DNA from: a virus
DNA: 60,767 bases
Virus record (IMG/VR): IMGVR_UViG_3300033993_001964
Span: 1 to 60,767 of that record
Strand: one strand, 5' to 3'
This document shows positions 1 to 60,767 of this stretch, one piece after another. A program made the translations under genes and the position numbers. The first letter of the stretch is position 1. Each line of letters begins with the position of its first letter. The notes under the pieces are model-generated. The model did no database searches and was not told the DNA's origin. It worked only from the letters and a program-made list of their open reading frames with translations.

Positions 1-35
1 GTTGTCCAACCCACGCAGCCGTTCAAGTTGTCGAG

Positions 36-425
36 TCAGTTGCTGATAGTCTTGAGGATCCCGAAGTCGTTGTATTTTTCGATGGACCGGAACGTCACCC
101 ATGCGCCCTGTGCTCTGGCGACTGGAACGCACATGACGGCACGCGTCCCGGTGTGAACGAGAATAAAAGCGTCGACGTGCTTGGGAGAGTAGGACTCAAC
201 CTTGCGAGCGCCTCTGCGTATTCGGATTCGATTGCCGTTGCGGCCCGCCGATGCAGTGGCTTTGACTTGCAGGCGCCAGTGCCGGCGGCCCAAGAACGCG
301 ACGAGGTCGTAGCCGTCGTCGATGACTGGGAGGGCCACGTGATAGCCCTCCCGGAGCAATCGCTCCACCGCCATCGACACCCCGATTTCCGCGATGAATC
401 GCCCATCGTTAGCATCCTTGCTCAT
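36..425 (-). CDS. PD-(D/E)XK nuclease-like protein
   Basis: 129 residues from the internal ATG; the longer reading frame only adds sequence that overlaps the helicase gene. The pattern is that of PD-(D/E)XK proteins resembling group I intron-associated endonucleases: a helix with Glu13, then Asp40 in DDGYDLVAF, and Gln53-x-Lys55 in RLQVKAT on the next strand, followed by a Tyr/His-rich stretch ending in VDAFILV. Gln in place of Glu before the Lys is common in this fold. It is the last gene of the leftward recombination module (exonuclease, ERF, helicase), so a role in resolving or trimming recombination intermediates is plausible but inferred. Confidence 0.72.
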   Translation of the reverse strand: MSKDANDGRFIAEIGVSMAVERLLREGYHVALPVIDDGYDLVAFLGRRHWRLQVKATASAGRNGNRIRIRRGARKVESYSPKHVDAFILVHTGTRAVMCVPVARAQGAWVTFRSIEKYNDFGILKTISN

Positions 426-433
426 CTGGCCCC

Positions 434-1939
434 CTATGCGGCGGCGGTCTTCCTGCGGTCCAGTTCCTTCTGAACTGCCTGCTTGAACGGACTGTCCTTC
501 TTGTTCGACTCGTGCACCCACTGCAGGTAGCCTTCGGGAAGCGAGTCGAGTCGCTGGCCCTTGTACTTTCCGTACAACATTCGCCAGGCTCGGCCCTTCT
601 TTTCCTCAGGCTCCGAGAACAGGTCACGCGAGTTGTGATCGAACGTCACGCCAACCAGTAACGCCCTCCGCTTTTCGCGTAGTTCGGCGGCCTTCGCTTC
701 CATCTCGGCCAGGTCGAACTCGTCAGCTTCGCGGATGGCATCAACGGCGTCCGTGCCGTCCATCGACAGGCCTGAGCTTATGCGCTCTCGCCTTTTTGCG
801 CAAGCACGAGACTTGGCATCGAGCACGTCCAAGGCGCTCAGGAGTTGGTGCGACCGGCTGCTGTCCGTGATGTCGTAGATGTTGAAGTGCGGCTTGCCGG
901 ATGCGGCAATAGCGGCCAGCCGTTCCTCCTTGCTCATGTCCGGGTGGATGACTCCTGGCAGGGCACGCGTCCCACGACCCAGACGCTGCTCGTACCGGGA
1001 CAGGCTGCGGGTTGGGGCTGCCATGTAAATGTTTCGCAGCTCGGGATGATCCCATCCGTACCCCAGAATGCCCACGTTGACAATGATCTTGGTTTCGCCC
1101 TTGAGGAAGGCGTCCATGTTGTCCTTCCGTTCGACCAGGTTCTGCTTGCTATGAACAATGCTCGTCTTCTTGTCATAGCGCTCGAACACTTCCGTCAGGA
1201 GCTTGGCCTGCCGGACGTTACATGCGTAGACAACGCTGGGCTGGTGGTTGTGAGTCTGTAGTACCAGCGACGAAACCTCCTGGACGTAATGCTCGGCCGT
1301 GAGTACGGCGGCGAGCTGCTTCTTGTCCCACTCCCCGCACACTTCGTCCACCAGAGTCATGTCCAGGCTCTTGGACTCTGACATAAAGCACTTGGGCGGC
1401 ACGAGGTAGCCATCCTCGATGCCCTCCATTAGGGAGTACACGACCTGCGGTCTCGGCCAGTACCTCAGCGCCTTTCCCTTGCCCTTGTATGGCGTGGCAC
1501 TGAAGCCCACGATCGTCGCACCCTGAGCCTCGAAGTGCTTCAGCATTTCCTCGAGTCGGGGCGTGATACCGACATGGCATTCGTCCACCAAAACGAGGCT
1601 GACCCTGTCGTACCCGGAGGCCTTGTACCTGTTGCCTGATAGCAGGCTGTCTCGTGAGCCGACGATGATGCGTCGACGCAGGTCGGCCCGCATCAGTCCC
1701 TGCTCAATGTCGCAGCGTTCGTCCAGCCGCAGCTCCAGCCGGTCTCTGGCCTGCTTCATCAGGTCGATGAGCGGGGCAATGACCAGCGGGTGCTTGGCCA
1801 AGCGGCACAGCTCGGACATGACTTCAGTCTTGCCTGAGCCGACCGGCTGGCAGACCACGATCCTGCGGTCGCCAGCCTTAGCGGCACTGCAAACCTTGCT
1901 AACTGCGGACTTCTGGTAGTCGCGGAGCTTGACGGTCAT
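434..1939 (-). CDS. SF2 DEAD/DEAH-type helicase
   Basis: 501 residues from the ATG that overlaps the preceding gene by ATGA; the longer open frame upstream overlaps that gene. It begins with a Q-motif-like LRDYQKSAV. Walker A is QPVGSGKTE (31-39), motif II is DECH (119-122), motif III is SAT (147-149) and motif VI is QRLGRGTR (318-325). These are the ATPase and helicase motifs of superfamily 2, close to the phage UvsW/RecG-like and type III restriction-like DExH helicases. The last 60 residues hold MLYGKYKGQRLDSLPEGYL, resembling the small DUF3820 domain. In its operon it probably remodels recombination or replication intermediates. The host must supply the polymerase, as none is seen here. 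Confidence 0.9.
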   Translation of the reverse strand: MTVKLRDYQKSAVSKVCSAAKAGDRRIVVCQPVGSGKTEVMSELCRLAKHPLVIAPLIDLMKQARDRLELRLDERCDIEQGLMRADLRRRIIVGSRDSLLSGNRYKASGYDRVSLVLVDECHVGITPRLEEMLKHFEAQGATIVGFSATPYKGKGKALRYWPRPQVVYSLMEGIEDGYLVPPKCFMSESKSLDMTLVDEVCGEWDKKQLAAVLTAEHYVQEVSSLVLQTHNHQPSVVYACNVRQAKLLTEVFERYDKKTSIVHSKQNLVERKDNMDAFLKGETKIIVNVGILGYGWDHPELRNIYMAAPTRSLSRYEQRLGRGTRALPGVIHPDMSKEERLAAIAASGKPHFNIYDITDSSRSHQLLSALDVLDAKSRACAKRRERISSGLSMDGTDAVDAIREADEFDLAEMEAKAAELREKRRALLVGVTFDHNSRDLFSEPEEKKGRAWRMLYGKYKGQRLDSLPEGYLQWVHESNKKDSPFKQAVQKELDRRKTAAA

Positions 1940-2205
1940 CTGTTTCGCCTGCCTTTCTTGCGCTTCTTCCTTTTCTTGTCCGGCTCTTGGGCCGGCGGCA
2001 GGTCGAAAGGCAGGTCCGCGTCCACGATCACGGGCTCCGGAAGCCGCACCGCCTCCAGGATCCGGCTCAGAATGTCGAGCTCGGCCAGCAGCTGGGGGAC
2101 GATGTGGATCAGGAGCTTGCGAAGCGTGGGTGCATCGAAGTTGTCCGTCTCTTGGACGGCCCCAATGACCGTCTGGCAAAGCTCAACGAGTTCACGATTG
2201 ACCAT
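1936..2205 (-). CDS. Hypothetical small protein upstream of helicase
   Basis: 89 residues starting MVNRELVELCQ; the stop overlaps the helicase start in an ATGA junction, so the two are probably translationally coupled. Residues 1-55 look helical. The middle is acidic and proline-rich and the tail is extremely basic (KKRKKRKKGRR), which suggests nucleic-acid contact. No family was recognised. The position between an ERF annealing protein and a helicase makes an accessory role in recombination the best guess. Confidence 0.7.
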   Translation of the reverse strand: MVNRELVELCQTVIGAVQETDNFDAPTLRKLLIHIVPQLLAELDILSRILEAVRLPEPVIVDADLPFDLPPAQEPDKKRKKRKKGRRNR

Positions 2206-2288
2206 GTGACGTCCTTGTGTGTGAAAAACCCCCTGTGCTGAAGGCTGGAGGGTGCAGCCCGGAGAAGCGGCCAGCACTCCGTGTCTCA

Positions 2289-2981
2289 CTAGGCAGGAAC
2301 GGGCTGCTTTTTCCGTGCGGCTGCAGACTTGTTGGCGTCGTCGGCCATGCTCGCCAGGTCTTCGTAGGCAGACTTGCGAACAGTGCCGGACTTCACGTGC
2401 TCAGCCACCCGATCGAGGATCGCCTTGCGCCGCTCAGGGTCGGCTGCGTCGTTCAGGCTCTTGATGGCCATGTCAACGATCCGCTTCTCGCCAGATGCAG
2501 CCTGCTCTTTGGCCAGCTCCTCTGCTGTCGTGCCATCGTCGTCGTCGTCGGCAGCCAGACCGACCAGCGCACAGTAGGCGGCACGACGTGCGTACGTGAT
2601 CGCCGCCGCCAGCCTCTGAGGATCGGCGGTCGAGGCCTTGATGGGCAGGTTGCTGTCGATGAACTCTCCGCTGCTGTGCAGAAGCTGCGTGCACAGGACG
2701 ATGTCGCCGTCCGTGTTGTTCGTCAGCGTCTGGACAACGACCAGCCCATGCTCGGCGAGCGCTCGGCTTGCCGCCTTGTGGCATTGGGCAAGGTCGGCGT
2801 AGTCCTTGACTGGCTTGCCGTCCGGTCCCTTCTTGGCGAAGTGGCTGGACCTGTTGCGAACCAGCGGCTCCATGTTGGGGATGGACTTCGCCAGAGCCTC
2901 AGCAAGCTTGGCCGTGCCCATCGGGCAGCGGTCCATGAGGGTGTAGATCTTCTTCTGCGGATACATCGTTCCTTCGATCAT
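2289..2981 (-). CDS. erf: ERF-family single-strand annealing protein
   Basis: 230 residues. The ERF superfamily pattern is clear: YADLAQCHKAASRALAEHGL, then a T-QLLHSSGEFI-like strand, AAAITYARRAAYCALVGL and an acidic DDDDDG run. ERF proteins form rings on ssDNA and anneal complementary strands, typically working with a 5'-3' exonuclease to circularise or recombine phage DNA. The gene overlaps the RecE-like exonuclease gene by ATGA, the usual exonuclease/annealase pairing. The tail (SAAARKKQPVPA) is short and basic. An alternative start five codons downstream (MYPQKK) is possible. Confidence 0.92.
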   Translation of the reverse strand: MIEGTMYPQKKIYTLMDRCPMGTAKLAEALAKSIPNMEPLVRNRSSHFAKKGPDGKPVKDYADLAQCHKAASRALAEHGLVVVQTLTNNTDGDIVLCTQLLHSSGEFIDSNLPIKASTADPQRLAAAITYARRAAYCALVGLAADDDDDGTTAEELAKEQAASGEKRIVDMAIKSLNDAADPERRKAILDRVAEHVKSGTVRKSAYEDLASMADDANKSAAARKKQPVPA

Positions 2982-3883
2982 GACATTCTCCTGATGTGTG
3001 CCGGGACTGGCAGTTCAACGACCTCGCCGTGCTGGTCCGGCATCCAGTAGTCGAGGTCCATGCGGATCCGTATGTCCGCGAGAGAAGCCATTAGGCGTCG
3101 TCGTCCATCGGAGACGAGGTCCAGTGGCAAAGTCACAACGTGGCACTGATGCGGCCACACTGTGCTGACAACAACAAAGTTCAGCGGTCGGGGATCCATC
3201 CCCAGCGCTTCCATGCCCCACTGGTAATGCGCATCCTGCGCGTGGTAGCCGTACGTAACGACGGACTTCCAGAAGGAGTCGAGGATGTCTGCTTCTTTGG
3301 TGGTCTTGAGATCCACCCACGCAGACTGAGAGATGAGGTCGGGCCGGCACCTGAGCAGCTGTCCATCTGGGCCTTCCCAGCGGACGCTGACCTCGTGGGC
3401 CACCGCTTCCTCGATGAGCTTCCGGGCAGCCCGGTGCTCCATGACGGCGTCGATCTCACGCCGGAGCTGCTTGATCTCCTTGCCGGAAACCAGCTCCATG
3501 CCGGGTGCGTTCTCGAGGGCCCATTGCTGGGCCTTTTTCCCGACCTGCCCCGTTTCCGTCAGAGTGTCCTCTGGCGGGGCGACCAGCTCCTCGAAGAGCC
3601 GTTCGCCTACCTCCAGCCACCTGTGCAGCCGGGTTCCATGCGCTAGGGCGGCCGACTCTTCCGACTGTATGGACCGGGCAACATGGCGAAGGTAGAAATA
3701 CCTAGCACCCCGCGAGGCGTGATCCCAGAGCTGGGACTTCGACCATCCTGCGGAGGCGTGATAGGCCGAGTTGGCCTCACCCTCCGCAGCGGATGGGAGT
3801 TCCGGGAATGGGCGATACTGGGCTCGAACCAGTGACCCCCAGCTTGTCGAGCTGGGGGTAGACAACGCCTGATCGCGGGGCAT
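2978..3883 (-). CDS. RecE-like PD-(D/E)XK exonuclease
   Basis: 301 residues if the MPRDQ ATG is used. Family motifs: GTRLHRWLE (His87) matches the RecE/exonuclease VIII GTxxHxxLE box, and the catalytic core is RCRPDLI (Asp182) followed by WVDLKTTK (Asp191, Lys193). It would resect dsDNA 5'-3' to make the ssDNA used by the ERF protein encoded next to it (ATGA overlap). The first 26 or so codons read straight through the tRNA-Val-like attP core, and no ATG, GTG or TTG lies in frame between attP and the conserved domain, so the start must be upstream of attP. The SD for this ATG is weak (AGGCAGT). An ATG eight codons further up overlaps the integrase start. Confidence 0.85.
   Translation of the reverse strand: MPRDQALSTPSSTSWGSLVRAQYRPFPELPSAAEGEANSAYHASAGWSKSQLWDHASRGARYFYLRHVARSIQSEESAALAHGTRLHRWLEVGERLFEELVAPPEDTLTETGQVGKKAQQWALENAPGMELVSGKEIKQLRREIDAVMEHRAARKLIEEAVAHEVSVRWEGPDGQLLRCRPDLISQSAWVDLKTTKEADILDSFWKSVVTYGYHAQDAHYQWGMEALGMDPRPLNFVVVSTVWPHQCHVVTLPLDLVSDGRRRLMASLADIRIRMDLDYWMPDQHGEVVELPVPAHIRRMS
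3809..3855 (-). other. attP core: 3' half of tRNA-Val(GAC)
   Basis: Read on the minus strand this is a full tRNA 3' half: a 5-bp anticodon stem CCAGC/GCTGG around a loop with anticodon GAC, a 5-nt variable region, T arm ACTGG-TTCGAGC-CCAGT, acceptor strand ATCGCCC and discriminator A. The matching 5' acceptor strand GGGCGAT is absent upstream, so it is not a gene. Position 33 is C instead of the near-invariant U. The integrase gene starts 50 bases away. A tRNA 3' half next to an integrase is the classic attP arrangement, so integration into the 3' end of a host tRNA-Val(GAC) gene is predicted. Confidence 0.85.
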
Positions 3884-3905
3884 ACTGCCTATTAAGGGGG
3901 TTGTC

Positions 3906-4715
3906 ATGTCACCGAAGTCTCTGGTGTTGGAATACCTGGACGGCCGCGAGTGCCATCCTGAGTACCGCCGGGCGATGATTGCTCTGGCAAGTCGGCTGTC
4001 CGACCTGACCGCAGCAGCAGTCAACGCGCATCTCCGTATGCGTGCAGAATCCTGTTCGGCAACCACCGTCGCCAATGAGCGGCGGATGGTGCTTACCTTG
4101 TGGCGATGGGCTTGGGAGGAAGGCCGGATCGACTCGGCGCCGCGAGGCGTCATGAAGATCAAGAACCACCAGAAGCCCGTTCGTGCCTGGACTATCGCCG
4201 AGTGCCGCGAACTCGTCAAGGGGTCGGAAAAGTTTTTTGGCCAGCGACTTCGCAACGGAGCAGACGTTGGCAAGTTTTTGCAGTGCTGGGTGCTGCTTGC
4301 CTACGAGACGGGAGCCCGCTACGGCGACGTGTTTGCATGGAAGAAGGGGAACTTTGCGGGGTCTACGGTGAGTTGGGTTACGTCCAAGACGGGAGTGCCG
4401 TGCACGCGAGTGGTCTCGCCCAAAGCAATGGAACTGGTCGCGGACATGCTGAACGCCAGCCCGGACGATCGAGTGCTGGGCTGGGCGTGCTGCCGTCGCC
4501 AGTCGTTCCGTCTTATGCGCAAGCTAATAGCCTCCTGCCTGCCTGGCGGCAGCGGTAGGTGGCTTCGGAGGTCAGCCGCCACCCATCTGGAACTTAATCA
4601 GCCCGGAAAGGCGCAATGGTTCCTAGCACACAAGACAGCAGGATTGGCGGCCAGGCACTACCTGGACCAGTCCCAGCTGGTATCGGAAACCCTCAAGCCT
4701 CCGAGCATCTACTGA
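3906..4715 (+). CDS. int: Tyrosine recombinase (integrase)
   Basis: 269 residues with a strong SD (AAGGGGG) 5 bases before the ATG. An N-terminal SAM-like core-binding region (about 1-85) is followed by the catalytic domain: Arg138 in ETGARYGD, Lys161 in the beta hairpin SKTG, RWLRR (218-222) where the HxxR box should be, His242 in AHKTAG and Tyr252 in RHYLD. Box II has Arg at the usual His position. It would integrate and excise the phage at the adjacent tRNA-Val attP. It runs against the leftward operons and its last 7 bases overlap the end of the 1146-residue virion gene. No excisionase was recognised. Confidence 0.92.
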   Translation: MSPKSLVLEYLDGRECHPEYRRAMIALASRLSDLTAAAVNAHLRMRAESCSATTVANERRMVLTLWRWAWEEGRIDSAPRGVMKIKNHQKPVRAWTIAECRELVKGSEKFFGQRLRNGADVGKFLQCWVLLAYETGARYGDVFAWKKGNFAGSTVSWVTSKTGVPCTRVVSPKAMELVADMLNASPDDRVLGWACCRRQSFRLMRKLIASCLPGGSGRWLRRSAATHLELNQPGKAQWFLAHKTAGLAARHYLDQSQLVSETLKPPSIY

Positions 4716-7700
4716 ACAACGAATGGGTTGCCGCCAAATACTCCGGGCCCAGCGCCTGCCTTCTTTCCATCACGGCGGGCCTTCTGGATCTCGGAGCGCT
4801 TTTGGCGCGCCAACTCAAATGCGTCCAGAGCGTTCTTCGGCACCATCGCGCGTTGACTCTCCGGGATGTACGGAATCGAAACGTCCTTCGTGTACGGAGC
4901 CGCAAGCTCCTGGAGCCGCTTGATCTGGTCTTCGGCGATGCGGTCCTTTGACATCGCACGGAAGCGACCGAGACCCATTTGGTTGAACGTCGTGTCGAAT
5001 GCACGAGAGCCGAACGAGCGATCCTCGTCGTTGCCGATCAAGCTGGCGGCAAGCCTGGCCGGCTGCGAAGCAAAAGGGATCAGATCAATAGCGCGGTCAA
5101 GGCCAGCAGGGATTCTCCCGGTGCCCGCATCAGGACCAGCAACAGCTCTGGCAATCTTGCTGTACGGTCCGTAGCCTTTGGCAAGGTGGCCGATCGGTTC
5201 CTTAGTAAAGGCGTCTTGACCAGTGAGCAACTCGCCGCCGACGCGAATCAGCGGCGACATGCCCTGCAATACGTTGCCGAGCGTGTTGCTAGCGGACGAC
5301 GGGTCAAACATCTGCAGCTGGTCGTAGCCAGGCAAGTCCACGTCAGTGAAGTAGCGCGTGTAGTTGGGGTCGTCGCTACCCAAGAAAGGCATGTTGTCCG
5401 GGATCGGAACTGCAAACTGCGACCGAAGCTGCTCAGGGATGTACGGCTCGTCGTCAGTTGGGTTCTGCAGGTTCTCGTACACCCGCAGGCCCTGTCCGTA
5501 CCGCCCGCCCGGCCGCTCAAGCAGCTGCCGACCAGCCTCAGCTGTGATGCGTGACGTGTACGCGTAGAACGGCATGAAGGAATCGCGGAACTGCTTTTCG
5601 ACAGTGGTCAGAGAGTCGTAGTCGACGTGCGCGCGTTTCATGCGGCGAGCTGCTTCCTCTGGCGATATGCCCTGAAGCAGCAGGGAGTTGTAGCCTGTTA
5701 GTCGGTTAATCGTGTCCGACAGGTTTCCAGCCCGGCCGCCGGCAGCGGCGATCGGATTCTTGTCCAGGTTCATGAAGTTGGCCCAGTTGTCCGCCTTGAA
5801 AAGCGGCGAAGCAGCGTCGGACCAACTCATTGGATTGACGCCTGGCATCAGCTCCGTCATCGGCGTGCCTGCCGACTCCAGACCTACGTCGCGTAGGTAT
5901 CCTCCGCCCAGCAATCCTTCTGCTGCGAGGTCAGAGTAATACCGCGCGGCCCTGTCTGAGGCTGGGTAGCTGGAGTATCGCGGCATCTGCCCTAAGAACG
6001 CAACGAACTCAGGATCAAACGCAGACTTCTTGGCCAACTCTCTTGCTGTGACGTACGGCTTGCCAGAGAACAGATCAACGATGTGCCGCATTATCGGCAT
6101 GGCGCGCATGTCCAGCGCACCCTCAAGCCAGTTGGAGAACATGCCGCTGTAAAGGTCGCGCACTATGCGTCGCGGCATAGCAAGAACGCCGGCCTTCCAT
6201 CCCCGATTGAACCATCGCAAGGGCTTGAGCAATGTCTCAACGGACTCGGGCTTAGAAAACGCATCCTGAACCTTGAGCATCCGGTTGATGTCATCTTCCG
6301 GAACAGAGTATTTGGCTAGCTCAATCTTGTCTGCCTGTTCGCCGGTGACCTCAGCCAGCCGGCGGCGCATCTGCTGGCGTGCGCCCTCTTCTCCGAGCTC
6401 GCCCTGCACGGTGCGAGCGCCGAATCTCTTGAGGGCCTCGCTGAGCGGAATGCTCTTGCCGCCTTCTACAAAAGGTGCGGGCGTGGGCTTGGCAATGGCG
6501 GCGATCGAGTCGTAGATCGACTTCTGCACGGCGCCTGCGCCAGCACGCCCGGACACGTAGTCCATGACCGTCTTGGTGGGATGCTGAGCGTACAGCTGGG
6601 TCGGACCTGCCGCCGTCTCTGGCAGCAGATGCAGGAGTCTGGCTAGCTGAAGCCCTTGCTTCTTGCCTTCGTCGGTGACTTCGCCGTACAGCTTCTCGGC
6701 GATGTGAATGGCAGCAGCGTCGTCGGTAGTTGCCGTACGCTTCGGGCCAGCCACGACAGGGTCAAGGCTAAGGTCAAAAGCAATCGTGTCTCGACCGCCC
6801 GGAACCTTAAGTGCGTCAGTGCGCGCCATCTGGTCTGGCGTCATGGTGCCAAGCACGCGCCCCAGAGAAGACGACGATCCCTGCTCACGACCAAGCACCC
6901 CATCCAGGCGGCGCGGCAGGTAGCCAGCCACATTCGGGTCATCCAGCGTGCCGCCATTCAGGCCGAGCTCGCGGAACTCTGGCGGCAACTCTGCGGCCTT
7001 CTCGTCCCACCAGTTCAGGTAGTTGCGAATCGCAGGGCTGCTGTCCGCTTTAGCGGCGTCGGCAGCTGCGTTCGGGTTCTCAAGAGGCTTGTCCATTAGG
7101 CGGCCAAGCGTGCGGTTGCCCTCTTCTGAGAAGACCTCTGGCGCACCCTGATACAGCTTGGAGGCCTGGTAGACAGCCTCCCTCCTGGCTTCTTTCTGGG
7201 CGGCCTTTCGTGCGTCGTCTGCCCCAGCAAACGCCGCCTGCTGCGCTGCGTCAGTGCCGCCGCCAACAGCGTTGTTGGTAAGAGACGCAAGCACTCGGCC
7301 AGGTCCGGACCAGCGAGCGATGTCGTCCACCTTGTCCATCGCGTCGGTGTACATATCGCCGACGAACGGGATGTTGAACGTGGCTCGAGCATCGTGCATG
7401 AACGACGGCGCCAGGCCAACATCCCCACCGAGACGCTGGGTGCGGAGTACGTCGTACTGGCCCTCGATGCCCTGCTTGCGCAGCCAGTCCCGGACCGACC
7501 TCTGCGCCTCCTCCGGATTGGGCGCGTAGTCGATCAGGTTGCCAAGCGTCCCGTACTTGCGTGCCGCACGGCGCCCGACGAGCGGTCGGCCCACCACGTC
7601 CGTCTCGCTCAGCGTCTCACGGCCCAGCTTCTGACCCAGCTTGGTGGCGTAGGCCGTAGCCCGCTCCGTGAGCTCGGGCGCCAGGTCTTCGGCGGAGTTG

Positions 7701-8149
7701 ACGAACGCACGAGACAGCGTTTGCGGCGCGCTCTTGAGCAGGCCGGCTGCGTCCGCCGCTCTTCCTGCCGTGCCAAGCGCACGTATGGCGCCAGTGGCGT
7801 AGTTCAAGGGGTCGGTGAGAATCTCAGCCCCGACGCCGGCGCTCCAGTTAGCCCAGTTGTCTTCGTCGCCAACGAGTCCGTGCTCACGCAGCAGCTCGCG
7901 ACCGGACGTGCGATCGTCCTCTGATGCGAACACCTCGCTCAGCCCCCTGCCCAGCCCGCCCGCCAGCGTGCCTCGAGCAAACGCGCCTGGCGTATCGAGC
8001 GCCCACAGCAGGCTGGACAGAGTGCCGCCTGTGGTGTCCTTCACGTAGCCCAGCAAGTCTTGCTCGGACTGTGGATCGACTACGTACTTCGGCTTAGTGC
8101 CAGTCGGTACGGCAAACGGATTAGGACCAAAGACGTCGACGCCAGCCAT
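4709..8149 (-). CDS. Large putative internal virion protein (1146 aa)
   Basis: 1146 residues, last gene of the leftward structural operon. No enzymatic motif is evident. The N terminus (VFGPNPFAVP) and C terminus (VFGGNPFVVQ) carry similar short motifs. The middle is largely helical and rich in Ala, Arg and Asp, with a more hydrophobic region around FNRGWKAGVLAMPRRIVRDL and conserved-looking SFMPFYAYTSRITAEAG. With the two genes before it, it forms a trio of giant proteins encoded after the tail genes, the position of ejection or internal virion proteins in podoviruses. That role is inferred from size and order. Confidence 0.7.
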   Translation of the reverse strand: MAGVDVFGPNPFAVPTGTKPKYVVDPQSEQDLLGYVKDTTGGTLSSLLWALDTPGAFARGTLAGGLGRGLSEVFASEDDRTSGRELLREHGLVGDEDNWANWSAGVGAEILTDPLNYATGAIRALGTAGRAADAAGLLKSAPQTLSRAFVNSAEDLAPELTERATAYATKLGQKLGRETLSETDVVGRPLVGRRAARKYGTLGNLIDYAPNPEEAQRSVRDWLRKQGIEGQYDVLRTQRLGGDVGLAPSFMHDARATFNIPFVGDMYTDAMDKVDDIARWSGPGRVLASLTNNAVGGGTDAAQQAAFAGADDARKAAQKEARREAVYQASKLYQGAPEVFSEEGNRTLGRLMDKPLENPNAAADAAKADSSPAIRNYLNWWDEKAAELPPEFRELGLNGGTLDDPNVAGYLPRRLDGVLGREQGSSSSLGRVLGTMTPDQMARTDALKVPGGRDTIAFDLSLDPVVAGPKRTATTDDAAAIHIAEKLYGEVTDEGKKQGLQLARLLHLLPETAAGPTQLYAQHPTKTVMDYVSGRAGAGAVQKSIYDSIAAIAKPTPAPFVEGGKSIPLSEALKRFGARTVQGELGEEGARQQMRRRLAEVTGEQADKIELAKYSVPEDDINRMLKVQDAFSKPESVETLLKPLRWFNRGWKAGVLAMPRRIVRDLYSGMFSNWLEGALDMRAMPIMRHIVDLFSGKPYVTARELAKKSAFDPEFVAFLGQMPRYSSYPASDRAARYYSDLAAEGLLGGGYLRDVGLESAGTPMTELMPGVNPMSWSDAASPLFKADNWANFMNLDKNPIAAAGGRAGNLSDTINRLTGYNSLLLQGISPEEAARRMKRAHVDYDSLTTVEKQFRDSFMPFYAYTSRITAEAGRQLLERPGGRYGQGLRVYENLQNPTDDEPYIPEQLRSQFAVPIPDNMPFLGSDDPNYTRYFTDVDLPGYDQLQMFDPSSASNTLGNVLQGMSPLIRVGGELLTGQDAFTKEPIGHLAKGYGPYSKIARAVAGPDAGTGRIPAGLDRAIDLIPFASQPARLAASLIGNDEDRSFGSRAFDTTFNQMGLGRFRAMSKDRIAEDQIKRLQELAAPYTKDVSIPYIPESQRAMVPKNALDAFELARQKRSEIQKARRDGKKAGAGPGVFGGNPFVVQ

Positions 8150-8161
8150 GAGACTTACCTC

Positions 8162-10678
8162 TTACGGCCCGCCGGTCGTCATGTCTGGAGTGAACGCCTG
8201 TGGTGCAGGTTGCGCGGCCTGCTGTTCACCGCCGCCAATCCGCTGCGCTTCCTGTGGTTGATTAGCTTTCAGCCAGTTGAGTGCGTCGGCTTCGGTGACG
8301 CCGAGATTCTGCACGCAGTTATTGATGAACTGCCTGCCGTACTTCTCCGTGCTTGCTGGCGTTGTGCCTTCCCATTCGTTTCGCATGCACTCCTGCATGA
8401 CGGGGTGTGCTGCGCTCGCACCTGGCTGCCGCATGAATTGACGCGCAAACACACGACGACTCTCGGTTGGCTTCATGCCTGCCGCCGTACCGACACGCTC
8501 GGCTTCCTTGACGGCCCCAATACCAGGCTGCTGCAATGCGCCTGCCGCGACTGGTGCGATCATCGCGTCCACTGCCTGGATGGCGTTTTGCTGCGGTTGC
8601 TCCCGGCCCTTAGGGAAGTCCGCTTGCTGCTGGTCGATGTCGAGCTTCCTGTCGCGAGCGGCTCGGGAGTCCGCGATGCCAGCCTCCTGCGCCTGCAGCT
8701 CCATTACCCGGTTGGCCTCGTCCGCCATGCCGTACATGCGGTACACGGCAGCCTGCGCCGCAGGGTCGTCGCCGGCATCTCGCATCGCAGATGCGAACAC
8801 TCCGCGATTAATCTCGGGGTCTTCCATCTGATACTGCATGGCGCGCATCTTGCGTCGCTGCACCAGCATGGCGCGCTGTCCCTGAATCTCTGCACCTCGC
8901 AGCTTCTGACGTATGGCCTGGTAGGTATCCATGTCACCAGACGCAGCAGCGTCGAGCAGAGCAGTGTGCAGGTCAACTGGGTCGTTGAGCTCGCCGTCTT
9001 CGTTTTTGTCAATTGTGCTATTGACTGTTACGCCCTGCAGCGTGTCCGGCATGGGGTGACTTCCCATGTACTCATGCGTACGTCGGGTAAGGTCGCGGGT
9101 CTCTCGAGCCTTCTTTGCCTCAGGTGTTTCGGCGTACCGGTAAGGATTGTCTGGATTGTCGCTGGCTACGATGCGCTGCTTGCCGGACGCTCCGTCGACC
9201 CCAACGCGGCGCTGATGTTCGCGAACCATGCGCTTCGCTTCGTGCAGCGCCATGCCCTGACCGCGCGGCGTGTTGTCGAACTTTGACAGGTCCAGGCCCA
9301 TCTGGTGAGCTGCGAACAGGATGATGTCCTTCTCGCGCCCGGTGTGCTCCGGTGCGTCAACGTCAACGCCCTGCAGGATATCGTTGGTGCTCGGGGCAGG
9401 TGCTGCGCGGGGGCCCATAGCGCCGTCGAACGTGTCAACGTGCTGAGGCAGGCGGCGAGGTGCGCCAGTGTCGATGTCTTCCATCGGCGAGCGCGGAGTG
9501 CCGTTCGGCTTACCTGGCCCCTGGTCGTAATCACTGCGAGGCTGCGTGCGGTTGGGGGGCATTAGCTGAGTGCCCTTGCGCCCCATGCCGCCACGAGTGC
9601 CGCGAGACAAACCAACGACCTCAGGCTGGGATGCGGCCAGCCGCTGCCCCGACACGGTCATGGCCTGGAGCCGTTCCTCCGGCGGCATGTCGGAGAAGTT
9701 GGCGTTCAAGGAGTCTGGCGGCAGGGAATCAAGGGCTTCTGCTGCCGCCGGATCGGCCGCCCTTACCTTCTCCAGCGTGACGTCAACTGACTCCTGGATC
9801 TCCTCAAGCGTCTGGCCGCCAGTGGCTTCGAGGTCAGGGCGTGGCTGCTTGGGCTCTGCGGCTGCCAGCCTGGCCTGGAGTGGCTGGTTGCCGGTGTCGA
9901 TGGCGTGGTCCATCTGGGACTGCCATGCCTGATGCTCAGCCCACCATGCCTCCTGAGCGGCTCTGGCGCGCTCTGTGGCGCGCTTCTGGCCGAGAGCCTC
10001 TCTTCGTCCCTTCTGTTCTTTCCGGCCCTGAGCAACGTCTCCGGCTCGCTGCTTGGCCTTAGCGGCCATGTCGTCGGAGTCGTCCTGTGCGCTCTCTGGG
10101 GTGACCGCCTGGTCTTCTCGGCGCTGCTCGGTCATTTCCTGACGCTGCCGCTGCATGGTGGCTGCGGGGGTTTCGCCACCTTCGGCCAGCACTACGCCGG
10201 AATCGCCCTGACGGGCAGGAGATCTCATCGGGCCGGAGGCTGGTGCTTCAGTTCGGGCGGCGTTTGCCTCTCGCTCAGTTGCAGCCTTCTCGGCAGCCAA
10301 TGACCTTTGACGCTCTACGGCGGACATGGCATTTCTGGCCGCCTCGCCACGAGATGCGCCAGCAACCCTCTGCTGCATCGGGTTTGGCAGTCCCGCAGTC
10401 GGCTCGGATGGCCTGGCTGAAGACGGGGCGGATGGGATGCCAGGAAGAGTCAGCCCCTCGTCTTGCGTCTCCGGCAGCTGAACCGCTCCTGGCGGGAGCA
10501 TGCCTGGAGGACTGGCTGCGGCTCGGGCGTCGAGCGCTTCACCGCTGAGGCCGCCCGGAAGCTCAAGGCTTGGGACCATAGACTCGTCCTGCGCCTCCCC
10601 GTAGCGGTCGGTCGGCCCATTAACGATGCGGCGCAGCTCACGCAGACGATCCTGGCTGCTCATTTCTACGGGGGGCAT
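8162..10678 (-). CDS. Large low-complexity putative internal virion protein (838 aa)
   Basis: 838 residues, second of three giant genes. The first 450 residues are low-complexity, rich in Ala, Gln, Arg, Glu and Pro with helical or coiled-coil runs (AAKAKQRAGDVAQGRKEQKG). The second half is more globular: YMGSHPMPDTLQGVTVNS, an ankyrin-like ALLDAAASGDMDTYQAIRQKL and AVYRMYGMADEANRVMEL. The C terminus has NNCVQNLGVTEADALNWLKA. The start is the ATG preceded by AGGTGA rather than MSSQ five codons later, which has no SD. Seven bases separate it from the gene before. A DNA-ejection role is inferred. Confidence 0.7.
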   Translation of the reverse strand: MPPVEMSSQDRLRELRRIVNGPTDRYGEAQDESMVPSLELPGGLSGEALDARAAASPPGMLPPGAVQLPETQDEGLTLPGIPSAPSSARPSEPTAGLPNPMQQRVAGASRGEAARNAMSAVERQRSLAAEKAATEREANAARTEAPASGPMRSPARQGDSGVVLAEGGETPAATMQRQRQEMTEQRREDQAVTPESAQDDSDDMAAKAKQRAGDVAQGRKEQKGRREALGQKRATERARAAQEAWWAEHQAWQSQMDHAIDTGNQPLQARLAAAEPKQPRPDLEATGGQTLEEIQESVDVTLEKVRAADPAAAEALDSLPPDSLNANFSDMPPEERLQAMTVSGQRLAASQPEVVGLSRGTRGGMGRKGTQLMPPNRTQPRSDYDQGPGKPNGTPRSPMEDIDTGAPRRLPQHVDTFDGAMGPRAAPAPSTNDILQGVDVDAPEHTGREKDIILFAAHQMGLDLSKFDNTPRGQGMALHEAKRMVREHQRRVGVDGASGKQRIVASDNPDNPYRYAETPEAKKARETRDLTRRTHEYMGSHPMPDTLQGVTVNSTIDKNEDGELNDPVDLHTALLDAAASGDMDTYQAIRQKLRGAEIQGQRAMLVQRRKMRAMQYQMEDPEINRGVFASAMRDAGDDPAAQAAVYRMYGMADEANRVMELQAQEAGIADSRAARDRKLDIDQQQADFPKGREQPQQNAIQAVDAMIAPVAAGALQQPGIGAVKEAERVGTAAGMKPTESRRVFARQFMRQPGASAAHPVMQECMRNEWEGTTPASTEKYGRQFINNCVQNLGVTEADALNWLKANQPQEAQRIGGGEQQAAQPAPQAFTPDMTTGGP

Positions 10679-10685
10679 TCTTCAC

Positions 10686-13600
10686 CTACCAGGGAACTGG
10701 GTTCATGGGGGTCATTAGCGTGTATCGGCGCTGGCGCGCCCGGCGAACTTGGTCGCCGACGGTCTCACTACTCTGATTTGTGTCCTCTTCGGGGCTGCCG
10801 GAAAGCCCGAAATCGCCGGCCATAGCCTCAGAGTCCTCGTCGCCGCCGAGAAGTCCGTATGCACCGCCGGCGCTGGCAATGGCTGCCAGGCCGATGTTGC
10901 GGCGGGTCTTGGCCCTGCGCACCTTGTCGGCCTTGTCCTTGAGGGCGACGTCCTTGTCCACCTGGCGCTGCATGTTCTCCAGGTCTTCCTTTGACCTGGC
11001 TGTCGGGCCCTCTACAACGCCCGCAGTACGCCCGGACGGCTTCGCTTCGGCGGCGTCGACCGACTCCTGGTGTGGGTTCGTGTCCTCTACGAAGGCCTCG
11101 CCCTCGTACGTCTGCCGCCTGTTGACGCCGGCGCCGTTGTAGAACTCGTCGTCCGAGACCGCCTCTTCGGCCTGGCGCTTCGGCTTTTGGCCGATGATCG
11201 GAACCTCCTCAAACGACTGATTCACTCCTCGCAGGTCTCTGGTCTGCACGGAGGATGCGCGCCTGACCTGGATCGGCGTACCGGTTTCGTCAAAGTCGAC
11301 CGCCGCAAGGCCGGCTTCTGGTGATCCGAGACGAAGACGCCCTTCTCCGAGCTGTTCGGCGTCGATTCGCCTGCCGTTCAGCTGTTTGCTAACGGTGACT
11401 TCCTTCATGCTGCCGTCAGGCTGCGATGCCATGTACGTCTGCTTGATGGTGATGATGGAGGACGGGCGGCCGTCCTTGTCCGTGCCGTTCGTGACGGAGA
11501 TTTGCGGAGGGCCCTTTGGTGTAGCGCCAGATGGCTTCGCACTAGAAGAGAGTCGGCGCTGCTCAGACTCGGCAATGCGAGCCACTGCCGTCTGTCGCTG
11601 CTTAGGCCGCATGGCCACAAGGCGCTGCGACAACAACTCAGCGTCCGACATATCTTGCGCAGAAGCTGAGTCGGGCGAGATGCCGCGCAGGCGCAGGATC
11701 GCTGCAACGCGATCGTCCTCAGGAAGCTGGTCGACAGTGTCGGCAAACTCCGCCACGCTTCGAGCAAACTTGGCAGACTCCGTCTCCTCTGAGCCATCAA
11801 GCCTTCCTGACAGCCAGTTCTTCAGCTGGTCCGCCTGATCAGACGGAACTTCTATAGAGCCGGCAAAGCCCTTAGGTAGCTCAAGGTCAGTCGCTTCCGA
11901 TAGCGATACGGGCTTAAACGCAGGAGTGCGCGGCTGTCGACCCTGCGACGGCTGCGGTTCAGCGGCCGGAAGAATGTCAGACTCCTGGAATCCGAGAGGG
12001 CCTTGCTCAACGCTGGGCGGCGTGTAGTCGGCGTCCGGCTGCTGCATGCGCCTGGCCAGATGGCCTACTCGCGCCTCCAGTTCGCTATCAAAGCGCGACA
12101 TGTCCGTGCCAGAGACGGATGCATGGTCGGCTGCGTTCTGCCTGGCGGTGTTGATGTTTGCGGAGATGCGATCCAGCTCGCCGCCCTTAGCGGAGTAGAT
12201 CTCTTCGCGAGTGGGCAGTGTGCTGATCAGGTACTCGTTGGCGTCGACGTCCTTAGGCTCTGCCGGCGCGGCTGGTGCGTTGGGATCCAGGCCTGTAATG
12301 ACACGGCCGGCTTGAGACATGGCGTCCGTGACGCGCTGGATAGCCTGGCGAAGTGGGCTCATCGGCTTCGGCGGCCCGGCAACTTCCTGCACGGGCTTCG
12401 GCAGGATTCGAGCAGGACCGGACGCGACGATGCCCATGTCGCGAACTGCGTCGCTGGCGGCCTGGCGCAGAGCCTCCGGAGTGGAGCCATCTAATGCGCT
12501 GTCTTCAACCAGACCGCCTTCTTGATCAACAGCGCCACGCTGAGCCTGAGCAAACTCTAGGCGGCGAATGAGGGCGTCGTAGATGATGTCTTCAGCGGAG
12601 CCCAGACGACCGTCGGCAGCAAGCTTCTTCAGGTTTTCCAGTCCGTCCGACAGGTCGTTACCGCTGACCCGCTCAGAGAACATCTCTCGCAGGGCGGCAA
12701 CCCGATCTGCCGGAGACTCTGCGGTCATGAAGCGACGAAGAAGGCGGTTCTGGTTTACTCCAGACGGCTCGAGCAAGTTAATGCCACCGGCCTTGCGGTT
12801 GTATCGCTCACGCATGCCGTCGCCGAACGAGCGCTGCACCATCGCCTGCATCTCGGACTCGAGCTGCGCCCTCTCGGCCGGGTCGGTGGCGGCGTCTACT
12901 CGCGCCTGCAGCTCGCGCACGTCGTCAACTGCGGACTCCGAGACGCCACCTTCGTGAGTGTCAAAGTCACGGAACACAATCGGCATGACCGGCGAGCGCG
13001 CCGACCGTGCGCCTTCTTGCTTGGCCCAGTTGGACGCAAGCACTTCCCTAACTACCGCATTCCTAGCGTCGGCGGACATAGCAGGCCGCACGCCAAGAGC
13101 TGAGGTGGTTGCTTGACTGCCAGCAAACTGCCTGTCGGCAGCACGCTCGGCCTCTGCAGCCTCCGCCTCGCCTCGTGGGTTCTGGGTGCGCGGCCCGGCC
13201 TCAGTCGACATGCCGTTGACGTCGATGACAGTAGTGGCTTCGTTCTGCGCCTGCATTGCGTCGCTCGCAAAGGCGGCGTCGTCTTTAGCCTGATCAAGCC
13301 CACCCCTAACCTCGCGCCGCTGGGGCGCCAGCTGCTCGGACTGCGCCTTGAGCGTCTCGTACTGCTTCTGCGCAGGCTCGAACATCACGTCAAGCTCGCC
13401 ACGAGAAGCGTTGAGGATCTGAGCCTGCATCTCTTTCGGCAGCCGGGTGAACGGCCGGAACGTCATGATGCGAGCTTGCGGCGCCATCGTGCGCTGCTGA
13501 CCAGTCCAGGGATTGATGTTAGTGGACGGATCGGCGGCCTTGTCTACGTACTGCCTCATCATGTCGATGGAGTACGCGAAGTCGTCGGCAAGCTGCTTCT

Positions 13601-16274
13601 GTTCGTCCAGCTGCCGAGATCCCTGCGCCGCGCCTCGAAGCGTGGTCTGCGCATCGCGGGCCTGTCGGGCGATTTCGTCCAGCGGGGCCACGCGAGAGCT
13701 CATCGGGCTGGCTGCCACAGGTGTGACGCCATCCGCAGCCGGGCCAGCTACCGCGCCATTGGAAAACGATTCCGACAGAGCGGTCGCCTGGTCGGCCAGA
13801 GCGCGCATCTGATCGTCGGGCATCGCGGCGTACTGCTGAATGCGCTCGTACGGCACGTCAGCAAACTCTGGCCTCTTTGCCAGAGACATCTCAACAGCTT
13901 CGGCGGAGTAGCCTCCGGTGGCTGCAGTCAGCCTGGCGCGCACGCCCAGCGCAATACTGAGCCTACGGGACTCTAGGGCCGCAGTCTCCGGAGACGAAAC
14001 GCCGGACACGTCGGACGCAGAGGCGGACGCAGGCGACCCCACGTCGATCGAGAACGGCTGCGGTGCAGCAAGGATCGGCTCCTGGATGCGAGACGCCCAC
14101 GAGCCAGGTTCGGTCTCAAATGCAAGCGCACCAGATCCAGCCATGCGAGAAGCAGGAGACCCTCCGAACATCCCGCGCAGGCGATCAAGAAGCGACAAAT
14201 CAGGAGACGCCGGCTCGGGGGCCATGTCCATCATGATGGACGACATGGGCTCGCTGGGGACGGGGTCGTCAAACACTTGTGCGCCACCCCCCGCAGCGGC
14301 GTCAACGACCATAGATGGCCCTGCGCCGGCTTCGACCTTAGTGGGAGGGGTGGATCCGTACCTGGCAAGTCGAGTGCGCACGCCGCCCCAATCGACTCCC
14401 TGCGGGGGAGCCTCCGGATCCACAGACTGCGTCACGTCCATAGCGCCAGACCCAACAGTGGACCCAGCGTTAGCTTCGAACGACCCTGCTTGCGGCGGCG
14501 CCGACTCAGGAACCATCGACTTGGCGCGCTTGTAGAGGTCGTACCCCTCAGAGAAGGCGCCGACAAAGCGATCGACGATTGCGCTCTGGGCCGGATTTAG
14601 CGAGGCAGCTGCGAGCAGCTCTTGCTCAGGCATTGAGGCATAGGCGTCTATCTCTGCGGGGGTCTCGTTGGCGAAGGCTGGGTGCTGCTCGAGGTATCCG
14701 GCGACCATATCCGGACTCTCGGCGCCATCCATGCTCTGGCTGACGATCCTCTGCCGAATCTCTGCTGCCGCCGTCGCCTTTCGCTGGCGGCGCATAAGGT
14801 CCATTGCGACCTGCGCCGTGTCTGCGTCGCCTTTGCCTGCAACTACCATTGCCTGAGCAAACCGGTCGCCGCCACCGGACGTCTCAAGGATGTTCAGCGA
14901 GTCGAGCGTCTGCCGAAGCAGCTGCGGATTCGGAAGGTCAGCGTCAGTATTGAGCGTCTCGAGAAGACGACGACCAGACACCTCAACGAACGACGGGTCG
15001 GTAGAGCCTGGTCGCGGGCCAACAATGTCCGGGCCGGTGACCGGCGTGTAGCCCTGCGTCTCCAGCAGGTCGCGAACAGCCGCTTCGGACATGAGCCTGC
15101 CGTTGGCAGGATCCATCGGATCGACCGCCTGGTAGGTGCCGTCCGGCCTGGCCAGCAGATATATTCGGTCGGTGTTGTCTCCGCCAGACCCGCGCTGCAA
15201 GACAGTTAGCTCGCGAGAAAAGTCCGTCGTGCCTGCGCCAGCCTCGTCTACCGCTGACGCGTAAAACCTAGAGCGCCCAAGAATTGGACGGTAGGCGCTT
15301 CGCTTGGCGTTGGTTGGGTTGTAGATCTGCGATCGCATGCGCGGCTCTGACGTGGCGCCGCCGCTTGGGCTGTTGGTGGAAGGAATCTCAAACCCGTAGC
15401 TGTCCAGCATCGGCTTGCCGGTAGTCGGATCTACCTGCACGACTGGTTCGGTGATGTAGGGCTTGGTTGCCGCAACCGTTAGCCGCTCAAGCGGAGGAGC
15501 TGGCATGTCCACCGCAGCGACGCCGTTGCCCGTCGCTATTTCTGGAAGGGCCGGACCGCCAAGCTGTCGTGGCGGGGTGCCCGGCTGGGATCCTGGCTCC
15601 CCGCTTGCATATCTGGGCGCACCTCTGAGGCGGCCAGCAAGGGTGGAGTCGCCAATGACGCGGCCACGATCATCAATCTGGCCCTCAAGATCGTTTGGCT
15701 CGCCGGCCATCCTGGCGCTGGCTGCCGCCCGATCGCCGATCTGCTGGTTGACGATCGCGTTGACGATCTGCTGCCTGTACTGGCGCTCGTTGCCGGAGTT
15801 GACAATGCCGTACTTGGCGGCCAGCTGGTCAATCACCTCGTACATGGCACCGTCTTCGGCCGCCCTGTCGAGCAGGTTGTATCCCGCGAACACGTTGTCG
15901 GTGAACTTGCCGTCAGCGTCCGCCGTCGGTGTCACGCTTTCCAGGATGCTGCGTTCAAGCTGTGCCTGAAGTGAGTATGCGGCCCTGTCGTCGAGCTGCG
16001 TTTTCAGAGCCGGCCGTTCACTGCTGCTCCAGCGCTGGCGCGCCGGCCCTGTTGGGGCAGTGTCTATCGTGTACGCCGACCCGTCCGCGAGCTGCCTGAC
16101 TGCGCCCCGCACGCTTTCGCCTGGAGCGGCCTGCTGACCAAGACGCTGGGCCCTTCGCTGCTTGGCCAGCTCAAGCTCGGCGTTCAGCCGTGCGGCTGAG
16201 TCCGCAGCGGCACCTCCGGACACTCCGCGATAGCCGGCCACCAGTCCACTAAGCAGCTCTCCAAATGTCGCCAT
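10686..16274 (-). CDS. Giant putative internal virion protein (1862 aa)
   Basis: 1862 residues, the largest gene in the window. Composition is dominated by Ala, Asp, Glu, Gln, Arg and Ser with little hydrophobic core, so much of it is probably helical or disordered. A motif of the type 'PEFADVPYERIQQYAAMPDDQ' recurs: once near QHPAFANETPAEIDAYASMP and again near KRPEFADVPYERIQQYAAMP, showing an internal duplication of roughly 70-90 residues. A single hydrophobic segment lies near the C terminus (NIGLAAIASAGGAYGLLGG), a possible membrane-insertion element. Size, order and that segment suggest a protein ejected with the DNA. No lytic or protease motif was seen. Confidence 0.72.
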   Translation of the reverse strand: MATFGELLSGLVAGYRGVSGGAAADSAARLNAELELAKQRRAQRLGQQAAPGESVRGAVRQLADGSAYTIDTAPTGPARQRWSSSERPALKTQLDDRAAYSLQAQLERSILESVTPTADADGKFTDNVFAGYNLLDRAAEDGAMYEVIDQLAAKYGIVNSGNERQYRQQIVNAIVNQQIGDRAAASARMAGEPNDLEGQIDDRGRVIGDSTLAGRLRGAPRYASGEPGSQPGTPPRQLGGPALPEIATGNGVAAVDMPAPPLERLTVAATKPYITEPVVQVDPTTGKPMLDSYGFEIPSTNSPSGGATSEPRMRSQIYNPTNAKRSAYRPILGRSRFYASAVDEAGAGTTDFSRELTVLQRGSGGDNTDRIYLLARPDGTYQAVDPMDPANGRLMSEAAVRDLLETQGYTPVTGPDIVGPRPGSTDPSFVEVSGRRLLETLNTDADLPNPQLLRQTLDSLNILETSGGGDRFAQAMVVAGKGDADTAQVAMDLMRRQRKATAAAEIRQRIVSQSMDGAESPDMVAGYLEQHPAFANETPAEIDAYASMPEQELLAAASLNPAQSAIVDRFVGAFSEGYDLYKRAKSMVPESAPPQAGSFEANAGSTVGSGAMDVTQSVDPEAPPQGVDWGGVRTRLARYGSTPPTKVEAGAGPSMVVDAAAGGGAQVFDDPVPSEPMSSIMMDMAPEPASPDLSLLDRLRGMFGGSPASRMAGSGALAFETEPGSWASRIQEPILAAPQPFSIDVGSPASASASDVSGVSSPETAALESRRLSIALGVRARLTAATGGYSAEAVEMSLAKRPEFADVPYERIQQYAAMPDDQMRALADQATALSESFSNGAVAGPAADGVTPVAASPMSSRVAPLDEIARQARDAQTTLRGAAQGSRQLDEQKQLADDFAYSIDMMRQYVDKAADPSTNINPWTGQQRTMAPQARIMTFRPFTRLPKEMQAQILNASRGELDVMFEPAQKQYETLKAQSEQLAPQRREVRGGLDQAKDDAAFASDAMQAQNEATTVIDVNGMSTEAGPRTQNPRGEAEAAEAERAADRQFAGSQATTSALGVRPAMSADARNAVVREVLASNWAKQEGARSARSPVMPIVFRDFDTHEGGVSESAVDDVRELQARVDAATDPAERAQLESEMQAMVQRSFGDGMRERYNRKAGGINLLEPSGVNQNRLLRRFMTAESPADRVAALREMFSERVSGNDLSDGLENLKKLAADGRLGSAEDIIYDALIRRLEFAQAQRGAVDQEGGLVEDSALDGSTPEALRQAASDAVRDMGIVASGPARILPKPVQEVAGPPKPMSPLRQAIQRVTDAMSQAGRVITGLDPNAPAAPAEPKDVDANEYLISTLPTREEIYSAKGGELDRISANINTARQNAADHASVSGTDMSRFDSELEARVGHLARRMQQPDADYTPPSVEQGPLGFQESDILPAAEPQPSQGRQPRTPAFKPVSLSEATDLELPKGFAGSIEVPSDQADQLKNWLSGRLDGSEETESAKFARSVAEFADTVDQLPEDDRVAAILRLRGISPDSASAQDMSDAELLSQRLVAMRPKQRQTAVARIAESEQRRLSSSAKPSGATPKGPPQISVTNGTDKDGRPSSIITIKQTYMASQPDGSMKEVTVSKQLNGRRIDAEQLGEGRLRLGSPEAGLAAVDFDETGTPIQVRRASSVQTRDLRGVNQSFEEVPIIGQKPKRQAEEAVSDDEFYNGAGVNRRQTYEGEAFVEDTNPHQESVDAAEAKPSGRTAGVVEGPTARSKEDLENMQRQVDKDVALKDKADKVRRAKTRRNIGLAAIASAGGAYGLLGGDEDSEAMAGDFGLSGSPEEDTNQSSETVGDQVRRARQRRYTLMTPMNPVPW

Positions 16275-16298
16275 AGCTGTGTCCCTTTACCGTCGAGG

Positions 16299-16604
16299 CT
16301 ACGACGACTTCTTCTTCTTCGCGAGCTTATCTCCGATGCCTGGAGGCAGATCGTCCTTGGTGACTGCTACCTTCGGCGAAGCGCCGCGCTGCTCCTCTGC
16401 AGCGTTGGAGAGCTTCTCGCGCTCCTCTTCGGCTGCATCCTCGTCATCAGCAAGCATGTCCTCTGGGTCGCAACCCTCTTCGTCGCAGTCGGCTTCGTCC
16501 ATCTTTTTCTTGGCGCGCTTGCCCATGCTGGCGCGAATGATCTTGCGAAGCAGCTTCGGCGGAAGCTCTTCAAGGTCCAGGTCCAGATCAAAGTTACTGC
16601 TCAC
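16299..16604 (-). CDS. Small acidic hypothetical protein
   Basis: 101 residues from a GTG start with a GAGGAG SD. An acidic LDLDLEELP start leads to a short basic stretch (MGKRAKKKMD), then a strongly acidic middle (EADCDEEGCDPEDMLADDEDAAEEE) and a Lys/Ser tail. No family was recognised. It lies directly before the 1862-residue gene, so it may be a virion component or an assembly chaperone for it. Confidence 0.65.
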   Translation of the reverse strand: MSSNFDLDLDLEELPPKLLRKIIRASMGKRAKKKMDEADCDEEGCDPEDMLADDEDAAEEEREKLSNAAEEQRGASPKVAVTKDDLPPGIGDKLAKKKKSS

Positions 16605-16614
16605 GGTCTACTCC

Positions 16615-17136
16615 TCAGGAAAACAGGCTCTGCAACAGCGGGCTGTAGTCCAGGCCGATCTGATCCAGCCCAAACTGGCCACGACGAATGGCCTCGTAGA
16701 TGTTCTGACTCATTCCGCGCTTGGAGAGTTGCTCCATTGCGGCCGAGCTGCGCAGGCCTTCGAGCAGTCCGGAGTTGCCGGTGCGCTCGCGCTCGAGAGT
16801 GTTGGAGTAGGCGCGGTTCGCCTCCGAGTCAGCCATGCCAGCGTCCTGGCGAGACTTATTGACTGCAGCCTGTGCGTCAGACTGAGACGACGCCTCCGCC
16901 AGGTCGGCCGCATACTGCTGCCCCTTTCCGCGAGAGACGCCAGCTCGGTCCATGCTGGTGAGCGCAGCGCGCCCAGCGCCAGCGCCAGCCGCCATCTGAT
17001 TGTTCTCGAGGTCGCCGAGAGCCTTGTCGTTGACGGCAAGCGGCCGGAAGCCGGTGGATTTCTGCGCAGGCTTAGCAGCTGGGGGCGCAATGGCGGATGG
17101 CTGCTTGTAGCGCAGGCCGGAGTCTGAGCCGATCAT
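16615..17136 (-). CDS. Hypothetical virion-associated protein (173 aa)
   Basis: 173 residues, mostly helical and rich in Ala, Gln, Ser and Gly (AADLAEASSQSDAQAAVNKS). It overlaps the preceding gene by one base (TAATG). The residue pattern resembles the two small genes upstream (short Ala/Gln/Arg helices), so the three may be related or partner proteins. No conserved domain was recognised. Its place between tail genes and giant virion genes suggests an internal core or ejection component. Confidence 0.65.
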   Translation of the reverse strand: MIGSDSGLRYKQPSAIAPPAAKPAQKSTGFRPLAVNDKALGDLENNQMAAGAGAGRAALTSMDRAGVSRGKGQQYAADLAEASSQSDAQAAVNKSRQDAGMADSEANRAYSNTLERERTGNSGLLEGLRSSAAMEQLSKRGMSQNIYEAIRRGQFGLDQIGLDYSPLLQSLFS

Positions 17137-17492
17137 CAGTACCCCCTAGCTGCGGTATTTAGGAGGGCCTGCTGGAACGAGTTCCGCTTTTGTGCGTTGG
17201 CCTGCGCGTAGTTGTAGTTCATGCCCAGATCAAACACGGTGCGCTGATTGTCAAGCTGCCTGCCCGCAGTGCGCTCTTGAGCCTCATTGCCAGCTCGGGA
17301 GGCGTAGTTCTGCGCAGTCTGCTGGCGCTGCTGGCTATCCTGCTGCATCTGATCCACGCCGACCTGCTGCTGCTTCTGGGCCCGATCCATGCCAAGCTCG
17401 GCCCGGCGAGCCATCTGGCTGCCGCGCGCAAACGCGGAGACGTTCGGGTTCTTTGAAAGCCCAGAAAGCAGTCCGCCAGACGGCTGGTTCAT
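17136..17492 (-). CDS. Hypothetical Gln-rich helical protein (118 aa)
   Basis: 118 residues with a very Gln-rich helix (KQQQVGVDQMQQDSQQRQQ) that could form a coiled coil, and a C terminus NYNYAQANAQKRNSFQQALL. It overlaps the upstream gene by ATGA. No family was recognised. The context is the same run of small probable virion genes. Confidence 0.65.
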   Translation of the reverse strand: MNQPSGGLLSGLSKNPNVSAFARGSQMARRAELGMDRAQKQQQVGVDQMQQDSQQRQQTAQNYASRAGNEAQERTAGRQLDNQRTVFDLGMNYNYAQANAQKRNSFQQALLNTAARGY

Positions 17493-17806
17493 CGGCGGCC
17501 TCCAAGCCTGCGCGGACCGCCAAGAAGTCCAGCCAGGACGTTGCTTTTCTGCTGTTGAGCCTCACGAGCGGTCTGCGAGTCAAACTCCCGTCGCTGCTGC
17601 TCCCGCTGAAGCATGCTCTGCTCGTCTCTGTAACGCGAGGCTTCCTGCTGTTCGTACGGGTTGGGGCCGGAAGACGACTGCGCCATCTTCTCCCAGTTGG
17701 CTTTCATCTGAGATCCGGCGTCTTTGGCCGCGAGGCCGTACATGCCAGTGCTGGCCCGCTCGATCTCGTCGGGCTGCCACATCTTGATACTTTGCTGCCA
17801 GGCCAT
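17489..17806 (-). CDS. Hypothetical protein (105 aa)
   Basis: 105 residues, helical and charged (EQQEASRYRDEQSMLQREQQ) with a Gly/Arg tail (GGPRRLGGRR). It is translationally linked to the following gene by ATGA. No family was recognised. It is one of four consecutive small helical proteins before the giant virion genes. Confidence 0.65.
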   Translation of the reverse strand: MAWQQSIKMWQPDEIERASTGMYGLAAKDAGSQMKANWEKMAQSSSGPNPYEQQEASRYRDEQSMLQREQQRREFDSQTAREAQQQKSNVLAGLLGGPRRLGGRR

Positions 17807-17821
17807 TCTCTCGCTCCCTTG

Positions 17822-18238
17822 TCAGACGGTTACGGTTCCGGGCTTCTTTTTCGGGTCGTCGCCCGGCGCGCGTCGCGGCGCGTTCATGGACACATCGGTG
17901 ACCTGAGCCTCTTCGGCTGGCTTTGGCTCAGCGGCCGCAGGCTTGGTGGCTGTCAGCTTGGGCCCGTCCATGTCGGTAACCAGCTGAGAGGATTCGGCCT
18001 CGACCTTTACTGGGGTGATGCCAGAGATCGAGTCGCGCAGCGCCCTAATGCGCTTGCTGGCAGCCATAGCCGCCATGATGTCGCCCTCGTACAGGGCCTT
18101 GAGCTTCTGGTTGGTCATCTCCGAGATGGCGTCCTGGCGCTTCCGGATCTCCTGCTCGCCGCTAAAGTCATAGCGCTTGCTAGACGCCGAAGACGTCTTG
18201 CTGGACGGGAAGTCGACGCGGTATTGCTGGCCTGCCAT
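17822..18238 (-). CDS. Hypothetical protein (138 aa)
   Basis: 138 residues. The N-terminal part has a helical QEIRKRQDAISEMTNQKLKA followed by LYEGDIMAAMAASKRIRALR. The C-terminal 60 residues are Pro/Ala/Lys-rich and probably disordered (KPAAAEPKPAEEAQ). An AGAGGG SD precedes the ATG. No family was recognised; virion-associated by position. Confidence 0.65.
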   Translation of the reverse strand: MAGQQYRVDFPSSKTSSASSKRYDFSGEQEIRKRQDAISEMTNQKLKALYEGDIMAAMAASKRIRALRDSISGITPVKVEAESSQLVTDMDGPKLTATKPAAAEPKPAEEAQVTDVSMNAPRRAPGDDPKKKPGTVTV

Positions 18239-18248
18239 TGGGTGCCCT

Positions 18249-18713
18249 CTACCCGTTTATGTCCCCAGATGGCTCCCGGCGTGCGGATTTCCGGGCCCTC
18301 CTGATGGCAAGTTTGACCGCTTGCTCGGCGGCAAACCGCACAAACGGCAGGCCGCGACGGGTGGCCTCCTGCTCTAGCCATGCCAGAATCTCGGGCATTC
18401 TGCGCTCGCACTCATCGGGCCCCCACTCGTCCATCTGTTTTGCTCGTGCGTTACAAGAGCATGTAGGGGAGGAGGTGATCCCGATTAGTTTGAGAAGCCC
18501 CTTGAGTTCTGTGCCGGGACCAATGGCTGGCGGCACGTATTCAACGGCGGCGTGTGGAGGCGTGGCTGGGCGCACTCTCGGATAGGCGGGATGGTTCGTA
18601 TCCACCTCCACCCACACGTCATCGTATCTGTGAGTGATGGCGGACTCTGCTGCGTCGGGGTCAAACTTGCGGCCTGTGGCGGTAGCCCGCAAGCCAGAAA
18701 TAGTCATTCTCAT
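18249..18713 (-). CDS. Small CxC protein with WGPxxC motif
   Basis: 154 residues from MRMTISGL, chosen because its ATG overlaps the upstream stop as ATGA. The C-terminal half holds LKLIGITSSPTCSCNARAKQ then MDEWGPDECERRMPEILAWL, a Cys-x-Cys plus later Cys pattern seen in short phage proteins of unknown function. A basic tail follows (AIRRARKSARREP). The three cysteines could bind a metal. It is encoded right after the cysteine-rich protein, so a partner role is possible. Confidence 0.68.
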   Translation of the reverse strand: MRMTISGLRATATGRKFDPDAAESAITHRYDDVWVEVDTNHPAYPRVRPATPPHAAVEYVPPAIGPGTELKGLLKLIGITSSPTCSCNARAKQMDEWGPDECERRMPEILAWLEQEATRRGLPFVRFAAEQAVKLAIRRARKSARREPSGDING

Positions 18714-20293
18714 GGTGGAAGTGTAATAGTTACGGTCGGCTCGCCAGCGCAGCCACATGCTTCATCACCGAATGTACGGATGAGAGTCAGTGTAGCCTCG
18801 CCGCCCTGATCGTCCTCAAGGTCCAAAAGATATTCCCATTGATACCACTTGGATAGGAAGCATGTGTTGGTTCCGTAGCTAACAACAAACACCCCAGAGA
18901 GCCCGTTGCCGACCGCCAAGCAGCCCAGTATCCCTTCAGACGGAAAGCCACTTTTTTCGATAGCCTTAATAGTGCCTTCGCCGTCGAATGAGTATGTGAA
19001 CGGAAACCCCGTCATGTCGCACCATTCAATAGTCAGGATCGCTTCGGCCACGTTTTCTTCTATGCCGAATGGATACGCAAAACATCCAACGTCGGGGCGG
19101 AATGTCCCGCACACGCATGGGCATTCGGCGTCTGGCAGCGTCACGCATGGGCCGCACGCAACACCTATTTGCCATTCGTTTTCGTCGCATTCGGTGCGAA
19201 CCTGCACCTCAAACGTAGTCACTCCCTTTTGCTTTGTTCGCCACTTGACGAAACCCTTCGGGCCGCCCTTAAAGCCGCCGGGCGCATCGAAGTCACAGTT
19301 GCAACGCTCAAGACCCCGCCATCCGGAGTCCCCCTTAATAGTCCTGTCGGCGATCTGAGAGCATCCGCTGCTTGCCATGTCGGGCGACCAGATTTGCACA
19401 CGTATCGGTCGCGAGTTGGTTGAGACGTACGACACGCAGAGTTCTTGCCCGGAAAAATCAAACGCGGCTGGATCGACCGTGAAGTAAAAACTCCGCACTC
19501 CACCACCGACTCCGGAGGCAGTGAACGGGCTTGCCGGGTCGATTGCGCACTTCCCGGTGGAGGGGTCATCGCAGTTGGCTTGGCACTCCTCGTTCGTAAT
19601 GTAAACGCCGCCATCATCTGGAACACACGAGTAGCCGCCGCAGGCATCAGGCGTGCAGTTGTGTTTACGGCAGTTGTCGGCACATGCTTCAGCGCTGTCG
19701 TATGGGCCTCCGGCTGTGCGCCATGCTTGGGGAACAAACACATTGTCGATCATCGTTCCGCACGGCCCGTTGAAGCAGTACGTGGACGTGACGCCATCAC
19801 GAGGCTCTTCCGGGCTTCCGGGACTTACGGTGTCGTCGTACTCGTAACAGCAGTAGTAGGTGCCTGGCGGCGGAGGCGGATCGCAGTCGGGACCGCTGCA
19901 ACACACGCCATCCACGCACTCGTAGCCACTGGGGCACGGGACGCACTGGCCGTCAATGCAAATCTCGCACTCGCCGCACGCGGACTGGACGGTCCCGTTC
20001 ACGCACTCTTCGCACCCGCCATAGTTTGGCTCGCACACGCCATCGACGCATTCAGAGCAGCCGTCGCAAGGCGGGTCGCATTCGCACGGCGGAGAAAGCG
20101 GACACAGTCCGTCGCAGTTGGGGGTGGTGTACTTGCCTCCGGTTGTCACCTTCTGGCATTCAACGACGGAACGCCCGCAACTATCGACGCCAGTCGTGAC
20201 GCAGTCGTACTGCTTTTTCGGGCCGCAGCAGCAGGCGTCCACAAGGCGACCAGCGATTGCGAGCAGCTTGCCGCCTACGCTTTTTAGCCCCAT
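18710..20293 (-). CDS. Cysteine-rich putative virion surface protein
   Basis: 527 residues if started at MGLKSVGG, whose ATG overlaps the upstream stop as TGATG; a 20-codon longer form is open but overlaps the previous gene by 61 bases. I count 53 cysteines, about one in ten residues. Residues 70-140 are a run of EGF- or TNFR-like modules (CSECVDGVCEP, CEECVNGTVQSACGECE, CIDGQCVPCPSGYECVDGVC), and later parts contain CPCVC and FxFTVDPAAFDFSG beta-sandwich-like sequence. There is no signal peptide. It sits among tail genes and so is probably an adhesin or tail spike component, an unusual composition for a protein made in the cytoplasm. Confidence 0.75.
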   Translation of the reverse strand: MGLKSVGGKLLAIAGRLVDACCCGPKKQYDCVTTGVDSCGRSVVECQKVTTGGKYTTPNCDGLCPLSPPCECDPPCDGCSECVDGVCEPNYGGCEECVNGTVQSACGECEICIDGQCVPCPSGYECVDGVCCSGPDCDPPPPPGTYYCCYEYDDTVSPGSPEEPRDGVTSTYCFNGPCGTMIDNVFVPQAWRTAGGPYDSAEACADNCRKHNCTPDACGGYSCVPDDGGVYITNEECQANCDDPSTGKCAIDPASPFTASGVGGGVRSFYFTVDPAAFDFSGQELCVSYVSTNSRPIRVQIWSPDMASSGCSQIADRTIKGDSGWRGLERCNCDFDAPGGFKGGPKGFVKWRTKQKGVTTFEVQVRTECDENEWQIGVACGPCVTLPDAECPCVCGTFRPDVGCFAYPFGIEENVAEAILTIEWCDMTGFPFTYSFDGEGTIKAIEKSGFPSEGILGCLAVGNGLSGVFVVSYGTNTCFLSKWYQWEYLLDLEDDQGGEATLTLIRTFGDEACGCAGEPTVTITLPP

Positions 20294-20991
20294 CACGACA
20301 CCGGACAGTCGGAGACTGGGATGGTCTTCTGCGTGCCAGTTGATGCGAGCCATGCCCCAATGGTTGCGTACTTCACGACGATACCCACGCCCTCCTCGTA
20401 GGTAACGTCCGTCACCACCTGCACGCTTCCGACGTTGGTGGTAGACAGTCGGAAAACCATTTCGTCAGCGCGGGGCTCTATAAAGAACTGTATTCGAGAC
20501 CGGTCGTCGCCGCCGCATTCGGCTCGCAACTTCTTGGCGACAAGCATGTTGGCGGACTGATCGCGGAATATGCAGTCTCCGGAGCCATTGACGCGCAGGT
20601 TGACTTTTGCAGTGTCGCCAGCAGACTCGACGTTTGTGTACTCGCCAGAGGAGATTCGATATGTGGATTGCGTCTGCTGCGGGGGCAGCGTCGTGTTCAC
20701 CGTAGACTGCGGCACTGGCCTCTCGGCACGCTCGCTGTCCTGCCCCCGTTGGCGGCGGTAGTCGGGATCTCCGTCCCGAAAATCGAGGTTGGTCAGGCGG
20801 TGCGAGCGGTCACTGGACGTGACCTGACGCATCCCTCGCGGAGTCTGGTCGTGGATGACCTCGCCGCCCTGACGCATGGTCTGGACGCTGTTAGCAAATA
20901 TGTTCGCGATGATCGTGGCGGCATTGGCGGGAAGGCCCGCCTCGATAAGGCTGCCCCGCAACTGCCCGCCTTGATTGGCGTAACTGCTCAC
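20293..20991 (-). CDS. Hypothetical tail-region protein (232 aa)
   Basis: 232 residues from a GTG that overlaps the nozzle gene's stop as GTGA. A helical first half carries ANAATIIANIFANSVQTMRQGG. The second half looks beta-rich: STYRISSGEYTNVESAGDTA, NLRVNGSGDCIF, IQFFIEPRADEMVFRLSTTN and VVTDVTYEEGVGIVVKY. Alternating strands of this kind fit a structural virion part. No family was recognised. Confidence 0.7.
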   Translation of the reverse strand: MSSYANQGGQLRGSLIEAGLPANAATIIANIFANSVQTMRQGGEVIHDQTPRGMRQVTSSDRSHRLTNLDFRDGDPDYRRQRGQDSERAERPVPQSTVNTTLPPQQTQSTYRISSGEYTNVESAGDTAKVNLRVNGSGDCIFRDQSANMLVAKKLRAECGGDDRSRIQFFIEPRADEMVFRLSTTNVGSVQVVTDVTYEEGVGIVVKYATIGAWLASTGTQKTIPVSDCPVS

Positions 20992-23918
20992 TTGCCGGCC
21001 CCGTTTGCATCTAGCGTGTACACAACAACAGGCTCGCTCGTCTTTCGCGCTCCTGATAATTCTACCGCCACAGCCCGGTCTGCGGATGCAATGTCGTCAA
21101 GGGTTTTTCCGGATAGTAGCGCCCGCGCCACGCCTGAGTCTGCGCCGTACTTTGTGGTGTTGGCTGCCATGTCAAGTCGAGCGCCGCTGTCCACTGTGTT
21201 GCTAACAAACCCAACACCCCTGTCTCTTGCTGCCGCATTTGGGCGCGGGTGCGGTGAGTTGTTGTAGTAGAGCCTCATGGCGACCTCGCACGTCGACTGC
21301 TGTGGCTTGTACTGGATGCTGATGTTGCGGGCAGTGGTGCTGGCAGCTTTCGGGTCTTGCGAGTCCGATGTGTACTCCATAGCCCCTGTCTTGAATCGGT
21401 ACGGCACGTACACGGGTGTGTCGGCAGACATCGACGTGGCGGTGTAGGTGGCGACTGCCGATTGAGAACCGACTTCAGGCGGCGAGATGTACAAGGTGCC
21501 GCTCGTGTAGCCGTACCCCATAGAGGTGATCCAGATTGCAGTTACGGCGCCATTGAGGTCGATCGACGCCTGAAACTCTGCGCCGCTGCCGCCCGATGCT
21601 GTAACAGTCGGCGGCTTCTTGTACCCCGAGCCAGCGCTCGTCAGAACAGTCTGAATCACTGCGCCTCTGGCAAGGTCTGAAGCGCCCTCGCCGAGCAGGT
21701 ACACTCCGCCCTTGCCGGCGTACACCACGCGATAGTCGCCGTTAGATAGCCTGGCGGCGCACGCAGATGACAGTCTCTGAGGATACCTCTCTTGCCACCA
21801 CGTTTTGCTATCTACGTGATAGCAGTAGGCGCGCGTCGGGAAGCCACCCGAGCCGTCCCCTTTCAGCGCCACAAACGCACGAACGATGCGGGTAATCGGG
21901 TCAGACGCCAGGAAGTACCACTTGCCGTTGGCCTTGTCTACCTGCTGCGTAAAGATGTCGTCAATCGACTGGGACAGCGCTGAAACCTGGCCACCAGAAG
22001 TTACGGAGTACACGCCGTACTGGTCTAGAACGTACGCGACACCGTCGAGGATATCCCAGCACCGCTGATTCAGGGCGCCGCGATACGCGACTGGCGTTAC
22101 CTGCGCGTCAAGCACTGGCTGCTTGGCAAACGTCATGGCGTAGCAGGCCCGAGACTGCATAATGAGCATCGTCGGCCCGTAGGGCACAAGGGCCGTGACG
22201 GCGTCGGAGTCTCTGGAGTTTTGCTGCAACACAATTTCGTTGACGTCTGGGACGCTTTCCGGCTCGTCCACTTCCGAGTACAGGATGGTGTTGGGCTTCG
22301 TCCCGGACGTGTCTACCGCATACCAATGGCGGTCCTGAAACCGCACGACTGCGGCTTTGTCGCCTGGAGGGATTCCAAATCGGTTGGCATTGAGCTGCCC
22401 GTTGGGCAGGACGATTGGCATGGCGGAGTACCCATCGCGATCGGGGTTGCGCAGCTCTTCGTCGGTGAGGTCGTCTGCGTACACAGCGACACCCGCAGCG
22501 ACGGCCTTGACGCGATACAGAGTGGTCGCCTGATTGCTAGTAGTTCGCCAGAGCTCGCACTGCGCAGCGCGGCCAGACGCAGCTGCAAACGACCAATCTA
22601 GCGACTTGGCCCCCTCGCCCGCATCCACCTCGAGTACTGGCGACAGGTTGCTCGGGATAGGTCCGCCGCGATCTTCTGGGGTGGCGTCAACGTATCTCGT
22701 GTAGCACTGGTATTTGCCACGCAAGTGCGGGCGAGACACGGCAAACACTTCCGCACCGCCTGCCAGCACCTCCACGACAGGGGGCTTCTTGTAGCCCCCA
22801 CCTCCGTTCTCAAGCGTGACGGTGTCGATAGCCCCGTTCTTCACCGTGCAGGTGGCATAGGCCCCGAAACCGCTGGGGGACGTGATCTTCAGTTGCGGTG
22901 CAACCAGAAAGCCACTTCCCTTCTTAGTGACGGCAATGGAGCCTACTCCAAACCTTTGCCCGGTTGTGTTCTGAGTGTTGCCGGACGTAATGCCGTTAAG
23001 GATGATGTCCCTCGACGAATCGCCAGAGCCGGATGGAATTCGAAGCGTTACGATGTCCGTGTCGGAGTATCCTGAGCCGTAGTTGACGGGCTCGACCGAA
23101 AGCAACTGCCTCGCTCCGCGCATGTAAAAGTAGTTGACGCCATTCGACAGAACCTCTGAACACTGATACGTGGCAGGGCTAAACGTGAGCTTTACTGTAG
23201 CGCCAGAGCCAACGCCGCCGGACACGGTGTAAGAAAACCCTCTCTTTGCTCCAAAGGACGTGCATTGAATCATGCCTTGCCACAGGCCACCTGCCGGTGG
23301 AGGAAAAAAGAAACTGAAAGAAGCCGACCCGCTGGCGGCAGGCACTGTCGTGGAGCCGCTCGCGTAGTACCACGTCTTGCCGTCATCACCTCCTGCGGAG
23401 TCGAGATAGTCCGGAGCCTGCACGATCTTCCATTCGGTGATGCCGGTGTAGGGGTCGCCGCCGCCGCCTGCGGTTGGCGTGCCGTCGAGCGTGGCGGTGA
23501 GTTCCGCCCCCTTGCCATACGTGTCACCCAACTCAACGGACGGCTGGTCGAGGTAGTATTTTCCGCCGTCGTCTATGCGAACCTCAGACAGCGATGACTG
23601 ACCAAGAAACGCTTGGGCTTTTGCCTCCTTGCCCAGTACGGGATCGCGTCCCTTCTCGGAGGTGAACGTGATGGGCGGCGGTGCGTAATAGCAGGAACCA
23701 GACTTGTACACGTCCGCACGAGCGATGTAGTAGCAGGCGGGCGTTATGGCGGTGACCGCAGGCGCAGCAGTCGGTGCGTCCATGCCAGCATCTACAGCCG
23801 CAGCGGTGCCGTACACGCGGGCAGGACGGACCCCGCCGCCTTGAACGACGATGAGTTCTCCGTTACGCCCTTGCGAGCAGGACACGGGACGGTCAGGGGA
23901 GAATCGGTTGGTAATCAT
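20988..23918 (-). CDS. Tail nozzle / packaged-DNA stabilisation-like protein
   Basis: 976 residues. The central part (roughly 430-760) resembles podovirus tail nozzle or gp10-like hub proteins: CELWRTTSNQATTLYRVKAV, HWYAVDTSGTKPNTILYSEV, LVPYGPTMLIMQSRACYAMT, RCWDILDGVAYVLDQYGVYSV, and a propeller-like continuation with THE-type DSKTWWQERYPQR. Around it are Gly-rich repeats of the form GSGY-x2-PP-x-V (near residues 70, 120, 300, 350, 380 and 780). The N terminus lacks the usual nozzle start, which is found in the preceding gene; the two overlap by ATGA. Confidence 0.8.
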   Translation of the reverse strand: MITNRFSPDRPVSCSQGRNGELIVVQGGGVRPARVYGTAAAVDAGMDAPTAAPAVTAITPACYYIARADVYKSGSCYYAPPPITFTSEKGRDPVLGKEAKAQAFLGQSSLSEVRIDDGGKYYLDQPSVELGDTYGKGAELTATLDGTPTAGGGGDPYTGITEWKIVQAPDYLDSAGGDDGKTWYYASGSTTVPAASGSASFSFFFPPPAGGLWQGMIQCTSFGAKRGFSYTVSGGVGSGATVKLTFSPATYQCSEVLSNGVNYFYMRGARQLLSVEPVNYGSGYSDTDIVTLRIPSGSGDSSRDIILNGITSGNTQNTTGQRFGVGSIAVTKKGSGFLVAPQLKITSPSGFGAYATCTVKNGAIDTVTLENGGGGYKKPPVVEVLAGGAEVFAVSRPHLRGKYQCYTRYVDATPEDRGGPIPSNLSPVLEVDAGEGAKSLDWSFAAASGRAAQCELWRTTSNQATTLYRVKAVAAGVAVYADDLTDEELRNPDRDGYSAMPIVLPNGQLNANRFGIPPGDKAAVVRFQDRHWYAVDTSGTKPNTILYSEVDEPESVPDVNEIVLQQNSRDSDAVTALVPYGPTMLIMQSRACYAMTFAKQPVLDAQVTPVAYRGALNQRCWDILDGVAYVLDQYGVYSVTSGGQVSALSQSIDDIFTQQVDKANGKWYFLASDPITRIVRAFVALKGDGSGGFPTRAYCYHVDSKTWWQERYPQRLSSACAARLSNGDYRVVYAGKGGVYLLGEGASDLARGAVIQTVLTSAGSGYKKPPTVTASGGSGAEFQASIDLNGAVTAIWITSMGYGYTSGTLYISPPEVGSQSAVATYTATSMSADTPVYVPYRFKTGAMEYTSDSQDPKAASTTARNISIQYKPQQSTCEVAMRLYYNNSPHPRPNAAARDRGVGFVSNTVDSGARLDMAANTTKYGADSGVARALLSGKTLDDIASADRAVAVELSGARKTSEPVVVYTLDANGAGK

Positions 23919-24619
23919 GCGAGAGGTAAACCGGAGGCGAGGACAGAGTCCGGATAGTCAGGCGTGGACGACGATCCGCCAAAGTACGTCACTTCGTCTG
24001 GCGTGGCCGAATCGTCCCTGTACAGTCGCCACTCACCGGCATTGTTTCCTCCGGGAACGGGTCCATTCGTGTCATCCTGTGTGGCAATCCACAGTTTCCC
24101 AACGTGTCGCACAACATCGTCTGTGGTGTACTGCCCGTCCACCCAGTCACCTCGCCAGTTAGCGTTGCCTGTAAGAAGTCGAGTCCACGAGGCGGTGGAC
24201 GAACTACCGCCGAACAACTCACCGACATAGTCCGCCGCTGGTGGCTGAGGCGGAGGAGGTTCGGTCGTCTGTCCAGCAACGAATCGCTGCGTATACGTTG
24301 TCCCGGTCTGGCCGGACGTGAGAGTGAGCGGAGGTTCGCTTGGGGCAGGCGTCTCGGGCCCATAGGCGGGGCTTGGCAGCGCCACCAGTTCGCCGCTCGC
24401 AGTCAGCGCGAGCAGGACTGTATTTCCTCCAGATTCATACGGGAAGCAGTCAAGAACGTCGCTGGCAGCAACAGTCGAGGCTACTCGACGCATGCCGTCT
24501 CTGGTGGTGAGCTGACCAGGAATGGTCAGGGATAGGTTGACCTGATCAACGGCCGCGCCGGCGGGAAGGATGTACGGGCTAGCTTGAGTTACCAGCCCGG
24601 CCCATTGGTCGGCTTTCAT
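23915..24619 (-). CDS. N-terminal tail nozzle-like protein
   Basis: 234 residues. The start ASPYILPAGAAVDQVNLSLT followed by IPGQLTTRDGMRRV matches the typical opening of podovirus nozzle proteins (extended strand, 'LPPGA..AVNLDL..PGxLxxRxGxxRV'). A beta segment LLALTASGELVAL follows, then a Pro-rich linker (EPPPPQPPA) and a carbohydrate-binding-like region (YVGELFGG..WRGDWVDGQYTTDDVVRHVG, resembling chitin-binding type 3 modules). It appears that the nozzle head and body are encoded by two coupled genes (ATGA). Confidence 0.72.
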   Translation of the reverse strand: MKADQWAGLVTQASPYILPAGAAVDQVNLSLTIPGQLTTRDGMRRVASTVAASDVLDCFPYESGGNTVLLALTASGELVALPSPAYGPETPAPSEPPLTLTSGQTGTTYTQRFVAGQTTEPPPPQPPAADYVGELFGGSSSTASWTRLLTGNANWRGDWVDGQYTTDDVVRHVGKLWIATQDDTNGPVPGGNNAGEWRLYRDDSATPDEVTYFGGSSSTPDYPDSVLASGLPLA

Positions 24620-24622
24620 GGG

Positions 24623-25516
24623 TCACACTCCCGTGTCGGGGCCGGATGGCGAGTAGTACCCCAGAGCTCGCGCGACACTGGAGAACCTCCCCTCACTGCG
24701 GCTGCCGGATATTGGAGCGACGCCGTCCGCCTCGAATGCAAGCCGCATGTCGCGACTATGCACTGCCATTGCACCTTCGACGTTCTTTCCAAGAAGGCGG
24801 GCAAGCCACGCCTCAGCTCCGGACAGTACGGCCGTGTACATCCCGTCTGACACGTCTAAGTAGTCGGACCAAAGCGCCTTTCCGGCGTCGACGGTGCCGC
24901 GACTGCTGCCGGCGATGCCCATCAGCTTTGCTCCCACGTAAGGGTTGCGCCCAAACGAGGACGTGGGGAAGTTGGTGTTGCCGCTGTATCGCACGACGGC
25001 TCCCGTCGGAGGAGCAGGCGAACCGGTGATGGTCAGGCATATTGGCTCAAAGCCCATATACCGCAGCATTGGCGGACGGCGGCGGAACGTGTACTTGTAC
25101 GTCACGGACTGCGGGGTTCCCGCAAGCTTAAGAAGCCAGCGATCCGCCGCCGCCGGGTCGCGCATTACAGTCCAGTACACTGGCGAGTTCAGCTGCGGGA
25201 ACCGCACGTCCACGCGAAGCCAGTCTGTTGGCGGCAGGTACATGACTGGCGTAGAGGAGGTTTGCGGGGGTATGAGTGCGTCTAAGTTCTTGACGTTCTC
25301 CGGAAGCGTGAACGTGTCGACCCCGTTGCCGCTTCCAACGGCAGGGTCGTCAACCAGCGTGGCTTCAGCAACGTGCCAGTTCCAGTCGCGAGCGTTGATG
25401 ACATCACGGTAGGCGTTGTGCGCAGCCGCCCGAAGCGAAGTGTGTTCGCTGTCCTGTGCGCCGCCGCCAACGGACGCCATGAGGTATTCGATGATGTCTT
25501 GGGCTGCGTAGTACAC
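24623..25516 (-). CDS. Podovirus-type tail adaptor (gp4/gp11-like)
   Basis: 297 residues from a GTG preceded by AGTAGGA at good spacing; an ATG 13 codons upstream would overlap the previous gene. The N-terminal helix pair AAHNAYRDVINARDWNWH matches the 'Ala-x-Arg-x-Ile-x2-LRDW' region of head-tail adaptor or tail tubular A proteins, and beta-rich sequence with PxxVKNLDAL and YLPPTDWLR follows. This protein would dock on the portal and carry the nozzle. Its position directly before the nozzle genes supports the call. Confidence 0.82.
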   Translation of the reverse strand: MYYAAQDIIEYLMASVGGGAQDSEHTSLRAAAHNAYRDVINARDWNWHVAEATLVDDPAVGSGNGVDTFTLPENVKNLDALIPPQTSSTPVMYLPPTDWLRVDVRFPQLNSPVYWTVMRDPAAADRWLLKLAGTPQSVTYKYTFRRRPPMLRYMGFEPICLTITGSPAPPTGAVVRYSGNTNFPTSSFGRNPYVGAKLMGIAGSSRGTVDAGKALWSDYLDVSDGMYTAVLSGAEAWLARLLGKNVEGAMAVHSRDMRLAFEADGVAPISGSRSEGRFSSVARALGYYSPSGPDTGV

Positions 25517-25523
25517 GGTGTTC

Positions 25524-26645
25524 CTACTTGAGTTGGACGCCAGCGGAAGCAGCACTCGGCTCGCCCACGCCAGCGGAGTTCACAGCGGACACGCGGAAGG
25601 AGTAGACAAATCCGACTCGCATGGCGAATGTGAGGGTGGACGGCTGTCCGATGCCAACTACAGCGTTTGTAGTGGGGGTGGTAGTTGTGCCCACAAGATA
25701 TGCGGTAGACCCCACCATGCTCTCGATCCTGTACCCCGTGATGGACCCGCCACCGTTGCCGGTCGGCGCAGACCAAGACAGGGCGTATGCCGTGTTGTAG
25801 CCACCGCCAGACGAACCGCTGCTGACGATGTAGTTGGTCGGAGTCACCTTCAGGTTGTATGGCGCGGTCGGCGGCTGAATGCTGGGAGTTACCGGAATGG
25901 TCACTTGCGACCACGAGCCAGTGCCGCTGGCGTTGACTGCGGCTACACGAAAGACATACGTGGCTCCGTTGGCGAGGCCAATTACCGTTTTGGAGTACGG
26001 CTCGCCAGTTCCTACCCCAAACGACGTCGCCTGCGTCCACGTGGAGCCATTGTTAGGGCTATACTGAATCACGTAATCCGAGATGGGCGATGTGCCAGAA
26101 GACGCTGGGGGAGTCCACCAAACGCGAACACGCGCATTTAGCGCCAAAGCGCCGACGTTTTGCGGAGCCGACGGAGAGCCTGATGGTGCGGCATCCGACG
26201 CGACATCAATCGGTATGCACGTCACCTGACCGCCCTGCTCAAGCAGCAGGATCTCTGTGCCGCTCGACGCCCAGCAGTTCACGGCATCCGTTAGTCGCGT
26301 CACTCCAAGCCTTTGGTTCACAAACTCAGGATATGTGCCATTATCGCCCGCCACAATCTTTTCGTATGACGTAACCTGAGTATCAATGCCCCACACTGTG
26401 CCGCCGTTCACAAACAGCGGTATCTCTCCCACGACACGTTGCGTGCCATACGCGCCCCACGTCTTGCCGTTTTGCGAAATGCACGAAACCCGTTGGCTGT
26501 CGTGAAACGCCACAAATCCCACGTTTGGCACGTAGGCCACTGAGTTCATTTCGTGATTTGTAATCCCGGTGCCACTAGACCCCCCTAAAATTGCACCGGT
26601 GCTTCTGAATCCCGAGCGCCAATCGTAGCCGTTAGAGATTGCCAT
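25524..26645 (-). CDS. Fibronectin type III tail protein
   Basis: 373 residues with a strong SD (CAGGAGGC). Residues 1-150 are beta-rich with propeller-like turns (VAYVPNVGFVAFHDSQRVSC, GKTWGAYGTQR). Two FN3 domains follow, about 155-255 (SAPQNVGALALNARVRVWWT..YVIQYSPNNGSTWTQ..YVFRVAAVNASGTGSWS) and 258-373 (APYNLKVTP..YALSWSAPTGNGGG..YSFRVSAVNSAGVGEPS). FN3 domains are common in phage fibres and bind surface carbohydrates. It lies between the big Ig fibre and the adaptor gene; receptor binding is inferred. Confidence 0.82.
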   Translation of the reverse strand: MAISNGYDWRSGFRSTGAILGGSSGTGITNHEMNSVAYVPNVGFVAFHDSQRVSCISQNGKTWGAYGTQRVVGEIPLFVNGGTVWGIDTQVTSYEKIVAGDNGTYPEFVNQRLGVTRLTDAVNCWASSGTEILLLEQGGQVTCIPIDVASDAAPSGSPSAPQNVGALALNARVRVWWTPPASSGTSPISDYVIQYSPNNGSTWTQATSFGVGTGEPYSKTVIGLANGATYVFRVAAVNASGTGSWSQVTIPVTPSIQPPTAPYNLKVTPTNYIVSSGSSGGGYNTAYALSWSAPTGNGGGSITGYRIESMVGSTAYLVGTTTTPTTNAVVGIGQPSTLTFAMRVGFVYSFRVSAVNSAGVGEPSAASAGVQLK

Positions 26646-26660
26646 CTCTTGCCTCCTGTG

Positions 26661-29600
26661 CTAAACGCGTGGACGTCGGGTGTCGATAATGGTCCGCGTA
26701 ATAGTGCGGAGCGATGCGCCGCCCGAAACGCCAGTTGTGGTCGTGTCGGCTATTTGGAGTGCGCCAAGACCTGCCGACAGGTCGCGATAAAGCAGAAACC
26801 CCTTGCGTTCATATGCGCCAGTGATGCCACCCGGAGAAGTAAGGCCGCTACCGTCTCCCGCAGCCTTGTAAGAAAACCCTTGATAGCGGGATGTGCAGAC
26901 GAGTAAGCCGGTAGGACTCATTGCCATGCTTGTAATCGCAGGGCAGGCTGTATCTTCTACAGAGACAAGACTTTCCCGTGCAGACGCAGGCAGTTCGTAT
27001 CGCGCCCACGAGTCGCCAGAACCGTTGTTGTAGTTGTACGCGATGTAGTGTCGGCCAAACCTTTTCCCCACAAACTCGCCGTACTGTGCGCTCTGCCACG
27101 TGCCTTGATTCGCGGCTGGAATGGTGGTGGATGACCTGTCTCGGTACGTGGCAATAAGCACGTTGTTCCATGGGAACGACCACATGCGAACCATCGACCC
27201 CATAAAAAAGGGCGGCACGGCGGTGTCCCACGTCAAGCCACCGTCGAAACTGCGGGCCACGAGCGCAGACGACTCAGGTTGGTCTACACGCCACGAGTAG
27301 ATTGCCGTCGAGTTTTTGAACTCACGGGTGGGCCACCACGTCCCGCTGTCGCCGCTGCTGTAGGCGATCAGCACGCCCTGCGACGTCGCAACGATTCCAT
27401 CCCAGTATCGCGTCGCCGGAAGCCAACTAATCGACCACGTGTTTCCGCCATCCGTAGACCTGCGAGCGACGTTTGTCTGGTCGGACGGCAGTGCGACGTA
27501 GGCTCCCCTAGCGTATGCAATCCCAATAAGGTCAGCGTCGTTAGACAGTGAGTTGACGACCTTGATTGATGTGGCTTTGTCAACGGTCAGCGTGGCGACG
27601 TTGCTGTACAGATTGTCGCCTGGAAACGAGATTTCCACTCGCCACTCGGTGTTGTGGTGGAATCCAGCGACGGCTGTGAACGAAATGGACTGCTCAGACT
27701 CCCCCTGCCGTGTGTAATACGACCATTCTGCGCTGCCGATACGACGCATTTGCCATCTGGCGGGGTATGCCGACGCGGAAAAAATACCCTGATACGCCAT
27801 TGTTACCGTAGCACCCGCAACAACGCTCTGGCTTGCGGGCTGGGACGTAAAGAACTGATACGACGGCACGGTGAGCGTGGCCTCGCTTGTGTAAAGCGTC
27901 ACGTCGCTGCACGTCACAGATGCCCGATACAGCCACCCGCTGCGTGCAGAGGTCAAGCCCACCAGCGAAAGAAGTTTGCCGGTCGCTCCAGCAACTGGCC
28001 CCCACGCCGTGTTAGATGGAGGTCGGCTCTCCCACGAGATGGAGGGACTGCCGCATCCAGTGCTAGAGAAGTCAAATGAGAAGGATGCCGATCCGTTGAC
28101 CGCGCGTGCGTCCGAAGGGTTGAGCGTAATGGTCGCCCCTCCCACCGTCAGGACGGCGGAGCGAGTTGTTGCGGTCTGCGTGCCAACGGTCACGGTGGCC
28201 CGATACTGCGAGCCGCTGAGTTGCGAAGTGAGGCCAGAGATCACGAGAGACGTCTGGGTGGCTCCGCTTACCGTTGTCCACGTCGAGCCAGAAAGCCCAG
28301 CAACCTGCCTCTCCCACTTAATAGAGGCAGTGCTGCCGTCGCCTCCGCTGTACGCAAATGTCAGCGTGGCGGTTGTCGAAGCGGTGGAAACGTCGAGCGG
28401 CTGGGTTGAGATGACAAGAGGCGGCGGAATAACCGTCAGAGTTGCTTCCCGCGAATACGCCGTGACGTTGCACGCCGACACAACAGCGCGATACTTGTAG
28501 TTGTTGTAGGCAGAGGTAAGTCCCGATGAGATGCTGTAAGTGGCGCTTGTGGCACCAGAAATGTTCGTCCACGAAGAGTCCGCTGGAGCTTTATATTGCC
28601 ACTGGATGGAGGCCGAAGACGAGCAGGACGTCAACGAGTACACAGTTGTGAAGGAGGCAGATCCCGTCGTCGCAGTAGCGTCCGCAGGAAGCGAGCCGCT
28701 TAGTCCGACTCCCGGAACCGTGAGCGTTGCGGGGTTTGTGAATACCGAAGCGGCGCCCTTTGTCACGACGCCCCTCACTCGCGCGCCATCGTATCCAGTT
28801 GCCGACAGGCCCAAGAACGCCTGGAGTCCAGAAAACGAATAAGACCTAGTGGTAGTGCTGCTTGTGGTGGCCGACCCTGCGATGGGTGTCCATCCATCTG
28901 CCCCCGATCCGGCCGGGCGCCACTGCCACGAGACTGTTGCATCGCCAGAGGGTCCGCCGCTGTACGTGAGCGAAAACGACGCAGCCCCGTTGTTGGACGT
29001 GGCGTCATCAGGGTGGGCGGAAATCGTTAGCGCGGCAGGCGCAACAGACAGGGCGGCTGCATTGCTGTAGATGGTCTGGCCGCTGTACGAAAGGCCGCAC
29101 CTAAACAGGTTGCCGTCGTTGTGGGTGCCGCCGCTATAGTTGACCGTGATCGAGCCGTAGGTCGCGGACGTGGCGCCAGAGATGTTTGTCCACGTTGCGC
29201 CTGCGTCGGTAGACTTCTGCCACTGATACGTTATGGTTCCGCCTGCGGTTCCTGCTACCGAGAACGCGGAGCTTGCAAGCGTGGCGCCGTTCGCAGCCGA
29301 CACGTCGCTTGGCTGTGTCGTGATGACTAGGGTAAGCGTCTCGAGAGTTGCGGATGCACTGTACGCGACAAACCCGGTGGAGTCAGTGGCCTTGAGTCGG
29401 TATCGGGACAGGTGATTAGACGAACCCAGCCCAGTAAGCGATAGCAGGATCGTTGCCTGCCCAGACGCCCCAGAGGTGCCGTCAGCAATGTCCGCGAAGT
29501 CACCTGTGGCGTTGGCCTTCTGCCAGCGGTAGGCAATCGCCCCTGTGCCTCCCGATGCAGACGCACTGAAGTCGGCGGCACCACCAGAACTGGTAGCGTC

Positions 29601-30686
29601 TTCGGGTTGCGATAGGAACGCAAGCGACGATGGCAGCGCTGAGACGGTCGCTGTTCGCGAATACTGAACAAGACCAAGTGCGGAAACGGCGGCGCGGTAT
29701 TGCGTGCCAGTCGAGGCCGATGAGGGCACGAAGGAATAAGTGGCCTGTGTGGCATTGCTGACAGACGACCAATCCACAGTGGAGTCAGGTCGCGATTGCC
29801 ACTGGTACGAAACAGCGGACGACCCTGCGGTGGCCGACACGGCGAGCGTCACCAACTGACCGACCGTAACGGAGATGTCCGGCGGCTGGGCAGTAATCAC
29901 GATGGCGGGAAGACGAAGGGTGGCAGGGAGCGAGTACACCGTCTCAGTGCCTGCCATAGCCTTGAGCCGGTACTTCCGACCGTCATCCGCACCCGACAGT
30001 CCGGATAGGGCGAGAGACGTGCCGGTAGCGCCAGCCACGTCACCCCACGAAGTGCCGCTGTCGGAGGAGGACTGCCACTGATACGAGATGGCACCGGATC
30101 CGCCGATAGCCTTTGACACGAACAGTGCCGAGCCGTCAGTAGACGTGGCGTCTCCCGGATCAAACGAGATGGTCAGAGGCGTCGTCCCGACGGTTGTGCT
30201 GCTGATCGTGATCGTCCGAGCAACGGGATCAAGCGCCGCCGTGACGTTAGAGCCCGCCTTGATGGACGCACTGATTTGAGCGAACACCGCCGCCGAGAAG
30301 TCATTGATCTCGGCGGTTGAGTGCCGGTGGGAGCCGCCCACCAAAGCACCAGTCACAGTGAGCGACCCACCTACTGTTGCGTCTCCAGTGGTGGAGACTG
30401 ACTGAAAGGAGGGTGCGGTCGGCAGTGAGTGCGTGTGGTCAGCCCGTGCAGCCAGCGTGCTAGTTCCGACAGCCCCAGTCCCGGCAGCAGGCGGAGTTGT
30501 TGTGCCTAATGCAACACCTGACGAGTACGGCAGGGTCGCCCAGTTGCGGACGCCGTCTCCGTACTTGATCTTGCCGGTGTCGAGCTCGAGGCCCGGCTCA
30601 CCAGCAGCCAGAACGGGATTGGACGCCGACCAGTTGGCCGCCGAATCCTGACGAACACGAAATCGCACTAAGGCCTGAGTTGGCAT
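26661..30686 (-). CDS. Long tail fibre with nine Ig-like repeats and C-terminal propeller
   Basis: 1341 residues. Residues 1-60 are a tail-fibre N-terminal module (FRVRQDSAANWSASNPVLAA, GKIKYGDGVRNWATLPY), as in many phage fibres that attach to the tail. Residues about 80-165 contain the ADHTH turn. From about 170 to 1040 there are nine Ig-like repeats of roughly 97 residues, each with a QP-x-D start, YQWQ-x-S and a YR-x-V strand. The C-terminal 300 residues show sialidase/BNR-like turns (RRSTDGGNTWSISW, ARSFDGGLTWD) typical of a beta-propeller. It is the probable main receptor-binding fibre. Confidence 0.88.
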   Translation of the reverse strand: MPTQALVRFRVRQDSAANWSASNPVLAAGEPGLELDTGKIKYGDGVRNWATLPYSSGVALGTTTPPAAGTGAVGTSTLAARADHTHSLPTAPSFQSVSTTGDATVGGSLTVTGALVGGSHRHSTAEINDFSAAVFAQISASIKAGSNVTAALDPVARTITISSTTVGTTPLTISFDPGDATSTDGSALFVSKAIGGSGAISYQWQSSSDSGTSWGDVAGATGTSLALSGLSGADDGRKYRLKAMAGTETVYSLPATLRLPAIVITAQPPDISVTVGQLVTLAVSATAGSSAVSYQWQSRPDSTVDWSSVSNATQATYSFVPSSASTGTQYRAAVSALGLVQYSRTATVSALPSSLAFLSQPEDATSSGGAADFSASASGGTGAIAYRWQKANATGDFADIADGTSGASGQATILLSLTGLGSSNHLSRYRLKATDSTGFVAYSASATLETLTLVITTQPSDVSAANGATLASSAFSVAGTAGGTITYQWQKSTDAGATWTNISGATSATYGSITVNYSGGTHNDGNLFRCGLSYSGQTIYSNAAALSVAPAALTISAHPDDATSNNGAASFSLTYSGGPSGDATVSWQWRPAGSGADGWTPIAGSATTSSTTTRSYSFSGLQAFLGLSATGYDGARVRGVVTKGAASVFTNPATLTVPGVGLSGSLPADATATTGSASFTTVYSLTSCSSSASIQWQYKAPADSSWTNISGATSATYSISSGLTSAYNNYKYRAVVSACNVTAYSREATLTVIPPPLVISTQPLDVSTASTTATLTFAYSGGDGSTASIKWERQVAGLSGSTWTTVSGATQTSLVISGLTSQLSGSQYRATVTVGTQTATTRSAVLTVGGATITLNPSDARAVNGSASFSFDFSSTGCGSPSISWESRPPSNTAWGPVAGATGKLLSLVGLTSARSGWLYRASVTCSDVTLYTSEATLTVPSYQFFTSQPASQSVVAGATVTMAYQGIFSASAYPARWQMRRIGSAEWSYYTRQGESEQSISFTAVAGFHHNTEWRVEISFPGDNLYSNVATLTVDKATSIKVVNSLSNDADLIGIAYARGAYVALPSDQTNVARRSTDGGNTWSISWLPATRYWDGIVATSQGVLIAYSSGDSGTWWPTREFKNSTAIYSWRVDQPESSALVARSFDGGLTWDTAVPPFFMGSMVRMWSFPWNNVLIATYRDRSSTTIPAANQGTWQSAQYGEFVGKRFGRHYIAYNYNNGSGDSWARYELPASARESLVSVEDTACPAITSMAMSPTGLLVCTSRYQGFSYKAAGDGSGLTSPGGITGAYERKGFLLYRDLSAGLGALQIADTTTTGVSGGASLRTITRTIIDTRRPRV

Positions 30687-30689
30687 TCG

Positions 30690-31022
30690 CTAGCTCTTTA
30701 CGCAGAGGCGGATGGTGGCGGTGCCCGAGTTGGCGACGCCGACAATGAACTGACAGCCGTACAGCGCATCCGGAAGCGGGTACGCCTTGCCGGTCGTGAT
30801 CGTGCTGGAGACGTCAGCCGATCCATCATTGAGCTGCGCTGGGGTGCCTTCCGGCCCAAACGCTGCGTACCAGCTCACCGACGTAGGAGATCCGGTGACG
30901 GCATCCACCACAAACACACCGCCAGCGGCTCCACCAAACGGGATCTTTGGGCTGGTGCTGGCCGATGCCGTCAGCGTGTAGGTGTTGGTGATCGCCGAGA
31001 CTCGCTCAATCTGCCTGCCCAT
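30690..31022 (-). CDS. Small structural protein (110 aa)
   Basis: 110 residues from MGRQIERV; its ATG overlaps the upstream stop as TAATG, and the longer frame overlaps that gene. It is mostly beta: TYTLTASASTSPKIPFG, GGVFVVDAVTG, SVSWYAAFG, GCQFIVGVANSGTATIRLCV. The fold resembles small beta-sandwich virion proteins. It lies between a fibre gene and the 180-residue protein, so it is probably a tail or head accessory; the function is not recognised. Confidence 0.72.
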   Translation of the reverse strand: MGRQIERVSAITNTYTLTASASTSPKIPFGGAAGGVFVVDAVTGSPTSVSWYAAFGPEGTPAQLNDGSADVSSTITTGKAYPLPDALYGCQFIVGVANSGTATIRLCVKS

Positions 31023-31564
31023 TATTTCTTCCTTTTCCAGCGGGGTACGATCCGGTCCTTGACTCGCTCGATTGCGTCGCCCTTCTTGAGGGTCGGGTTG
31101 GACAGCATTTCCTTCCGGACGTTCTCCCGGAGGATGTCTGGCGCGATGTCGACGCTCTTGCGTGGCGGCTTCTCCGGAGGCGTGTGCTCCACGATCCCGG
31201 TGACGTGGAGGTCGCGCTGCTGCGCTACCCTCTTTATGTCTGCCACGCTGTCGATCCACGCGGCCGGATCGCGGTGGGCCCGCTTGTCAGCCAGCCCTCC
31301 CATGTAGAATTTCCCGGCCACATTGATGCCGGAGGCCTTAGCCTCTCGGATCATCCGCCTGGCCAGCGGGGCAGGCATGCTGTCAAAGAACTGGCTGTTT
31401 AGGCGCCCCTCCATAAAGGAGCGGTCGGTGCCTCGAGTTCCAGGAGCCACCTGGAGGGCGCACATCTCGGCAAAGCGCGGATTCTGCCCATCAGCCACCA
31501 TCTTGCGGTAGTGGTCCTGAGCGTCCTTGCTGGCTGATTGCAGGTCAAAAGGCAGGTCGTTCAT
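31022..31564 (-). CDS. Conserved phage hypothetical protein near portal
   Basis: 180 residues. The sequence FAEMCALQVAPGTRGTDRSF and INVAGKFYMGGLADKRAHRD is of a type I associate with orphan proteins next to podovirus portals, though I cannot assign a role. It is helical with a basic C terminus (RIVPRWKRKK). Its ATG overlaps the portal stop (ATGA), so it is made together with the portal. It could be a DNA-binding packaging accessory; this is speculation from charge and position. Confidence 0.75.
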   Translation of the reverse strand: MNDLPFDLQSASKDAQDHYRKMVADGQNPRFAEMCALQVAPGTRGTDRSFMEGRLNSQFFDSMPAPLARRMIREAKASGINVAGKFYMGGLADKRAHRDPAAWIDSVADIKRVAQQRDLHVTGIVEHTPPEKPPRKSVDIAPDILRENVRKEMLSNPTLKKGDAIERVKDRIVPRWKRKK

Positions 31565-33615
31565 GCTTGCGGCATCATCTCTACGGGGATCTGCGGGCCA
31601 TCTGACGGCGGCGGCATGGCAGCGTCCGGCGGAGCGCCTTCTGGCGGCATGGCCTCAGGCGGCGCGCCAGGCCCCTCAGGCGGCATTCCCGGAGGCGCCA
31701 TTGGTGGCGGGGGTGGCGGCTGGGGAACCAGGTAAGGCGTGGCGTCCAGGTCGAGCGAGTCCGCCCAGTCGGTGATTAGCGCATTGAAAGGATCCACTAC
31801 CCCAGCACCGATCAGGCCGCTGAGTACAGGACCAAGATTCTGCAGAGCTGCCGACATCTGCTCAGCCCTCGTGGCCTTGTTCGGCTTGCGGGCGCTACCA
31901 GACTCGATCCTGTAGTCGTACTCACGAGCGATCTGGATGGGCTCCTGCGGCATGACGTGCGCCTGCCACGCCATAGCGCCAAGAGGCCCAACGATCGGGG
32001 CCACGTCCTCAGCTGTCAGCAACCACCTGGCGGCCATCGCCTCTTTGCGGGCGATGTTCGTCATGCTGTTCTCGACGCACTCCGCCATGTCGTCCGGGCG
32101 GATGCTGATCTGCTCGCTGCGGACGCTAGCCTCTGTGGCTGACCTGATCTGTGTATTGGTCATGCCGTACACGAGCTCAGTCAGGCCGAGACGCTTCTCG
32201 AGCATGGTCGTGACGGCGTCGATGACCTGCCAGATCTCGTTGGTGGCGTTGGGTAGCTGGAACACGGAGATTACGTCGCTGACGCTGCGGCCGAGAATCT
32301 CGCTCAGCTCTACGATCTTGAAGCCGCCCTGCGACTGGGACAGGATCTGGTCCTTGATGTCCTGGTCGGCGGCCTTGCTGACGCCAATGATCGTTTCGCA
32401 GCTGACGGCCACGCGCTGCGCCAAGAACGAAAACGCCCAGCACAGGAACCGCAGCTCTGGGATGCCTGGCTTAATGTGACTGATCGGCCAGACGTAGTTG
32501 GGCTTGCGGTGGAACGACAGCATCTCGAACGGCCAGCCAGCCGACTCAGCCCAGAACGGGATCGGCCATTGCACGGCACGGAACAGAGACTGCGGCAGGC
32601 CGGTCTGCTCGTCTACCTGCTCCTCTAGGATCGCCGGCGGTGCATTGAGTGGGTAAGGCACGCCGTCCGCCACGACGATGTATGCGTTTTCGCCGATGGC
32701 GTCGAATGACCCTCGCTGATCCTTCGGGGATCCCTTGAGTCGGTCCCCGAAGCCGGTCTTAGACCAGATCTTCCAGTAGGTGATCAGGTCGTTTGTGCGC
32801 CCTACCTGCCGGAGCCCACGCTTGCCCTCATCCGCGAAGCGGTGGCCGAAGTTGGGGTCGTCTGCCCTGATCGACTCCTTGCCCTCGAGGTTCTTGCGGA
32901 GCTCTTCGGCGTCGATGCCGTATTGCTTGGCTACCACGTCGATCGGGTGCACGCAGCGCCGGGCGCACCACATGATGTCCTCGATCTCTGTGGCGTCCGG
33001 GTCCAGCACCAGGTTGTCGACGCTGTCCGCAAAGCTGCCGACGGCCCGCATGCCAGAGCCAGGATCCTGGACGAGCTCCGTCCACCAGATACCGGCGCCC
33101 TTGATGATCGCCTCGTCCACGACTCGGCGGCTGTGCACCTTGAGGTTCAACTCGCCAGGCGTGTAGTTCAAGTACGCCGACATCAGCTTGGACACCACGC
33201 CCCTGATGCTGTCGCGAAGCCCGGCCTCCATCATGATCTGGTCGTACTGCTGGGCCATCATCGGGTCGTTCACGTCCACGCCGAGAGCCTCTGGCGGTAT
33301 GGACGGGAACTTCTTTGGCGTCACCTCGCGCACCGGGTTGCGGTGGTAGATGACGCTGGCAAACAGCTTGACGGCCTCGAACACCCGGTTGATCTGCATC
33401 CGGAATCCGGGAGGCGAGATCGAGCGGTTGTAGCCAAACTCGTTCCTGGAGTACTCGTCCTTCCAGAACCAGTTGTGCGGACCGTCGAAGAAGTCCATTG
33501 CCTCGCGAGCGTCGTCCGTGAACGGACGCTTGTGCTTGAGGCCGAGCTCGATCTTCCGGAGCCAGCTCCCTGAGATCGCCTTGAGGACGTCTTCTCCAGT
33601 GTCGTTCTCGGCCAT
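31561..33615 (-). CDS. Portal protein
   Basis: 684 residues, the length of podovirus-type portals. The N-terminal WFWKDEYSRNEFGYNRS and INRVFEAVKLFASVIYHRNP are typical of portal openings. The central section has SETIIGVSKAADQDIKDQIL and a stem/wing region with VIDAVTTMLEKRLGLTELVY. The last 60 residues are an almost pure Pro/Gly/Met tail (PPPPPPMAPPGMPPEGPG), probably disordered and facing the capsid interior or scaffold. The portal forms the dodecameric ring through which the terminase pumps DNA. Next to it are the terminase, one small gene away, and the tail genes. Confidence 0.9.
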   Translation of the reverse strand: MAENDTGEDVLKAISGSWLRKIELGLKHKRPFTDDAREAMDFFDGPHNWFWKDEYSRNEFGYNRSISPPGFRMQINRVFEAVKLFASVIYHRNPVREVTPKKFPSIPPEALGVDVNDPMMAQQYDQIMMEAGLRDSIRGVVSKLMSAYLNYTPGELNLKVHSRRVVDEAIIKGAGIWWTELVQDPGSGMRAVGSFADSVDNLVLDPDATEIEDIMWCARRCVHPIDVVAKQYGIDAEELRKNLEGKESIRADDPNFGHRFADEGKRGLRQVGRTNDLITYWKIWSKTGFGDRLKGSPKDQRGSFDAIGENAYIVVADGVPYPLNAPPAILEEQVDEQTGLPQSLFRAVQWPIPFWAESAGWPFEMLSFHRKPNYVWPISHIKPGIPELRFLCWAFSFLAQRVAVSCETIIGVSKAADQDIKDQILSQSQGGFKIVELSEILGRSVSDVISVFQLPNATNEIWQVIDAVTTMLEKRLGLTELVYGMTNTQIRSATEASVRSEQISIRPDDMAECVENSMTNIARKEAMAARWLLTAEDVAPIVGPLGAMAWQAHVMPQEPIQIAREYDYRIESGSARKPNKATRAEQMSAALQNLGPVLSGLIGAGVVDPFNALITDWADSLDLDATPYLVPQPPPPPPMAPPGMPPEGPGAPPEAMPPEGAPPDAAMPPPSDGPQIPVEMMPQA

Positions 33616-33618
33616 CTA

Positions 33619-33951
33619 CTACCCCTTGTTTACCTTGCTCCGCTCGTGGGCAATGGCGACCGTCGAAGCCGCAGACACAGCCCTCTGCATGTCTTTATGG
33701 GCCGGACTGAAGTCCCAGCAGCCCCAAGATCTCCAGGCCGGGTTCTCGAGCAGGCCGGGATCGTCCTTGTGGCGAACGCTGGCCTTCTCCATAAAGCCCA
33801 CATCAGGCGTAAAAACCAGGATATTTACGGTGTATTCGCCCGGAGTGCGGCTGATCCAGCCGACCAGCGGATTGGTCTGGGTGACGGTGTCGGCGTACCA
33901 ATAAACCTGGTCGCCAAGACGGGCGCCGTGCTGCTTGCTCTCACTGGCCAT
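33619..33951 (-). CDS. Hypothetical protein between terminase and portal
   Basis: 110 residues from MASESKQHG, which has a strong AGGAGA SD; longer starts lie inside the terminase frame. It overlaps the terminase stop by 11 bases. The sequence has YWYADTVTQTNPLVGWISRT, GEYTVNILVFTPD and SVRHKDDPGLLENPAWRSWG, a compact beta-rich small domain. No family was recognised. Small proteins at this place can act in packaging or head completion. Confidence 0.75.
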   Translation of the reverse strand: MASESKQHGARLGDQVYWYADTVTQTNPLVGWISRTPGEYTVNILVFTPDVGFMEKASVRHKDDPGLLENPAWRSWGCWDFSPAHKDMQRAVSAASTVAIAHERSKVNKG

Positions 33952-35635
33952 CGGAGTCTCCTGTGCGCGGGCCCAGATAGATGAATCCGTCGCCGCCGGC
34001 CCGCTTTTTTCGGCGCTTGACCCACTCAACGTACCAAGGCTCATCCTTGATCACGACCTTAGGTTTGTGGTACTTCGGCCTGTATGCGCAGAGGTACTCG
34101 AGGCACTGGCAGGCGTGCACTTCTCCGCGCGTGTTAGGCACGTCAGTGACGATGTAGGTGCCGGCCATGTAGTTGACCTTCTTCTTGTAGCGCTTCAGCT
34201 CGCGCTCCAGGTCAGGCACTGCGCCCCTAAGCAGCCTCAGGGTTGGCGTCCCGCACGGACGTATGTGCATGTAGGTCTGGGTGGCCGACATGCGCGCCGG
34301 AATGTCATCACAGCCAGCAAGAAAACTAGACCCGGTCACCTCGCTAGTTATTGACCGATTCCGCAGCTGTTCGGTGTATTGCTCCACAGGCAGCCGGCCA
34401 GAGCCGATGTCCCGCAGTCGACCGCCGTGCATGTCGATGATGAAGGCGTGGAATGCCTGGCCTCTGGCCTTTTCCGCAAACTTCTCGCCAAAGATCACGG
34501 CATTGCACTGGCGGATGTACAGCTGGTCGTATACCAGGAGCATGGACTCGTCTGGCGGGACGGCCGCAAACAGCACGGACGTGACGGCGTGTCCAGGGTC
34601 AATGACTGCGTATCTTGTCCAGTCATCCGGAACTACGTTCTTTGGCAGATCCGCCCTCTCGTAGCCGTGCACCGTCATCGTGAAGCTGGGGTAGCAAAGG
34701 ATCGAGTCGGTGACGAACTCGCCCTCGCTGCGCATCCTGAGCACGTCCTCGCCCAGCGCCGCCCAGCGCTCGAGGTTCTTGCGCTTTTCGTCTGGGTCGA
34801 TGTGAGGGTTGTCCAGGAACCTCAGGACGAACTTAACAATGTCTGGCTTCTCCTTGCCGGCCAGCAGCTCGTTGTCGGCGCGCTCCGACAATCCGGCCAA
34901 AGAGTCGTTCTTGGAATGGGGCATGGCCGACCAGCACAGGCAGCCTTTACGGTCAGCAAGCCTCGCCTGCATTTCGGGGAGCCATGCCTCAGAAGACAAG
35001 TCTTCGTCGATGTGTACCCTATCTGCCTGAAAGCCCTGCGGCGGCTCGCCCTCTGAGCTGAAGAAGTAGATCGTCCAGCCGTTGGTCAGCTCGCAGGACT
35101 GGATGTACCTGGCGCTCTTGAGCAGCCAGGAGATCTTCTTGATCATTCGAGGAGGGATCATCGGCGGCGCTGGCTTGGCCTGTGCCGACCGCTCTACGTC
35201 GCCCAGCAGTGCAGGGTTGTAGGCGCGCCACTGCCCTGTGGTCCGGTCCTTGATGATCTTGAATGCGCCAGCACGAAACAGCATGGGGTATACCACCATG
35301 CCGATGTGCTTCCAGTCCCGGCCCACAATCACAAGGTTCCCGTCCTTGAGCGGGTACTTGTTGTGGGGATCCTGCCCGGTTACGGCTCGGGCGTCCTCAA
35401 TAAACGTGGACAGGGACTTCCCCGACCGATTGCCACCGAGAACAACTATTTCACTTGCCTTGCACGCGTGCATCTCCGCCTGGTTCGGCGTCGGGCTGTA
35501 CAGCTTTAGCGCCTCGATTCTTCGGTCGGCGAGCTCGGCCTGGATCTCCTTCAGCTGGTCCGCCTGGAACCCGCTCATCCGTGAGACCGACGGCAGGGGC
35601 GGTGGCGCCTGCGGCTTCTTCCGTGAACGTCCCAT
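33941..35635 (-). CDS. terL: Terminase large subunit
   Basis: 564 residues, with a strong SD (GGGAGG, 7 bases) that fixes the start. The ATPase domain has Walker A GGNRSGKS (residues about 68-75) and a Walker B-like RVHIDEDL (about 215-222). The nuclease domain shows VIDPGH (first Asp), FIIDMHGG (second Asp) and a C-terminal region with CQCLEYLCAY. The protein cuts concatemeric DNA and drives it through the portal. The first 61 codons overlap the end of the upstream gene in another frame, an unusually long overlap. Confidence 0.93.
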   Translation of the reverse strand: MGRSRKKPQAPPPLPSVSRMSGFQADQLKEIQAELADRRIEALKLYSPTPNQAEMHACKASEIVVLGGNRSGKSLSTFIEDARAVTGQDPHNKYPLKDGNLVIVGRDWKHIGMVVYPMLFRAGAFKIIKDRTTGQWRAYNPALLGDVERSAQAKPAPPMIPPRMIKKISWLLKSARYIQSCELTNGWTIYFFSSEGEPPQGFQADRVHIDEDLSSEAWLPEMQARLADRKGCLCWSAMPHSKNDSLAGLSERADNELLAGKEKPDIVKFVLRFLDNPHIDPDEKRKNLERWAALGEDVLRMRSEGEFVTDSILCYPSFTMTVHGYERADLPKNVVPDDWTRYAVIDPGHAVTSVLFAAVPPDESMLLVYDQLYIRQCNAVIFGEKFAEKARGQAFHAFIIDMHGGRLRDIGSGRLPVEQYTEQLRNRSITSEVTGSSFLAGCDDIPARMSATQTYMHIRPCGTPTLRLLRGAVPDLERELKRYKKKVNYMAGTYIVTDVPNTRGEVHACQCLEYLCAYRPKYHKPKVVIKDEPWYVEWVKRRKKRAGGDGFIYLGPRTGDSDGQ

Positions 35636-36131
35636 CTACGATCCTCCCTTGATACTGAACGGCAATGACCTTGAGCCGGGCGTCCAGCTCGGACTCCAGC
35701 TCGTCGTCAGACCACTGCCCAAGCGGCTTCTTTGCCCCTCCCTGCTCTGTGTTCTTCACGACCAGGCGAAGGATGGCCTCGAGCATCTTGGCCCTCTGGG
35801 AGCTTCCTGGAGGGCTGTCGAAGTACTGCTTGACTAGTAGCGACGAGAACCCCGACACGCCGCCGAAGTACTCCATGACACGCTCAAGAACCTCGCAGCT
35901 GTGCGGGATGTTTTGCCCGCCTGCGATGGCATTGGCCGTGAACGCCGTAATGGCTCCGGCCTCGATGTCGTGCATCGTCTTGGTGCGCTCGGCCTTGCGC
36001 TTAGCAGACTTCTTTTCTTTGCGGCAGGAAGCGCAGCGTGCGCTGGTTTTTCCAGATTCCTGAAGCTGGAAAGCCTCAGCCGGATAGGCCTTTCCGCAAT
36101 CGTGGCACACGCCGCTTGTGGTAGCGCACAT
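35451..36131 (-). CDS. Zinc-ribbon protein, candidate small terminase
   Basis: 226 residues. An N-terminal CxxC..CxxC zinc ribbon (CHDCGKAYPAEAF..SARCASCRKE) is followed by a basic helix (KKSAKRKAERTK). A helical core comes next (VLERVMEYFGGVSGFSSLLV, SSQRAKMLEAILRLVVKNTE), and the acidic and Gly/Pro/Arg-rich tail lies over the terminase start. Position directly before terL, DNA-binding features and size fit a small terminase subunit, but no HTH is visible, so this is inference. The final 185 bases are read in two frames. Confidence 0.72.
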   Translation of the reverse strand: MCATTSGVCHDCGKAYPAEAFQLQESGKTSARCASCRKEKKSAKRKAERTKTMHDIEAGAITAFTANAIAGGQNIPHSCEVLERVMEYFGGVSGFSSLLVKQYFDSPPGSSQRAKMLEAILRLVVKNTEQGGAKKPLGQWSDDELESELDARLKVIAVQYQGRIVDGTFTEEAAGATAPAVGLTDERVPGGPAEGDPGRARRPKNRGAKAVQPDAEPGGDARVQGK

Positions 36132-36175
36132 TTGTTCAGTCCCTCAGGACTATTGTAGCGCCGCTGCTAACGAGA

Positions 36176-36209
36176 CGGGGCGCATGGGAAACTCGCCCCA
36201 TGCGCCCCG
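36176..36209 (-). terminator. Strong 13-bp hairpin after capsid genes
   Basis: A perfect 13-bp stem (CGGGGCGCATGGG with its complement) around an 8-base loop lies just downstream of the decoration gene. There is no T tract on the minus-strand side, so it may act as an mRNA-stabilising or attenuating hairpin rather than a classical terminator. It separates the capsid genes from the terminase-portal block, where lower expression is expected. A -10-like TACAAT follows at 36152-36157, without a convincing -35. Confidence 0.6.
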
Positions 36210-36235
36210 CTTTCGAACCATGCTTGCGCTACTGC

Positions 36236-36769
36236 TTAGTAGCCTTCGACCGTCCGCACCAGGATCCGGCTGCTCGTGGTGTTGCTGGTCTCAAGCGCAT
36301 AACCGAGCAGCGGGTTCGTGCTGACGGCGGCGGCAGAGCCAGCGGTTGCAGACAGACCAAAACCACCGCCAGCAGCAACCGACGTCGACGTCTTGGTTAC
36401 GGTCGCAGGGCCACTAACAACCAGCCAGAACACTTCGCCGTTGGCCACGCCGGCCGCCGGGAGATACTCGTCGACGATGCCCATTCGCAGGCTGGAGGTG
36501 GTTGCCAAGCCGTCCACCTCAGTCAGAGAACCGTCCTTAAACTTTGCCACCGCTCCGGGCAGCAGGGCGCTGCCGCTCGAGTTCTTTACGGCCACGCAGC
36601 TGACCGTGCGGTTCGAGTTCAGCTTGCCGGTCGCCGGAGTCGTGTCGAGGAATTCCTTGAAGGCGCCGGTGACGTGCGAGCCGTCACCGTTCTCGGCGTC
36701 GTAGGCCTTCCAGAGAATGCCAAGAACCGAACCACGTGCGAATCCAGGATCAGCAGTCAGAGTGCTCAT
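36236..36769 (-). CDS. Head decoration-like protein
   Basis: 177 residues, GGA-containing SD. It is beta-rich and small-residue-rich: VSCVAVKNSSGSALLPGAVA, KFKDGSLTEVDG, GIVDEYLPAAGVANGEVFWL, SRILVRTVEG. Pro/Val strands with the KNSSGSxLLPG turn are typical of small decoration or head-stabilising proteins encoded beside the capsid gene. Assignment is by pattern and by direct adjacency to the capsid gene. Confidence 0.78.
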   Translation of the reverse strand: MSTLTADPGFARGSVLGILWKAYDAENGDGSHVTGAFKEFLDTTPATGKLNSNRTVSCVAVKNSSGSALLPGAVAKFKDGSLTEVDGLATTSSLRMGIVDEYLPAAGVANGEVFWLVVSGPATVTKTSTSVAAGGGFGLSATAGSAAAVSTNPLLGYALETSNTTSSRILVRTVEGY

Positions 36770-36787
36770 GAGTTCCTTTCCTTAAGA

Positions 36788-37939
36788 TCAGGCGATAGCC
36801 GCGAACTTGATGAAGTTGCGCGGGCTCTTCATCTTGATGTTTGCCAAGACCGACACCGCGTACCGGTGGCTTTGGAGCTCCTCGTTGTAGAAGGGCCCTT
36901 CAGCCGTCATGAGCTGGCCTTCCATGCACTTCAGCTCCATGTTCCCGATCGAGAGGCCGTAGCCGACACCCGGAGGAACAGCATATTCAGTCGAAACCTC
37001 GATTCCGTCGAGCTCCACGACGTCCCCGAATCCGTAGCTGCGGAGGCCGTTGCTCTTCGAGACGATGGCTCGCTCGCGGGCATCGAGCCGGTTGAGGAAC
37101 TGGATGTAGAGCGCACGATCCAGGAGGATCATGTCGATCTGGTTTTCCTTCGTGTCATTCCGCTTTGCGTGGTTGACCGCCTCGCGGATGGCCTCGACGC
37201 AGTTGCCCTGCCACGAAGCAGCCAGACTCGTGCCGGTCGAACCAGCAAAGTAGGTGCTCGTGTAGTTGCAGATGATCGGCGAGTAGTAGTCATACTCAGG
37301 ATCAGCTGGCACAAGCGGCCACGAGTTCTTCGACGGCGTCGGCGAGACAGGCTTGAGCGAGCCGGCCAGGTAGCCAAGATTGGTGTCCAGGCCAGCGTAC
37401 ACGTCCGACGGGAAGGCGAACGGGTCGGCGGCGTTAGCTGTGCGCTTGGCGCCGCTGCCCACGTTGATCGTCCCGTCGTAACCAAAGATCGACTCGAGTC
37501 CGTGAAACCGGTTCTCGTTGCCGGTCGCATTGCCGTCGACGTAGACCTCGCTCGACAGGTACTGCTCCATCGACTCCTGAAGGCGGCTCGCCATCTTGCC
37601 GGCCACGTCGATGAGAGCCTGAGCACCACGATTTTCCAGCATCTCCCGCTTGCTTACCATGTCCGTGACGCTGTAGCCACGATAGGGGAGGTTGGCACGC
37701 TGCCACAGGTTGTGGCGAGCAAAGATGCGGGGCGACTCACCATTGTTCGAGGTCACAGGCTGGTTCTTAAAGCGAACCTGCCAGTCGAAACCTCGTCCGC
37801 CCTGGTTCATCGCGACCTTGCCGTTCGCTTCGAGAGCGGCGAAGACCTTGAACTTACGGAAGGTCGTCAGCTCCTCCTCCTTGAGGTGATTGACGAGAGT
37901 CGTCCCGATCGTACGTGCCCAGTCGGTGTTGCTGGCCAT
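36788..37939 (-). CDS. Major capsid protein
   Basis: 383 residues, preceded by the scaffold gene and followed by the decoration gene. Beta-rich with long helices as in the HK97 fold: NHLKEEELTTFRKFKVFAAL, a P-domain-like GAQALIDVAGKMASRLQESM, ENQIDMILLDRALYIQFLNR and the late strands VVELDGIEVSTEYAVPPGVG. Length and arrangement fit HK97-like capsid proteins of podoviruses. No protease gene is nearby and no N-terminal delta domain is obvious, which agrees with use of a separate scaffold protein. Confidence 0.88.
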   Translation of the reverse strand: MASNTDWARTIGTTLVNHLKEEELTTFRKFKVFAALEANGKVAMNQGGRGFDWQVRFKNQPVTSNNGESPRIFARHNLWQRANLPYRGYSVTDMVSKREMLENRGAQALIDVAGKMASRLQESMEQYLSSEVYVDGNATGNENRFHGLESIFGYDGTINVGSGAKRTANAADPFAFPSDVYAGLDTNLGYLAGSLKPVSPTPSKNSWPLVPADPEYDYYSPIICNYTSTYFAGSTGTSLAASWQGNCVEAIREAVNHAKRNDTKENQIDMILLDRALYIQFLNRLDARERAIVSKSNGLRSYGFGDVVELDGIEVSTEYAVPPGVGYGLSIGNMELKCMEGQLMTAEGPFYNEELQSHRYAVSVLANIKMKSPRNFIKFAAIA

Positions 37940-37949
37940 TTGCTGCCTT

Positions 37950-39065
37950 TCACTCGATGCCGTCGCGTCTCATTTGAGAGCGCAGGCGTTGTTCGAAGGT
38001 CATTGGTCCTTTGGGAATTCGAGGGTCCGTTGCCGGCTGTGACCGACTCGGGTTCCTGCTCGCTTCCCTTCTCAAATATTCTATGTCCTTCTCTGCTTGA
38101 TTTTGTGCCGGCGGTGTTGCTGATGGCACAGCAGATGCAGTCGGCGCAGGTAGGCCGAGTTGCTGCGGAGCTGGCAAGCCTTGCGGCTGTGGCGCAGCGA
38201 ACTGCGGCGCTTGCTGTCGCGACTTCTGGATGTCCATCGCTTCGCGCAGCAGGTCGCGCTCGACCATGTCGCACGCGTACTGCCAACGACCCTGAGGAGT
38301 TGAGTAGCCGTTCTGCGCAGCCTGGTCGATGTACTTCTGGATCATCAAGCCTTCGCGCGTGGGCGTGGTTCCGTCTTTTTCGTAGAGCCAGTCGGAATTG
38401 TCTTTCTCCAGAGTGGAGACGTATCCGGCTTCGCCGACTTCGCGGAGCTGCTGCTCAACGATCTGCTTGGCACGCTCGGCGGCGACCTGCTCGACCATTG
38501 GGCCAATAGCGGCCTGCGGGTCGGAGAGGAACTTCTGGGCGAAGTCCGCGCGGTACTTCATGTACTCGTACAGTTCTTCGCGCGCCGACGGTGGTGCGTT
38601 CTGGTCGATTGTCTCGCGACCCTGCTCGTCCTTGACGATGAACCGCTTGTAGCTGTCGCGGAGCTGCGGGGGATTCCACCACTTGGACTGCTCTGGTTGC
38701 TGCGGCTGGGCGGGGGCCTGCTGCTGCGGCGCGGGCGTCTGCTGGCTCTTGAGGAACGCCTCAAATTGCGGGCGGTGAGTCAAGTACTCTTGGGCGTACG
38801 GGATGAGCTGCTGGTATTGCTGGAGAGCTTTTGTTGCTGCTTTCTCTCGCTCGAGAGAAGCGTAGAGCCTCCCAGCAATTTGACGGTCGTCTTGCCCCTG
38901 GAAGTCAGGCAGAGCACGGAAGGAGGTCCAGATGGTCGGCTCGGCCTGCGCGGCCGGCGAAGTGGCTTGCGACGTCGCGGGCTCGCTTGCTTGCGATTCG
39001 CCGCCGACATCTTGCGTTACCTGTGATTCTGGGGCGTCGGACTCGAGAAGTGCTTCGTCGGACAT
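37950..39065 (-). CDS. Capsid scaffolding protein
   Basis: 371 residues, highly charged and helical, with an acidic N terminus (SDEALLESDAPESQ), Ala/Gln/Pro-rich middle (QQTPAPQQQAPAQPQQPEQ) and basic C terminus (RLRSQMRRDGIE). This is the usual pattern for internal scaffolds: a disordered acidic region, long coiled coils (REKAATKALQQYQQLIPYAQ) and a basic capsid-binding tail. It lies immediately before the capsid gene and behind the dyad-containing region at 39106-39142. SD GGAGAG supports the start. Confidence 0.85.
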   Translation of the reverse strand: MSDEALLESDAPESQVTQDVGGESQASEPATSQATSPAAQAEPTIWTSFRALPDFQGQDDRQIAGRLYASLEREKAATKALQQYQQLIPYAQEYLTHRPQFEAFLKSQQTPAPQQQAPAQPQQPEQSKWWNPPQLRDSYKRFIVKDEQGRETIDQNAPPSAREELYEYMKYRADFAQKFLSDPQAAIGPMVEQVAAERAKQIVEQQLREVGEAGYVSTLEKDNSDWLYEKDGTTPTREGLMIQKYIDQAAQNGYSTPQGRWQYACDMVERDLLREAMDIQKSRQQAPQFAAPQPQGLPAPQQLGLPAPTASAVPSATPPAQNQAEKDIEYLRREASRNPSRSQPATDPRIPKGPMTFEQRLRSQMRRDGIE

Positions 39066-39097
39066 GCGACTCTCCGCAGGTTTGTGTGCTGGACCTG

Positions 39098-39142
39098 CGA
39101 AATAGTGTACGTGCGTGCATGCCAGCGCGCGACGTTAGTACA
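39098..39142 (-). promoter_or_regulatory. Promoter/operator region of scaffold-capsid genes
   Basis: Read on the minus strand, it carries GGCATGCACGCACGTACACT, which matches at 18 of 20 positions a block upstream of the sigma gene near 54780. Within it, 39106-39119 is a TGTAC-N4-GTGCA dyad. A second copy at 39131-39142 has the half-site ACGTTAGTACA, identical to a stretch at 47792-47802. A TACACT hexamer close to the scaffold gene could be a -10, but I see no matching -35. It is a candidate for a phage-specific promoter or operator. Confidence 0.55.
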
Positions 39143-40466
39143 TTGCCCCCACGTCGGCTTCTCGAGCTACGGGCATCGGCAGCGGGTTGTAGCGATTGCG
39201 TGACTGCCAGATGTCCTGCGGGCTGTTGCGCTTGAGTGAGTCCAGGATGTTGGCTGCCCTTGTCGTCACCTCAGGGTTTCTCTGCTCCGGCCGACCGGCG
39301 CCAAACAAGTAGTCCTGCCAGGTGCGCTCTGCCGGCATGGAAGCCTGCGCCGCCCACTGCGGAGCTGCAAACATGGCCTCAGGCTTCAGCTCCCCCACTG
39401 CGCTGCGCCCAAACGCACCAGCAGCAGTTGCTGCTTTAGCGGCCAGGCTGGGTGCCGTCTTCAGCCCGGCCAGCATTCCAGGAGCGCCAGTAATAGAAGA
39501 TGCGATTACCGACGGATCAATCATTTCCCCAAAGAAACCTACGGTATCGGCCACTACGGGAGGTGCTTTCCCAACCACGTGCTGCCAGCTGGGTGGCGCC
39601 ACGTCTTGCGCTAGCTTTTCCACTTCAGCGGCGCGCTGTCGGTACTGCTCTGGGGTGGCATCCGACGGCAGGTCCATGACAGCTACAGGACCGAGCCGGA
39701 ATCGGTTGGTGAAGTTGGTCTGTCCCAGCGCATTGGCTGCCGCCGTGCTGGCGCTGTCCGCCGTGCTGCGGATGGTGGACGGAATATAGTTCGACGTGCG
39801 CAGATACCAGGCCACTGGGGACGTGGGGTCGCTGAAGAAGTCCTGCGCCACGCTGCCGTCGCCGAACCGCTCGTAGTTGGCAATGTTCAGTCCGTCTCTG
39901 GCGAGGGGCTGCTTGTAGCTGTTCTTGTAGGTGGATGTGGAGGTGACCGGCGTGTCCTTTAGGCCCCTGAGCAGGTCGACTGTGCGCCCTACATCCTGCA
40001 TGTAGGCGTACCGCTCTGGGGAAAGCAGCTGCCTGGAGGCGGTATAGGCCTCATCTACTGATCCGTAGTGCTGGCCGGCGTTGGTCTTGGCGTACTCGGC
40101 ACCGGCTTTGGCGTAGTCGTCTGCGTTTCTCCAGCTTGGCTGGTTCTCGAACGTGCCGTACCGGCGCTCGATGGTGTCGGCCACGCGATTGGCGGCGTTG
40201 TCGTCCATGAAAGACATGGGCTCGCCGTACTCATTGACTCCAGGCTGAAAGCCGTAGCGCACCTGGTCGGCCATCTCGGGGCGGATCTTGGCCGGCACCG
40301 CCCTGCCCACCATCTCGTCCGGCGTCTGCGCAACGTGCGGCTGATTCTCGGCAAGCCGTGAGATGTCGGCAGAGATGTAGTTTGCGGCCAGCCTCTTGGC
40401 CTCAGCAATGCGCCGTGCGGCCTCAGGGTCCGGAGATCCGGTGAATGCCTCGATGAGTCCTTCCAT
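39135..40466 (-). CDS. Hypothetical virion-associated protein (443 aa)
   Basis: 443 residues. The N terminus is helical (PEAARRIAEAKRLAANYISA). The middle has aromatic-rich turns such as RYGFQPGVNEYGEP and FGDGSVAQDFFSDPTSPVAW, and a Gly/Ala-rich region after residue 300 (ITGAPGMLAGLKTAPSLAAK) may be membrane-active or disordered. No enzymatic motif was recognised. It precedes the scaffold gene, with the shared operator between them, so it is probably made late and incorporated into the head. Confidence 0.68.
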   Translation of the reverse strand: MEGLIEAFTGSPDPEAARRIAEAKRLAANYISADISRLAENQPHVAQTPDEMVGRAVPAKIRPEMADQVRYGFQPGVNEYGEPMSFMDDNAANRVADTIERRYGTFENQPSWRNADDYAKAGAEYAKTNAGQHYGSVDEAYTASRQLLSPERYAYMQDVGRTVDLLRGLKDTPVTSTSTYKNSYKQPLARDGLNIANYERFGDGSVAQDFFSDPTSPVAWYLRTSNYIPSTIRSTADSASTAAANALGQTNFTNRFRLGPVAVMDLPSDATPEQYRQRAAEVEKLAQDVAPPSWQHVVGKAPPVVADTVGFFGEMIDPSVIASSITGAPGMLAGLKTAPSLAAKAATAAGAFGRSAVGELKPEAMFAAPQWAAQASMPAERTWQDYLFGAGRPEQRNPEVTTRAANILDSLKRNSPQDIWQSRNRYNPLPMPVAREADVGAMY

Positions 40467-40468
40467 CG

Positions 40469-40867
40469 CTAGGCTCCTTCACCGGGCATCATGGGTCCGC
40501 CGCGTGATGCCCGCAGGCCGTCTAGCGCTCTTGGCCGCCTGTTCAGCAGCAGGCTCATGTCGCCGGTGGAATCTGGCTCCCATCGCGCCGGGCTGCTCAG
40601 AACCTCAATGTCTTGGCTAGTGGGGTTGCGAGGAAAGATCTCGTTCTCCGCGTATCGTGGCGGAGCGGTGAGCCCGGACAGCAATGGGTTGCTGCCGATG
40701 ACGGCTGCGTTGCTGATCAGCGATCCGGGCCCGCGAGACAGGTCGGCGAAAGGCAGCGTCACTCCAGTGAGCTGCTTGACGGCGCCCTCAACGCTCGGGA
40801 CTTCTCCTCGAGTGAACTGCTGGGGAGGCACCGGGCGCACTGCGCCGTACTTGTCTTCGTTAGCCAT
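40469..40867 (-). CDS. Hypothetical protein (132 aa)
   Basis: 132 residues, rich in Pro, Gly and Ser with little predicted helix (RGPGSLISNAAVIGSNPLLS, PMMPGEGA). No family was recognised. It lies two bases upstream of the 443-residue gene and is presumably co-expressed with it; a virion component is the likeliest type. Confidence 0.65.
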   Translation of the reverse strand: MANEDKYGAVRPVPPQQFTRGEVPSVEGAVKQLTGVTLPFADLSRGPGSLISNAAVIGSNPLLSGLTAPPRYAENEIFPRNPTSQDIEVLSSPARWEPDSTGDMSLLLNRRPRALDGLRASRGGPMMPGEGA

Positions 40868-40900
40868 GCAGGATTTATGTCCCGCAGGCAGGCGACAGGG

Positions 40901-41044
40901 CTACTTGGCCACCAGGTACAGCCCGACATTGGCAAAGGCGTACCCCATGTACGCGATACCCAAGCCTGGATTCCCGCGAAAGAACTGCTCCGCTGAGACG
41001 TAGGCGTAGATGCAGCCAGTCAGGGCTATGAGGTGGCTACTCAT
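40901..41044 (-). CDS. Small membrane protein (47 aa)
   Basis: 47 residues from the ATG of MSSHLIALTG; the longer frame has no sensible N terminus. Two hydrophobic stretches (HLIALTGCIYAYVSAEQFF and LGIAYMGYAFANVGLYLVAK) flank the polar RGNPG turn, giving a hairpin of two membrane helices. Short proteins of this pattern with an aromatic-GN-GM/L-A turn recur in phage early or head-region operons. Function unknown; no strong SD. Confidence 0.65.
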   Translation of the reverse strand: MSSHLIALTGCIYAYVSAEQFFRGNPGLGIAYMGYAFANVGLYLVAK

Positions 41045-41090
41045 ATTGGAATGTGTTCGCTTTTCGTCGCTTTTGACATACGTTCGGGGC

Positions 41091-41468
41091 TTATGTCGCT
41101 GGCGGCGACAGGCGTTCCCGTTCGTCCTCGCCTTTTGGGAGAGACACCCTTTCGCAGCACGCAAATGACTCTGCCAATCTTGACGCCCAAAACCTAAGTC
41201 CGTCTCGGTTGCGGTGATGGACAATAAGGGTAATGCGGTCAACCCTTAGCGGAGCCGTAGTTGCCTCCTGCTCCGCGTCGGTAAGCGTGGCCCCGTTGAC
41301 CAGCAGTTCCTTTTGCCGCTGGCACTCCGCGACCAAAACGGAAACCTCGCGATTGAGCCGCTCAATCTCGGCTGCCGCCTCGTCCATGAGGTCGGAAGCG
41401 GGCACTGAGCCGGCTTCGATTGCCCAGCGATCTAGACGCGTGACGATGTCGCTGTCTTTGGTTCCCAT
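41091..41468 (-). CDS. Hypothetical coiled-coil protein (125 aa)
   Basis: 125 residues from MGTKDSDIV. Residues 1-60 form a helical region (IVTRLDRWAIEAG, DLMDEAAAEIERLNREVSVL) of a kind common in phage orphan proteins. The rest is mixed and ends in a basic, Ser/Pro-rich tail. It overlaps the upstream 71-residue gene by 37 bases. Function unknown; an interaction role for the coiled coil is likely. Confidence 0.68.
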   Translation of the reverse strand: MGTKDSDIVTRLDRWAIEAGSVPASDLMDEAAAEIERLNREVSVLVAECQRQKELLVNGATLTDAEQEATTAPLRVDRITLIVHHRNRDGLRFWASRLAESFACCERVSLPKGEDERERLSPPAT

Positions 41469-41647
41469 TCGCCGCACCACTCCTCGATTAGTACTTGTGG
41501 CCATAGCGCGTCCACATTGCGCAGCTCGGCGTCCTCGAACACTGTTGGGGACGGCGCATGGCGCCTGCATTCCCCAAGCTCACTGTCGTCCGTCGCTCTG
41601 GAAAAAAACCTGCACGTCAGGCAGGCTTGCTCATGATCGCAACTCAT
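41432..41647 (-). CDS. Small cysteine-cluster protein (71 aa)
   Basis: 71 residues with the pattern CLTCRFFSR..GECRRHAPSP..EEWCGEWEP. The CxxC-x-F, CRRHAP and WCGEW elements are those of a small recurrent phage and bacterial family that probably binds a metal through four cysteines. The overlap with the following gene fits a compact operon. It follows the sigma70-like promoter on this strand and begins the block of small genes. Confidence 0.72.
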   Translation of the reverse strand: MSCDHEQACLTCRFFSRATDDSELGECRRHAPSPTVFEDAELRNVDALWPQVLIEEWCGEWEPKTATSSRV

Positions 41648-41691
41648 TGTGGTGCTCCCTGTCTGCTGCCACTAGATAAGCCAACGCTAAC

Positions 41692-41721
41692 ATTGTCTCC
41701 CGCCCAGTTTGGGGGTGTCAA
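41692..41721 (-). promoter_or_regulatory. Sigma70-like promoter
   Basis: On the minus strand TTGACA (41716-41721) and GACAAT (41692-41697) are separated by 18 bases. The -35 is perfect and the -10 matches four of six positions. It points at the 71-residue gene 45 bases downstream and could start a transcript through the following small genes. This is the best housekeeping-type promoter I see in the window. Confidence 0.6.
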
Positions 41722-41829
41722 CGCTCTGTAGTAGCGATTCTAACGAAATAGACAGGGTTGCCGCGATCAAGCATTCTTGGCAGCCGCCGAACGGGCATCC
41801 CTTCCCATTCGGACAGCTGCGCAGAATGC

Positions 41830-42186
41830 CTAGAACCCCACGAGCTCTTCTTCGTGGTTCTCGGAGCGGTCACGCTTGCGCCACCGCAGGCTCTTGCCAA
41901 CCTCGTTGGCCAGCAGGCGCAGCGACGTGCCAGTCGTGCCGTCCTTCTTCGTGTACTGCTCGAGCTGCAGGTTGCCGCGAATCACCACCCGGTCTCCCGG
42001 CTGAAGCGACTCGGCGACGATGTCGGCCTGCTCATCGAACACCACGACGTCGAGCCAGGTGGTCTGCTCTCCGGTTGGGGTCTTTGAGCTAGAGGCGACC
42101 GAGAAGTTCGCCATCTGCTTGCCGGTCTTGGTCATCCGCACCTCAGGCATGCGGCCTACGTTTCCTGTGACTGTGGCCTCAATCAT
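41830..42186 (-). CDS. ssb: Single-stranded DNA-binding protein
   Basis: 118 residues, an OB fold of SSB type: MIEATVTGNVGRMPEVRMTK, FSVASSSKTPTGEQTTWLDV, ADIVAESLQPGDRVVIRGNL, QLEQYTKKDGTTGTSLRLLA. It keeps the strand pattern and the Trp in TTWLDVVVF, but lacks the long acidic-tipped tail of bacterial SSB; the end here is DRSENHEEELVGF, with a short acidic patch and a final Phe. It would protect ssDNA made by the exonuclease and serve replication. An inverted repeat lies upstream of its SD. Confidence 0.92.
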   Translation of the reverse strand: MIEATVTGNVGRMPEVRMTKTGKQMANFSVASSSKTPTGEQTTWLDVVVFDEQADIVAESLQPGDRVVIRGNLQLEQYTKKDGTTGTSLRLLANEVGKSLRWRKRDRSENHEEELVGF

Positions 42187-42198
42187 GAGAGCCTCCTT

Positions 42199-42222
42199 GC
42201 GCTAGGGTTATCGAACTAGCGC
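42199..42222. promoter_or_regulatory. Inverted repeat upstream of SSB
   Basis: A perfect 7-bp inverted repeat GCGCTAG/CTAGCGC is separated by 10 bases and sits just before the SSB ribosome binding site (AGGAGGC). There is no T tract. It may be an operator or an RNA hairpin affecting SSB translation; the sequence alone does not decide. Confidence 0.4.
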
Positions 42223-42289
42223 ACGGTTGTACACGCCTCAGGAGAAGCGCGCAAGGCCCCATTCGTCGTCGAACAGGAACCAGAACGGG

Positions 42290-42703
42290 CTAACCACCAA
42301 GTCCGACGGGGTTGCCACCTGGAGACTGCGGCTTACCGTAGCCCTTCCACATGGAGTTGTGGCGCATCTGGTTGCCGATGAACTTGTCCTGGCTGGCATT
42401 GGCCTGACGCACGTCTTTCCAGGAGTCATTGAGGTAGCGGTCGCCAGCGGCCTCGCCAAGAGGGTCATGGCCGTCACCAGCCACAGGCGGACGAGGCAGC
42501 AAGCTCGAGCTACCGGACGTCATGGCGCCAAGCACCGACTCACGGCCGGCTGGAGTGTGCAGCTGGCTGGCTGGCACCTGGCTGGGGTCCATGTCCAGGA
42601 CCATCGGGTCACCGTCGCCGGCGTGCATGTCCAGCGTCATAGGGCGATTAGCGTTCGTCAGGTCACGGATGCGGGACTCGGTGGTGGATTTGTTCGTTGG
42701 CAT
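42290..42703 (-). CDS. Hypothetical protein (137 aa), first minus gene
   Basis: 137 residues, low complexity and mostly polar: AGDGDPMVLDMDPSQVPASQ, SGSSSLLPRPPVAGDGHDPL, NDSWKDVRQANASQDKFIGN, and a Gly/Pro end. It is the most upstream gene of the leftward operon and faces the divergent plus-strand cluster. No domain was recognised. It is either a virion part or a regulator; the acidic-polar composition favours a disordered protein. Confidence 0.6.
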   Translation of the reverse strand: MPTNKSTTESRIRDLTNANRPMTLDMHAGDGDPMVLDMDPSQVPASQLHTPAGRESVLGAMTSGSSSLLPRPPVAGDGHDPLGEAAGDRYLNDSWKDVRQANASQDKFIGNQMRHNSMWKGYGKPQSPGGNPVGLGG

Positions 42704-43029
42704 GGGGACTCCTTGCTTGTTTTATGGGTCGGGGCCTTTCGAAAACGGGAAAAAATCCAGGGGCTGCATTTACATGAGGGGCGGGCGCGAAAGGGGGGCT
42801 CGGGGCCTTTGATCTGTCGCCGTAAGTCCTTTGCCAGCGCGGGCTTGCGTTGTCGGACAAGGAACACGCGGTCGTGAAGGTGGCCCGAGCCAATTAAATC
42901 TGGGTCGCTCTTCCCCGCTTGCCCGCAGTTCGCGAATTGCGAACGCCCCTGTTTTCAGGCACCGGCGAGTAACAGTGTCAGCAGCAACCGCAGCACTTCG
43001 CTGAGGACTGACTGGCACGGAGGATTCGC
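42704..43029. promoter_or_regulatory. Divergent intergenic region with dyad
   Basis: Noncoding stretch between the leftward structural operon and the rightward cluster. It contains a perfect 6-bp inverted repeat GTTCGC/GCGAAC with a 5-base spacer at 42928-42944, immediately before the first copy of the repeated leader element, and several C/G-rich runs. Convincing -35/-10 pairs are not seen. As the divergence point of two opposite gene sets it is the likely place for divergent promoters and possibly a switch. Confidence 0.45.
42946..42981 (+). repeat. Leader repeat element, copy 1
   Basis: First and most diverged of six related plus-strand elements. It reads CCCCTGTTTTCAGG-CA-CCGGCGAGTAA; the AGGGG half of the hairpin is changed to AGGCA, so the stem is not preserved while TTTTCAGG and CGGCGAGTA are. 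It ends 48 bases before the 51-residue gene. Unlike later copies it is not followed by a T-rich terminator. Confidence 0.7.
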
Positions 43030-43185
43030 ATGCTGTGCTGCAGCTGCTGTGGGAACGTCTTCGCCAACGAGGTCGCTGACCCGGCGTTTGTCTGCGACCT
43101 GTGCGATGCCGAGCGTCGTGAGGCGTACCTGGAAGAGATGAAGGACGCCGAAGACGACCCGTTTCCGGGAGTCGTCGATTGGTGA
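43030..43185 (+). CDS. Small zinc-ribbon-like protein (51 aa)
   Basis: 51 residues; GGAGG lies 6 bases before the ATG. MLCCSCCGNVFANEV then FVCDLCDAE gives two close CxxC pairs, the arrangement of a zinc ribbon, followed by an acidic helical tail. It is the first gene of the plus-strand cluster. It could bind metal and perhaps nucleic acid or a host protein; the function is unknown. Confidence 0.7.
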   Translation: MLCCSCCGNVFANEVADPAFVCDLCDAERREAYLEEMKDAEDDPFPGVVDW

Positions 43186-43275
43186 GGGCTCGCGAGGCCG
43201 CCCAGTGACTTCGGTTGCTGGGCGAGCTCCTGCGCCTTTGCAGGCTGTTCGGGTCTTTCTCTTGGAGGATTGGAA

Positions 43276-43386
43276 ATGCTTTGGCTTCTACGCGCGGCGA
43301 TGCGTGCTGTGCTGGTCCTTGTGCTCTTGGACTGCGCCGCCAACGTGGTACTGGCGCTGCTCCGTGCTTGGGTCGCTTCACACTGA
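43276..43386 (+). CDS. Very small membrane peptide (36 aa)
   Basis: 36 residues with GGAGG upstream. The sequence is almost all hydrophobic (AVLVLVLLDCAANVVLALL) with Arg residues on both sides, giving a single transmembrane helix. Small inner-membrane peptides are common early phage products. It is followed directly by the second copy of the leader element. The short length keeps confidence moderate. Confidence 0.55.
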   Translation: MLWLLRAAMRAVLVLVLLDCAANVVLALLRAWVASH

Positions 43387-43398
43387 AGTGACAGCAAA

Positions 43399-43436
43399 CC
43401 CCTTGTTTTCAGGGGTCGGCGAGTATCAGTAGCAGG
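43399..43436 (+). repeat. Leader repeat element, copy 2
   Basis: CCCCTTGTTTTCAGGGG followed by TCGGCGAGTATCAGTAGCAGG. The CCCCT/AGGGG stem is intact. The leader continues for 93 bases to the next ATG and can form further stems (GTCGGC/GCCGGC, GGACT/AGTCT). A CAGTCTTTTAG stretch follows a CCTGCT half-stem but is not a clear terminator. Confidence 0.85.
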
Positions 43437-43528
43437 TCAGCGGCACCTCCCACCAACCGCATTTCCTGCTCAGTCTTTTAGTCGGCAGTCAGCCGGCGGA
43501 CTGGGCGGGAGTCTTGTGGAGGTGTCCC

Positions 43529-43951
43529 ATGTCCTTTCGTAAGGGTGACCTGTTTGTTGTCTCGTGTGCTTTGGTTGCGGTCGGGTTCATGGTCTCGATG
43601 TTCGTTGCGTCTGGTAGTGCCAACACGTGGCTCTACGGCGTCTCGGAGTCGGTGACCAGCTACCTGGCTGCACCACAGCGAATAGCTCGGCTCGAGGCTG
43701 AGGTCAAGGAGTGCGACGGCTTGCTGGCTGTGGCACGACGCGATCTCAAGTCGGCACACGAGCGGCTGGACTCTGATGCCACGCAGCACCGCCACGTGCT
43801 GGATGCTGCGAAGGTACAGATTGCTGTGGCTGAGGGGGAACGCGACCGGCTCTTTGCCGAGCTGGCTTCGCTGCGTTCCCGCCATGCCACGCTGTGCCAG
43901 CAGCTGCTCGAGCTGGGCAATGACGTGCCTAGTGTTCTGGCTGGAGAGTAG
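43529..43951 (+). CDS. Membrane-anchored coiled-coil protein (140 aa)
   Basis: 140 residues from MSFRKGD, with GGAGGTG upstream. One transmembrane helix (about 10-28, LFVVSCALVAVGFMVSMFVA) is followed by a polar region and a long coiled coil from residue 50 to the end (ARLEAEVKECDGLLAVARRD, GERDRLFAELASLR). The topology resembles a single-pass membrane anchor with a long cytoplasmic or periplasmic coil. Function unknown. Its TAG stop forms the first base of the hammerhead ribozyme. Confidence 0.72.
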   Translation: MSFRKGDLFVVSCALVAVGFMVSMFVASGSANTWLYGVSESVTSYLAAPQRIARLEAEVKECDGLLAVARRDLKSAHERLDSDATQHRHVLDAAKVQIAVAEGERDRLFAELASLRSRHATLCQQLLELGNDVPSVLAGE

Positions 43952-44002
43952 CCCGAAACCCGCTTCGGCGGGTCTCACCGTGATGCGGTGACTGATGAGG
44001 GC
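43951..44002 (+). ncRNA. Type II hammerhead ribozyme
   Basis: All core positions are present. Order: GCCC (stem II 3' strand), GAA (12-14), stem III ACCCGC-UUCG-GCGGGU with the A15.1-U16.1 pair, C17, cleavage expected between 43974 and 43975, stem I UCACCG-UGAUG-CGGUGA, CUGAUGA core (43992-43998), then GGGC closing stem II (4 bp). Stem III and stem I are perfect 6-bp hairpins, and stem III is capped by UUCG. Stem II is the open one, the type II permutation known from prokaryotes and phages. It begins at the stop codon of one gene and ends 33 bases before the next ATG, so cleavage would split the mRNA. Confidence 0.95.
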
Positions 44003-44035
44003 AGTTCCCCTGTTTCTTGGAGGGAGGAATAAAAG

Positions 44036-44317
44036 ATGACGCTCGTGACCCTGAGTGCAGCTCAAGGCTGTGCCATCCTGGCTGTGATAGCCAGCGTGTA
44101 CGTGACCTGGAAGATGGCCGCGTCTGCCCGAGACCGGGTCGACTGGCTCAAGGATGACATGGACGACCGCGAGTCTGCCATGTCCGTGATGGTAGACGGC
44201 ATGAGTCAGAAGGTTGACGCCCTGTCTGCTCAGGTCGAGCGGCTGGCGGCTAAGTTGCAGGACCGCACGCTCGATGCGGCCCGTGTCCGGATGAAGAAGA
44301 TCAAAGGAGGTGCCTGA
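44036..44317 (+). CDS. Membrane-anchored coiled-coil protein (93 aa)
   Basis: 93 residues with GGAGGGAGGA upstream. It has an N-terminal transmembrane helix (SAAQGCAILAVIASVYVTWK) and a coiled coil over most of the rest (SAQVERLAAKLQDRTLDAAR) ending in a basic tail. The gene lies directly downstream of the ribozyme, so its message would begin with the stem I hairpin after cleavage. Similar topology to the upstream gene suggests partner proteins. Confidence 0.72.
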   Translation: MTLVTLSAAQGCAILAVIASVYVTWKMAASARDRVDWLKDDMDDRESAMSVMVDGMSQKVDALSAQVERLAAKLQDRTLDAARVRMKKIKGGA

Positions 44318-44658
44318 TGCCATACGCTGATGCCAAGTACCCCAAACCCAAGCAAGAAAGAGGTGAGTCAATGCACGACTGCCCACTGTGTGGCGCACCC
44401 AAGCCCAACGAGGACTGGGACTGGTCCAAGTCTGTGTCGGTGATGGTGGATAGCGGCGAGCGGATCATCAGGCTCGCAGACAGCGACGCGCACTCGCTGT
44501 ACGCAATGCTTAGTAAGTCGTGGAGAGAGGACGGCAAGCCAAAGGGCGACTGGCGGGACGGAGTGCTCGACCTGCTGTTCGCTCAGTTTGGGATAGACCA
44601 AAGGATGATCGACGCCCAGCTGGACGACGAGCCGGAGGACCAAGCGAAAACCCCCTGA
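44317..44658 (+). CDS. Hypothetical protein with CxxC motif (113 aa)
   Basis: 113 residues; the start overlaps the previous stop as TGATG. A knuckle HDCPLCGAPKPNEDW lies at about 20-33, followed by a compact alpha/beta region (SVSVMVDSGERIIRLADSDA) and an acidic tail. Its TGA stop lies inside copy 3 of the leader element. Function unknown; the knuckle suggests metal or nucleic-acid contact. Confidence 0.72.
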   Translation: MPYADAKYPKPKQERGESMHDCPLCGAPKPNEDWDWSKSVSVMVDSGERIIRLADSDAHSLYAMLSKSWREDGKPKGDWRDGVLDLLFAQFGIDQRMIDAQLDDEPEDQAKTP

Positions 44659-44688
44659 TTTCAGGGGCCGGCGAGTAGTAGTAGACGG
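44652..44688 (+). repeat. Leader repeat element, copy 3
   Basis: CCCCTGATTTCAGGGG followed by CCGGCGAGTAGTAGTAGACGG. The TGA stop of the preceding gene is the loop of the CCCCT/AGGGG hairpin. A strong terminator-like hairpin follows directly. Confidence 0.88.
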
Positions 44689-44694
44689 TTCGAT

Positions 44695-44735
44695 AGCCCT
44701 GCCGGGCACCCTACCCGGCGGGGCTTTTTCATTTC
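44695..44735 (+). terminator. Intrinsic terminator (leader of 44754 gene)
   Basis: A 12-bp stem (AGCCCTGCCGGG paired with CCCGGCGGGGCT, one wobble) with a 7-base loop and a TTTTTCATTTC tail. It is followed within 10 bases by the ribosome binding site of the next gene, so it either ends the upstream transcript or acts as an attenuator in the leader. Confidence 0.85.
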
Positions 44736-44753
44736 TCTAACCCGGAGTTTCAC

Positions 44754-45140
44754 ATGGCTATGCCAGCGTGGCCCCCTTACCTGGTGATGCAGTATCGGTG
44801 CGGAAAGGTCAAGAAGAATCGTGTCTACGCTCTGGTCCGCACCAAGAGCGAGGCAAAGGAGCTCGTGATCTCTGCGTCAGTCAAGCGACGCAGGGAGAAC
44901 GAGTTCTACGTAGTGATCGACGGACCCAAGTCCGCACGAGACCCAGACCACACGTACTTCGTCGGTGCTCTGTGCCATGCCGGCCGTGAGATTGTTCTCA
45001 TGGAAGGCGAGGAGCATCCGATCCTCATGCCTGTCGAGGTCGCTCGGATGTACGAGGGCGATGAGTCGGTCAAGTTCCTGACCCAGAATCGCCAGGCCCT
45101 TTCCGCTCCCGCACAGCAGGAGGAGGGGCAGCAGGAATGA
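44754..45140 (+). CDS. Hypothetical protein (128 aa)
   Basis: 128 residues, with the second half ending in an Ala/Gln/Glu-rich tail. Features: YRCGKVKKNRVYALVRTKSE, SVKRRRENEFYVVIDGPKSA, DHTYFVGALCHAGREIVLME. The CGK and KxKKNR beginning looks like a compact beta fold with many basic residues. No family was recognised. It overlaps the following gene by ATGA. Confidence 0.7.
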   Translation: MAMPAWPPYLVMQYRCGKVKKNRVYALVRTKSEAKELVISASVKRRRENEFYVVIDGPKSARDPDHTYFVGALCHAGREIVLMEGEEHPILMPVEVARMYEGDESVKFLTQNRQALSAPAQQEEGQQE

Positions 45141-45391
45141 GACTGCACACGGTCACCGCACGAGGGGTGGCAGTGTCATTCCTCATGGACGAGTTGAGAT
45201 CTTACGACGACGCGCTCGATGCGCTAGTCTCCAGCAAGGACGGAATGGGCGAGTTCACTGACGCCCACATGGAATCAGTGACCAGTCTCTACACCAAGAT
45301 CAGGACCGCAATCCTGATCGCAACAGAGGGGGAAACCCTCAGGAGGGAAACGCGTGAGCGACTCACTTACGACTGTGAGCCTGACGAATGA
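45137..45391 (+). CDS. Hypothetical protein (84 aa)
   Basis: 84 residues, largely helical (SFLMDELRSYDDALDALVSS, DAHMESVTSLYTKIRTAILI) with an acidic C terminus. It overlaps the preceding gene by ATGA and the next gene by 38 bases. Function unknown; co-translated with its neighbours. Confidence 0.65.
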   Translation: MRLHTVTARGVAVSFLMDELRSYDDALDALVSSKDGMGEFTDAHMESVTSLYTKIRTAILIATEGETLRRETRERLTYDCEPDE

Positions 45392-45578
45392 CCAGCTCGA
45401 GGTCGTGCTGGACGCACTGGATCAGTACCGGCAGGAGAACCACGACCTGCTGATGCTGTCCGACTTCGACGACGAGACGTTTGGCGTAGTCGCTGGGCGT
45501 GTCGAGATCGCAGTCAATTTGATGCGTGATCTGGGCGTGGACATCGGCACCGACTCTGAAGAGGAGGTGGTCGAATGA
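45354..45578 (+). CDS. Hypothetical acidic protein (74 aa)
   Basis: 74 residues from a GTG with AGGAGGG upstream. Helical and acidic (VSLTNDQLEVVLDALDQYRQ, EEEVVE end). The long overlap with the upstream gene and the good SD support real translation of both frames here. Function unknown. Confidence 0.65.
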   Translation: MSDSLTTVSLTNDQLEVVLDALDQYRQENHDLLMLSDFDDETFGVVAGRVEIAVNLMRDLGVDIGTDSEEEVVE

Positions 45579-45946
45579 ACGTAGCCACAGGGAATCGTGT
45601 GACCGCACAGGATCTTGTGCGTGTCGAGAAGCTGGAGGCTCAGGTCGGCGTGCTTGAGCTCGCGGCGCAAGAGGTTGTTGCCAGCATTCACAACCTGCGT
45701 ACTGACCAGCTTGCGAGTGCGAAGCGCTGCATAGCCACAGGCACGAAGGTGTTTGCCAAAGAGGAAGACACCCCAGTGCAAGAGCTCGAGCGAGAGATCG
45801 CCTTGCTCAGGGCCCGCCTGCAGTGCGAGCTGTGGGAGGGATGGTGGACTGAAGTTGAGCAGGAGTTGGCCAAGCTCAACGCTGCGTTCGCTGAGTTCCG
45901 GGCAACGAAGAGCCTTGCGTCAGTGCTCGATTGCTGCAGCGATTGA
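45575..45946 (+). CDS. Coiled-coil hypothetical protein (123 aa)
   Basis: 123 residues, mostly coiled coil: KLEAQVGVLELAAQEVVASI, QELEREIALLRARL and WWTEVEQELAKLNAAFAEFR. Translation starts by ATGA overlap and the stop is directly before copy 4 of the leader element. It has no membrane segment. It ends the operon segment begun at 44754. Confidence 0.68.
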   Translation: MNVATGNRVTAQDLVRVEKLEAQVGVLELAAQEVVASIHNLRTDQLASAKRCIATGTKVFAKEEDTPVQELEREIALLRARLQCELWEGWWTEVEQELAKLNAAFAEFRATKSLASVLDCCSD

Positions 45947-45980
45947 CCCTTGATTTCAGGGGTCGGCGAGTTAATTCGGG
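45947..45980 (+). repeat. Leader repeat element, copy 4
   Basis: CCCTTGATTTCAGGGG followed by TCGGCGAGTTAATTCGGG. The first C of the stem is replaced by A (from the preceding TGA), and the trailing AGTAG is lost, but the TTTCAGGGG-YCGGCGA centre is unchanged. A strong terminator follows immediately. Confidence 0.85.
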
Positions 45981-46022
45981 AGGCCGGTGACCACGTTGGC
46001 GCCGGCCTCCCTTTTCTTTTTT
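45978..46022 (+). terminator. Intrinsic terminator (leader of 46036 gene)
   Basis: A perfect 10-bp stem GGGAGGCCGG/CCGGCCTCCC with a 14-base loop and a TTTTCTTTTTT tail. The tail ends at the ribosome binding site (GGGAGGTG) of the next gene. No space remains for a promoter between them, so readthrough or attenuation must be possible if that gene is expressed from upstream. Confidence 0.9.
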
Positions 46023-46035
46023 GGGAGGTGTTCCG

Positions 46036-46356
46036 ATGGGGAGTTACGTGTTCAGTCTGTATGTCGTTGAGCTGGATCCCGCCGTGCTTGATCACGGCCG
46101 AGTCCGGCGAGCCAACCCTAAGGGTGGTGCCCGCTGCCTGTATGTAGGCAGCACTGCCCATGACCCCGAGTATCGGTACGCCCAGCACAAGCAGGGTGTA
46201 CATGCGAACAGGGGATACGTTACACAGTACGGACGCGGGCTGAGGACGGACCTCAGCGATGGCCGCACGTACACAACCAGGCAGGACGCCGAGCGGGCTG
46301 AGGCACAGCTTGCCGAGCAACTCAGGAAGGAGGGCTACTCAGTATGGTCACGGTGA
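46036..46356 (+). CDS. GIY-YIG nuclease-like protein
   Basis: 106 residues, GGGAGGTG SD. The GIY-equivalent strand is SYVFSLYVVEL and the YIG-equivalent is CLYVGSTAHDPEYRYAQHKQ, which keeps the Tyr and the Arg/His-rich helix. The end EAQLAEQLRKEGYSVWS agrees with the C-terminal helix of stand-alone GIY-YIG domains. This domain cleaves DNA or RNA in homing endonucleases and nucleases such as UvrC. With no extra binding domain it may be a free-standing nuclease acting on host DNA; target unknown. Confidence 0.78.
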   Translation: MGSYVFSLYVVELDPAVLDHGRVRRANPKGGARCLYVGSTAHDPEYRYAQHKQGVHANRGYVTQYGRGLRTDLSDGRTYTTRQDAERAEAQLAEQLRKEGYSVWSR

Positions 46357-46742
46357 AACAGGTGCCGCCAAAGGAAGTGCTAGACGAGGTGATGGACAAG
46401 GCAATCCGTGCACATCGCTTTGCCTCGTACTTGCACGGTCGCTCCGCTGCAGATGTTGTCAGGTCACAGCCAATGCTCAAGGCTGCGTTTGCCGAGAGGT
46501 CCCAGCTGTCTCGTCTCAGAAACGAGCGCAGTAATTACTGCGAGTGCCCTGACTGCATTGCAGATGGACGTCACGCAGAGGACCTTGCCTTGATGGACGC
46601 CAAGTCTGCGCTGGCGTATCGAAATCTTCGCCGCAGCCTTGCTGAGCTACAGCACGTGCTGACTCGCGCTAAAGATGAGATCGACGAAGCGGTCAACCTG
46701 CTTCAAGTTCAGTCCCTGCTCTCCGTTTGTCCAGACCAATAG
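46344..46742 (+). CDS. Hypothetical protein with CxCxxC motif (132 aa)
   Basis: 132 residues overlapping the GIY-YIG gene by 13 bases. Helical throughout, with a knuckle SNYCECPDCIADGRHAEDLA in the middle and a coiled-coil C-terminal half (RNLRRSLAELQHVLTRAKDE). It resembles small phage proteins that bind metal through CxCxxC. Function unknown; co-translation with the nuclease hints at a joint role. Confidence 0.68.
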   Translation: MVTVKQVPPKEVLDEVMDKAIRAHRFASYLHGRSAADVVRSQPMLKAAFAERSQLSRLRNERSNYCECPDCIADGRHAEDLALMDAKSALAYRNLRRSLAELQHVLTRAKDEIDEAVNLLQVQSLLSVCPDQ

Positions 46743-46750
46743 GAGGCACG

Positions 46751-46996
46751 ATGGACGAAGACCCAATCGGTGCATCGCTACTAGCATCAGCAGAGTTGGC
46801 ATACCAGCTGCGAGTGCTCGTATCTGACGTGATCTACGTACACCAGCGCGGCTACTCAGCCGACGAGGTTGGCAACGTGCTTGACTACGCAGAGGAACAC
46901 TGCCATCGGATCCTGTCGGAACTCAACGCCGTGCAGGACCACTTGGCTGTCGTGAAGGCAATCGACCGCATGGCCGACGTGTCCTGCGGCGACTGA
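46751..46996 (+). CDS. Hypothetical helical protein (81 aa)
   Basis: 81 residues from MDEDPIG, with AGGAGGC upstream. Helical and acidic (AELAYQLRVLVSDVIYVHQR, VLDYAEEHCHRILSELNAVQ) with one Cys pair at the end (DVSCGD). No family. It closes the segment between leader copies 4 and 5. Confidence 0.65.
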   Translation: MDEDPIGASLLASAELAYQLRVLVSDVIYVHQRGYSADEVGNVLDYAEEHCHRILSELNAVQDHLAVVKAIDRMADVSCGD

Positions 46997-47002
46997 CGTA
47001 AA

Positions 47003-47040
47003 CCCCTTGTTTTCAGGGGTCGGCGATTACTTGTAGAGGG
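47003..47040 (+). repeat. Leader repeat element, copy 5
   Basis: CCCCTTGTTTTCAGGGG followed by TCGGCGATTACTTGTAGAGGG. The preceding gene's TGA lies 6 bases upstream. The trailing bases form the start of the next terminator stem, so element and terminator overlap slightly. Confidence 0.88.
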
Positions 47041-47076
47041 CTGGCAGCGCCGGGCTGTCAGTCCTCTTTTCTTTTT
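47036..47076 (+). terminator. Intrinsic terminator (leader of 47102 gene)
   Basis: A 12-bp stem GAGGGCTGGCAG paired with CTGTCAGTCCTC (two wobbles), a 7-base loop and a TTTTCTTTTT tail. The next gene's SD (GGGAGGTG) lies 16 bases beyond. Confidence 0.85.
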
Positions 47077-47101
47077 CCCGGCGTGCTTAGGGAGGTGTCC
47101 C

Positions 47102-47305
47102 ATGTCGAGCGAGAACCGTGAGTCGAAGGCCCCAGCTGTGGCGGCCATGCAGTTCATCCGTTTGGATGAGTGCCGTGACCGGCTGTGTGCCGGCCCGGTG
47201 GAGGTTGATCGGTCTGCCTTTGTCCGTGCGTTGGCTCACTGCACCAACGGCGAACGACGCGAGGTGGCTGACATGCTCCTCGCCGAGAAGTTCGGGGAGC
47301 TGTGA
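47102..47305 (+). CDS. Hypothetical protein (67 aa)
   Basis: 67 residues, first gene of the segment after leader copy 5, SD GGGAGGTG. The sequence FIRLDECRDRLCAGPVEVDR and FVRALAHCTNGERREVADML is helical with four cysteines. Its stop overlaps the next small gene by TGATG. Function unknown. Confidence 0.65.
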   Translation: MSSENRESKAPAVAAMQFIRLDECRDRLCAGPVEVDRSAFVRALAHCTNGERREVADMLLAEKFGEL

Positions 47306-47472
47306 TGAACTACAACTTCAGCGAGTTGCTGGGTCTTATTGACCCGGCGTTCAAGCTGGCGTTCGGCCTGGCCGGGATGGTGCAAACCCACCCGGACCAG
47401 GTCACTGCCTGCTGTGCCCTGTATATCGCAGGTGCCAGGTTTCTCACGGTCCTCCGCCGCCGGCGGATCTGA
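47305..47472 (+). CDS. Small membrane-like peptide (55 aa)
   Basis: 55 residues starting in a TGATG junction with the previous gene. Hydrophobic segment LIDPAFKLAFGLAGMVQ and CALYIAGARFLTVL with a basic end RRRRI suggest one or two membrane helices and a positive cytoplasmic tail. Its size gives only moderate confidence that it is translated. Confidence 0.55.
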   Translation: MNYNFSELLGLIDPAFKLAFGLAGMVQTHPDQVTACCALYIAGARFLTVLRRRRI

Positions 47473-47475
47473 CCA

Positions 47476-47501
47476 GACGCATGGGTCGTGCGACCCACGT
47501 C
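47476..47501 (+). other. Strong RNA hairpin before 47532 gene
   Basis: GACG-CA-TGGGTCG-TG-CGACCCA-CGTC forms an 11-bp stem with a 2-base bulge. An AATCTCTTCTCTCC stretch follows that is only partly T-rich. It starts 4 bases after the previous stop and ends before the GGAGGTG ribosome binding site, the same layout as the terminator leaders; it may be a weak terminator or a 5' stabiliser. Confidence 0.6.
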
Positions 47502-47531
47502 AATCTCTTCTCTCCATTCTGGAGGTGTTCG

Positions 47532-47765
47532 ATGGCTGATCCTGTCACGGATGATGGCCCGAAGGTGATCGACGTCTTGCTTGATAGCAAGGTTGTCGGC
47601 CAGGTATTCGGCGTGGGTCGACGGTTCTACTTCATCCTCACCGACGAGCGCGACGACAAGCCGCGCGGTTGGTATCGCAATGCCGACGCTGCCGTCGAGG
47701 CGGCATGGCATCAGGCGAAGGTGCTCGAGCAGGCAGAGTTCTGGGAGATCATGCTCGACACCTGA
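47532..47765 (+). CDS. Hypothetical protein (77 aa)
   Basis: 77 residues from MADPVTDD with GGAGGTG SD. A small alpha/beta protein: KVIDVLLDSKVVGQVFGVGR, RFYFILTDERDDKPRGWYRN, then an acidic helix ending WEIMLDT. No family was recognised. It stands alone between a hairpin leader and the next terminator. Confidence 0.68.
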   Translation: MADPVTDDGPKVIDVLLDSKVVGQVFGVGRRFYFILTDERDDKPRGWYRNADAAVEAAWHQAKVLEQAEFWEIMLDT

Positions 47766-47789
47766 TCTAGGCAAAGTGCAGCACTGTGC

Positions 47790-47803
47790 TGTACGTTAGT
47801 ACA
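47790..47803. promoter_or_regulatory. TGTAC-N4-GTACA dyad
   Basis: TGTAC-GTTA-GTACA, a perfect 5-bp inverted repeat with a 4-base spacer, lies 8 bases before a terminator hairpin and upstream of the 279-residue gene. The ACGTTAGTACA part is identical to the dyad half-site at 39132-39142, and the dyad itself matches that near the sigma gene. Candidate binding site or promoter element. Confidence 0.55.
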
Positions 47804-47810
47804 CCTCCCG

Positions 47811-47858
47811 GCAGGCGGGCCGCTTCAGTCGCAAGGCTGGGCGGCCCGTCTGCTTTTC
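47811..47858 (+). terminator. Intrinsic terminator (leader of 47876 gene)
   Basis: A 13-bp stem GCAGGCGGGCCGC/GCGGCCCGTCTGC (one wobble) with a 17-base loop and a short TTTTC tail. It ends 17 bases before the ATG of the 279-residue gene. Confidence 0.82.
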
Positions 47859-47875
47859 ACACTGAAAGGGAACCG

Positions 47876-48715
47876 ATGACGATTCAGATTGCTGGCTCTG
47901 CGGCGATTGCCTTCGGGCAGAACAAGCCGCACCTCCGCTCACTGTTGCAGACAGCCTGCGACAATCAGGGGTGGGGCAAGATGGTCAACCGCCCACCGTC
48001 CAAGCACAGCTCGCTCGAGCGTGCCATGCAGACGGTGTGCAAGGGGCTCTCGATCGAGGCCGACGCGGTGTTATCCGTGCGGGCACTCGAGCCTGAGCTT
48101 TCGTTCGAGGCGACGCGTGTCCGCAAGGGCACGACGCGCAACACGGTGACGCACCTCGCTTCCGCTCAGGTGGACGAGGCTGCTGGCCGTGTGACACTGG
48201 TCAGCTGGAACCCTCAGGCCGACAGCCTTCAGCTGTCTACCGATTTGGATGCGGAGTACCAGAGCAACCTGCTCTATGTAACTCCGGCCCAGCTGCACGG
48301 TGTCATCGCCAATGTAGTAGCCAAGCTCAAGGGCGTGGAGCTGGGCGGACGGAATGTCTTCTACATCCCACAGTCTGGGGTGCAGACGTTCAGTCAGTGG
48401 CAGTCCGATGCCCAGATCTCTAGCTACCACACCGTGCCTCTCGAGACTGCCAAGTCTCCGGACACAGTGAAGCACATCCTCGACCAGCTCAACGAGGAGG
48501 TGACGCGAGAGGGTGCGGCAGTGCTAGAGGCAGCGGCCTCTGGTTCTGTCGAGCCGCGATCGGCGAAGGCTATGGCCAAGCGTGCTCGTGCACTAGTCGA
48601 CAAGATCAAGTCGTACGAGTCGGCGCTTGGTCAGTGCCTTGACTGGATGCGTGAGCCGCTCGAGCAGGCAGAGAGTGCACTGGCCGTCACCACCCTGCTG
48701 TCGGTGTCAGCATGA
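47876..48715 (+). CDS. Hypothetical protein (279 aa)
   Basis: 279 residues from MTIQIAGSA; longer starts overlap the terminator. SD AAAGGGAA. An alpha/beta first half (AFGQNKPHLRSLLQTACDNQ, TVCKGLSIEADAVLSVRALE, YVTPAQLHGVIANVVAKLKG) is followed by a helical tail (RALVDKIKSYESALGQCLDW). I do not recognise the family. It precedes the small DUF4314-like gene and the MoxR-VWA genes. Confidence 0.7.
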   Translation: MTIQIAGSAAIAFGQNKPHLRSLLQTACDNQGWGKMVNRPPSKHSSLERAMQTVCKGLSIEADAVLSVRALEPELSFEATRVRKGTTRNTVTHLASAQVDEAAGRVTLVSWNPQADSLQLSTDLDAEYQSNLLYVTPAQLHGVIANVVAKLKGVELGGRNVFYIPQSGVQTFSQWQSDAQISSYHTVPLETAKSPDTVKHILDQLNEEVTREGAAVLEAAASGSVEPRSAKAMAKRARALVDKIKSYESALGQCLDWMREPLEQAESALAVTTLLSVSA

Positions 48716-48930
48716 GATACCGAGCCGGAGACAGGGTGACTTTGGTTGCGATGGGTGCTGACATTGACCCGGTCCCTTCGGGCTCTGAGGGGACGGTGAC
48801 TCACGTAACAGAACTGCAGTTCGCGGGCGAAGACCAGCTGCAGGTAGGCGTCCAGTGGGACAACGGCCGAAGCCTGTCGTGCATAGTCCCTCCGGACGTC
48901 CTTGTTCGGACAGATCCATACGCCCCCTGA
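48712..48930 (+). CDS. DUF4314-like small protein
   Basis: 72 residues overlapping the previous stop as ATGA. It resembles the short DUF4314 pattern: GDRVTLVAMGADIDPVPSGS, EGTVTHVTELQFAG, LQVGVQWDNGRSL. This is a small beta-barrel-like fold found in many phages and mobile elements, function unknown. Its TGA stop is the loop of leader copy 6. Confidence 0.75.
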   Translation: MRYRAGDRVTLVAMGADIDPVPSGSEGTVTHVTELQFAGEDQLQVGVQWDNGRSLSCIVPPDVLVRTDPYAP

Positions 48931-48960
48931 TTTCAGGGGCCGGCGATTACTAGTAGAGGG
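48924..48960 (+). repeat. Leader repeat element, copy 6
   Basis: CCCCTGATTTCAGGGG followed by CCGGCGATTACTAGTAGAGGG. Identical to copy 3 over the first 22 bases, and with the same stop-codon-in-loop arrangement. It precedes the MoxR gene. No further copies occur in the rest of the plus cluster. Confidence 0.88.
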
Positions 48961-48975
48961 CAGCGCGTGCTGCTC
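48958..48975 (+). terminator. Terminator-like hairpin before MoxR gene
   Basis: A 7-bp stem GGGCAGC/GCTGCTC with a GCGT loop is followed by CGTTCTTTCAGTTTC, an interrupted T-rich stretch. It is weaker than the other leaders, consistent with higher expression of the MoxR-VWA genes behind it. Confidence 0.5.
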
Positions 48976-49006
48976 CGTTCTTTCAGTTTCTAACCAGGAG
49001 ATTTCT

Positions 49007-50119
49007 ATGGCCACTCATACGGCCAACGAGTCCTTGTTCATTGCATTGCAGGTCGTTCCGTCCATTGTGTGGGGCGGCACCGGCGTTGGTAAGACGACGG
49101 TCATCGGCCAGTTGGCGAAGGCGCTCAAGCGTAACTTCCACCTGCTGATTGGCTCGACTCACCTGCCTGAGGATTTCTCCGGTTACCCGGACGCTGACCG
49201 CGAGGCCGGCGTGATCCGCATGATGCCCACCTCGTGGGTGCAGGACTTCAAGGACGGGCTCGGGTTCCTGTTGCTTGACGAGTTCACGTGCGTGCCGCCG
49301 ACGACGATGGCTGCAGAGCTGTCGCTCATCACGGAACGACGCGTTGGTGACGTGACTCTGCCAGAGTCAACGATCATCGTGGCTGCTGCCAATCCTCCGG
49401 AGCTTGCTCCAGGTGGCAACGCACTGCCGCCGTCGATGCGCAGTCGGTTCTTCCATTACCGGTGGCAGGTCGACCGCAACGAGTTGTTCAAGGGTTATCG
49501 GGCTGGCCTTGAGTGGTCGGCTCCGTCGTTCCCGACAGTGCCCGCAGATCATCGCCAGCTGTATCCCAAGTACGGCGCGTTGGTCGAGGCGTTCCTGCGG
49601 TCGGCTCCCGACTGCATGGAGAAGCTGCCGGACAGCGACGAGTGCCTGAGCTTTCCTAACCCACGCACGTGGTCGTACGTGGTCAAGGTGCTCAGTGCTG
49701 CCGAGTCGGTCGGGCACCAGCCCGGCAGCGGCGTGTTCCGCGAGCTGATCACTGGCTGCGTTGGCGACGCTGCCGGCGGTGAGTTCATGCGGTACATGGC
49801 GACGCTGGATCTGGTCAACCCAGCTGCGATCCTCGATGGCAGCGAGAAGTTCAAGTACAAGCCCGGCCGCCCGGACCTGTGCATCTGCTTGCTCACTGGC
49901 CTGGTCAAGGAGCTCCGCTCCGACACCGACCAGGAGCGTTGGACGCGTGCCGCTCACGCGTTCATTGAGATCGGAGAGAACGAGATCGAGACGTTCCTCT
50001 CCCAGTTCAAGCCGCTCTGGGCGACCGTGTCTCAGGGTGGTGTTCGACCGGACGGATGGATGCCGGCTACTGGCCTCATGAACAAGCTAATGAAGCTCGT
50101 GCCGCAGGGCCTCAACTGA
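49007..50119 (+). CDS. MoxR-family AAA+ ATPase
   Basis: 370 residues from MATHTANES, AGGAGA SD; longer frames run through the leader. Walker A GGTGVGKTT (23-31), Walker B FLLLDEFT (87-94), sensor 1 VAAANPPE (125-132) and a C-terminal ATPase subdomain (LVNPAAILDGSEKFKYKPGR). These are marks of the MoxR-type AAA+ ATPases, which work as chaperones together with VWA-domain proteins. The partner is encoded two genes downstream. In phages such pairs are seen, but the target is unknown. It would act in the cytoplasm, perhaps on metal-site insertion or host complex remodelling. Confidence 0.9.
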   Translation: MATHTANESLFIALQVVPSIVWGGTGVGKTTVIGQLAKALKRNFHLLIGSTHLPEDFSGYPDADREAGVIRMMPTSWVQDFKDGLGFLLLDEFTCVPPTTMAAELSLITERRVGDVTLPESTIIVAAANPPELAPGGNALPPSMRSRFFHYRWQVDRNELFKGYRAGLEWSAPSFPTVPADHRQLYPKYGALVEAFLRSAPDCMEKLPDSDECLSFPNPRTWSYVVKVLSAAESVGHQPGSGVFRELITGCVGDAAGGEFMRYMATLDLVNPAAILDGSEKFKYKPGRPDLCICLLTGLVKELRSDTDQERWTRAAHAFIEIGENEIETFLSQFKPLWATVSQGGVRPDGWMPATGLMNKLMKLVPQGLN

Positions 50120-50146
50120 TTCTTACTCTCACGAAAGGAGGTGGCC

Positions 50147-50515
50147 ATGGGCCACGACGTTAAGTGGATTGACGGTGGTGATCAGAAGGACTATCCGGGC
50201 GGCATCGCTCTCCGCAATGCGGACGATGCCAAGCAGATCCTTCTCCAGACCGTGCGGCAGATCTGTCCAGACTGCCCGCCGGGTGACTTCAACAGCCGTG
50301 CTCGCGTGCTTGCTCAGGCGATCACGATCCTGACGGCGACTGTCCTTCGCAGTGGCACGACCGCCATTGCCGAAGGCAGTGCCACTGTCGAGGAGATTGC
50401 AATGTCCAGTGCATACGCCACGCACATGCTGTGCCAGGCGGTGGCTGACTTGCTGACCCAAGACGTGGAGATCCTGGTTTCTGACCGACTCAACCCCGAG
50501 TTCTCATCGAACTAG
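50147..50515 (+). CDS. Hypothetical protein in MoxR-VWA operon (122 aa)
   Basis: 122 residues from the ATG 5 bases after AAAGGAGG. Helical: DDAKQILLQTVRQIC, RARVLAQAITILTATVLRSG, SAYATHMLCQAVADLLTQDV. Two cysteines (CPDC) could bind a metal. Encoded between the ATPase and the VWA protein, it may be an adaptor or substrate of the pair. Confidence 0.7.
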   Translation: MGHDVKWIDGGDQKDYPGGIALRNADDAKQILLQTVRQICPDCPPGDFNSRARVLAQAITILTATVLRSGTTAIAEGSATVEEIAMSSAYATHMLCQAVADLLTQDVEILVSDRLNPEFSSN

Positions 50516-50525
50516 AGAGGAGCCG

Positions 50526-51890
50526 ATGACACCAAGAGACAAGCTGGCTCAGGGCCGGGTGCGTACTTTCGAGTACGCCCCCTACCTGGCCAGCTACATC
50601 TATTCGCTCAAGCAGCAGGAGACGCCAGGCTCTGGCACCTGCGGCGTGACGAAGGACGGGATCCTTTGCTGGGATCCCAAGTTTGTTGACAGCCTCGATC
50701 GGGACTCACTTGCTTACGTGATCCTGCACGAGGCTTTGCATCTCATCTTCCGCCACCACGTGCGGGCCGGTGAGGTGTACGGCGAGACGCCTGACCCCCA
50801 GTTGCAGCTTGCGATGAACATCGCCGGCGACCTGGTGATCGAGCAGACGCTGGGTTTCATGCGGCCACTGCGTCCGCCTGGAGCTGTGTATCTGGGGGCG
50901 CCGTGCCCTCAGTTAGGTATCGAACTCAACTTCCCGCCCAACCTGGACATGCTCCAGTACTACGGGCTCATCACCTCAGCGTTACGCGACAGGCCCAAGC
51001 GGCCGGGTGGTAGTCCAGGCGACGAGCAGGAAGACGAGAAGGATGGCAGTGACGAGGGCGATGGGGTCGGCAACAGCCGGGTCCAGAACAAGTCACCTCA
51101 AAAGCAGGGCGGCAAGAAGGGCTCATCCAACCAGCCCAACGGCCGTTCTGCTGCGTGCCAACCCGGATCGGGTGGCAGTGCAGGTGACGGGGTACGACGC
51201 CCGTACGAAGCGGAAGACGAATCTTGGCAGGCCTTCCAGGAGCTGGTGAATGCCGGCAACCTAGAACAAGCCATCGCCAAGCACGAGGCTCAGCATCCAG
51301 GCAGTGTTCCCGGCTTCATCAAGGAGCAGATCAGACACTTCCTCAGACCACAGCCCGATCCGTTCGAGCACCTACGCAGTGTCGTGGCAAGCGCCACTGC
51401 TAGTCCGCTCGGCGGGAGGGCGGCTTCGTACCGCAGGCTGTCGCGTAAGCAGCCAGCGGACATCGCCAGACTGCGTGGCCTGCTTTCAACGCAGGCTTCA
51501 GCAGTTGTGATCGTGGATACGAGCGGGTCGATGGGTGATCGGGAGACAAAGGAGAAGGCACTTGAGGTAGTGGCGAAAGGACTACGCAAGCTCAAGTCCG
51601 TCAAGGTTGTCTGTGCCGACACCAGGATCACCAGTTCGCAGCGACTCACAAGCGTTGCGAACTTCGAGTGGACGGGCGGCGGCGGCACCGACATGGCCGC
51701 AGCCCTCGAGGAAGTTGACCGGACCGACAGACCAGACAGCATCGTGCTCATCACTGACGCGATGACTGGCTGGCCTGCTCGGCAGACGCGGGCCAGGGTG
51801 GTCGTTGCCCTCACCTGCGACAGCTGCTACCGCGAGAGTATCCCTCGCTGGTGCAAGACAGTTCCCCTTTACCAAAGGAGCGACGCATGA
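50526..51890 (+). CDS. DUF2201-like metallopeptidase with VWA domain
   Basis: 454 residues. The N-terminal part has HEALH (68-72) followed by NIAGDLVIEQ (98-107), the zinc-binding HExxH..D arrangement of the predicted metallopeptidases that accompany VWA domains. A disordered Gly/Asp/Lys-rich linker (about 158-225) leads to a helical region and a VWA domain with MIDAS DTSGSM (331-336). VWA proteins with this N-terminal domain pair with MoxR ATPases. The whole is a predicted chaperone/peptidase complex. The protease is probably active, as the His and Glu residues are kept. Confidence 0.9.
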   Translation: MTPRDKLAQGRVRTFEYAPYLASYIYSLKQQETPGSGTCGVTKDGILCWDPKFVDSLDRDSLAYVILHEALHLIFRHHVRAGEVYGETPDPQLQLAMNIAGDLVIEQTLGFMRPLRPPGAVYLGAPCPQLGIELNFPPNLDMLQYYGLITSALRDRPKRPGGSPGDEQEDEKDGSDEGDGVGNSRVQNKSPQKQGGKKGSSNQPNGRSAACQPGSGGSAGDGVRRPYEAEDESWQAFQELVNAGNLEQAIAKHEAQHPGSVPGFIKEQIRHFLRPQPDPFEHLRSVVASATASPLGGRAASYRRLSRKQPADIARLRGLLSTQASAVVIVDTSGSMGDRETKEKALEVVAKGLRKLKSVKVVCADTRITSSQRLTSVANFEWTGGGGTDMAAALEEVDRTDRPDSIVLITDAMTGWPARQTRARVVVALTCDSCYRESIPRWCKTVPLYQRSDA

Positions 51891-52216
51891 GTCGTCCGTC
51901 GAAGTCGGGCATGACGCCCGCACTGTTTACCCAGCTCTACATGGAGAGCTGGAAGGCCGGGCATTCTGTCCGGCAGTTTGCGGAACGCATCAAGACCACA
52001 GTGGGGCGTGTCCACTCGCGGGTCCAGTACTACCGCAAGAAGGGCGCTGCCCTGCCTGACCTTCGCAGGGTTCCGCCCGGCGGGTCGAGCGGCAATGCCC
52101 TGCCGGTCGCTGACATGAACGCGATCATCTCGCGTGCGATGGAGTATAGGGGCACGGTTCCGGACGCTGTCCGCCCGGCCCCGAGCAACGGCCGATTGGT
52201 CGGCAACGTGTCCTGA
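51887..52216 (+). CDS. HTH-containing DNA-binding protein (109 aa)
   Basis: 109 residues from MSRPSKSG, ATGA overlap with the VWA gene. Residues 15-60 read as a helix-turn-helix (YMESWKAGHSVRQFAERIKT, TVGRVHSRVQYYRKKG). The tail is Pro/Arg-rich. It is the only clear HTH in the plus cluster apart from the recombinases and could regulate the cluster, possibly through the leader repeats or dyads; that is inference. Confidence 0.72.
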   Translation: MSRPSKSGMTPALFTQLYMESWKAGHSVRQFAERIKTTVGRVHSRVQYYRKKGAALPDLRRVPPGGSSGNALPVADMNAIISRAMEYRGTVPDAVRPAPSNGRLVGNVS

Positions 52217-52223
52217 TTCATTT

Positions 52224-52276
52224 GCCTGGAGGGTGGGGCTGCGTATGCCCTGCCCTCCAGGCTCTCTCTTTTTTTG
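52224..52276 (+). terminator. Intrinsic terminator after MoxR-VWA operon
   Basis: A 10-bp perfect stem GCCTGGAGGG/CCCTCCAGGC flanks a 19-base loop that contains a further GGGGC/GCCCTG pairing, then TCTCTCTTTTTTTGG. It is a strong terminator. The next gene starts 10 bases later with GGAGAT as SD. Confidence 0.9.
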
Positions 52277-52286
52277 GAGATACAGC

Positions 52287-53294
52287 ATGCTTGTGATGGA
52301 ATCTGCTGCACCAGAAAAGGTACAGCTCAACAAGAAGATCTACGGGTGGGGCGAGCTCGATGCCGCCGTCACCGACAAGGCTCGCCTTACGAAAGAGACG
52401 CCGCTTAGCCAAGAGGCTTTGGCTCGGTGCCTCAAGTTCTTTGGTCACGCTCGGATGGCCCAGATCGAGGAGCGAGTGCTGGCTGTTGCCTGCGGAAGCC
52501 ACATCAGCCTCGTGTACACCCACACCTCTCCAGGATGCGGGCTCGAGAGCCTCGAGATTCAGCGCCATGTCAATGTCTATCCGGCACAAGGCGGTCGCAC
52601 CTCGTACGAGATAGACATGAAAGTCAACGGGTACTTTGCCAACAAGCACCTGCCGATGCGTGCAAAGGATCGCGGCGGCAAGTCCATATACCGCAATACC
52701 AAGTGGTACTACGGGCAGAGCGGCATGTACCAGCCCGGAGTAGGTCCGCTGTACTGTGACATCGGCCCCACCTGCCAGGCCGCAACGCACGAGGAGATCG
52801 TGCAGAAGATCACGGCTGCCGACTGGATCGCTGAGTCGTGGCGCGACAGGGCCGTGTCGTTCCTCGACAAGGTGACGGCGGCAGTCGCACCCTTCGGCGA
52901 TGCGGTTGTTCGGTTCGAGGTAGACGGCTTGGACCGCCAGAAAGATGGCGATCCTATTTACGACTTCTCCCTGCAGTCGTGGGTCAGCGGGTACGAGACT
53001 GTTATCCGCAGTGAGTATGGTGCCCTTGTGAAGATCAAGCACCCGGCACGCAAGGACTCTGGAGGGTGGGAGCACCAGCCGGACCTGGTCGTGGCCGTGA
53101 CTGGCCCGCCAGCTGGCTGGCAGGATCCAGAAGATCTTCTGTACATGGTGTCAAGGGCTCACGGTGGCGGAGGTCGTGTGCCGTTGCGCGACCGCGCGCC
53201 ACAGGGGACAATGAACGCCATCTACCGGAAGCAATCGTCCATCGTGGACGTTGTCCGGCAGTGGTGCGGTGAGCACATCAACATCCCTGCATAA
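52287..53294 (+). CDS. Hypothetical protein (335 aa)
   Basis: 335 residues from MLVMESAA; earlier ATG codons lie in the terminator and upstream gene. Mixed alpha/beta: KKIYGWGELDAAVTDKARLT, MAQIEERVLAVACGSHISLV, YEIDMKVNGYFANKHLPMRA, DPIYDFSLQSWVSGYETVIR. No family was recognised. The isolated position behind a strong terminator suggests a separate expression unit. It may be functionally linked to the 82-residue gene that follows. Confidence 0.7.
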   Translation: MLVMESAAPEKVQLNKKIYGWGELDAAVTDKARLTKETPLSQEALARCLKFFGHARMAQIEERVLAVACGSHISLVYTHTSPGCGLESLEIQRHVNVYPAQGGRTSYEIDMKVNGYFANKHLPMRAKDRGGKSIYRNTKWYYGQSGMYQPGVGPLYCDIGPTCQAATHEEIVQKITAADWIAESWRDRAVSFLDKVTAAVAPFGDAVVRFEVDGLDRQKDGDPIYDFSLQSWVSGYETVIRSEYGALVKIKHPARKDSGGWEHQPDLVVAVTGPPAGWQDPEDLLYMVSRAHGGGGRVPLRDRAPQGTMNAIYRKQSSIVDVVRQWCGEHINIPA

Positions 53295-53304
53295 GGAGCA
53301 ACTC

Positions 53305-53550
53305 GTGAAAGTTATTGTCCACATCCGAAAGGCAGTGGAGGTTGAGGTGCCTGACTGCCTGGTGCCCACGCGCCAGGACAGGTACAGCAACCACGCCATG
53401 CAAAGCTTTGCCATCGACTCGGCACTTGCCACGCTGCACGACAGCCACTGGGAAGAGCGTGAGGGATGGGGAGGCAGGAAGTACACCCAGCACGGTGCGT
53501 TGGGATACATCGAGTATCCGAAGAAGGACCTCACGTCCGGAGCAATCTGA
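53305..53550 (+). CDS. Hypothetical protein (81 aa)
   Basis: 81 residues from a GTG with AAGGAG 6 bases upstream; the longer frame crosses the previous gene. Sequence VIVHIRKAVEVEVPDCLVPT and SDLxW-like HDSHWEEREGWGGRKYTQHG. It stops in a TGATG overlap with the serine recombinase. Function unknown; the coupling could make it a recombinase accessory. Confidence 0.6.
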   Translation: MKVIVHIRKAVEVEVPDCLVPTRQDRYSNHAMQSFAIDSALATLHDSHWEEREGWGGRKYTQHGALGYIEYPKKDLTSGAI

Positions 53551-54281
53551 TGGCCACCGTGTTTGGGTACGGCCGTCACTCCACCGACAAGCAGGGCCTC
53601 ACCGAAGAGGCTCAGCAGGTCAAGGTAGAGTCGTACATACGGTCCACCCTGCCGCACCTAGCGTACGGCGGGTGGCTGTATGACTCGGCCGTGAGTGGGA
53701 AGAAGCCTCTGTTCGAGAGGCCGAAAGGGCGGAACTTACTTGCGCTCGCACAGCCAGGAGATCACCTGGTGTGGGCCAAGCTAGACCGCGCCTTTCGTTC
53801 TGTTGTCGACGGCGCCAGCACTCTCGCAATGCTGGCACACAAGGGCGTGTACGTGCACAGTCTCGATCTGGGGCTGGACACAAGCACTGCCGTTGGCCGT
53901 TGCGTATGCACGGTCATGCTCGCATTCGCCGAGCTTGAACGTGAGTACGCAAGTGAGCGAACCCAAGAGGCGTTGGGTGCGAAGAAGCGAGCCGGCCTGC
54001 CCTATGGAGGGGGCGTCCCGATCGGATGGAAGAAGATCGGAAGGGGAAAGGACGGCCGGTTTGTTCCTGACCCAGTTGAACGTAGCCAGGCGATAGCCAT
54101 CGCCGAGATGAGGGCTGAAGGATCCAGCCAGGAAGACATAGTCACTGAGCTTCGTGGACTACGCCGGCCCTGCGGCCGGGAGTGGCACCGCGAGTCAGTG
54201 AGGAGAGCTATCCTGGCGGCAAGTCTTCAGTTCCCAAAAGCTGTGACAGAGTCCGAACTGCAATCTTTAGTCGCGACCTGA
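53550..54281 (+). CDS. Serine recombinase (resolvase-type)
   Basis: 243 residues from MATVFG. Catalytic Ser11 in YGRHSTDKQ. The resolvase core continues as LVWAKLDRAFRSVVDGASTL and ends RCVCTVMLAFAELEREYASE with the long E helix. A short recombinase-type DNA-binding region follows (PDPVERSQAIAIAEMRAEGS, RGLRRPCGREWHRESVRRAI). It is much shorter than large serine integrases, so an invertase or resolvase role is likelier than phage integration. No inverted-repeat target was identified. Its 3' end overlaps the sigma gene by 74 bases on the opposite strand. Confidence 0.88.
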   Translation: MATVFGYGRHSTDKQGLTEEAQQVKVESYIRSTLPHLAYGGWLYDSAVSGKKPLFERPKGRNLLALAQPGDHLVWAKLDRAFRSVVDGASTLAMLAHKGVYVHSLDLGLDTSTAVGRCVCTVMLAFAELEREYASERTQEALGAKKRAGLPYGGGVPIGWKKIGRGKDGRFVPDPVERSQAIAIAEMRAEGSSQEDIVTELRGLRRPCGREWHRESVRRAILAASLQFPKAVTESELQSLVAT

Positions 54282-54735
54282 CCAGCTTCTCGTTCAGCTG
54301 AAACACTACGGCGATCTCACGGATCGACATCCCGTAGACATATCTGCTCGCAACCAACCGCCTCTCTGCGGCAGGCAATACGCTCAGGGCGGCCGGTAGC
54401 ATTTGGCTCCGGCCGCTCTGACGTTGCGCCATTCTTTCTGCGAGCTCGTACGGCACCCGGTCAGGGCTGTCGTACTTCAACCTCTGGCTTCGAGCCAGCT
54501 CTTTTAGCAACGCGTTCCTGATGGCCGACGAGAAGTAGGTAGTGATCTTGCTCTTCGTCTCGTCGTACGTCTGGGCTGCACGGCAGATCGCCATGTACGC
54601 CACTGACTGTCCGTCAATGCTACGCAGCTTCCGCTTGATTCCCGGATAGGACTTGCCCATAGCGTTGATGACTACCGGCACTATGGCCATAGCCTCTTCC
54701 GCTAACGCGCGCTCCCGATCCGTCATTGGCCGCAT
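54208..54735 (-). CDS. Sigma-70 family RNA polymerase sigma factor
   Basis: 175 residues. Region 2 is GQSVAYMAICRAAQTYDETK followed by ITTYFSSAIRNALLKEL. Region 4 is LPAAERRLVASRYVYGMSIR with IAVVFQLNEKLVRSRLKIAV as its HTH. Region 3 is absent, as in ECF-type or short phage sigma factors. It would redirect host RNA polymerase to phage promoters. A region upstream of its start shares a 20-base block with the scaffold promoter region. It is convergent with and overlaps the serine recombinase gene. Which ATG (first or fourth codon) is used is unclear; the SDs are weak. Confidence 0.88.
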   Translation of the reverse strand: MRPMTDRERALAEEAMAIVPVVINAMGKSYPGIKRKLRSIDGQSVAYMAICRAAQTYDETKSKITTYFSSAIRNALLKELARSQRLKYDSPDRVPYELAERMAQRQSGRSQMLPAALSVLPAAERRLVASRYVYGMSIREIAVVFQLNEKLVRSRLKIAVRTLSQLLGTEDLPPG

Positions 54736-54772
54736 GCTGTACCCGCACGGTTCACGCGCGTTCTGCGCGTAC

Positions 54773-54798
54773 GTACAGTGTACCTGCGTACATGCCTG
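54773..54798 (-). promoter_or_regulatory. Promoter/operator region of sigma gene
   Basis: On the minus strand, GGCATGTACGCAGGTACACT differs at two positions from the block upstream of the scaffold gene. It contains a perfect dyad TGTAC-N4-GTACA at 54779-54792, with an overlapping GTACGTAC palindrome next to it. The repeated block upstream of a structural and a regulatory gene suggests a shared phage-specific promoter or operator. Confidence 0.6.
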
Positions 54799-54801
54799 GC
54801 C

Positions 54802-54834
54802 GTGAGCTTAGTGGCTACCAGTCCACTAGCTCAC
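54802..54834 (-). terminator. Large hairpin after 54826 gene
   Basis: GTGAGC-T-TAGTGG and CCACTA-GCTCAC form a 12-bp stem with one bulge and an 8-base loop, overlapping the end of the 105-residue gene. There is no T tract in the minus direction; it leads straight into the dyad region upstream of the sigma gene. It may cut off readthrough from the lysis region. Confidence 0.5.
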
Positions 54835-55143
54835 AGGGCTAGGGGACTCTGGCAGCAGGGTAATGGCGTCAGCCAGCGGGATGACTTCGATCTGCTGCAT
54901 CATCTCTGGCGTTACAAACGCAAACCCGCCCGCCAGAATCCCGCCTTCTCCCACCTCGCTGAGAACGTCGCCGCAGAGCATCCAGCGGCCATCGGTGAGT
55001 TGCCGACCGGCTGGAACGTGGCGAGGGTCGCCGTGCTCCTCCTGCACGCCGTACAGCGCGACGGCGATCTCGTAGGGGTAGACCAACGCAAGGTCTTTGC
55101 AGTCGGCGTAGGGCACTGGGAGTGTGAGTTCGGAGAGCAGCAT
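54826..55143 (-). CDS. Hypothetical protein (105 aa)
   Basis: 105 residues; its ATG overlaps the fibre stop as TGATG. Beta-rich first half (LTLPVPYADCKDLALVYPYE, VPAGRQLTDGRWMLCGDVLS) with a Gly loop EVGEGGILAGGFAF. It looks like a small virion or chaperone-like protein made with the fibre. No family was recognised. Confidence 0.68.
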   Translation of the reverse strand: MLLSELTLPVPYADCKDLALVYPYEIAVALYGVQEEHGDPRHVPAGRQLTDGRWMLCGDVLSEVGEGGILAGGFAFVTPEMMQQIEVIPLADAITLLPESPSPVS

Positions 55144-57425
55144 CAGACGTTCCTCGTCAGGGCGGTTTGGAATGCCTGCATGGCGTTGTAGTAGGCGGCG
55201 GCTTGCGAGTCGGTCATGCCAAGACCGACTGAGTAGCCTCCCGAAGTGCCGCCGTATCTGTCCACATTCGCAGGCAGACTTGCTCTGTTGATTCCGAAGA
55301 TGTGCATCTCAGACGCGGTCGGTGTTGCTGCCGTGAGTGTTCCGGTGCCGTCTGACACGCCGTTTTTGTAGACGATTCCTGCGGTGGACGTGCCGTGCAC
55401 GCCAAGCCAGAACGCTCCCGTAGAGACCGATCCAGCCGATGCAATCGAAGACGTTGAGGCACCAAAACTAAACCGTACATCACTTGCCGAGACCTGATGG
55501 CCTAGAGCGAACTGATGCGAAATTGATGCGGCAGACTCAGACCCCATGAATATGTCGTAGTCTGCATTTACAAATGTCCTTGCGTAAAAAGCCAAATGCC
55601 TGTCGCCAGCCGTCAGCGTACTTGTAGGGAAGCCAGTGTTTAGGTATTTGCTTCTTCCAGTATTGGCCAACCCACCACTCGCCCCCGTCTCATTGTAGTC
55701 GCCAGTGACAAACGGCCCGACGTTGGTATCGGTGGTGTTGCCGTACTGCGTTCCGCCCAGCGACGGCCCCCGATAGAGCGGCACCAGTGCGGCGTTGAGA
55801 TTTGAGCCGCAGAACAGGTTGAGACGGTAGAAGCGATCCCGCAGCGATGCCGCGTCCAGTGAGTCGCACAGCGTATTCACTGCCGCCGCCGTGCTGGCAC
55901 TCACCGTGCCGCCGTTGGTGTAGACCCTATCAATCCAGTTCTGTGCGTCGGCGTTGCTGACTTGCGGGGCGAGGGTGATGCCCCAGCGGCTAGACAGATA
56001 GCGGGCCACGCGAGTCACTTCGGTAGCCGTCAACTGCCGGTCGTAGTAGAGTAACTCTGCGATGCCGCCGTTGAGGCCGTAGATGTTTGACGGCAGTGAC
56101 AGAAGCCGCAGTTCCTGATCGCCGGAAAACGTCTGCGAGTCGGTTGTGTCGGTTCCGTAAACACCATCTCGGTATGTTCGCCCAAGAGATGTGTTGAACA
56201 GCGTTGCGCCGATTGTCCACTGGGAAAGAGCGTAGCCAACCTCAGAGTGCGTCTGCGCCAACACGCTGCCGCCCCTGGTGCCGCGAATCGCAGCAACCCC
56301 GTTGGCCCCCGTCTGAATCGCCATGCGAGGCTCGTCGTTTAGCGAGCCACGCTGGATGATCCCTTGGTTGATCGCTGACGCATTGAACACAGCAAACTGC
56401 GTGTTGCCTGCCGTGTACGGCCATGCTGCAACCTGGAGGGCGACCGTGCCGGTGCCGTTGTTTCGTACCGCGTTCTTGCCAGCCGCCGAAGAAGCCCCAA
56501 CGGTCGGCCTGCTCCCCGCCGTCGCCTGCGTTGCGTGCCTCGCGTTTCCAGACTTGTCCAGCCATGCGCCCACCGGATCGCTCGTCGCGGTGGCGGGAGC
56601 GTGGACGCCAGCGATGCCCCACTTGGTGGCGAGGAGAGCCTCCACCTGGGCCAGTTCGCTGCGAGTTAGAACGCGGTTGTAGTGAATGACTTCCGCGATG
56701 TAGCCGTTGAGGTACTCGCTGCTATCCCGAGAGCCGACCATCACTCGCTGAACAAGGCTGTGGTCTGCGGTGCTTGCACCAGTCGACGACGACAGACCGT
56801 CCAGATAGCCGGTTGCACTGGATGACGAAGTAACTGAGTAGATTCTGGCCTGCGTCGTCGGGTTCGCGGAACTCGTCAGAACCTGCGCTGCGCCTGCGTT
56901 CTTTTGCAGTAGCCAAATCTGCGGGTCAGATCGTACCGCCAGACCAAAACCATTAGTCCCCGCGCTGGCGTTGATTTTTGTGTAGACGCCTTTGTTCGCT
57001 GCTGCGGCTTGCTTAAAGACAATGATGTACGTCACATCGCTGGTGTTGAAAGCCGCATTGGCAGCGATCTGCATGGCATTTGCTGTGCCGTCAAACGTCA
57101 CTACGCTCTTTCCGTTCAGTCCGCTGCTAGTGAGCGTTGGCCTTGCGGTTCCTGTTGCAGTTGCATTGTTTCCGCTGCCGCTCTTGTCCTTCCACGTTTC
57201 GACCAGCGATCCGTTCAGCGTCATGCTCGCAGTAGACGAGTCGGCCCCGTCCAGCCACAGCACACACCCGCTGATGTCCGTCGGCTCCCTCACCGCCGTC
57301 ACCGGCCCAGCGTCGGTGGTGTAAAGCGTGTCGGCCGAAGAAGCGTCAAGCCAGAGGGCGAGGCCGCTGATGGAGCGCGGCGTGAAGTTGTTCGCAGGGC
57401 GAAGGAGGCGTGGTGACTGTGCCAT
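55143..57425 (-). CDS. LamG-domain tail fibre or adhesin
   Basis: 760 residues. It opens with two short copies of the same LamG start (SGLALWLDASSADTL and SGCVLWLDGADSS), then ConA/LamG-like jelly-roll modules: about 65-275 (TWKDKSGSGNNATATG..YIAEVIHYNRVLTRSELAQV), about 290-490 (WLDKSGNARHATQATAGSRP..GIAELLYYDRQLTATEVTRV) and about 555-755 (ATYFNxx-like LNAALVPLYRGPSLG..GMTDSQAAAYYNAMQ). LamG modules bind sugars and would recognise the cell surface. Encoded in the lysis-side operon, away from the main tail genes. Confidence 0.8.
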   Translation of the reverse strand: MAQSPRLLRPANNFTPRSISGLALWLDASSADTLYTTDAGPVTAVREPTDISGCVLWLDGADSSTASMTLNGSLVETWKDKSGSGNNATATGTARPTLTSSGLNGKSVVTFDGTANAMQIAANAAFNTSDVTYIIVFKQAAAANKGVYTKINASAGTNGFGLAVRSDPQIWLLQKNAGAAQVLTSSANPTTQARIYSVTSSSSATGYLDGLSSSTGASTADHSLVQRVMVGSRDSSEYLNGYIAEVIHYNRVLTRSELAQVEALLATKWGIAGVHAPATATSDPVGAWLDKSGNARHATQATAGSRPTVGASSAAGKNAVRNNGTGTVALQVAAWPYTAGNTQFAVFNASAINQGIIQRGSLNDEPRMAIQTGANGVAAIRGTRGGSVLAQTHSEVGYALSQWTIGATLFNTSLGRTYRDGVYGTDTTDSQTFSGDQELRLLSLPSNIYGLNGGIAELLYYDRQLTATEVTRVARYLSSRWGITLAPQVSNADAQNWIDRVYTNGGTVSASTAAAVNTLCDSLDAASLRDRFYRLNLFCGSNLNAALVPLYRGPSLGGTQYGNTTDTNVGPFVTGDYNETGASGGLANTGRSKYLNTGFPTSTLTAGDRHLAFYARTFVNADYDIFMGSESAASISHQFALGHQVSASDVRFSFGASTSSIASAGSVSTGAFWLGVHGTSTAGIVYKNGVSDGTGTLTAATPTASEMHIFGINRASLPANVDRYGGTSGGYSVGLGMTDSQAAAYYNAMQAFQTALTRNV

Positions 57426-57622
57426 TACTTCTTCGCGGCCGGCTTCTCTGGCTGCGCCTCCAAGCTTTCCAGGCCATCACGAATATCAGCCTGACCCACA
57501 ACGGCTGCCCTCGCAGCAGAAACTGCAGCGGCTGCTCGAGCGGGTTCAGTGGCGAGCCGGCCGGTGTCAGCAGAAAGCCACACCAGTAGCGAGACGACCA
57601 TTCTCCACAGCAGGGCGATCAT
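57425..57622 (-). CDS. Small membrane protein (65 aa)
   Basis: 65 residues from MIALLWRM with an ATGA overlap to the previous gene. An N-terminal transmembrane helix (LLWRMVVSLLVWLS) and an Ala-rich helix (RAAAAVSAARAAVVGQADIR) with a Lys/Pro-rich tail. It may belong to the lysis set, for example a spanin-like or holin-accessory protein; the evidence is only topology and position. Confidence 0.6.
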   Translation of the reverse strand: MIALLWRMVVSLLVWLSADTGRLATEPARAAAAVSAARAAVVGQADIRDGLESLEAQPEKPAAKK

Positions 57623-57870
57623 TCTTTTACCTCGTTGATCTTGCGCCAGACGAACATGCACAGCAGCGCGCCCACCACGCTCATCACCACGCCGGCTGGC
57701 TGGTAGTAGCTGCCAGTGATGACCGACCCAACCAGGCCGCCGACCACTGAGCCGGCAACGCCGATGCCAATGGTCTGCATCTTGCTGCCGGGCACAGCCG
57801 GAGGCCACACGGCCTCAGCGATAGCACCGGCAATCCACCCGAACACAACCCACAACACAAGCGAGATCAT
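57619..57870 (-). CDS. GlsB/YeaQ/YmgE-family membrane protein
   Basis: 83 residues from MISLVLWV, picked because its ATG overlaps the upstream stop (TAATG) and GGAGGG lies at good spacing. Three hydrophobic segments: SLVLWVVFGWIAGAIAEAVW, TIGIGVAGSVVGGLVGSVIT and AGVVMSVVGALLCMFVWRKI. GWIAG and the Gly zipper are family marks of the 'transglycosylase-associated' GlsB/YeaQ group. In phages this shape is often used as a holin-type protein; that role is inferred. Confidence 0.82.
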   Translation of the reverse strand: MISLVLWVVFGWIAGAIAEAVWPPAVPGSKMQTIGIGVAGSVVGGLVGSVITGSYYQPAGVVMSVVGALLCMFVWRKINEVKE

Positions 57871-58142
57871 TACCATCCCTCCGCGTGACACACGTTAGTC
57901 TTGTCCGGAACATGCTTGGCTGAGTACCGGCGCTCGAACGATGGCGGCTGCGGCTCAGCGAACACTGCGACCCACAGCCCGAACTTGGCCAGCCTGCGCA
58001 ATAGCGCAACCACCGGGCGGTCTGGTCGTGGGTTGAATGGGTTGATCGGACTGAAGCCGGCGACTGTGGAAGCTAGGTAGCCCACCACAAGGCAGGCCAG
58101 GCACGACACGATCAGGGTTTTCTTTGACATGGTCTGGCTCAC
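57870..58142 (-). CDS. Membrane protein (90 aa)
   Basis: 90 residues from a GTG in a GTGA overlap with the peptidase; an ATG four codons later is an alternative. One clear membrane helix (TLIVSCLACLVVGYLASTVA), then PFNPRPDRPVVALLRRLAKF and GLWVAVFAEPQPPSF. The second hydrophobic segment makes it a possible two-pass protein. It is in the lysis region between the peptidase and the GlsB gene. Function unknown. Confidence 0.65.
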   Translation of the reverse strand: MSQTMSKKTLIVSCLACLVVGYLASTVAGFSPINPFNPRPDRPVVALLRRLAKFGLWVAVFAEPQPPSFERRYSAKHVPDKTNVCHAEGW

Positions 58143-59269
58143 AGCGCCACCGCATGGATAACTCGACGGCTGTCTTTAGTCGTCGCCTCTGGCGGGGCTG
58201 GGTGCAGCCACTCCTTATGCTCAAGGTCGCGGTACTCGAAGCCACCAACGCCGCCGATCGCGAACGAGTCGCCTTGCCGGAGGATTGATTCGATGTCGGA
58301 GCGCGAAGCCCAGAAGCTTCCGTCTGGCTGGTCGGCTGGCCACTTAGGACCGGCGACCCACGTCTTGCCCCATGAGTTGACGACGAGAGCACCGTCTCGC
58401 TTGCCTGGCCCGTCGGCGTGGCGAGTTGCCACGATGACCATGCAGTGGCCCCAATTGCCGCCTCTCGGCAAGAAGCCGTCCTTGTCTCTGGTGCTGGTGG
58501 CTGCGAACCCAACGTCCGAGCAGACTGGAACGCAGTAGCCCGACCCGATGGCGGCGACGAGCTCGTCCCATGTATCCACGAGCGCCACCGCCACCGCCTT
58601 GTGGAGGTTGGCCTGTGCGCCCAGCTCTACCGGCACGCCGTATGCACCCCACTGCCTACTCAGGGTGATGCTGTAGTCGCTGAGGTCGATGCCGTTACTC
58701 TGCTTTTCTCTGTACAGGATGCCGCCCTGTCCGTTCTTAAGCCCGCTCACCCAGCGCGCAGCGGCCGCGCCATAGGATCCGTCCGACCATCCGGCAAACG
58801 TGATCGGCGGCAGGCGACCCGCCGTCCTCGAGCCACCGTAGATAGGCTCAGTTGCCACGAGCTTGGGTGGCTTCGGTAGCTTGCCGGTCTTCCAGTCCAC
58901 TGACTGGGATATGTAGCTGCCCATCCCCCATCCGAACGACACGCAGGTTCCGGCAGACCCCTGATTCCAAACCTCGAACGGCTTGCCGTACACGGCGCGG
59001 CTTGCTTCGTCTGCGTAGCGCCACAGGAATGTGTCGACCGGCTTGGACTGCGCCATGCAGTCGGCGCCTGCCTCAGCAAAGCGCGGCTTGTCCAGCTGCT
59101 CCAGGAACGCAGCCGTACCGATTGGGTCGGGCCGGTAACCGTAGTTGCCCTCGAGCCTGTCGGCCAGTCGGCTTACGTACCTGCTGACCACAGTCCCCAG
59201 AACTGCGGCAAACACCACGAACGCAATCGCCGAGATCGTCCACTGACTGGTGGAGTCATCGCGCCGCAT
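58139..59269 (-). CDS. Membrane-anchored papain-like (C1) peptidase
   Basis: 376 residues from MRRDD, which overlaps the previous gene by 14 bases. N-terminal membrane anchor (about 11-31, WTISAIAFVVFAAVLGTVVS). Papain catalytic set: Gln103 and Cys109 in NQGSAGTCVSFGWG, His275 in GNWGHCMVIV and Asn298 in ALVVNSWGKTW. Fold and order of residues match C1 family peptidases. A papain-like enzyme with an anchor inside a probable lysis region could cleave cell-wall peptides or host envelope proteins. No amidase, muramidase or SAR lysin was seen in the window, so it may be the lysis enzyme. Confidence 0.85.
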   Translation of the reverse strand: MRRDDSTSQWTISAIAFVVFAAVLGTVVSRYVSRLADRLEGNYGYRPDPIGTAAFLEQLDKPRFAEAGADCMAQSKPVDTFLWRYADEASRAVYGKPFEVWNQGSAGTCVSFGWGMGSYISQSVDWKTGKLPKPPKLVATEPIYGGSRTAGRLPPITFAGWSDGSYGAAAARWVSGLKNGQGGILYREKQSNGIDLSDYSITLSRQWGAYGVPVELGAQANLHKAVAVALVDTWDELVAAIGSGYCVPVCSDVGFAATSTRDKDGFLPRGGNWGHCMVIVATRHADGPGKRDGALVVNSWGKTWVAGPKWPADQPDGSFWASRSDIESILRQGDSFAIGGVGGFEYRDLEHKEWLHPAPPEATTKDSRRVIHAVAL

Positions 59270-59804
59270 CACTGGCAGCCCTCCCAATGTCGCGGTACGC
59301 GCTGACCCAAGCGGCGCGCGACTCTGCGGTGAGAGGCCCGCCGTCCGTGCCTACGCTGCTCTCGAGGTAGGTGGCAATTGCGTCTCGCGCCTTCGGCTGC
59401 CGGTCTCCAATCGAGGCGCCCTTGCACCGAAGGATCCGCGCTGCCTTGCGCAGCTCGTCCACTGAGACGCCGGTCTTGAGGTAGGGCTGGGGCTGCTCGC
59501 CGTCGTACTCGATCTCGTCAGCCAGCTCGGAGCACAGAGCCCCGACAATCGAGGCGTCGTCGCTTGCAGTCGGGCCAGAGAACAGGCCGTGCAGATCGAG
59601 AGGGCCGGAGTCTGGGGATGGCGTGGGTACTTCTGGCTGGCGTACAGCAGGCATCAGCAGCAACGCCAGCAGGACCAGGCCTACGGCGGCCGCCTTCTTG
59701 GCGTCAACCTTCAATGCCACAGACTTCCAGAGCTTGGTGAGCTGGGATACGTCCACCCCAAAGAACATCGCAGCCGCAGCCAGTACCAGCAGGACCGATA
59801 GCAT
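59256..59804 (-). CDS. Hypothetical membrane protein (182 aa)
   Basis: 182 residues with two hydrophobic segments (MLSVLLVLAAAAMFFGV and AAAVGLVLLALLLMPAV) at the N terminus and a polar helical domain behind them (VDELRKAARILRCKGASIGD). The topology fits a membrane anchor with an external or cytosolic domain. It lies beside the papain-like peptidase and may be its partner or part of the lysis machinery. Confidence 0.7.
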   Translation of the reverse strand: MLSVLLVLAAAAMFFGVDVSQLTKLWKSVALKVDAKKAAAVGLVLLALLLMPAVRQPEVPTPSPDSGPLDLHGLFSGPTASDDASIVGALCSELADEIEYDGEQPQPYLKTGVSVDELRKAARILRCKGASIGDRQPKARDAIATYLESSVGTDGGPLTAESRAAWVSAYRDIGRAASDAAR

Positions 59805-60064
59805 TAGTCCTCACTCCTGTCCGAATTGAGTTCTGATAGGTAATTAGCCAGGCGCCTGGCCTCAACGGTCTCGCTGACCGCCCGTGCCATCTCGGCCAGC
59901 TTTCCGCCGCCTGTCCACTGTCCGGCCCGCTCCAGCATCCTCAGGGCTTTCGTTGCATCGTGGGCCAGGTACATGGCTTCCGCAGTGTCTCGAGCTTCCA
60001 AGACCACGCCAGTCAACTCGGACCTCTCGACAAGGGCGTGGAGCTTTTCGTTTAGGCTTGGCAT
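59804..60064 (-). CDS. Hypothetical helical protein (86 aa)
   Basis: 86 residues, helical and charged (KLHALVERSELTGVVLEARD, TAEAMYLAHDATKALRMLER, AVSETVEARRLANYLSELNS). Stop overlaps the next start as TAATG. The upstream 203 bases of this frame are also read by the gene before it in another frame. Function unknown. Confidence 0.62.
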   Translation of the reverse strand: MPSLNEKLHALVERSELTGVVLEARDTAEAMYLAHDATKALRMLERAGQWTGGGKLAEMARAVSETVEARRLANYLSELNSDRSED

Positions 60065-60419
60065 TCCAGGTGTCTCCCGCCGCGATAATGCGGTCCACTA
60101 CCTGGTTTATGTCCCCAGCCGGGCGGCAGTCGGCGAGGATTTTGAGCCTCACAGACCGGGTGCTGAAGCCCAAAGTCTCGCAAACTTCGGGCAAAGACAG
60201 CTCGGACTCGGGCTCCCAGAACACCCAGCGCCAGGCTATGGCAGCTGAGTACATGCGGTCGCTAGGCCCGGACTTAATGCGTACGTGGATCCCGCGCCTG
60301 GACCTGGCTGAGATCCACCGGCATAGCCTGACGGTGTTGGCCATCATGGCCACGAGAAAGTCCCGCCACTTCTGCTCGAGCTCGTCAGGAGGATTCCATT
60401 CCTCTCCGTCGATGATCAC
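59862..60419 (-). CDS. Hypothetical protein with HTH-like segment (185 aa)
   Basis: 185 residues from a GTG that overlaps the previous stop as GTGA. The part up to about residue 117 is well formed: DELEQKWRDFLVAMMANTVR, IAWRWVFWEPESELSLPEVC, ETLGFSTRSVRLKILADCR (HTH-like). The C-terminal 68 residues are Arg/Gly/Pro-rich and coincide with the next gene's frame, so the functional domain probably ends before the overlap. A regulatory role is possible. Confidence 0.6.
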   Translation of the reverse strand: MIIDGEEWNPPDELEQKWRDFLVAMMANTVRLCRWISARSRRGIHVRIKSGPSDRMYSAAIAWRWVFWEPESELSLPEVCETLGFSTRSVRLKILADCRPAGDINQVVDRIIAAGDTWNAKPKRKAPRPCREVRVDWRGLGSSRHCGSHVPGPRCNESPEDAGAGRTVDRRRKAGRDGTGGQRDR

Positions 60420-60767
60420 TGTTTAGGGGCCTCGCAGAAGCCGGTACGAAGCGTGTTCTCATTGATGTCCGGCCACACCTCAAGAGAATGGATTGCCGCC
60501 ATCAGGCCCCACGCAGCGTGGCCAAGATGCTCCTCGCTGCGGTCGCCTCCCAAGAACATGTAGATGTGGCGGATGGCATGGTTCAGCAGGTCGTTGACCG
60601 GCATGCCCCGCTCCCAGTTGAAGTCGCCGTATTTCTGAGCGCCCTCTGCGCACGCCTCCGCTACGGCACGGAGGCCGATCGGACTGATGAGGTCGTACCT
60701 CGTCTGCTCTGCGTCCGACGAACGCACAGCCCCAGACTCGAACGTAACCTGAGAACCTTCTACTTCA
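60416..60767 (-). CDS. dATP/dGTP diphosphohydrolase-like protein, 5' end cut
   Basis: At least 116 residues up to the window edge, with the reading frame still open. The pattern GAVRSSDAEQTRYDLISPIG, AEACAEGAQKYGDFNWERG, HAIRHIYMFLGGDRSEEHLG, HAAWGLMAAIHSLE fits the DUF5664-type dATP/dGTP diphosphohydrolases of phages, which trim dNTP pools and resemble MazG-like all-helical folds. An in-frame GTG at 60725-60727 could be an internal start, but the conserved FESGA sequence before it suggests a further upstream start. Confidence 0.8.
   Translation of the reverse strand, partial: EVEGSQVTFESGAVRSSDAEQTRYDLISPIGLRAVAEACAEGAQKYGDFNWERGMPVNDLLNHAIRHIYMFLGGDRSEEHLGHAAWGLMAAIHSLEVWPDINENTLRTGFCEAPKQ

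Follow-up and report, generated by a model that had tools for sequence, protein, structure and literature searches.

A type II hammerhead ribozyme abutting a stop codon in a phage gene cluster: a candidate device for forming mRNA 3′ ends

The locus and its ribozyme

The stretch of DNA analysed here (the window), 60,767 bases long, makes up an entire IMG/VR virus record. The large terminase and portal genes lie on its minus strand, and a plus-strand cluster of small genes extends from about 43 to 54 kb, with a serine recombinase at its end. An earlier note on this DNA had spoken of a plus-strand phage cluster, a description that holds for gene direction and for nothing beyond it. The following features lie around one intergenic junction of the cluster.

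43529–43951, plus strand: upstream cistron (140 aa), an open reading frame with a GGAGG ribosome site, encoding an N-terminal hydrophobic helix and a coiled-coil-like body
43949–43951, plus strand: UAG stop codon that ends the upstream cistron; stem II starts with its G (direct reading)
43951–44002, plus strand: type II hammerhead ribozyme (Rfam RF02276, 30 bits; covariation in relatives)
43951–43954, plus strand: 5′ strand of the open stem II, GCCC, pairing with GGGC at 43999–44002 (direct reading)
43955–43957, plus strand: core GAA (direct reading; unchanged in relatives)
43958–43973, plus strand: stem III hairpin ACCCGC-UUCG-GCGGGU (A43958–C43963 with G43968–U43973, loop 43964–43967)
43974–43975, plus strand: predicted cut, 3′ of C17 (43974), from the hammerhead rule of cleavage 3′ of H17
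43975–43991, plus strand: stem I hairpin UCACCG-UGAUG-CGGUGA (U43975–G43980 with C43986–A43991, loop 43981–43985)
43992–43998, plus strand: core CUGAUGA (direct reading; C at position 7 in L144)
44003–44012, plus strand: conserved tail 3′ of stem II, AGUUyCCCU type (alignment of relatives)
44036–44317, plus strand: downstream cistron (93 aa), encoding an N-terminal hydrophobic helix and a charged tail, with a GGAGG ribosome site

The flanking cistrons had been described in the earlier note as membrane-protein genes, and each protein was indeed found to have one strongly hydrophobic N-terminal stretch; the position of the ribozyme between two cistrons of one message was likewise supported. The 140-aa upstream protein has no Pfam match, and a relative of it was found only in L172 (57%).

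Direct reading showed that the 52 bases at 43951–44002 on the plus strand form a complete type II hammerhead with the full core and three stems, namely a 4-bp stem II, a 6-bp stem III with a UUCG loop and a 6-bp stem I. CUGAUGA, GAA and the A15.1–U16.1 pair are present and H17 is not G, by direct reading and in the alignment of relatives, and the reading, the Rfam match and the fold all give the type II layout, in which loops close stems I and III while stem II is open. The identity, all the coordinates and the predicted cut site at 43974/43975 proposed in the earlier note proved exact on direct reading and by Rfam match. As it had also stated, the ribozyme begins at the TAG of the upstream gene, G43951 being shared by the stop codon and stem II, and the predicted cut lies 61 nt ahead of the ATG at 44036. 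The UAG stop codon and the stem III hairpin are separated by 6 nt.

A covariance-model match, for which the earlier note had asked, was obtained with RF02276 (Hammerhead_II) at 30 bits (E = 4.4e-4 in 601 bases and 1.0e-5 in its own genome). The score of 30.0 bits is below the curated Rfam cut-off of 37 bits, which is the curation threshold of Rfam Hammerhead_II and not a structural criterion, and a default Rfam scan gave no match because the ribozyme scores under this cut-off. The window contains a single match to the core pattern, where 0.02 would be expected by chance.

The minimal element folds at −26.8 kcal/mol (z −1.95), and its minimum free energy (MFE) structure is the hammerhead. With longer flanks, the nearest-neighbour model favours an upstream hairpin over stem II at this ribozyme, a preference common to most type II hammerheads and to shuffled flanks. 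A regulatory switch, in which stem II would be disfavoured by MFE in long context, was rejected, since 205 type II elements and shuffled flanks behaved alike. A scan of 42000–48000 reported no intrinsic terminator at 43958–43990. By eye, no pseudoknot of at least 4 bp was seen between loop I (UGAUG, UAUGG, UAAGG, UUAGG or UGAGG) and the tail AGUUUCCC, whereas such a pseudoknot is common, though not universal, in type II hammerheads (PMC3088659).

Judged by its sequence, this type II hammerhead should be catalytically competent, and it belongs to a phage transcript that spans several genes. Cleavage of this sequence is likely, because tandem prophage hammerhead arrays cleaved in vitro and one cleaved in Escherichia coli (PMC3088659).

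Elsewhere in the plus-strand cluster, a repeat of the form CCCCTGATTTCAGGGG-YCGGCGAKTA-nnAGTAG occurs in six intergenic copies (window positions 42946, 43400, 44652, 45947, 47004 and 48924, plus strand). It is a palindrome with a promoter-like tail, one copy of which lies just before the ribozyme's upstream gene, and is perhaps a phage promoter/operator family. Terminator-like hairpins with U-runs (44695–44725 and 47035–47067, plus strand) lie directly 3′ of two CCCCTGATTTCAGGGG-type repeats; a repeat of this type followed by such a hairpin looks like a promoter plus attenuator.

Conservation of the ribozyme among relatives

Relatives were found through the terminase among viral contigs, and L189 was added from a pattern scan. 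The same ribozyme is present at the corresponding place in L131/L133 (two copies, 258 bases apart), L136, L138, L144, L172, L180 and L189, and divergent copies occur in L152 and L158. The search of related phages proposed in the earlier note thus found the ribozyme in each recovered contig of the lineage that extends far enough; L123 and L137, seemingly without it, stop short of the place. It was not found in the searched whole records of other terminase relatives, G003 to G007 and G010 to G012, several of which are fragments and the first of which is the record of L137. Baits and queries reaching further gave little: no DNA relatives of the region were detected among cultured phages at the sensitivity used, the 67-base element alone as a DNA query gave partial chance matches only, the terminase had no match in bacterial genomes, and the AAA-ATPase used as bait found no relatives.

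Across the eight distinct relatives, pairing is intact in 128 of 128 pair cells. Two-sided changes affect four pairs (CG to GC, UA to CG, CG to UA and AU to GC), of which one compensatory change lies in stem III (C–G to G–C) and three in stem I, compared with zero two-sided changes in every slid control. Stem II is invariant across these relatives, and so is without proof by covariation. In the relatives the stop codon likewise overlaps or adjoins the ribozyme. The Rfam Hammerhead_II scores of the relatives range from 21.9 to 31.1 bits. In L144 (complement of 83–149) the core reads CUGACGA, with C at position 7.

Loss of the core in related genomes, which the earlier note had named as grounds for refutation, was not seen. 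The score under the Rfam cut-off might be taken as a sign of chance resemblance or of a dead relic, an explanation that we regard as extremely improbable given the E value of 1e-5 in the genome, the core kept in the relatives and the covarying stems in the eight distinct ones.

The flanking genes vary among relatives while the ribozyme stays, other members having other small membrane-type genes beside it. The 93-aa downstream protein has a 98% relative in L172, where an extra 64-aa gene lies between the ribozyme and that gene, and in L131 a single 59-aa gene lies between the two ribozymes. By eye, a membrane gene like the 93-aa downstream gene sits upstream of the ribozyme in L131, L138 and L144; the gene order around the ribozyme has therefore changed.

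Such exchange of neighbours, together with the two L131 copies flanking one gene, is what would be expected of a cassette linker, that is, a sequence kept or spread by recombination that swaps small genes around it, with cleavage being incidental. However, the stems change by compensation instead of being kept identical, and the layout of stop and hairpin described below is found again where the stem sequences are unrelated, and in type III hammerheads too, which leaves this explanation with very little probability.

Stop codons and hairpins at phage hammerheads

The overall comparison comprised about 300 phage and prophage relatives. From pattern scans blind to stop codons, with the terminase relatives added, the viral contigs gave 186 distinct type II hammerheads that could be used. 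Upstream genes in these surveys are same-strand open frames 50 codons or more in length, not annotated genes. The results showed that GAA lies within 12 nt of the upstream stop in 84% of the 186 (random positions in the same contigs 6%, antisense 4%) and within 6 nt in 70% (3% and 3%, respectively). Counted by independent upstream-protein clusters, GAA is within 12 nt of the stop in 147 of 174, and all three stop codons occur. In a replication set from bacterial genomes, 65% of type II hammerheads are near a stop, compared with 4%. Isolates that carry such elements include Selenomonas ruminantium S137 (L498) and Brevibacillus borstelensis NRRL NRS 818 (L553). Type I hammerheads are partly pinned, with 40% within 12 nt of a stop.

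The position of the type II ribozyme is tied to the stop and is not just a matter of tight space. Its 5′ slack has a median of 0 nt (IQR −1 to 3) and its 3′ slack a median of 24.5 nt (IQR 20 to 33), an asymmetry that compactness alone therefore has no power to explain; compact phage genomes could be a contributor to the stop adjacency.

In 62 of the 186 type II hammerheads, stop codon and stem II strand share bases; in most others they are within a few nt of each other. This geometry would suit a translation-gated cut, in which a ribosome that terminates at the UAG hides stem II and GAA, and folding of the ribozyme is limited to times when translation of the upstream cistron is not being completed. 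In type III, however, the stop lies a median of 32 nt before the ribozyme, outside the ribosome footprint, and gating therefore cannot be the shared purpose. As the role of the element it is quite improbable; it could be an additional effect in type II.

The permutations differ in the ends that they leave. The type II upstream product ends in a hairpin (stem III), whereas the type III upstream product ends single-stranded; if a protected 3′ end is the purpose, type III should therefore need an added hairpin. Of the 58 type III clusters, 26 (45%) have a perfect stem, 6 bp or longer, that directly abuts the 5′ edge of the ribozyme, compared with 2.7% in shuffles (binomial p about 2e-25), the test not being held-out, as the idea came from the first cases, which the final set includes. 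Just over half of the type III clusters are without a strict flush hairpin. A flush 5′ hairpin is found in 2% of type II (shuffles 1.4%) and 5% of type I hammerheads (shuffles 1%). The start of the hairpin after the stop has its mode at 5–6 nt in type II (stem III) and at 7 nt in type III. In type II and in many type III hammerheads, the upstream mRNA would therefore run from the stop codon through a short gap into a hairpin, followed by the cut.

The hairpins upstream of the type III hammerheads in L343, L353, L364, L393, L394 and L397, which lie in different contigs, are alike and have the form GUGUCUUCAAAGACAC. Such a GUGUCUUCAAAGACAC-type hairpin and the type III hammerhead are perhaps one mobile or co-inherited unit.

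The emphasis of the earlier note had been on the downstream RNA with its 5′ stem I hairpin. If the ribozyme were a divider serving the downstream gene, the defined, hairpin-capped 5′ end would alter stability or translation and so constitute a differential expression step. With type II and type III alike, every cut does place stem I directly at the new 5′ terminus, and the next start codon in type II lies at a fairly constant distance past the cut (median 56 nt, IQR 51–63). Nevertheless, this 5′ hairpin follows from the fold itself; the mirror test, for an added hairpin on the downstream product of type I, which has none of its own, was negative (1.8% vs 0.7% in shuffles); and the downstream genes change freely across relatives. 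A role on the downstream side is thus rather unlikely, and the emphasis placed there was not borne out, the comparative data pointing to the 3′ end of the upstream mRNA. As judged from the pinning to the stop and the type III hairpins, selection appears to show at that 3′ end and not at the downstream 5′ end.

The placement rule of stop, hairpin and cut across permutations is the new part here. No report of the stop-codon rule was found in the literature searched, which took in a minority of subscription journals. The text of PMC3088659 makes no mention of stop codons, and the passages of it consulted here contain nothing on an added hairpin in type III.

Proposed role and relation to known systems

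We consider it probable that the ribozyme supplies the upstream mRNA with its 3′ end within a continuing transcript. The transcript would cut itself between 43974 and 43975, and the upstream message would then end with the UAG, 6 nt, the GC-rich UUCG hairpin and one C carrying a 2′,3′-cyclic phosphate. Such an end would resemble the product of an intrinsic terminator, and it would present 3′ exonucleases and poly(A) polymerase with neither the 3′-OH nor the single-stranded landing site that they require; as a hairpin and a 2′,3′-cyclic phosphate generally do, it would resist 3′ decay. The 3′ end would be made while RNA polymerase goes on into the next gene, and the downstream genes, which have a ribosome site of their own, would remain on an RNA beginning with a 5′-OH stem I hairpin. 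We infer both the cleavage in vivo and the protection of the upstream mRNA.

Whether phage hammerheads generally are 3′-end-forming devices, whose cut leaves a stop, a gap of 5–10 nt, a stable hairpin and a short blocked 3′ end, we regard as evenly balanced; on this general reading, type III would have evolved a separate hairpin supplying what its fold lacks, so that the same end is made regardless of permutation. To our knowledge, natural hammerheads have been known in phages and prophages since about 2010 without an agreed purpose. If 3′-end formation is true of them, it would supply one shared purpose for prophage hammerheads, which have long gone unexplained, and, if the model holds, would constitute a host-independent way of ending an mRNA without ending transcription. 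The placement rule differs between permutations exactly as a model of 3′-end protection predicts, and its sharpness makes the open question of hammerhead purpose experimentally simple.

Two known systems leave comparable ends. At the RNase III sites of phage T7, a polycistronic transcript is cut between genes and hairpin 3′ ends are left; the two kinds of processing work alike, but in T7 a host protein cuts, whereas here the RNA would cut itself, and the systems are not homologous. Intrinsic terminators place a GC-rich hairpin soon after the stop codon at the mRNA 3′ end. Unlike them, the ribozyme has no U-run, its end would come from cleavage, and transcription need not stop.

It has been reported that hammerheads flank single genes in prophages and that type II is common in bacteria; transcript processing was proposed for the prophage hammerheads (PMC3088659, Perreault et al. 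2011). The element described here is an additional case of these published type II phage hammerheads, and the idea of a transcript divider is not new. The mRNA divider in a phage put forward in the earlier note therefore stands as the best class of explanation, but not as the notable novelty that it was taken for, having already been proposed in PMC3088659. The permutation, the core, the three stems, the intergenic position in phage clusters and the tandem copies flanking genes are shared with the type II hammerheads of that paper. The present lineage differs from RF02276 and PMC3088659 in its 4-bp stem II, UUCG stem III, 5-nt loop I and sub-cut-off score, and from the type II hammerheads of PMC3088659 in having no evident 4-bp pseudoknot between loop I and the tail. 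PaP3, a phage named in PMC3088659, gave no match in the relaxed ribozyme scan, no cultured annotated phages with such elements were found, and one annotated phage region from the distant matches gave no ribozymes when scanned. The HDV-like theta ribozymes of gut phages are likewise small self-cleaving ribozymes in phage genomes but, as summarised in PMC10879173, they belong to a different fold class and are tied to tRNA-based recoding, not to protein stop codons.

Multiple type II copies also occur in other contigs. Dense arrays were observed in L208 (8402–11317), where seven lie in 3 kb of viral contig, and in L556 (8–2844), where six lie in 3 kb of a Bathymodiolus symbiont contig, and four type II hammerheads each are present in L023 and L039.
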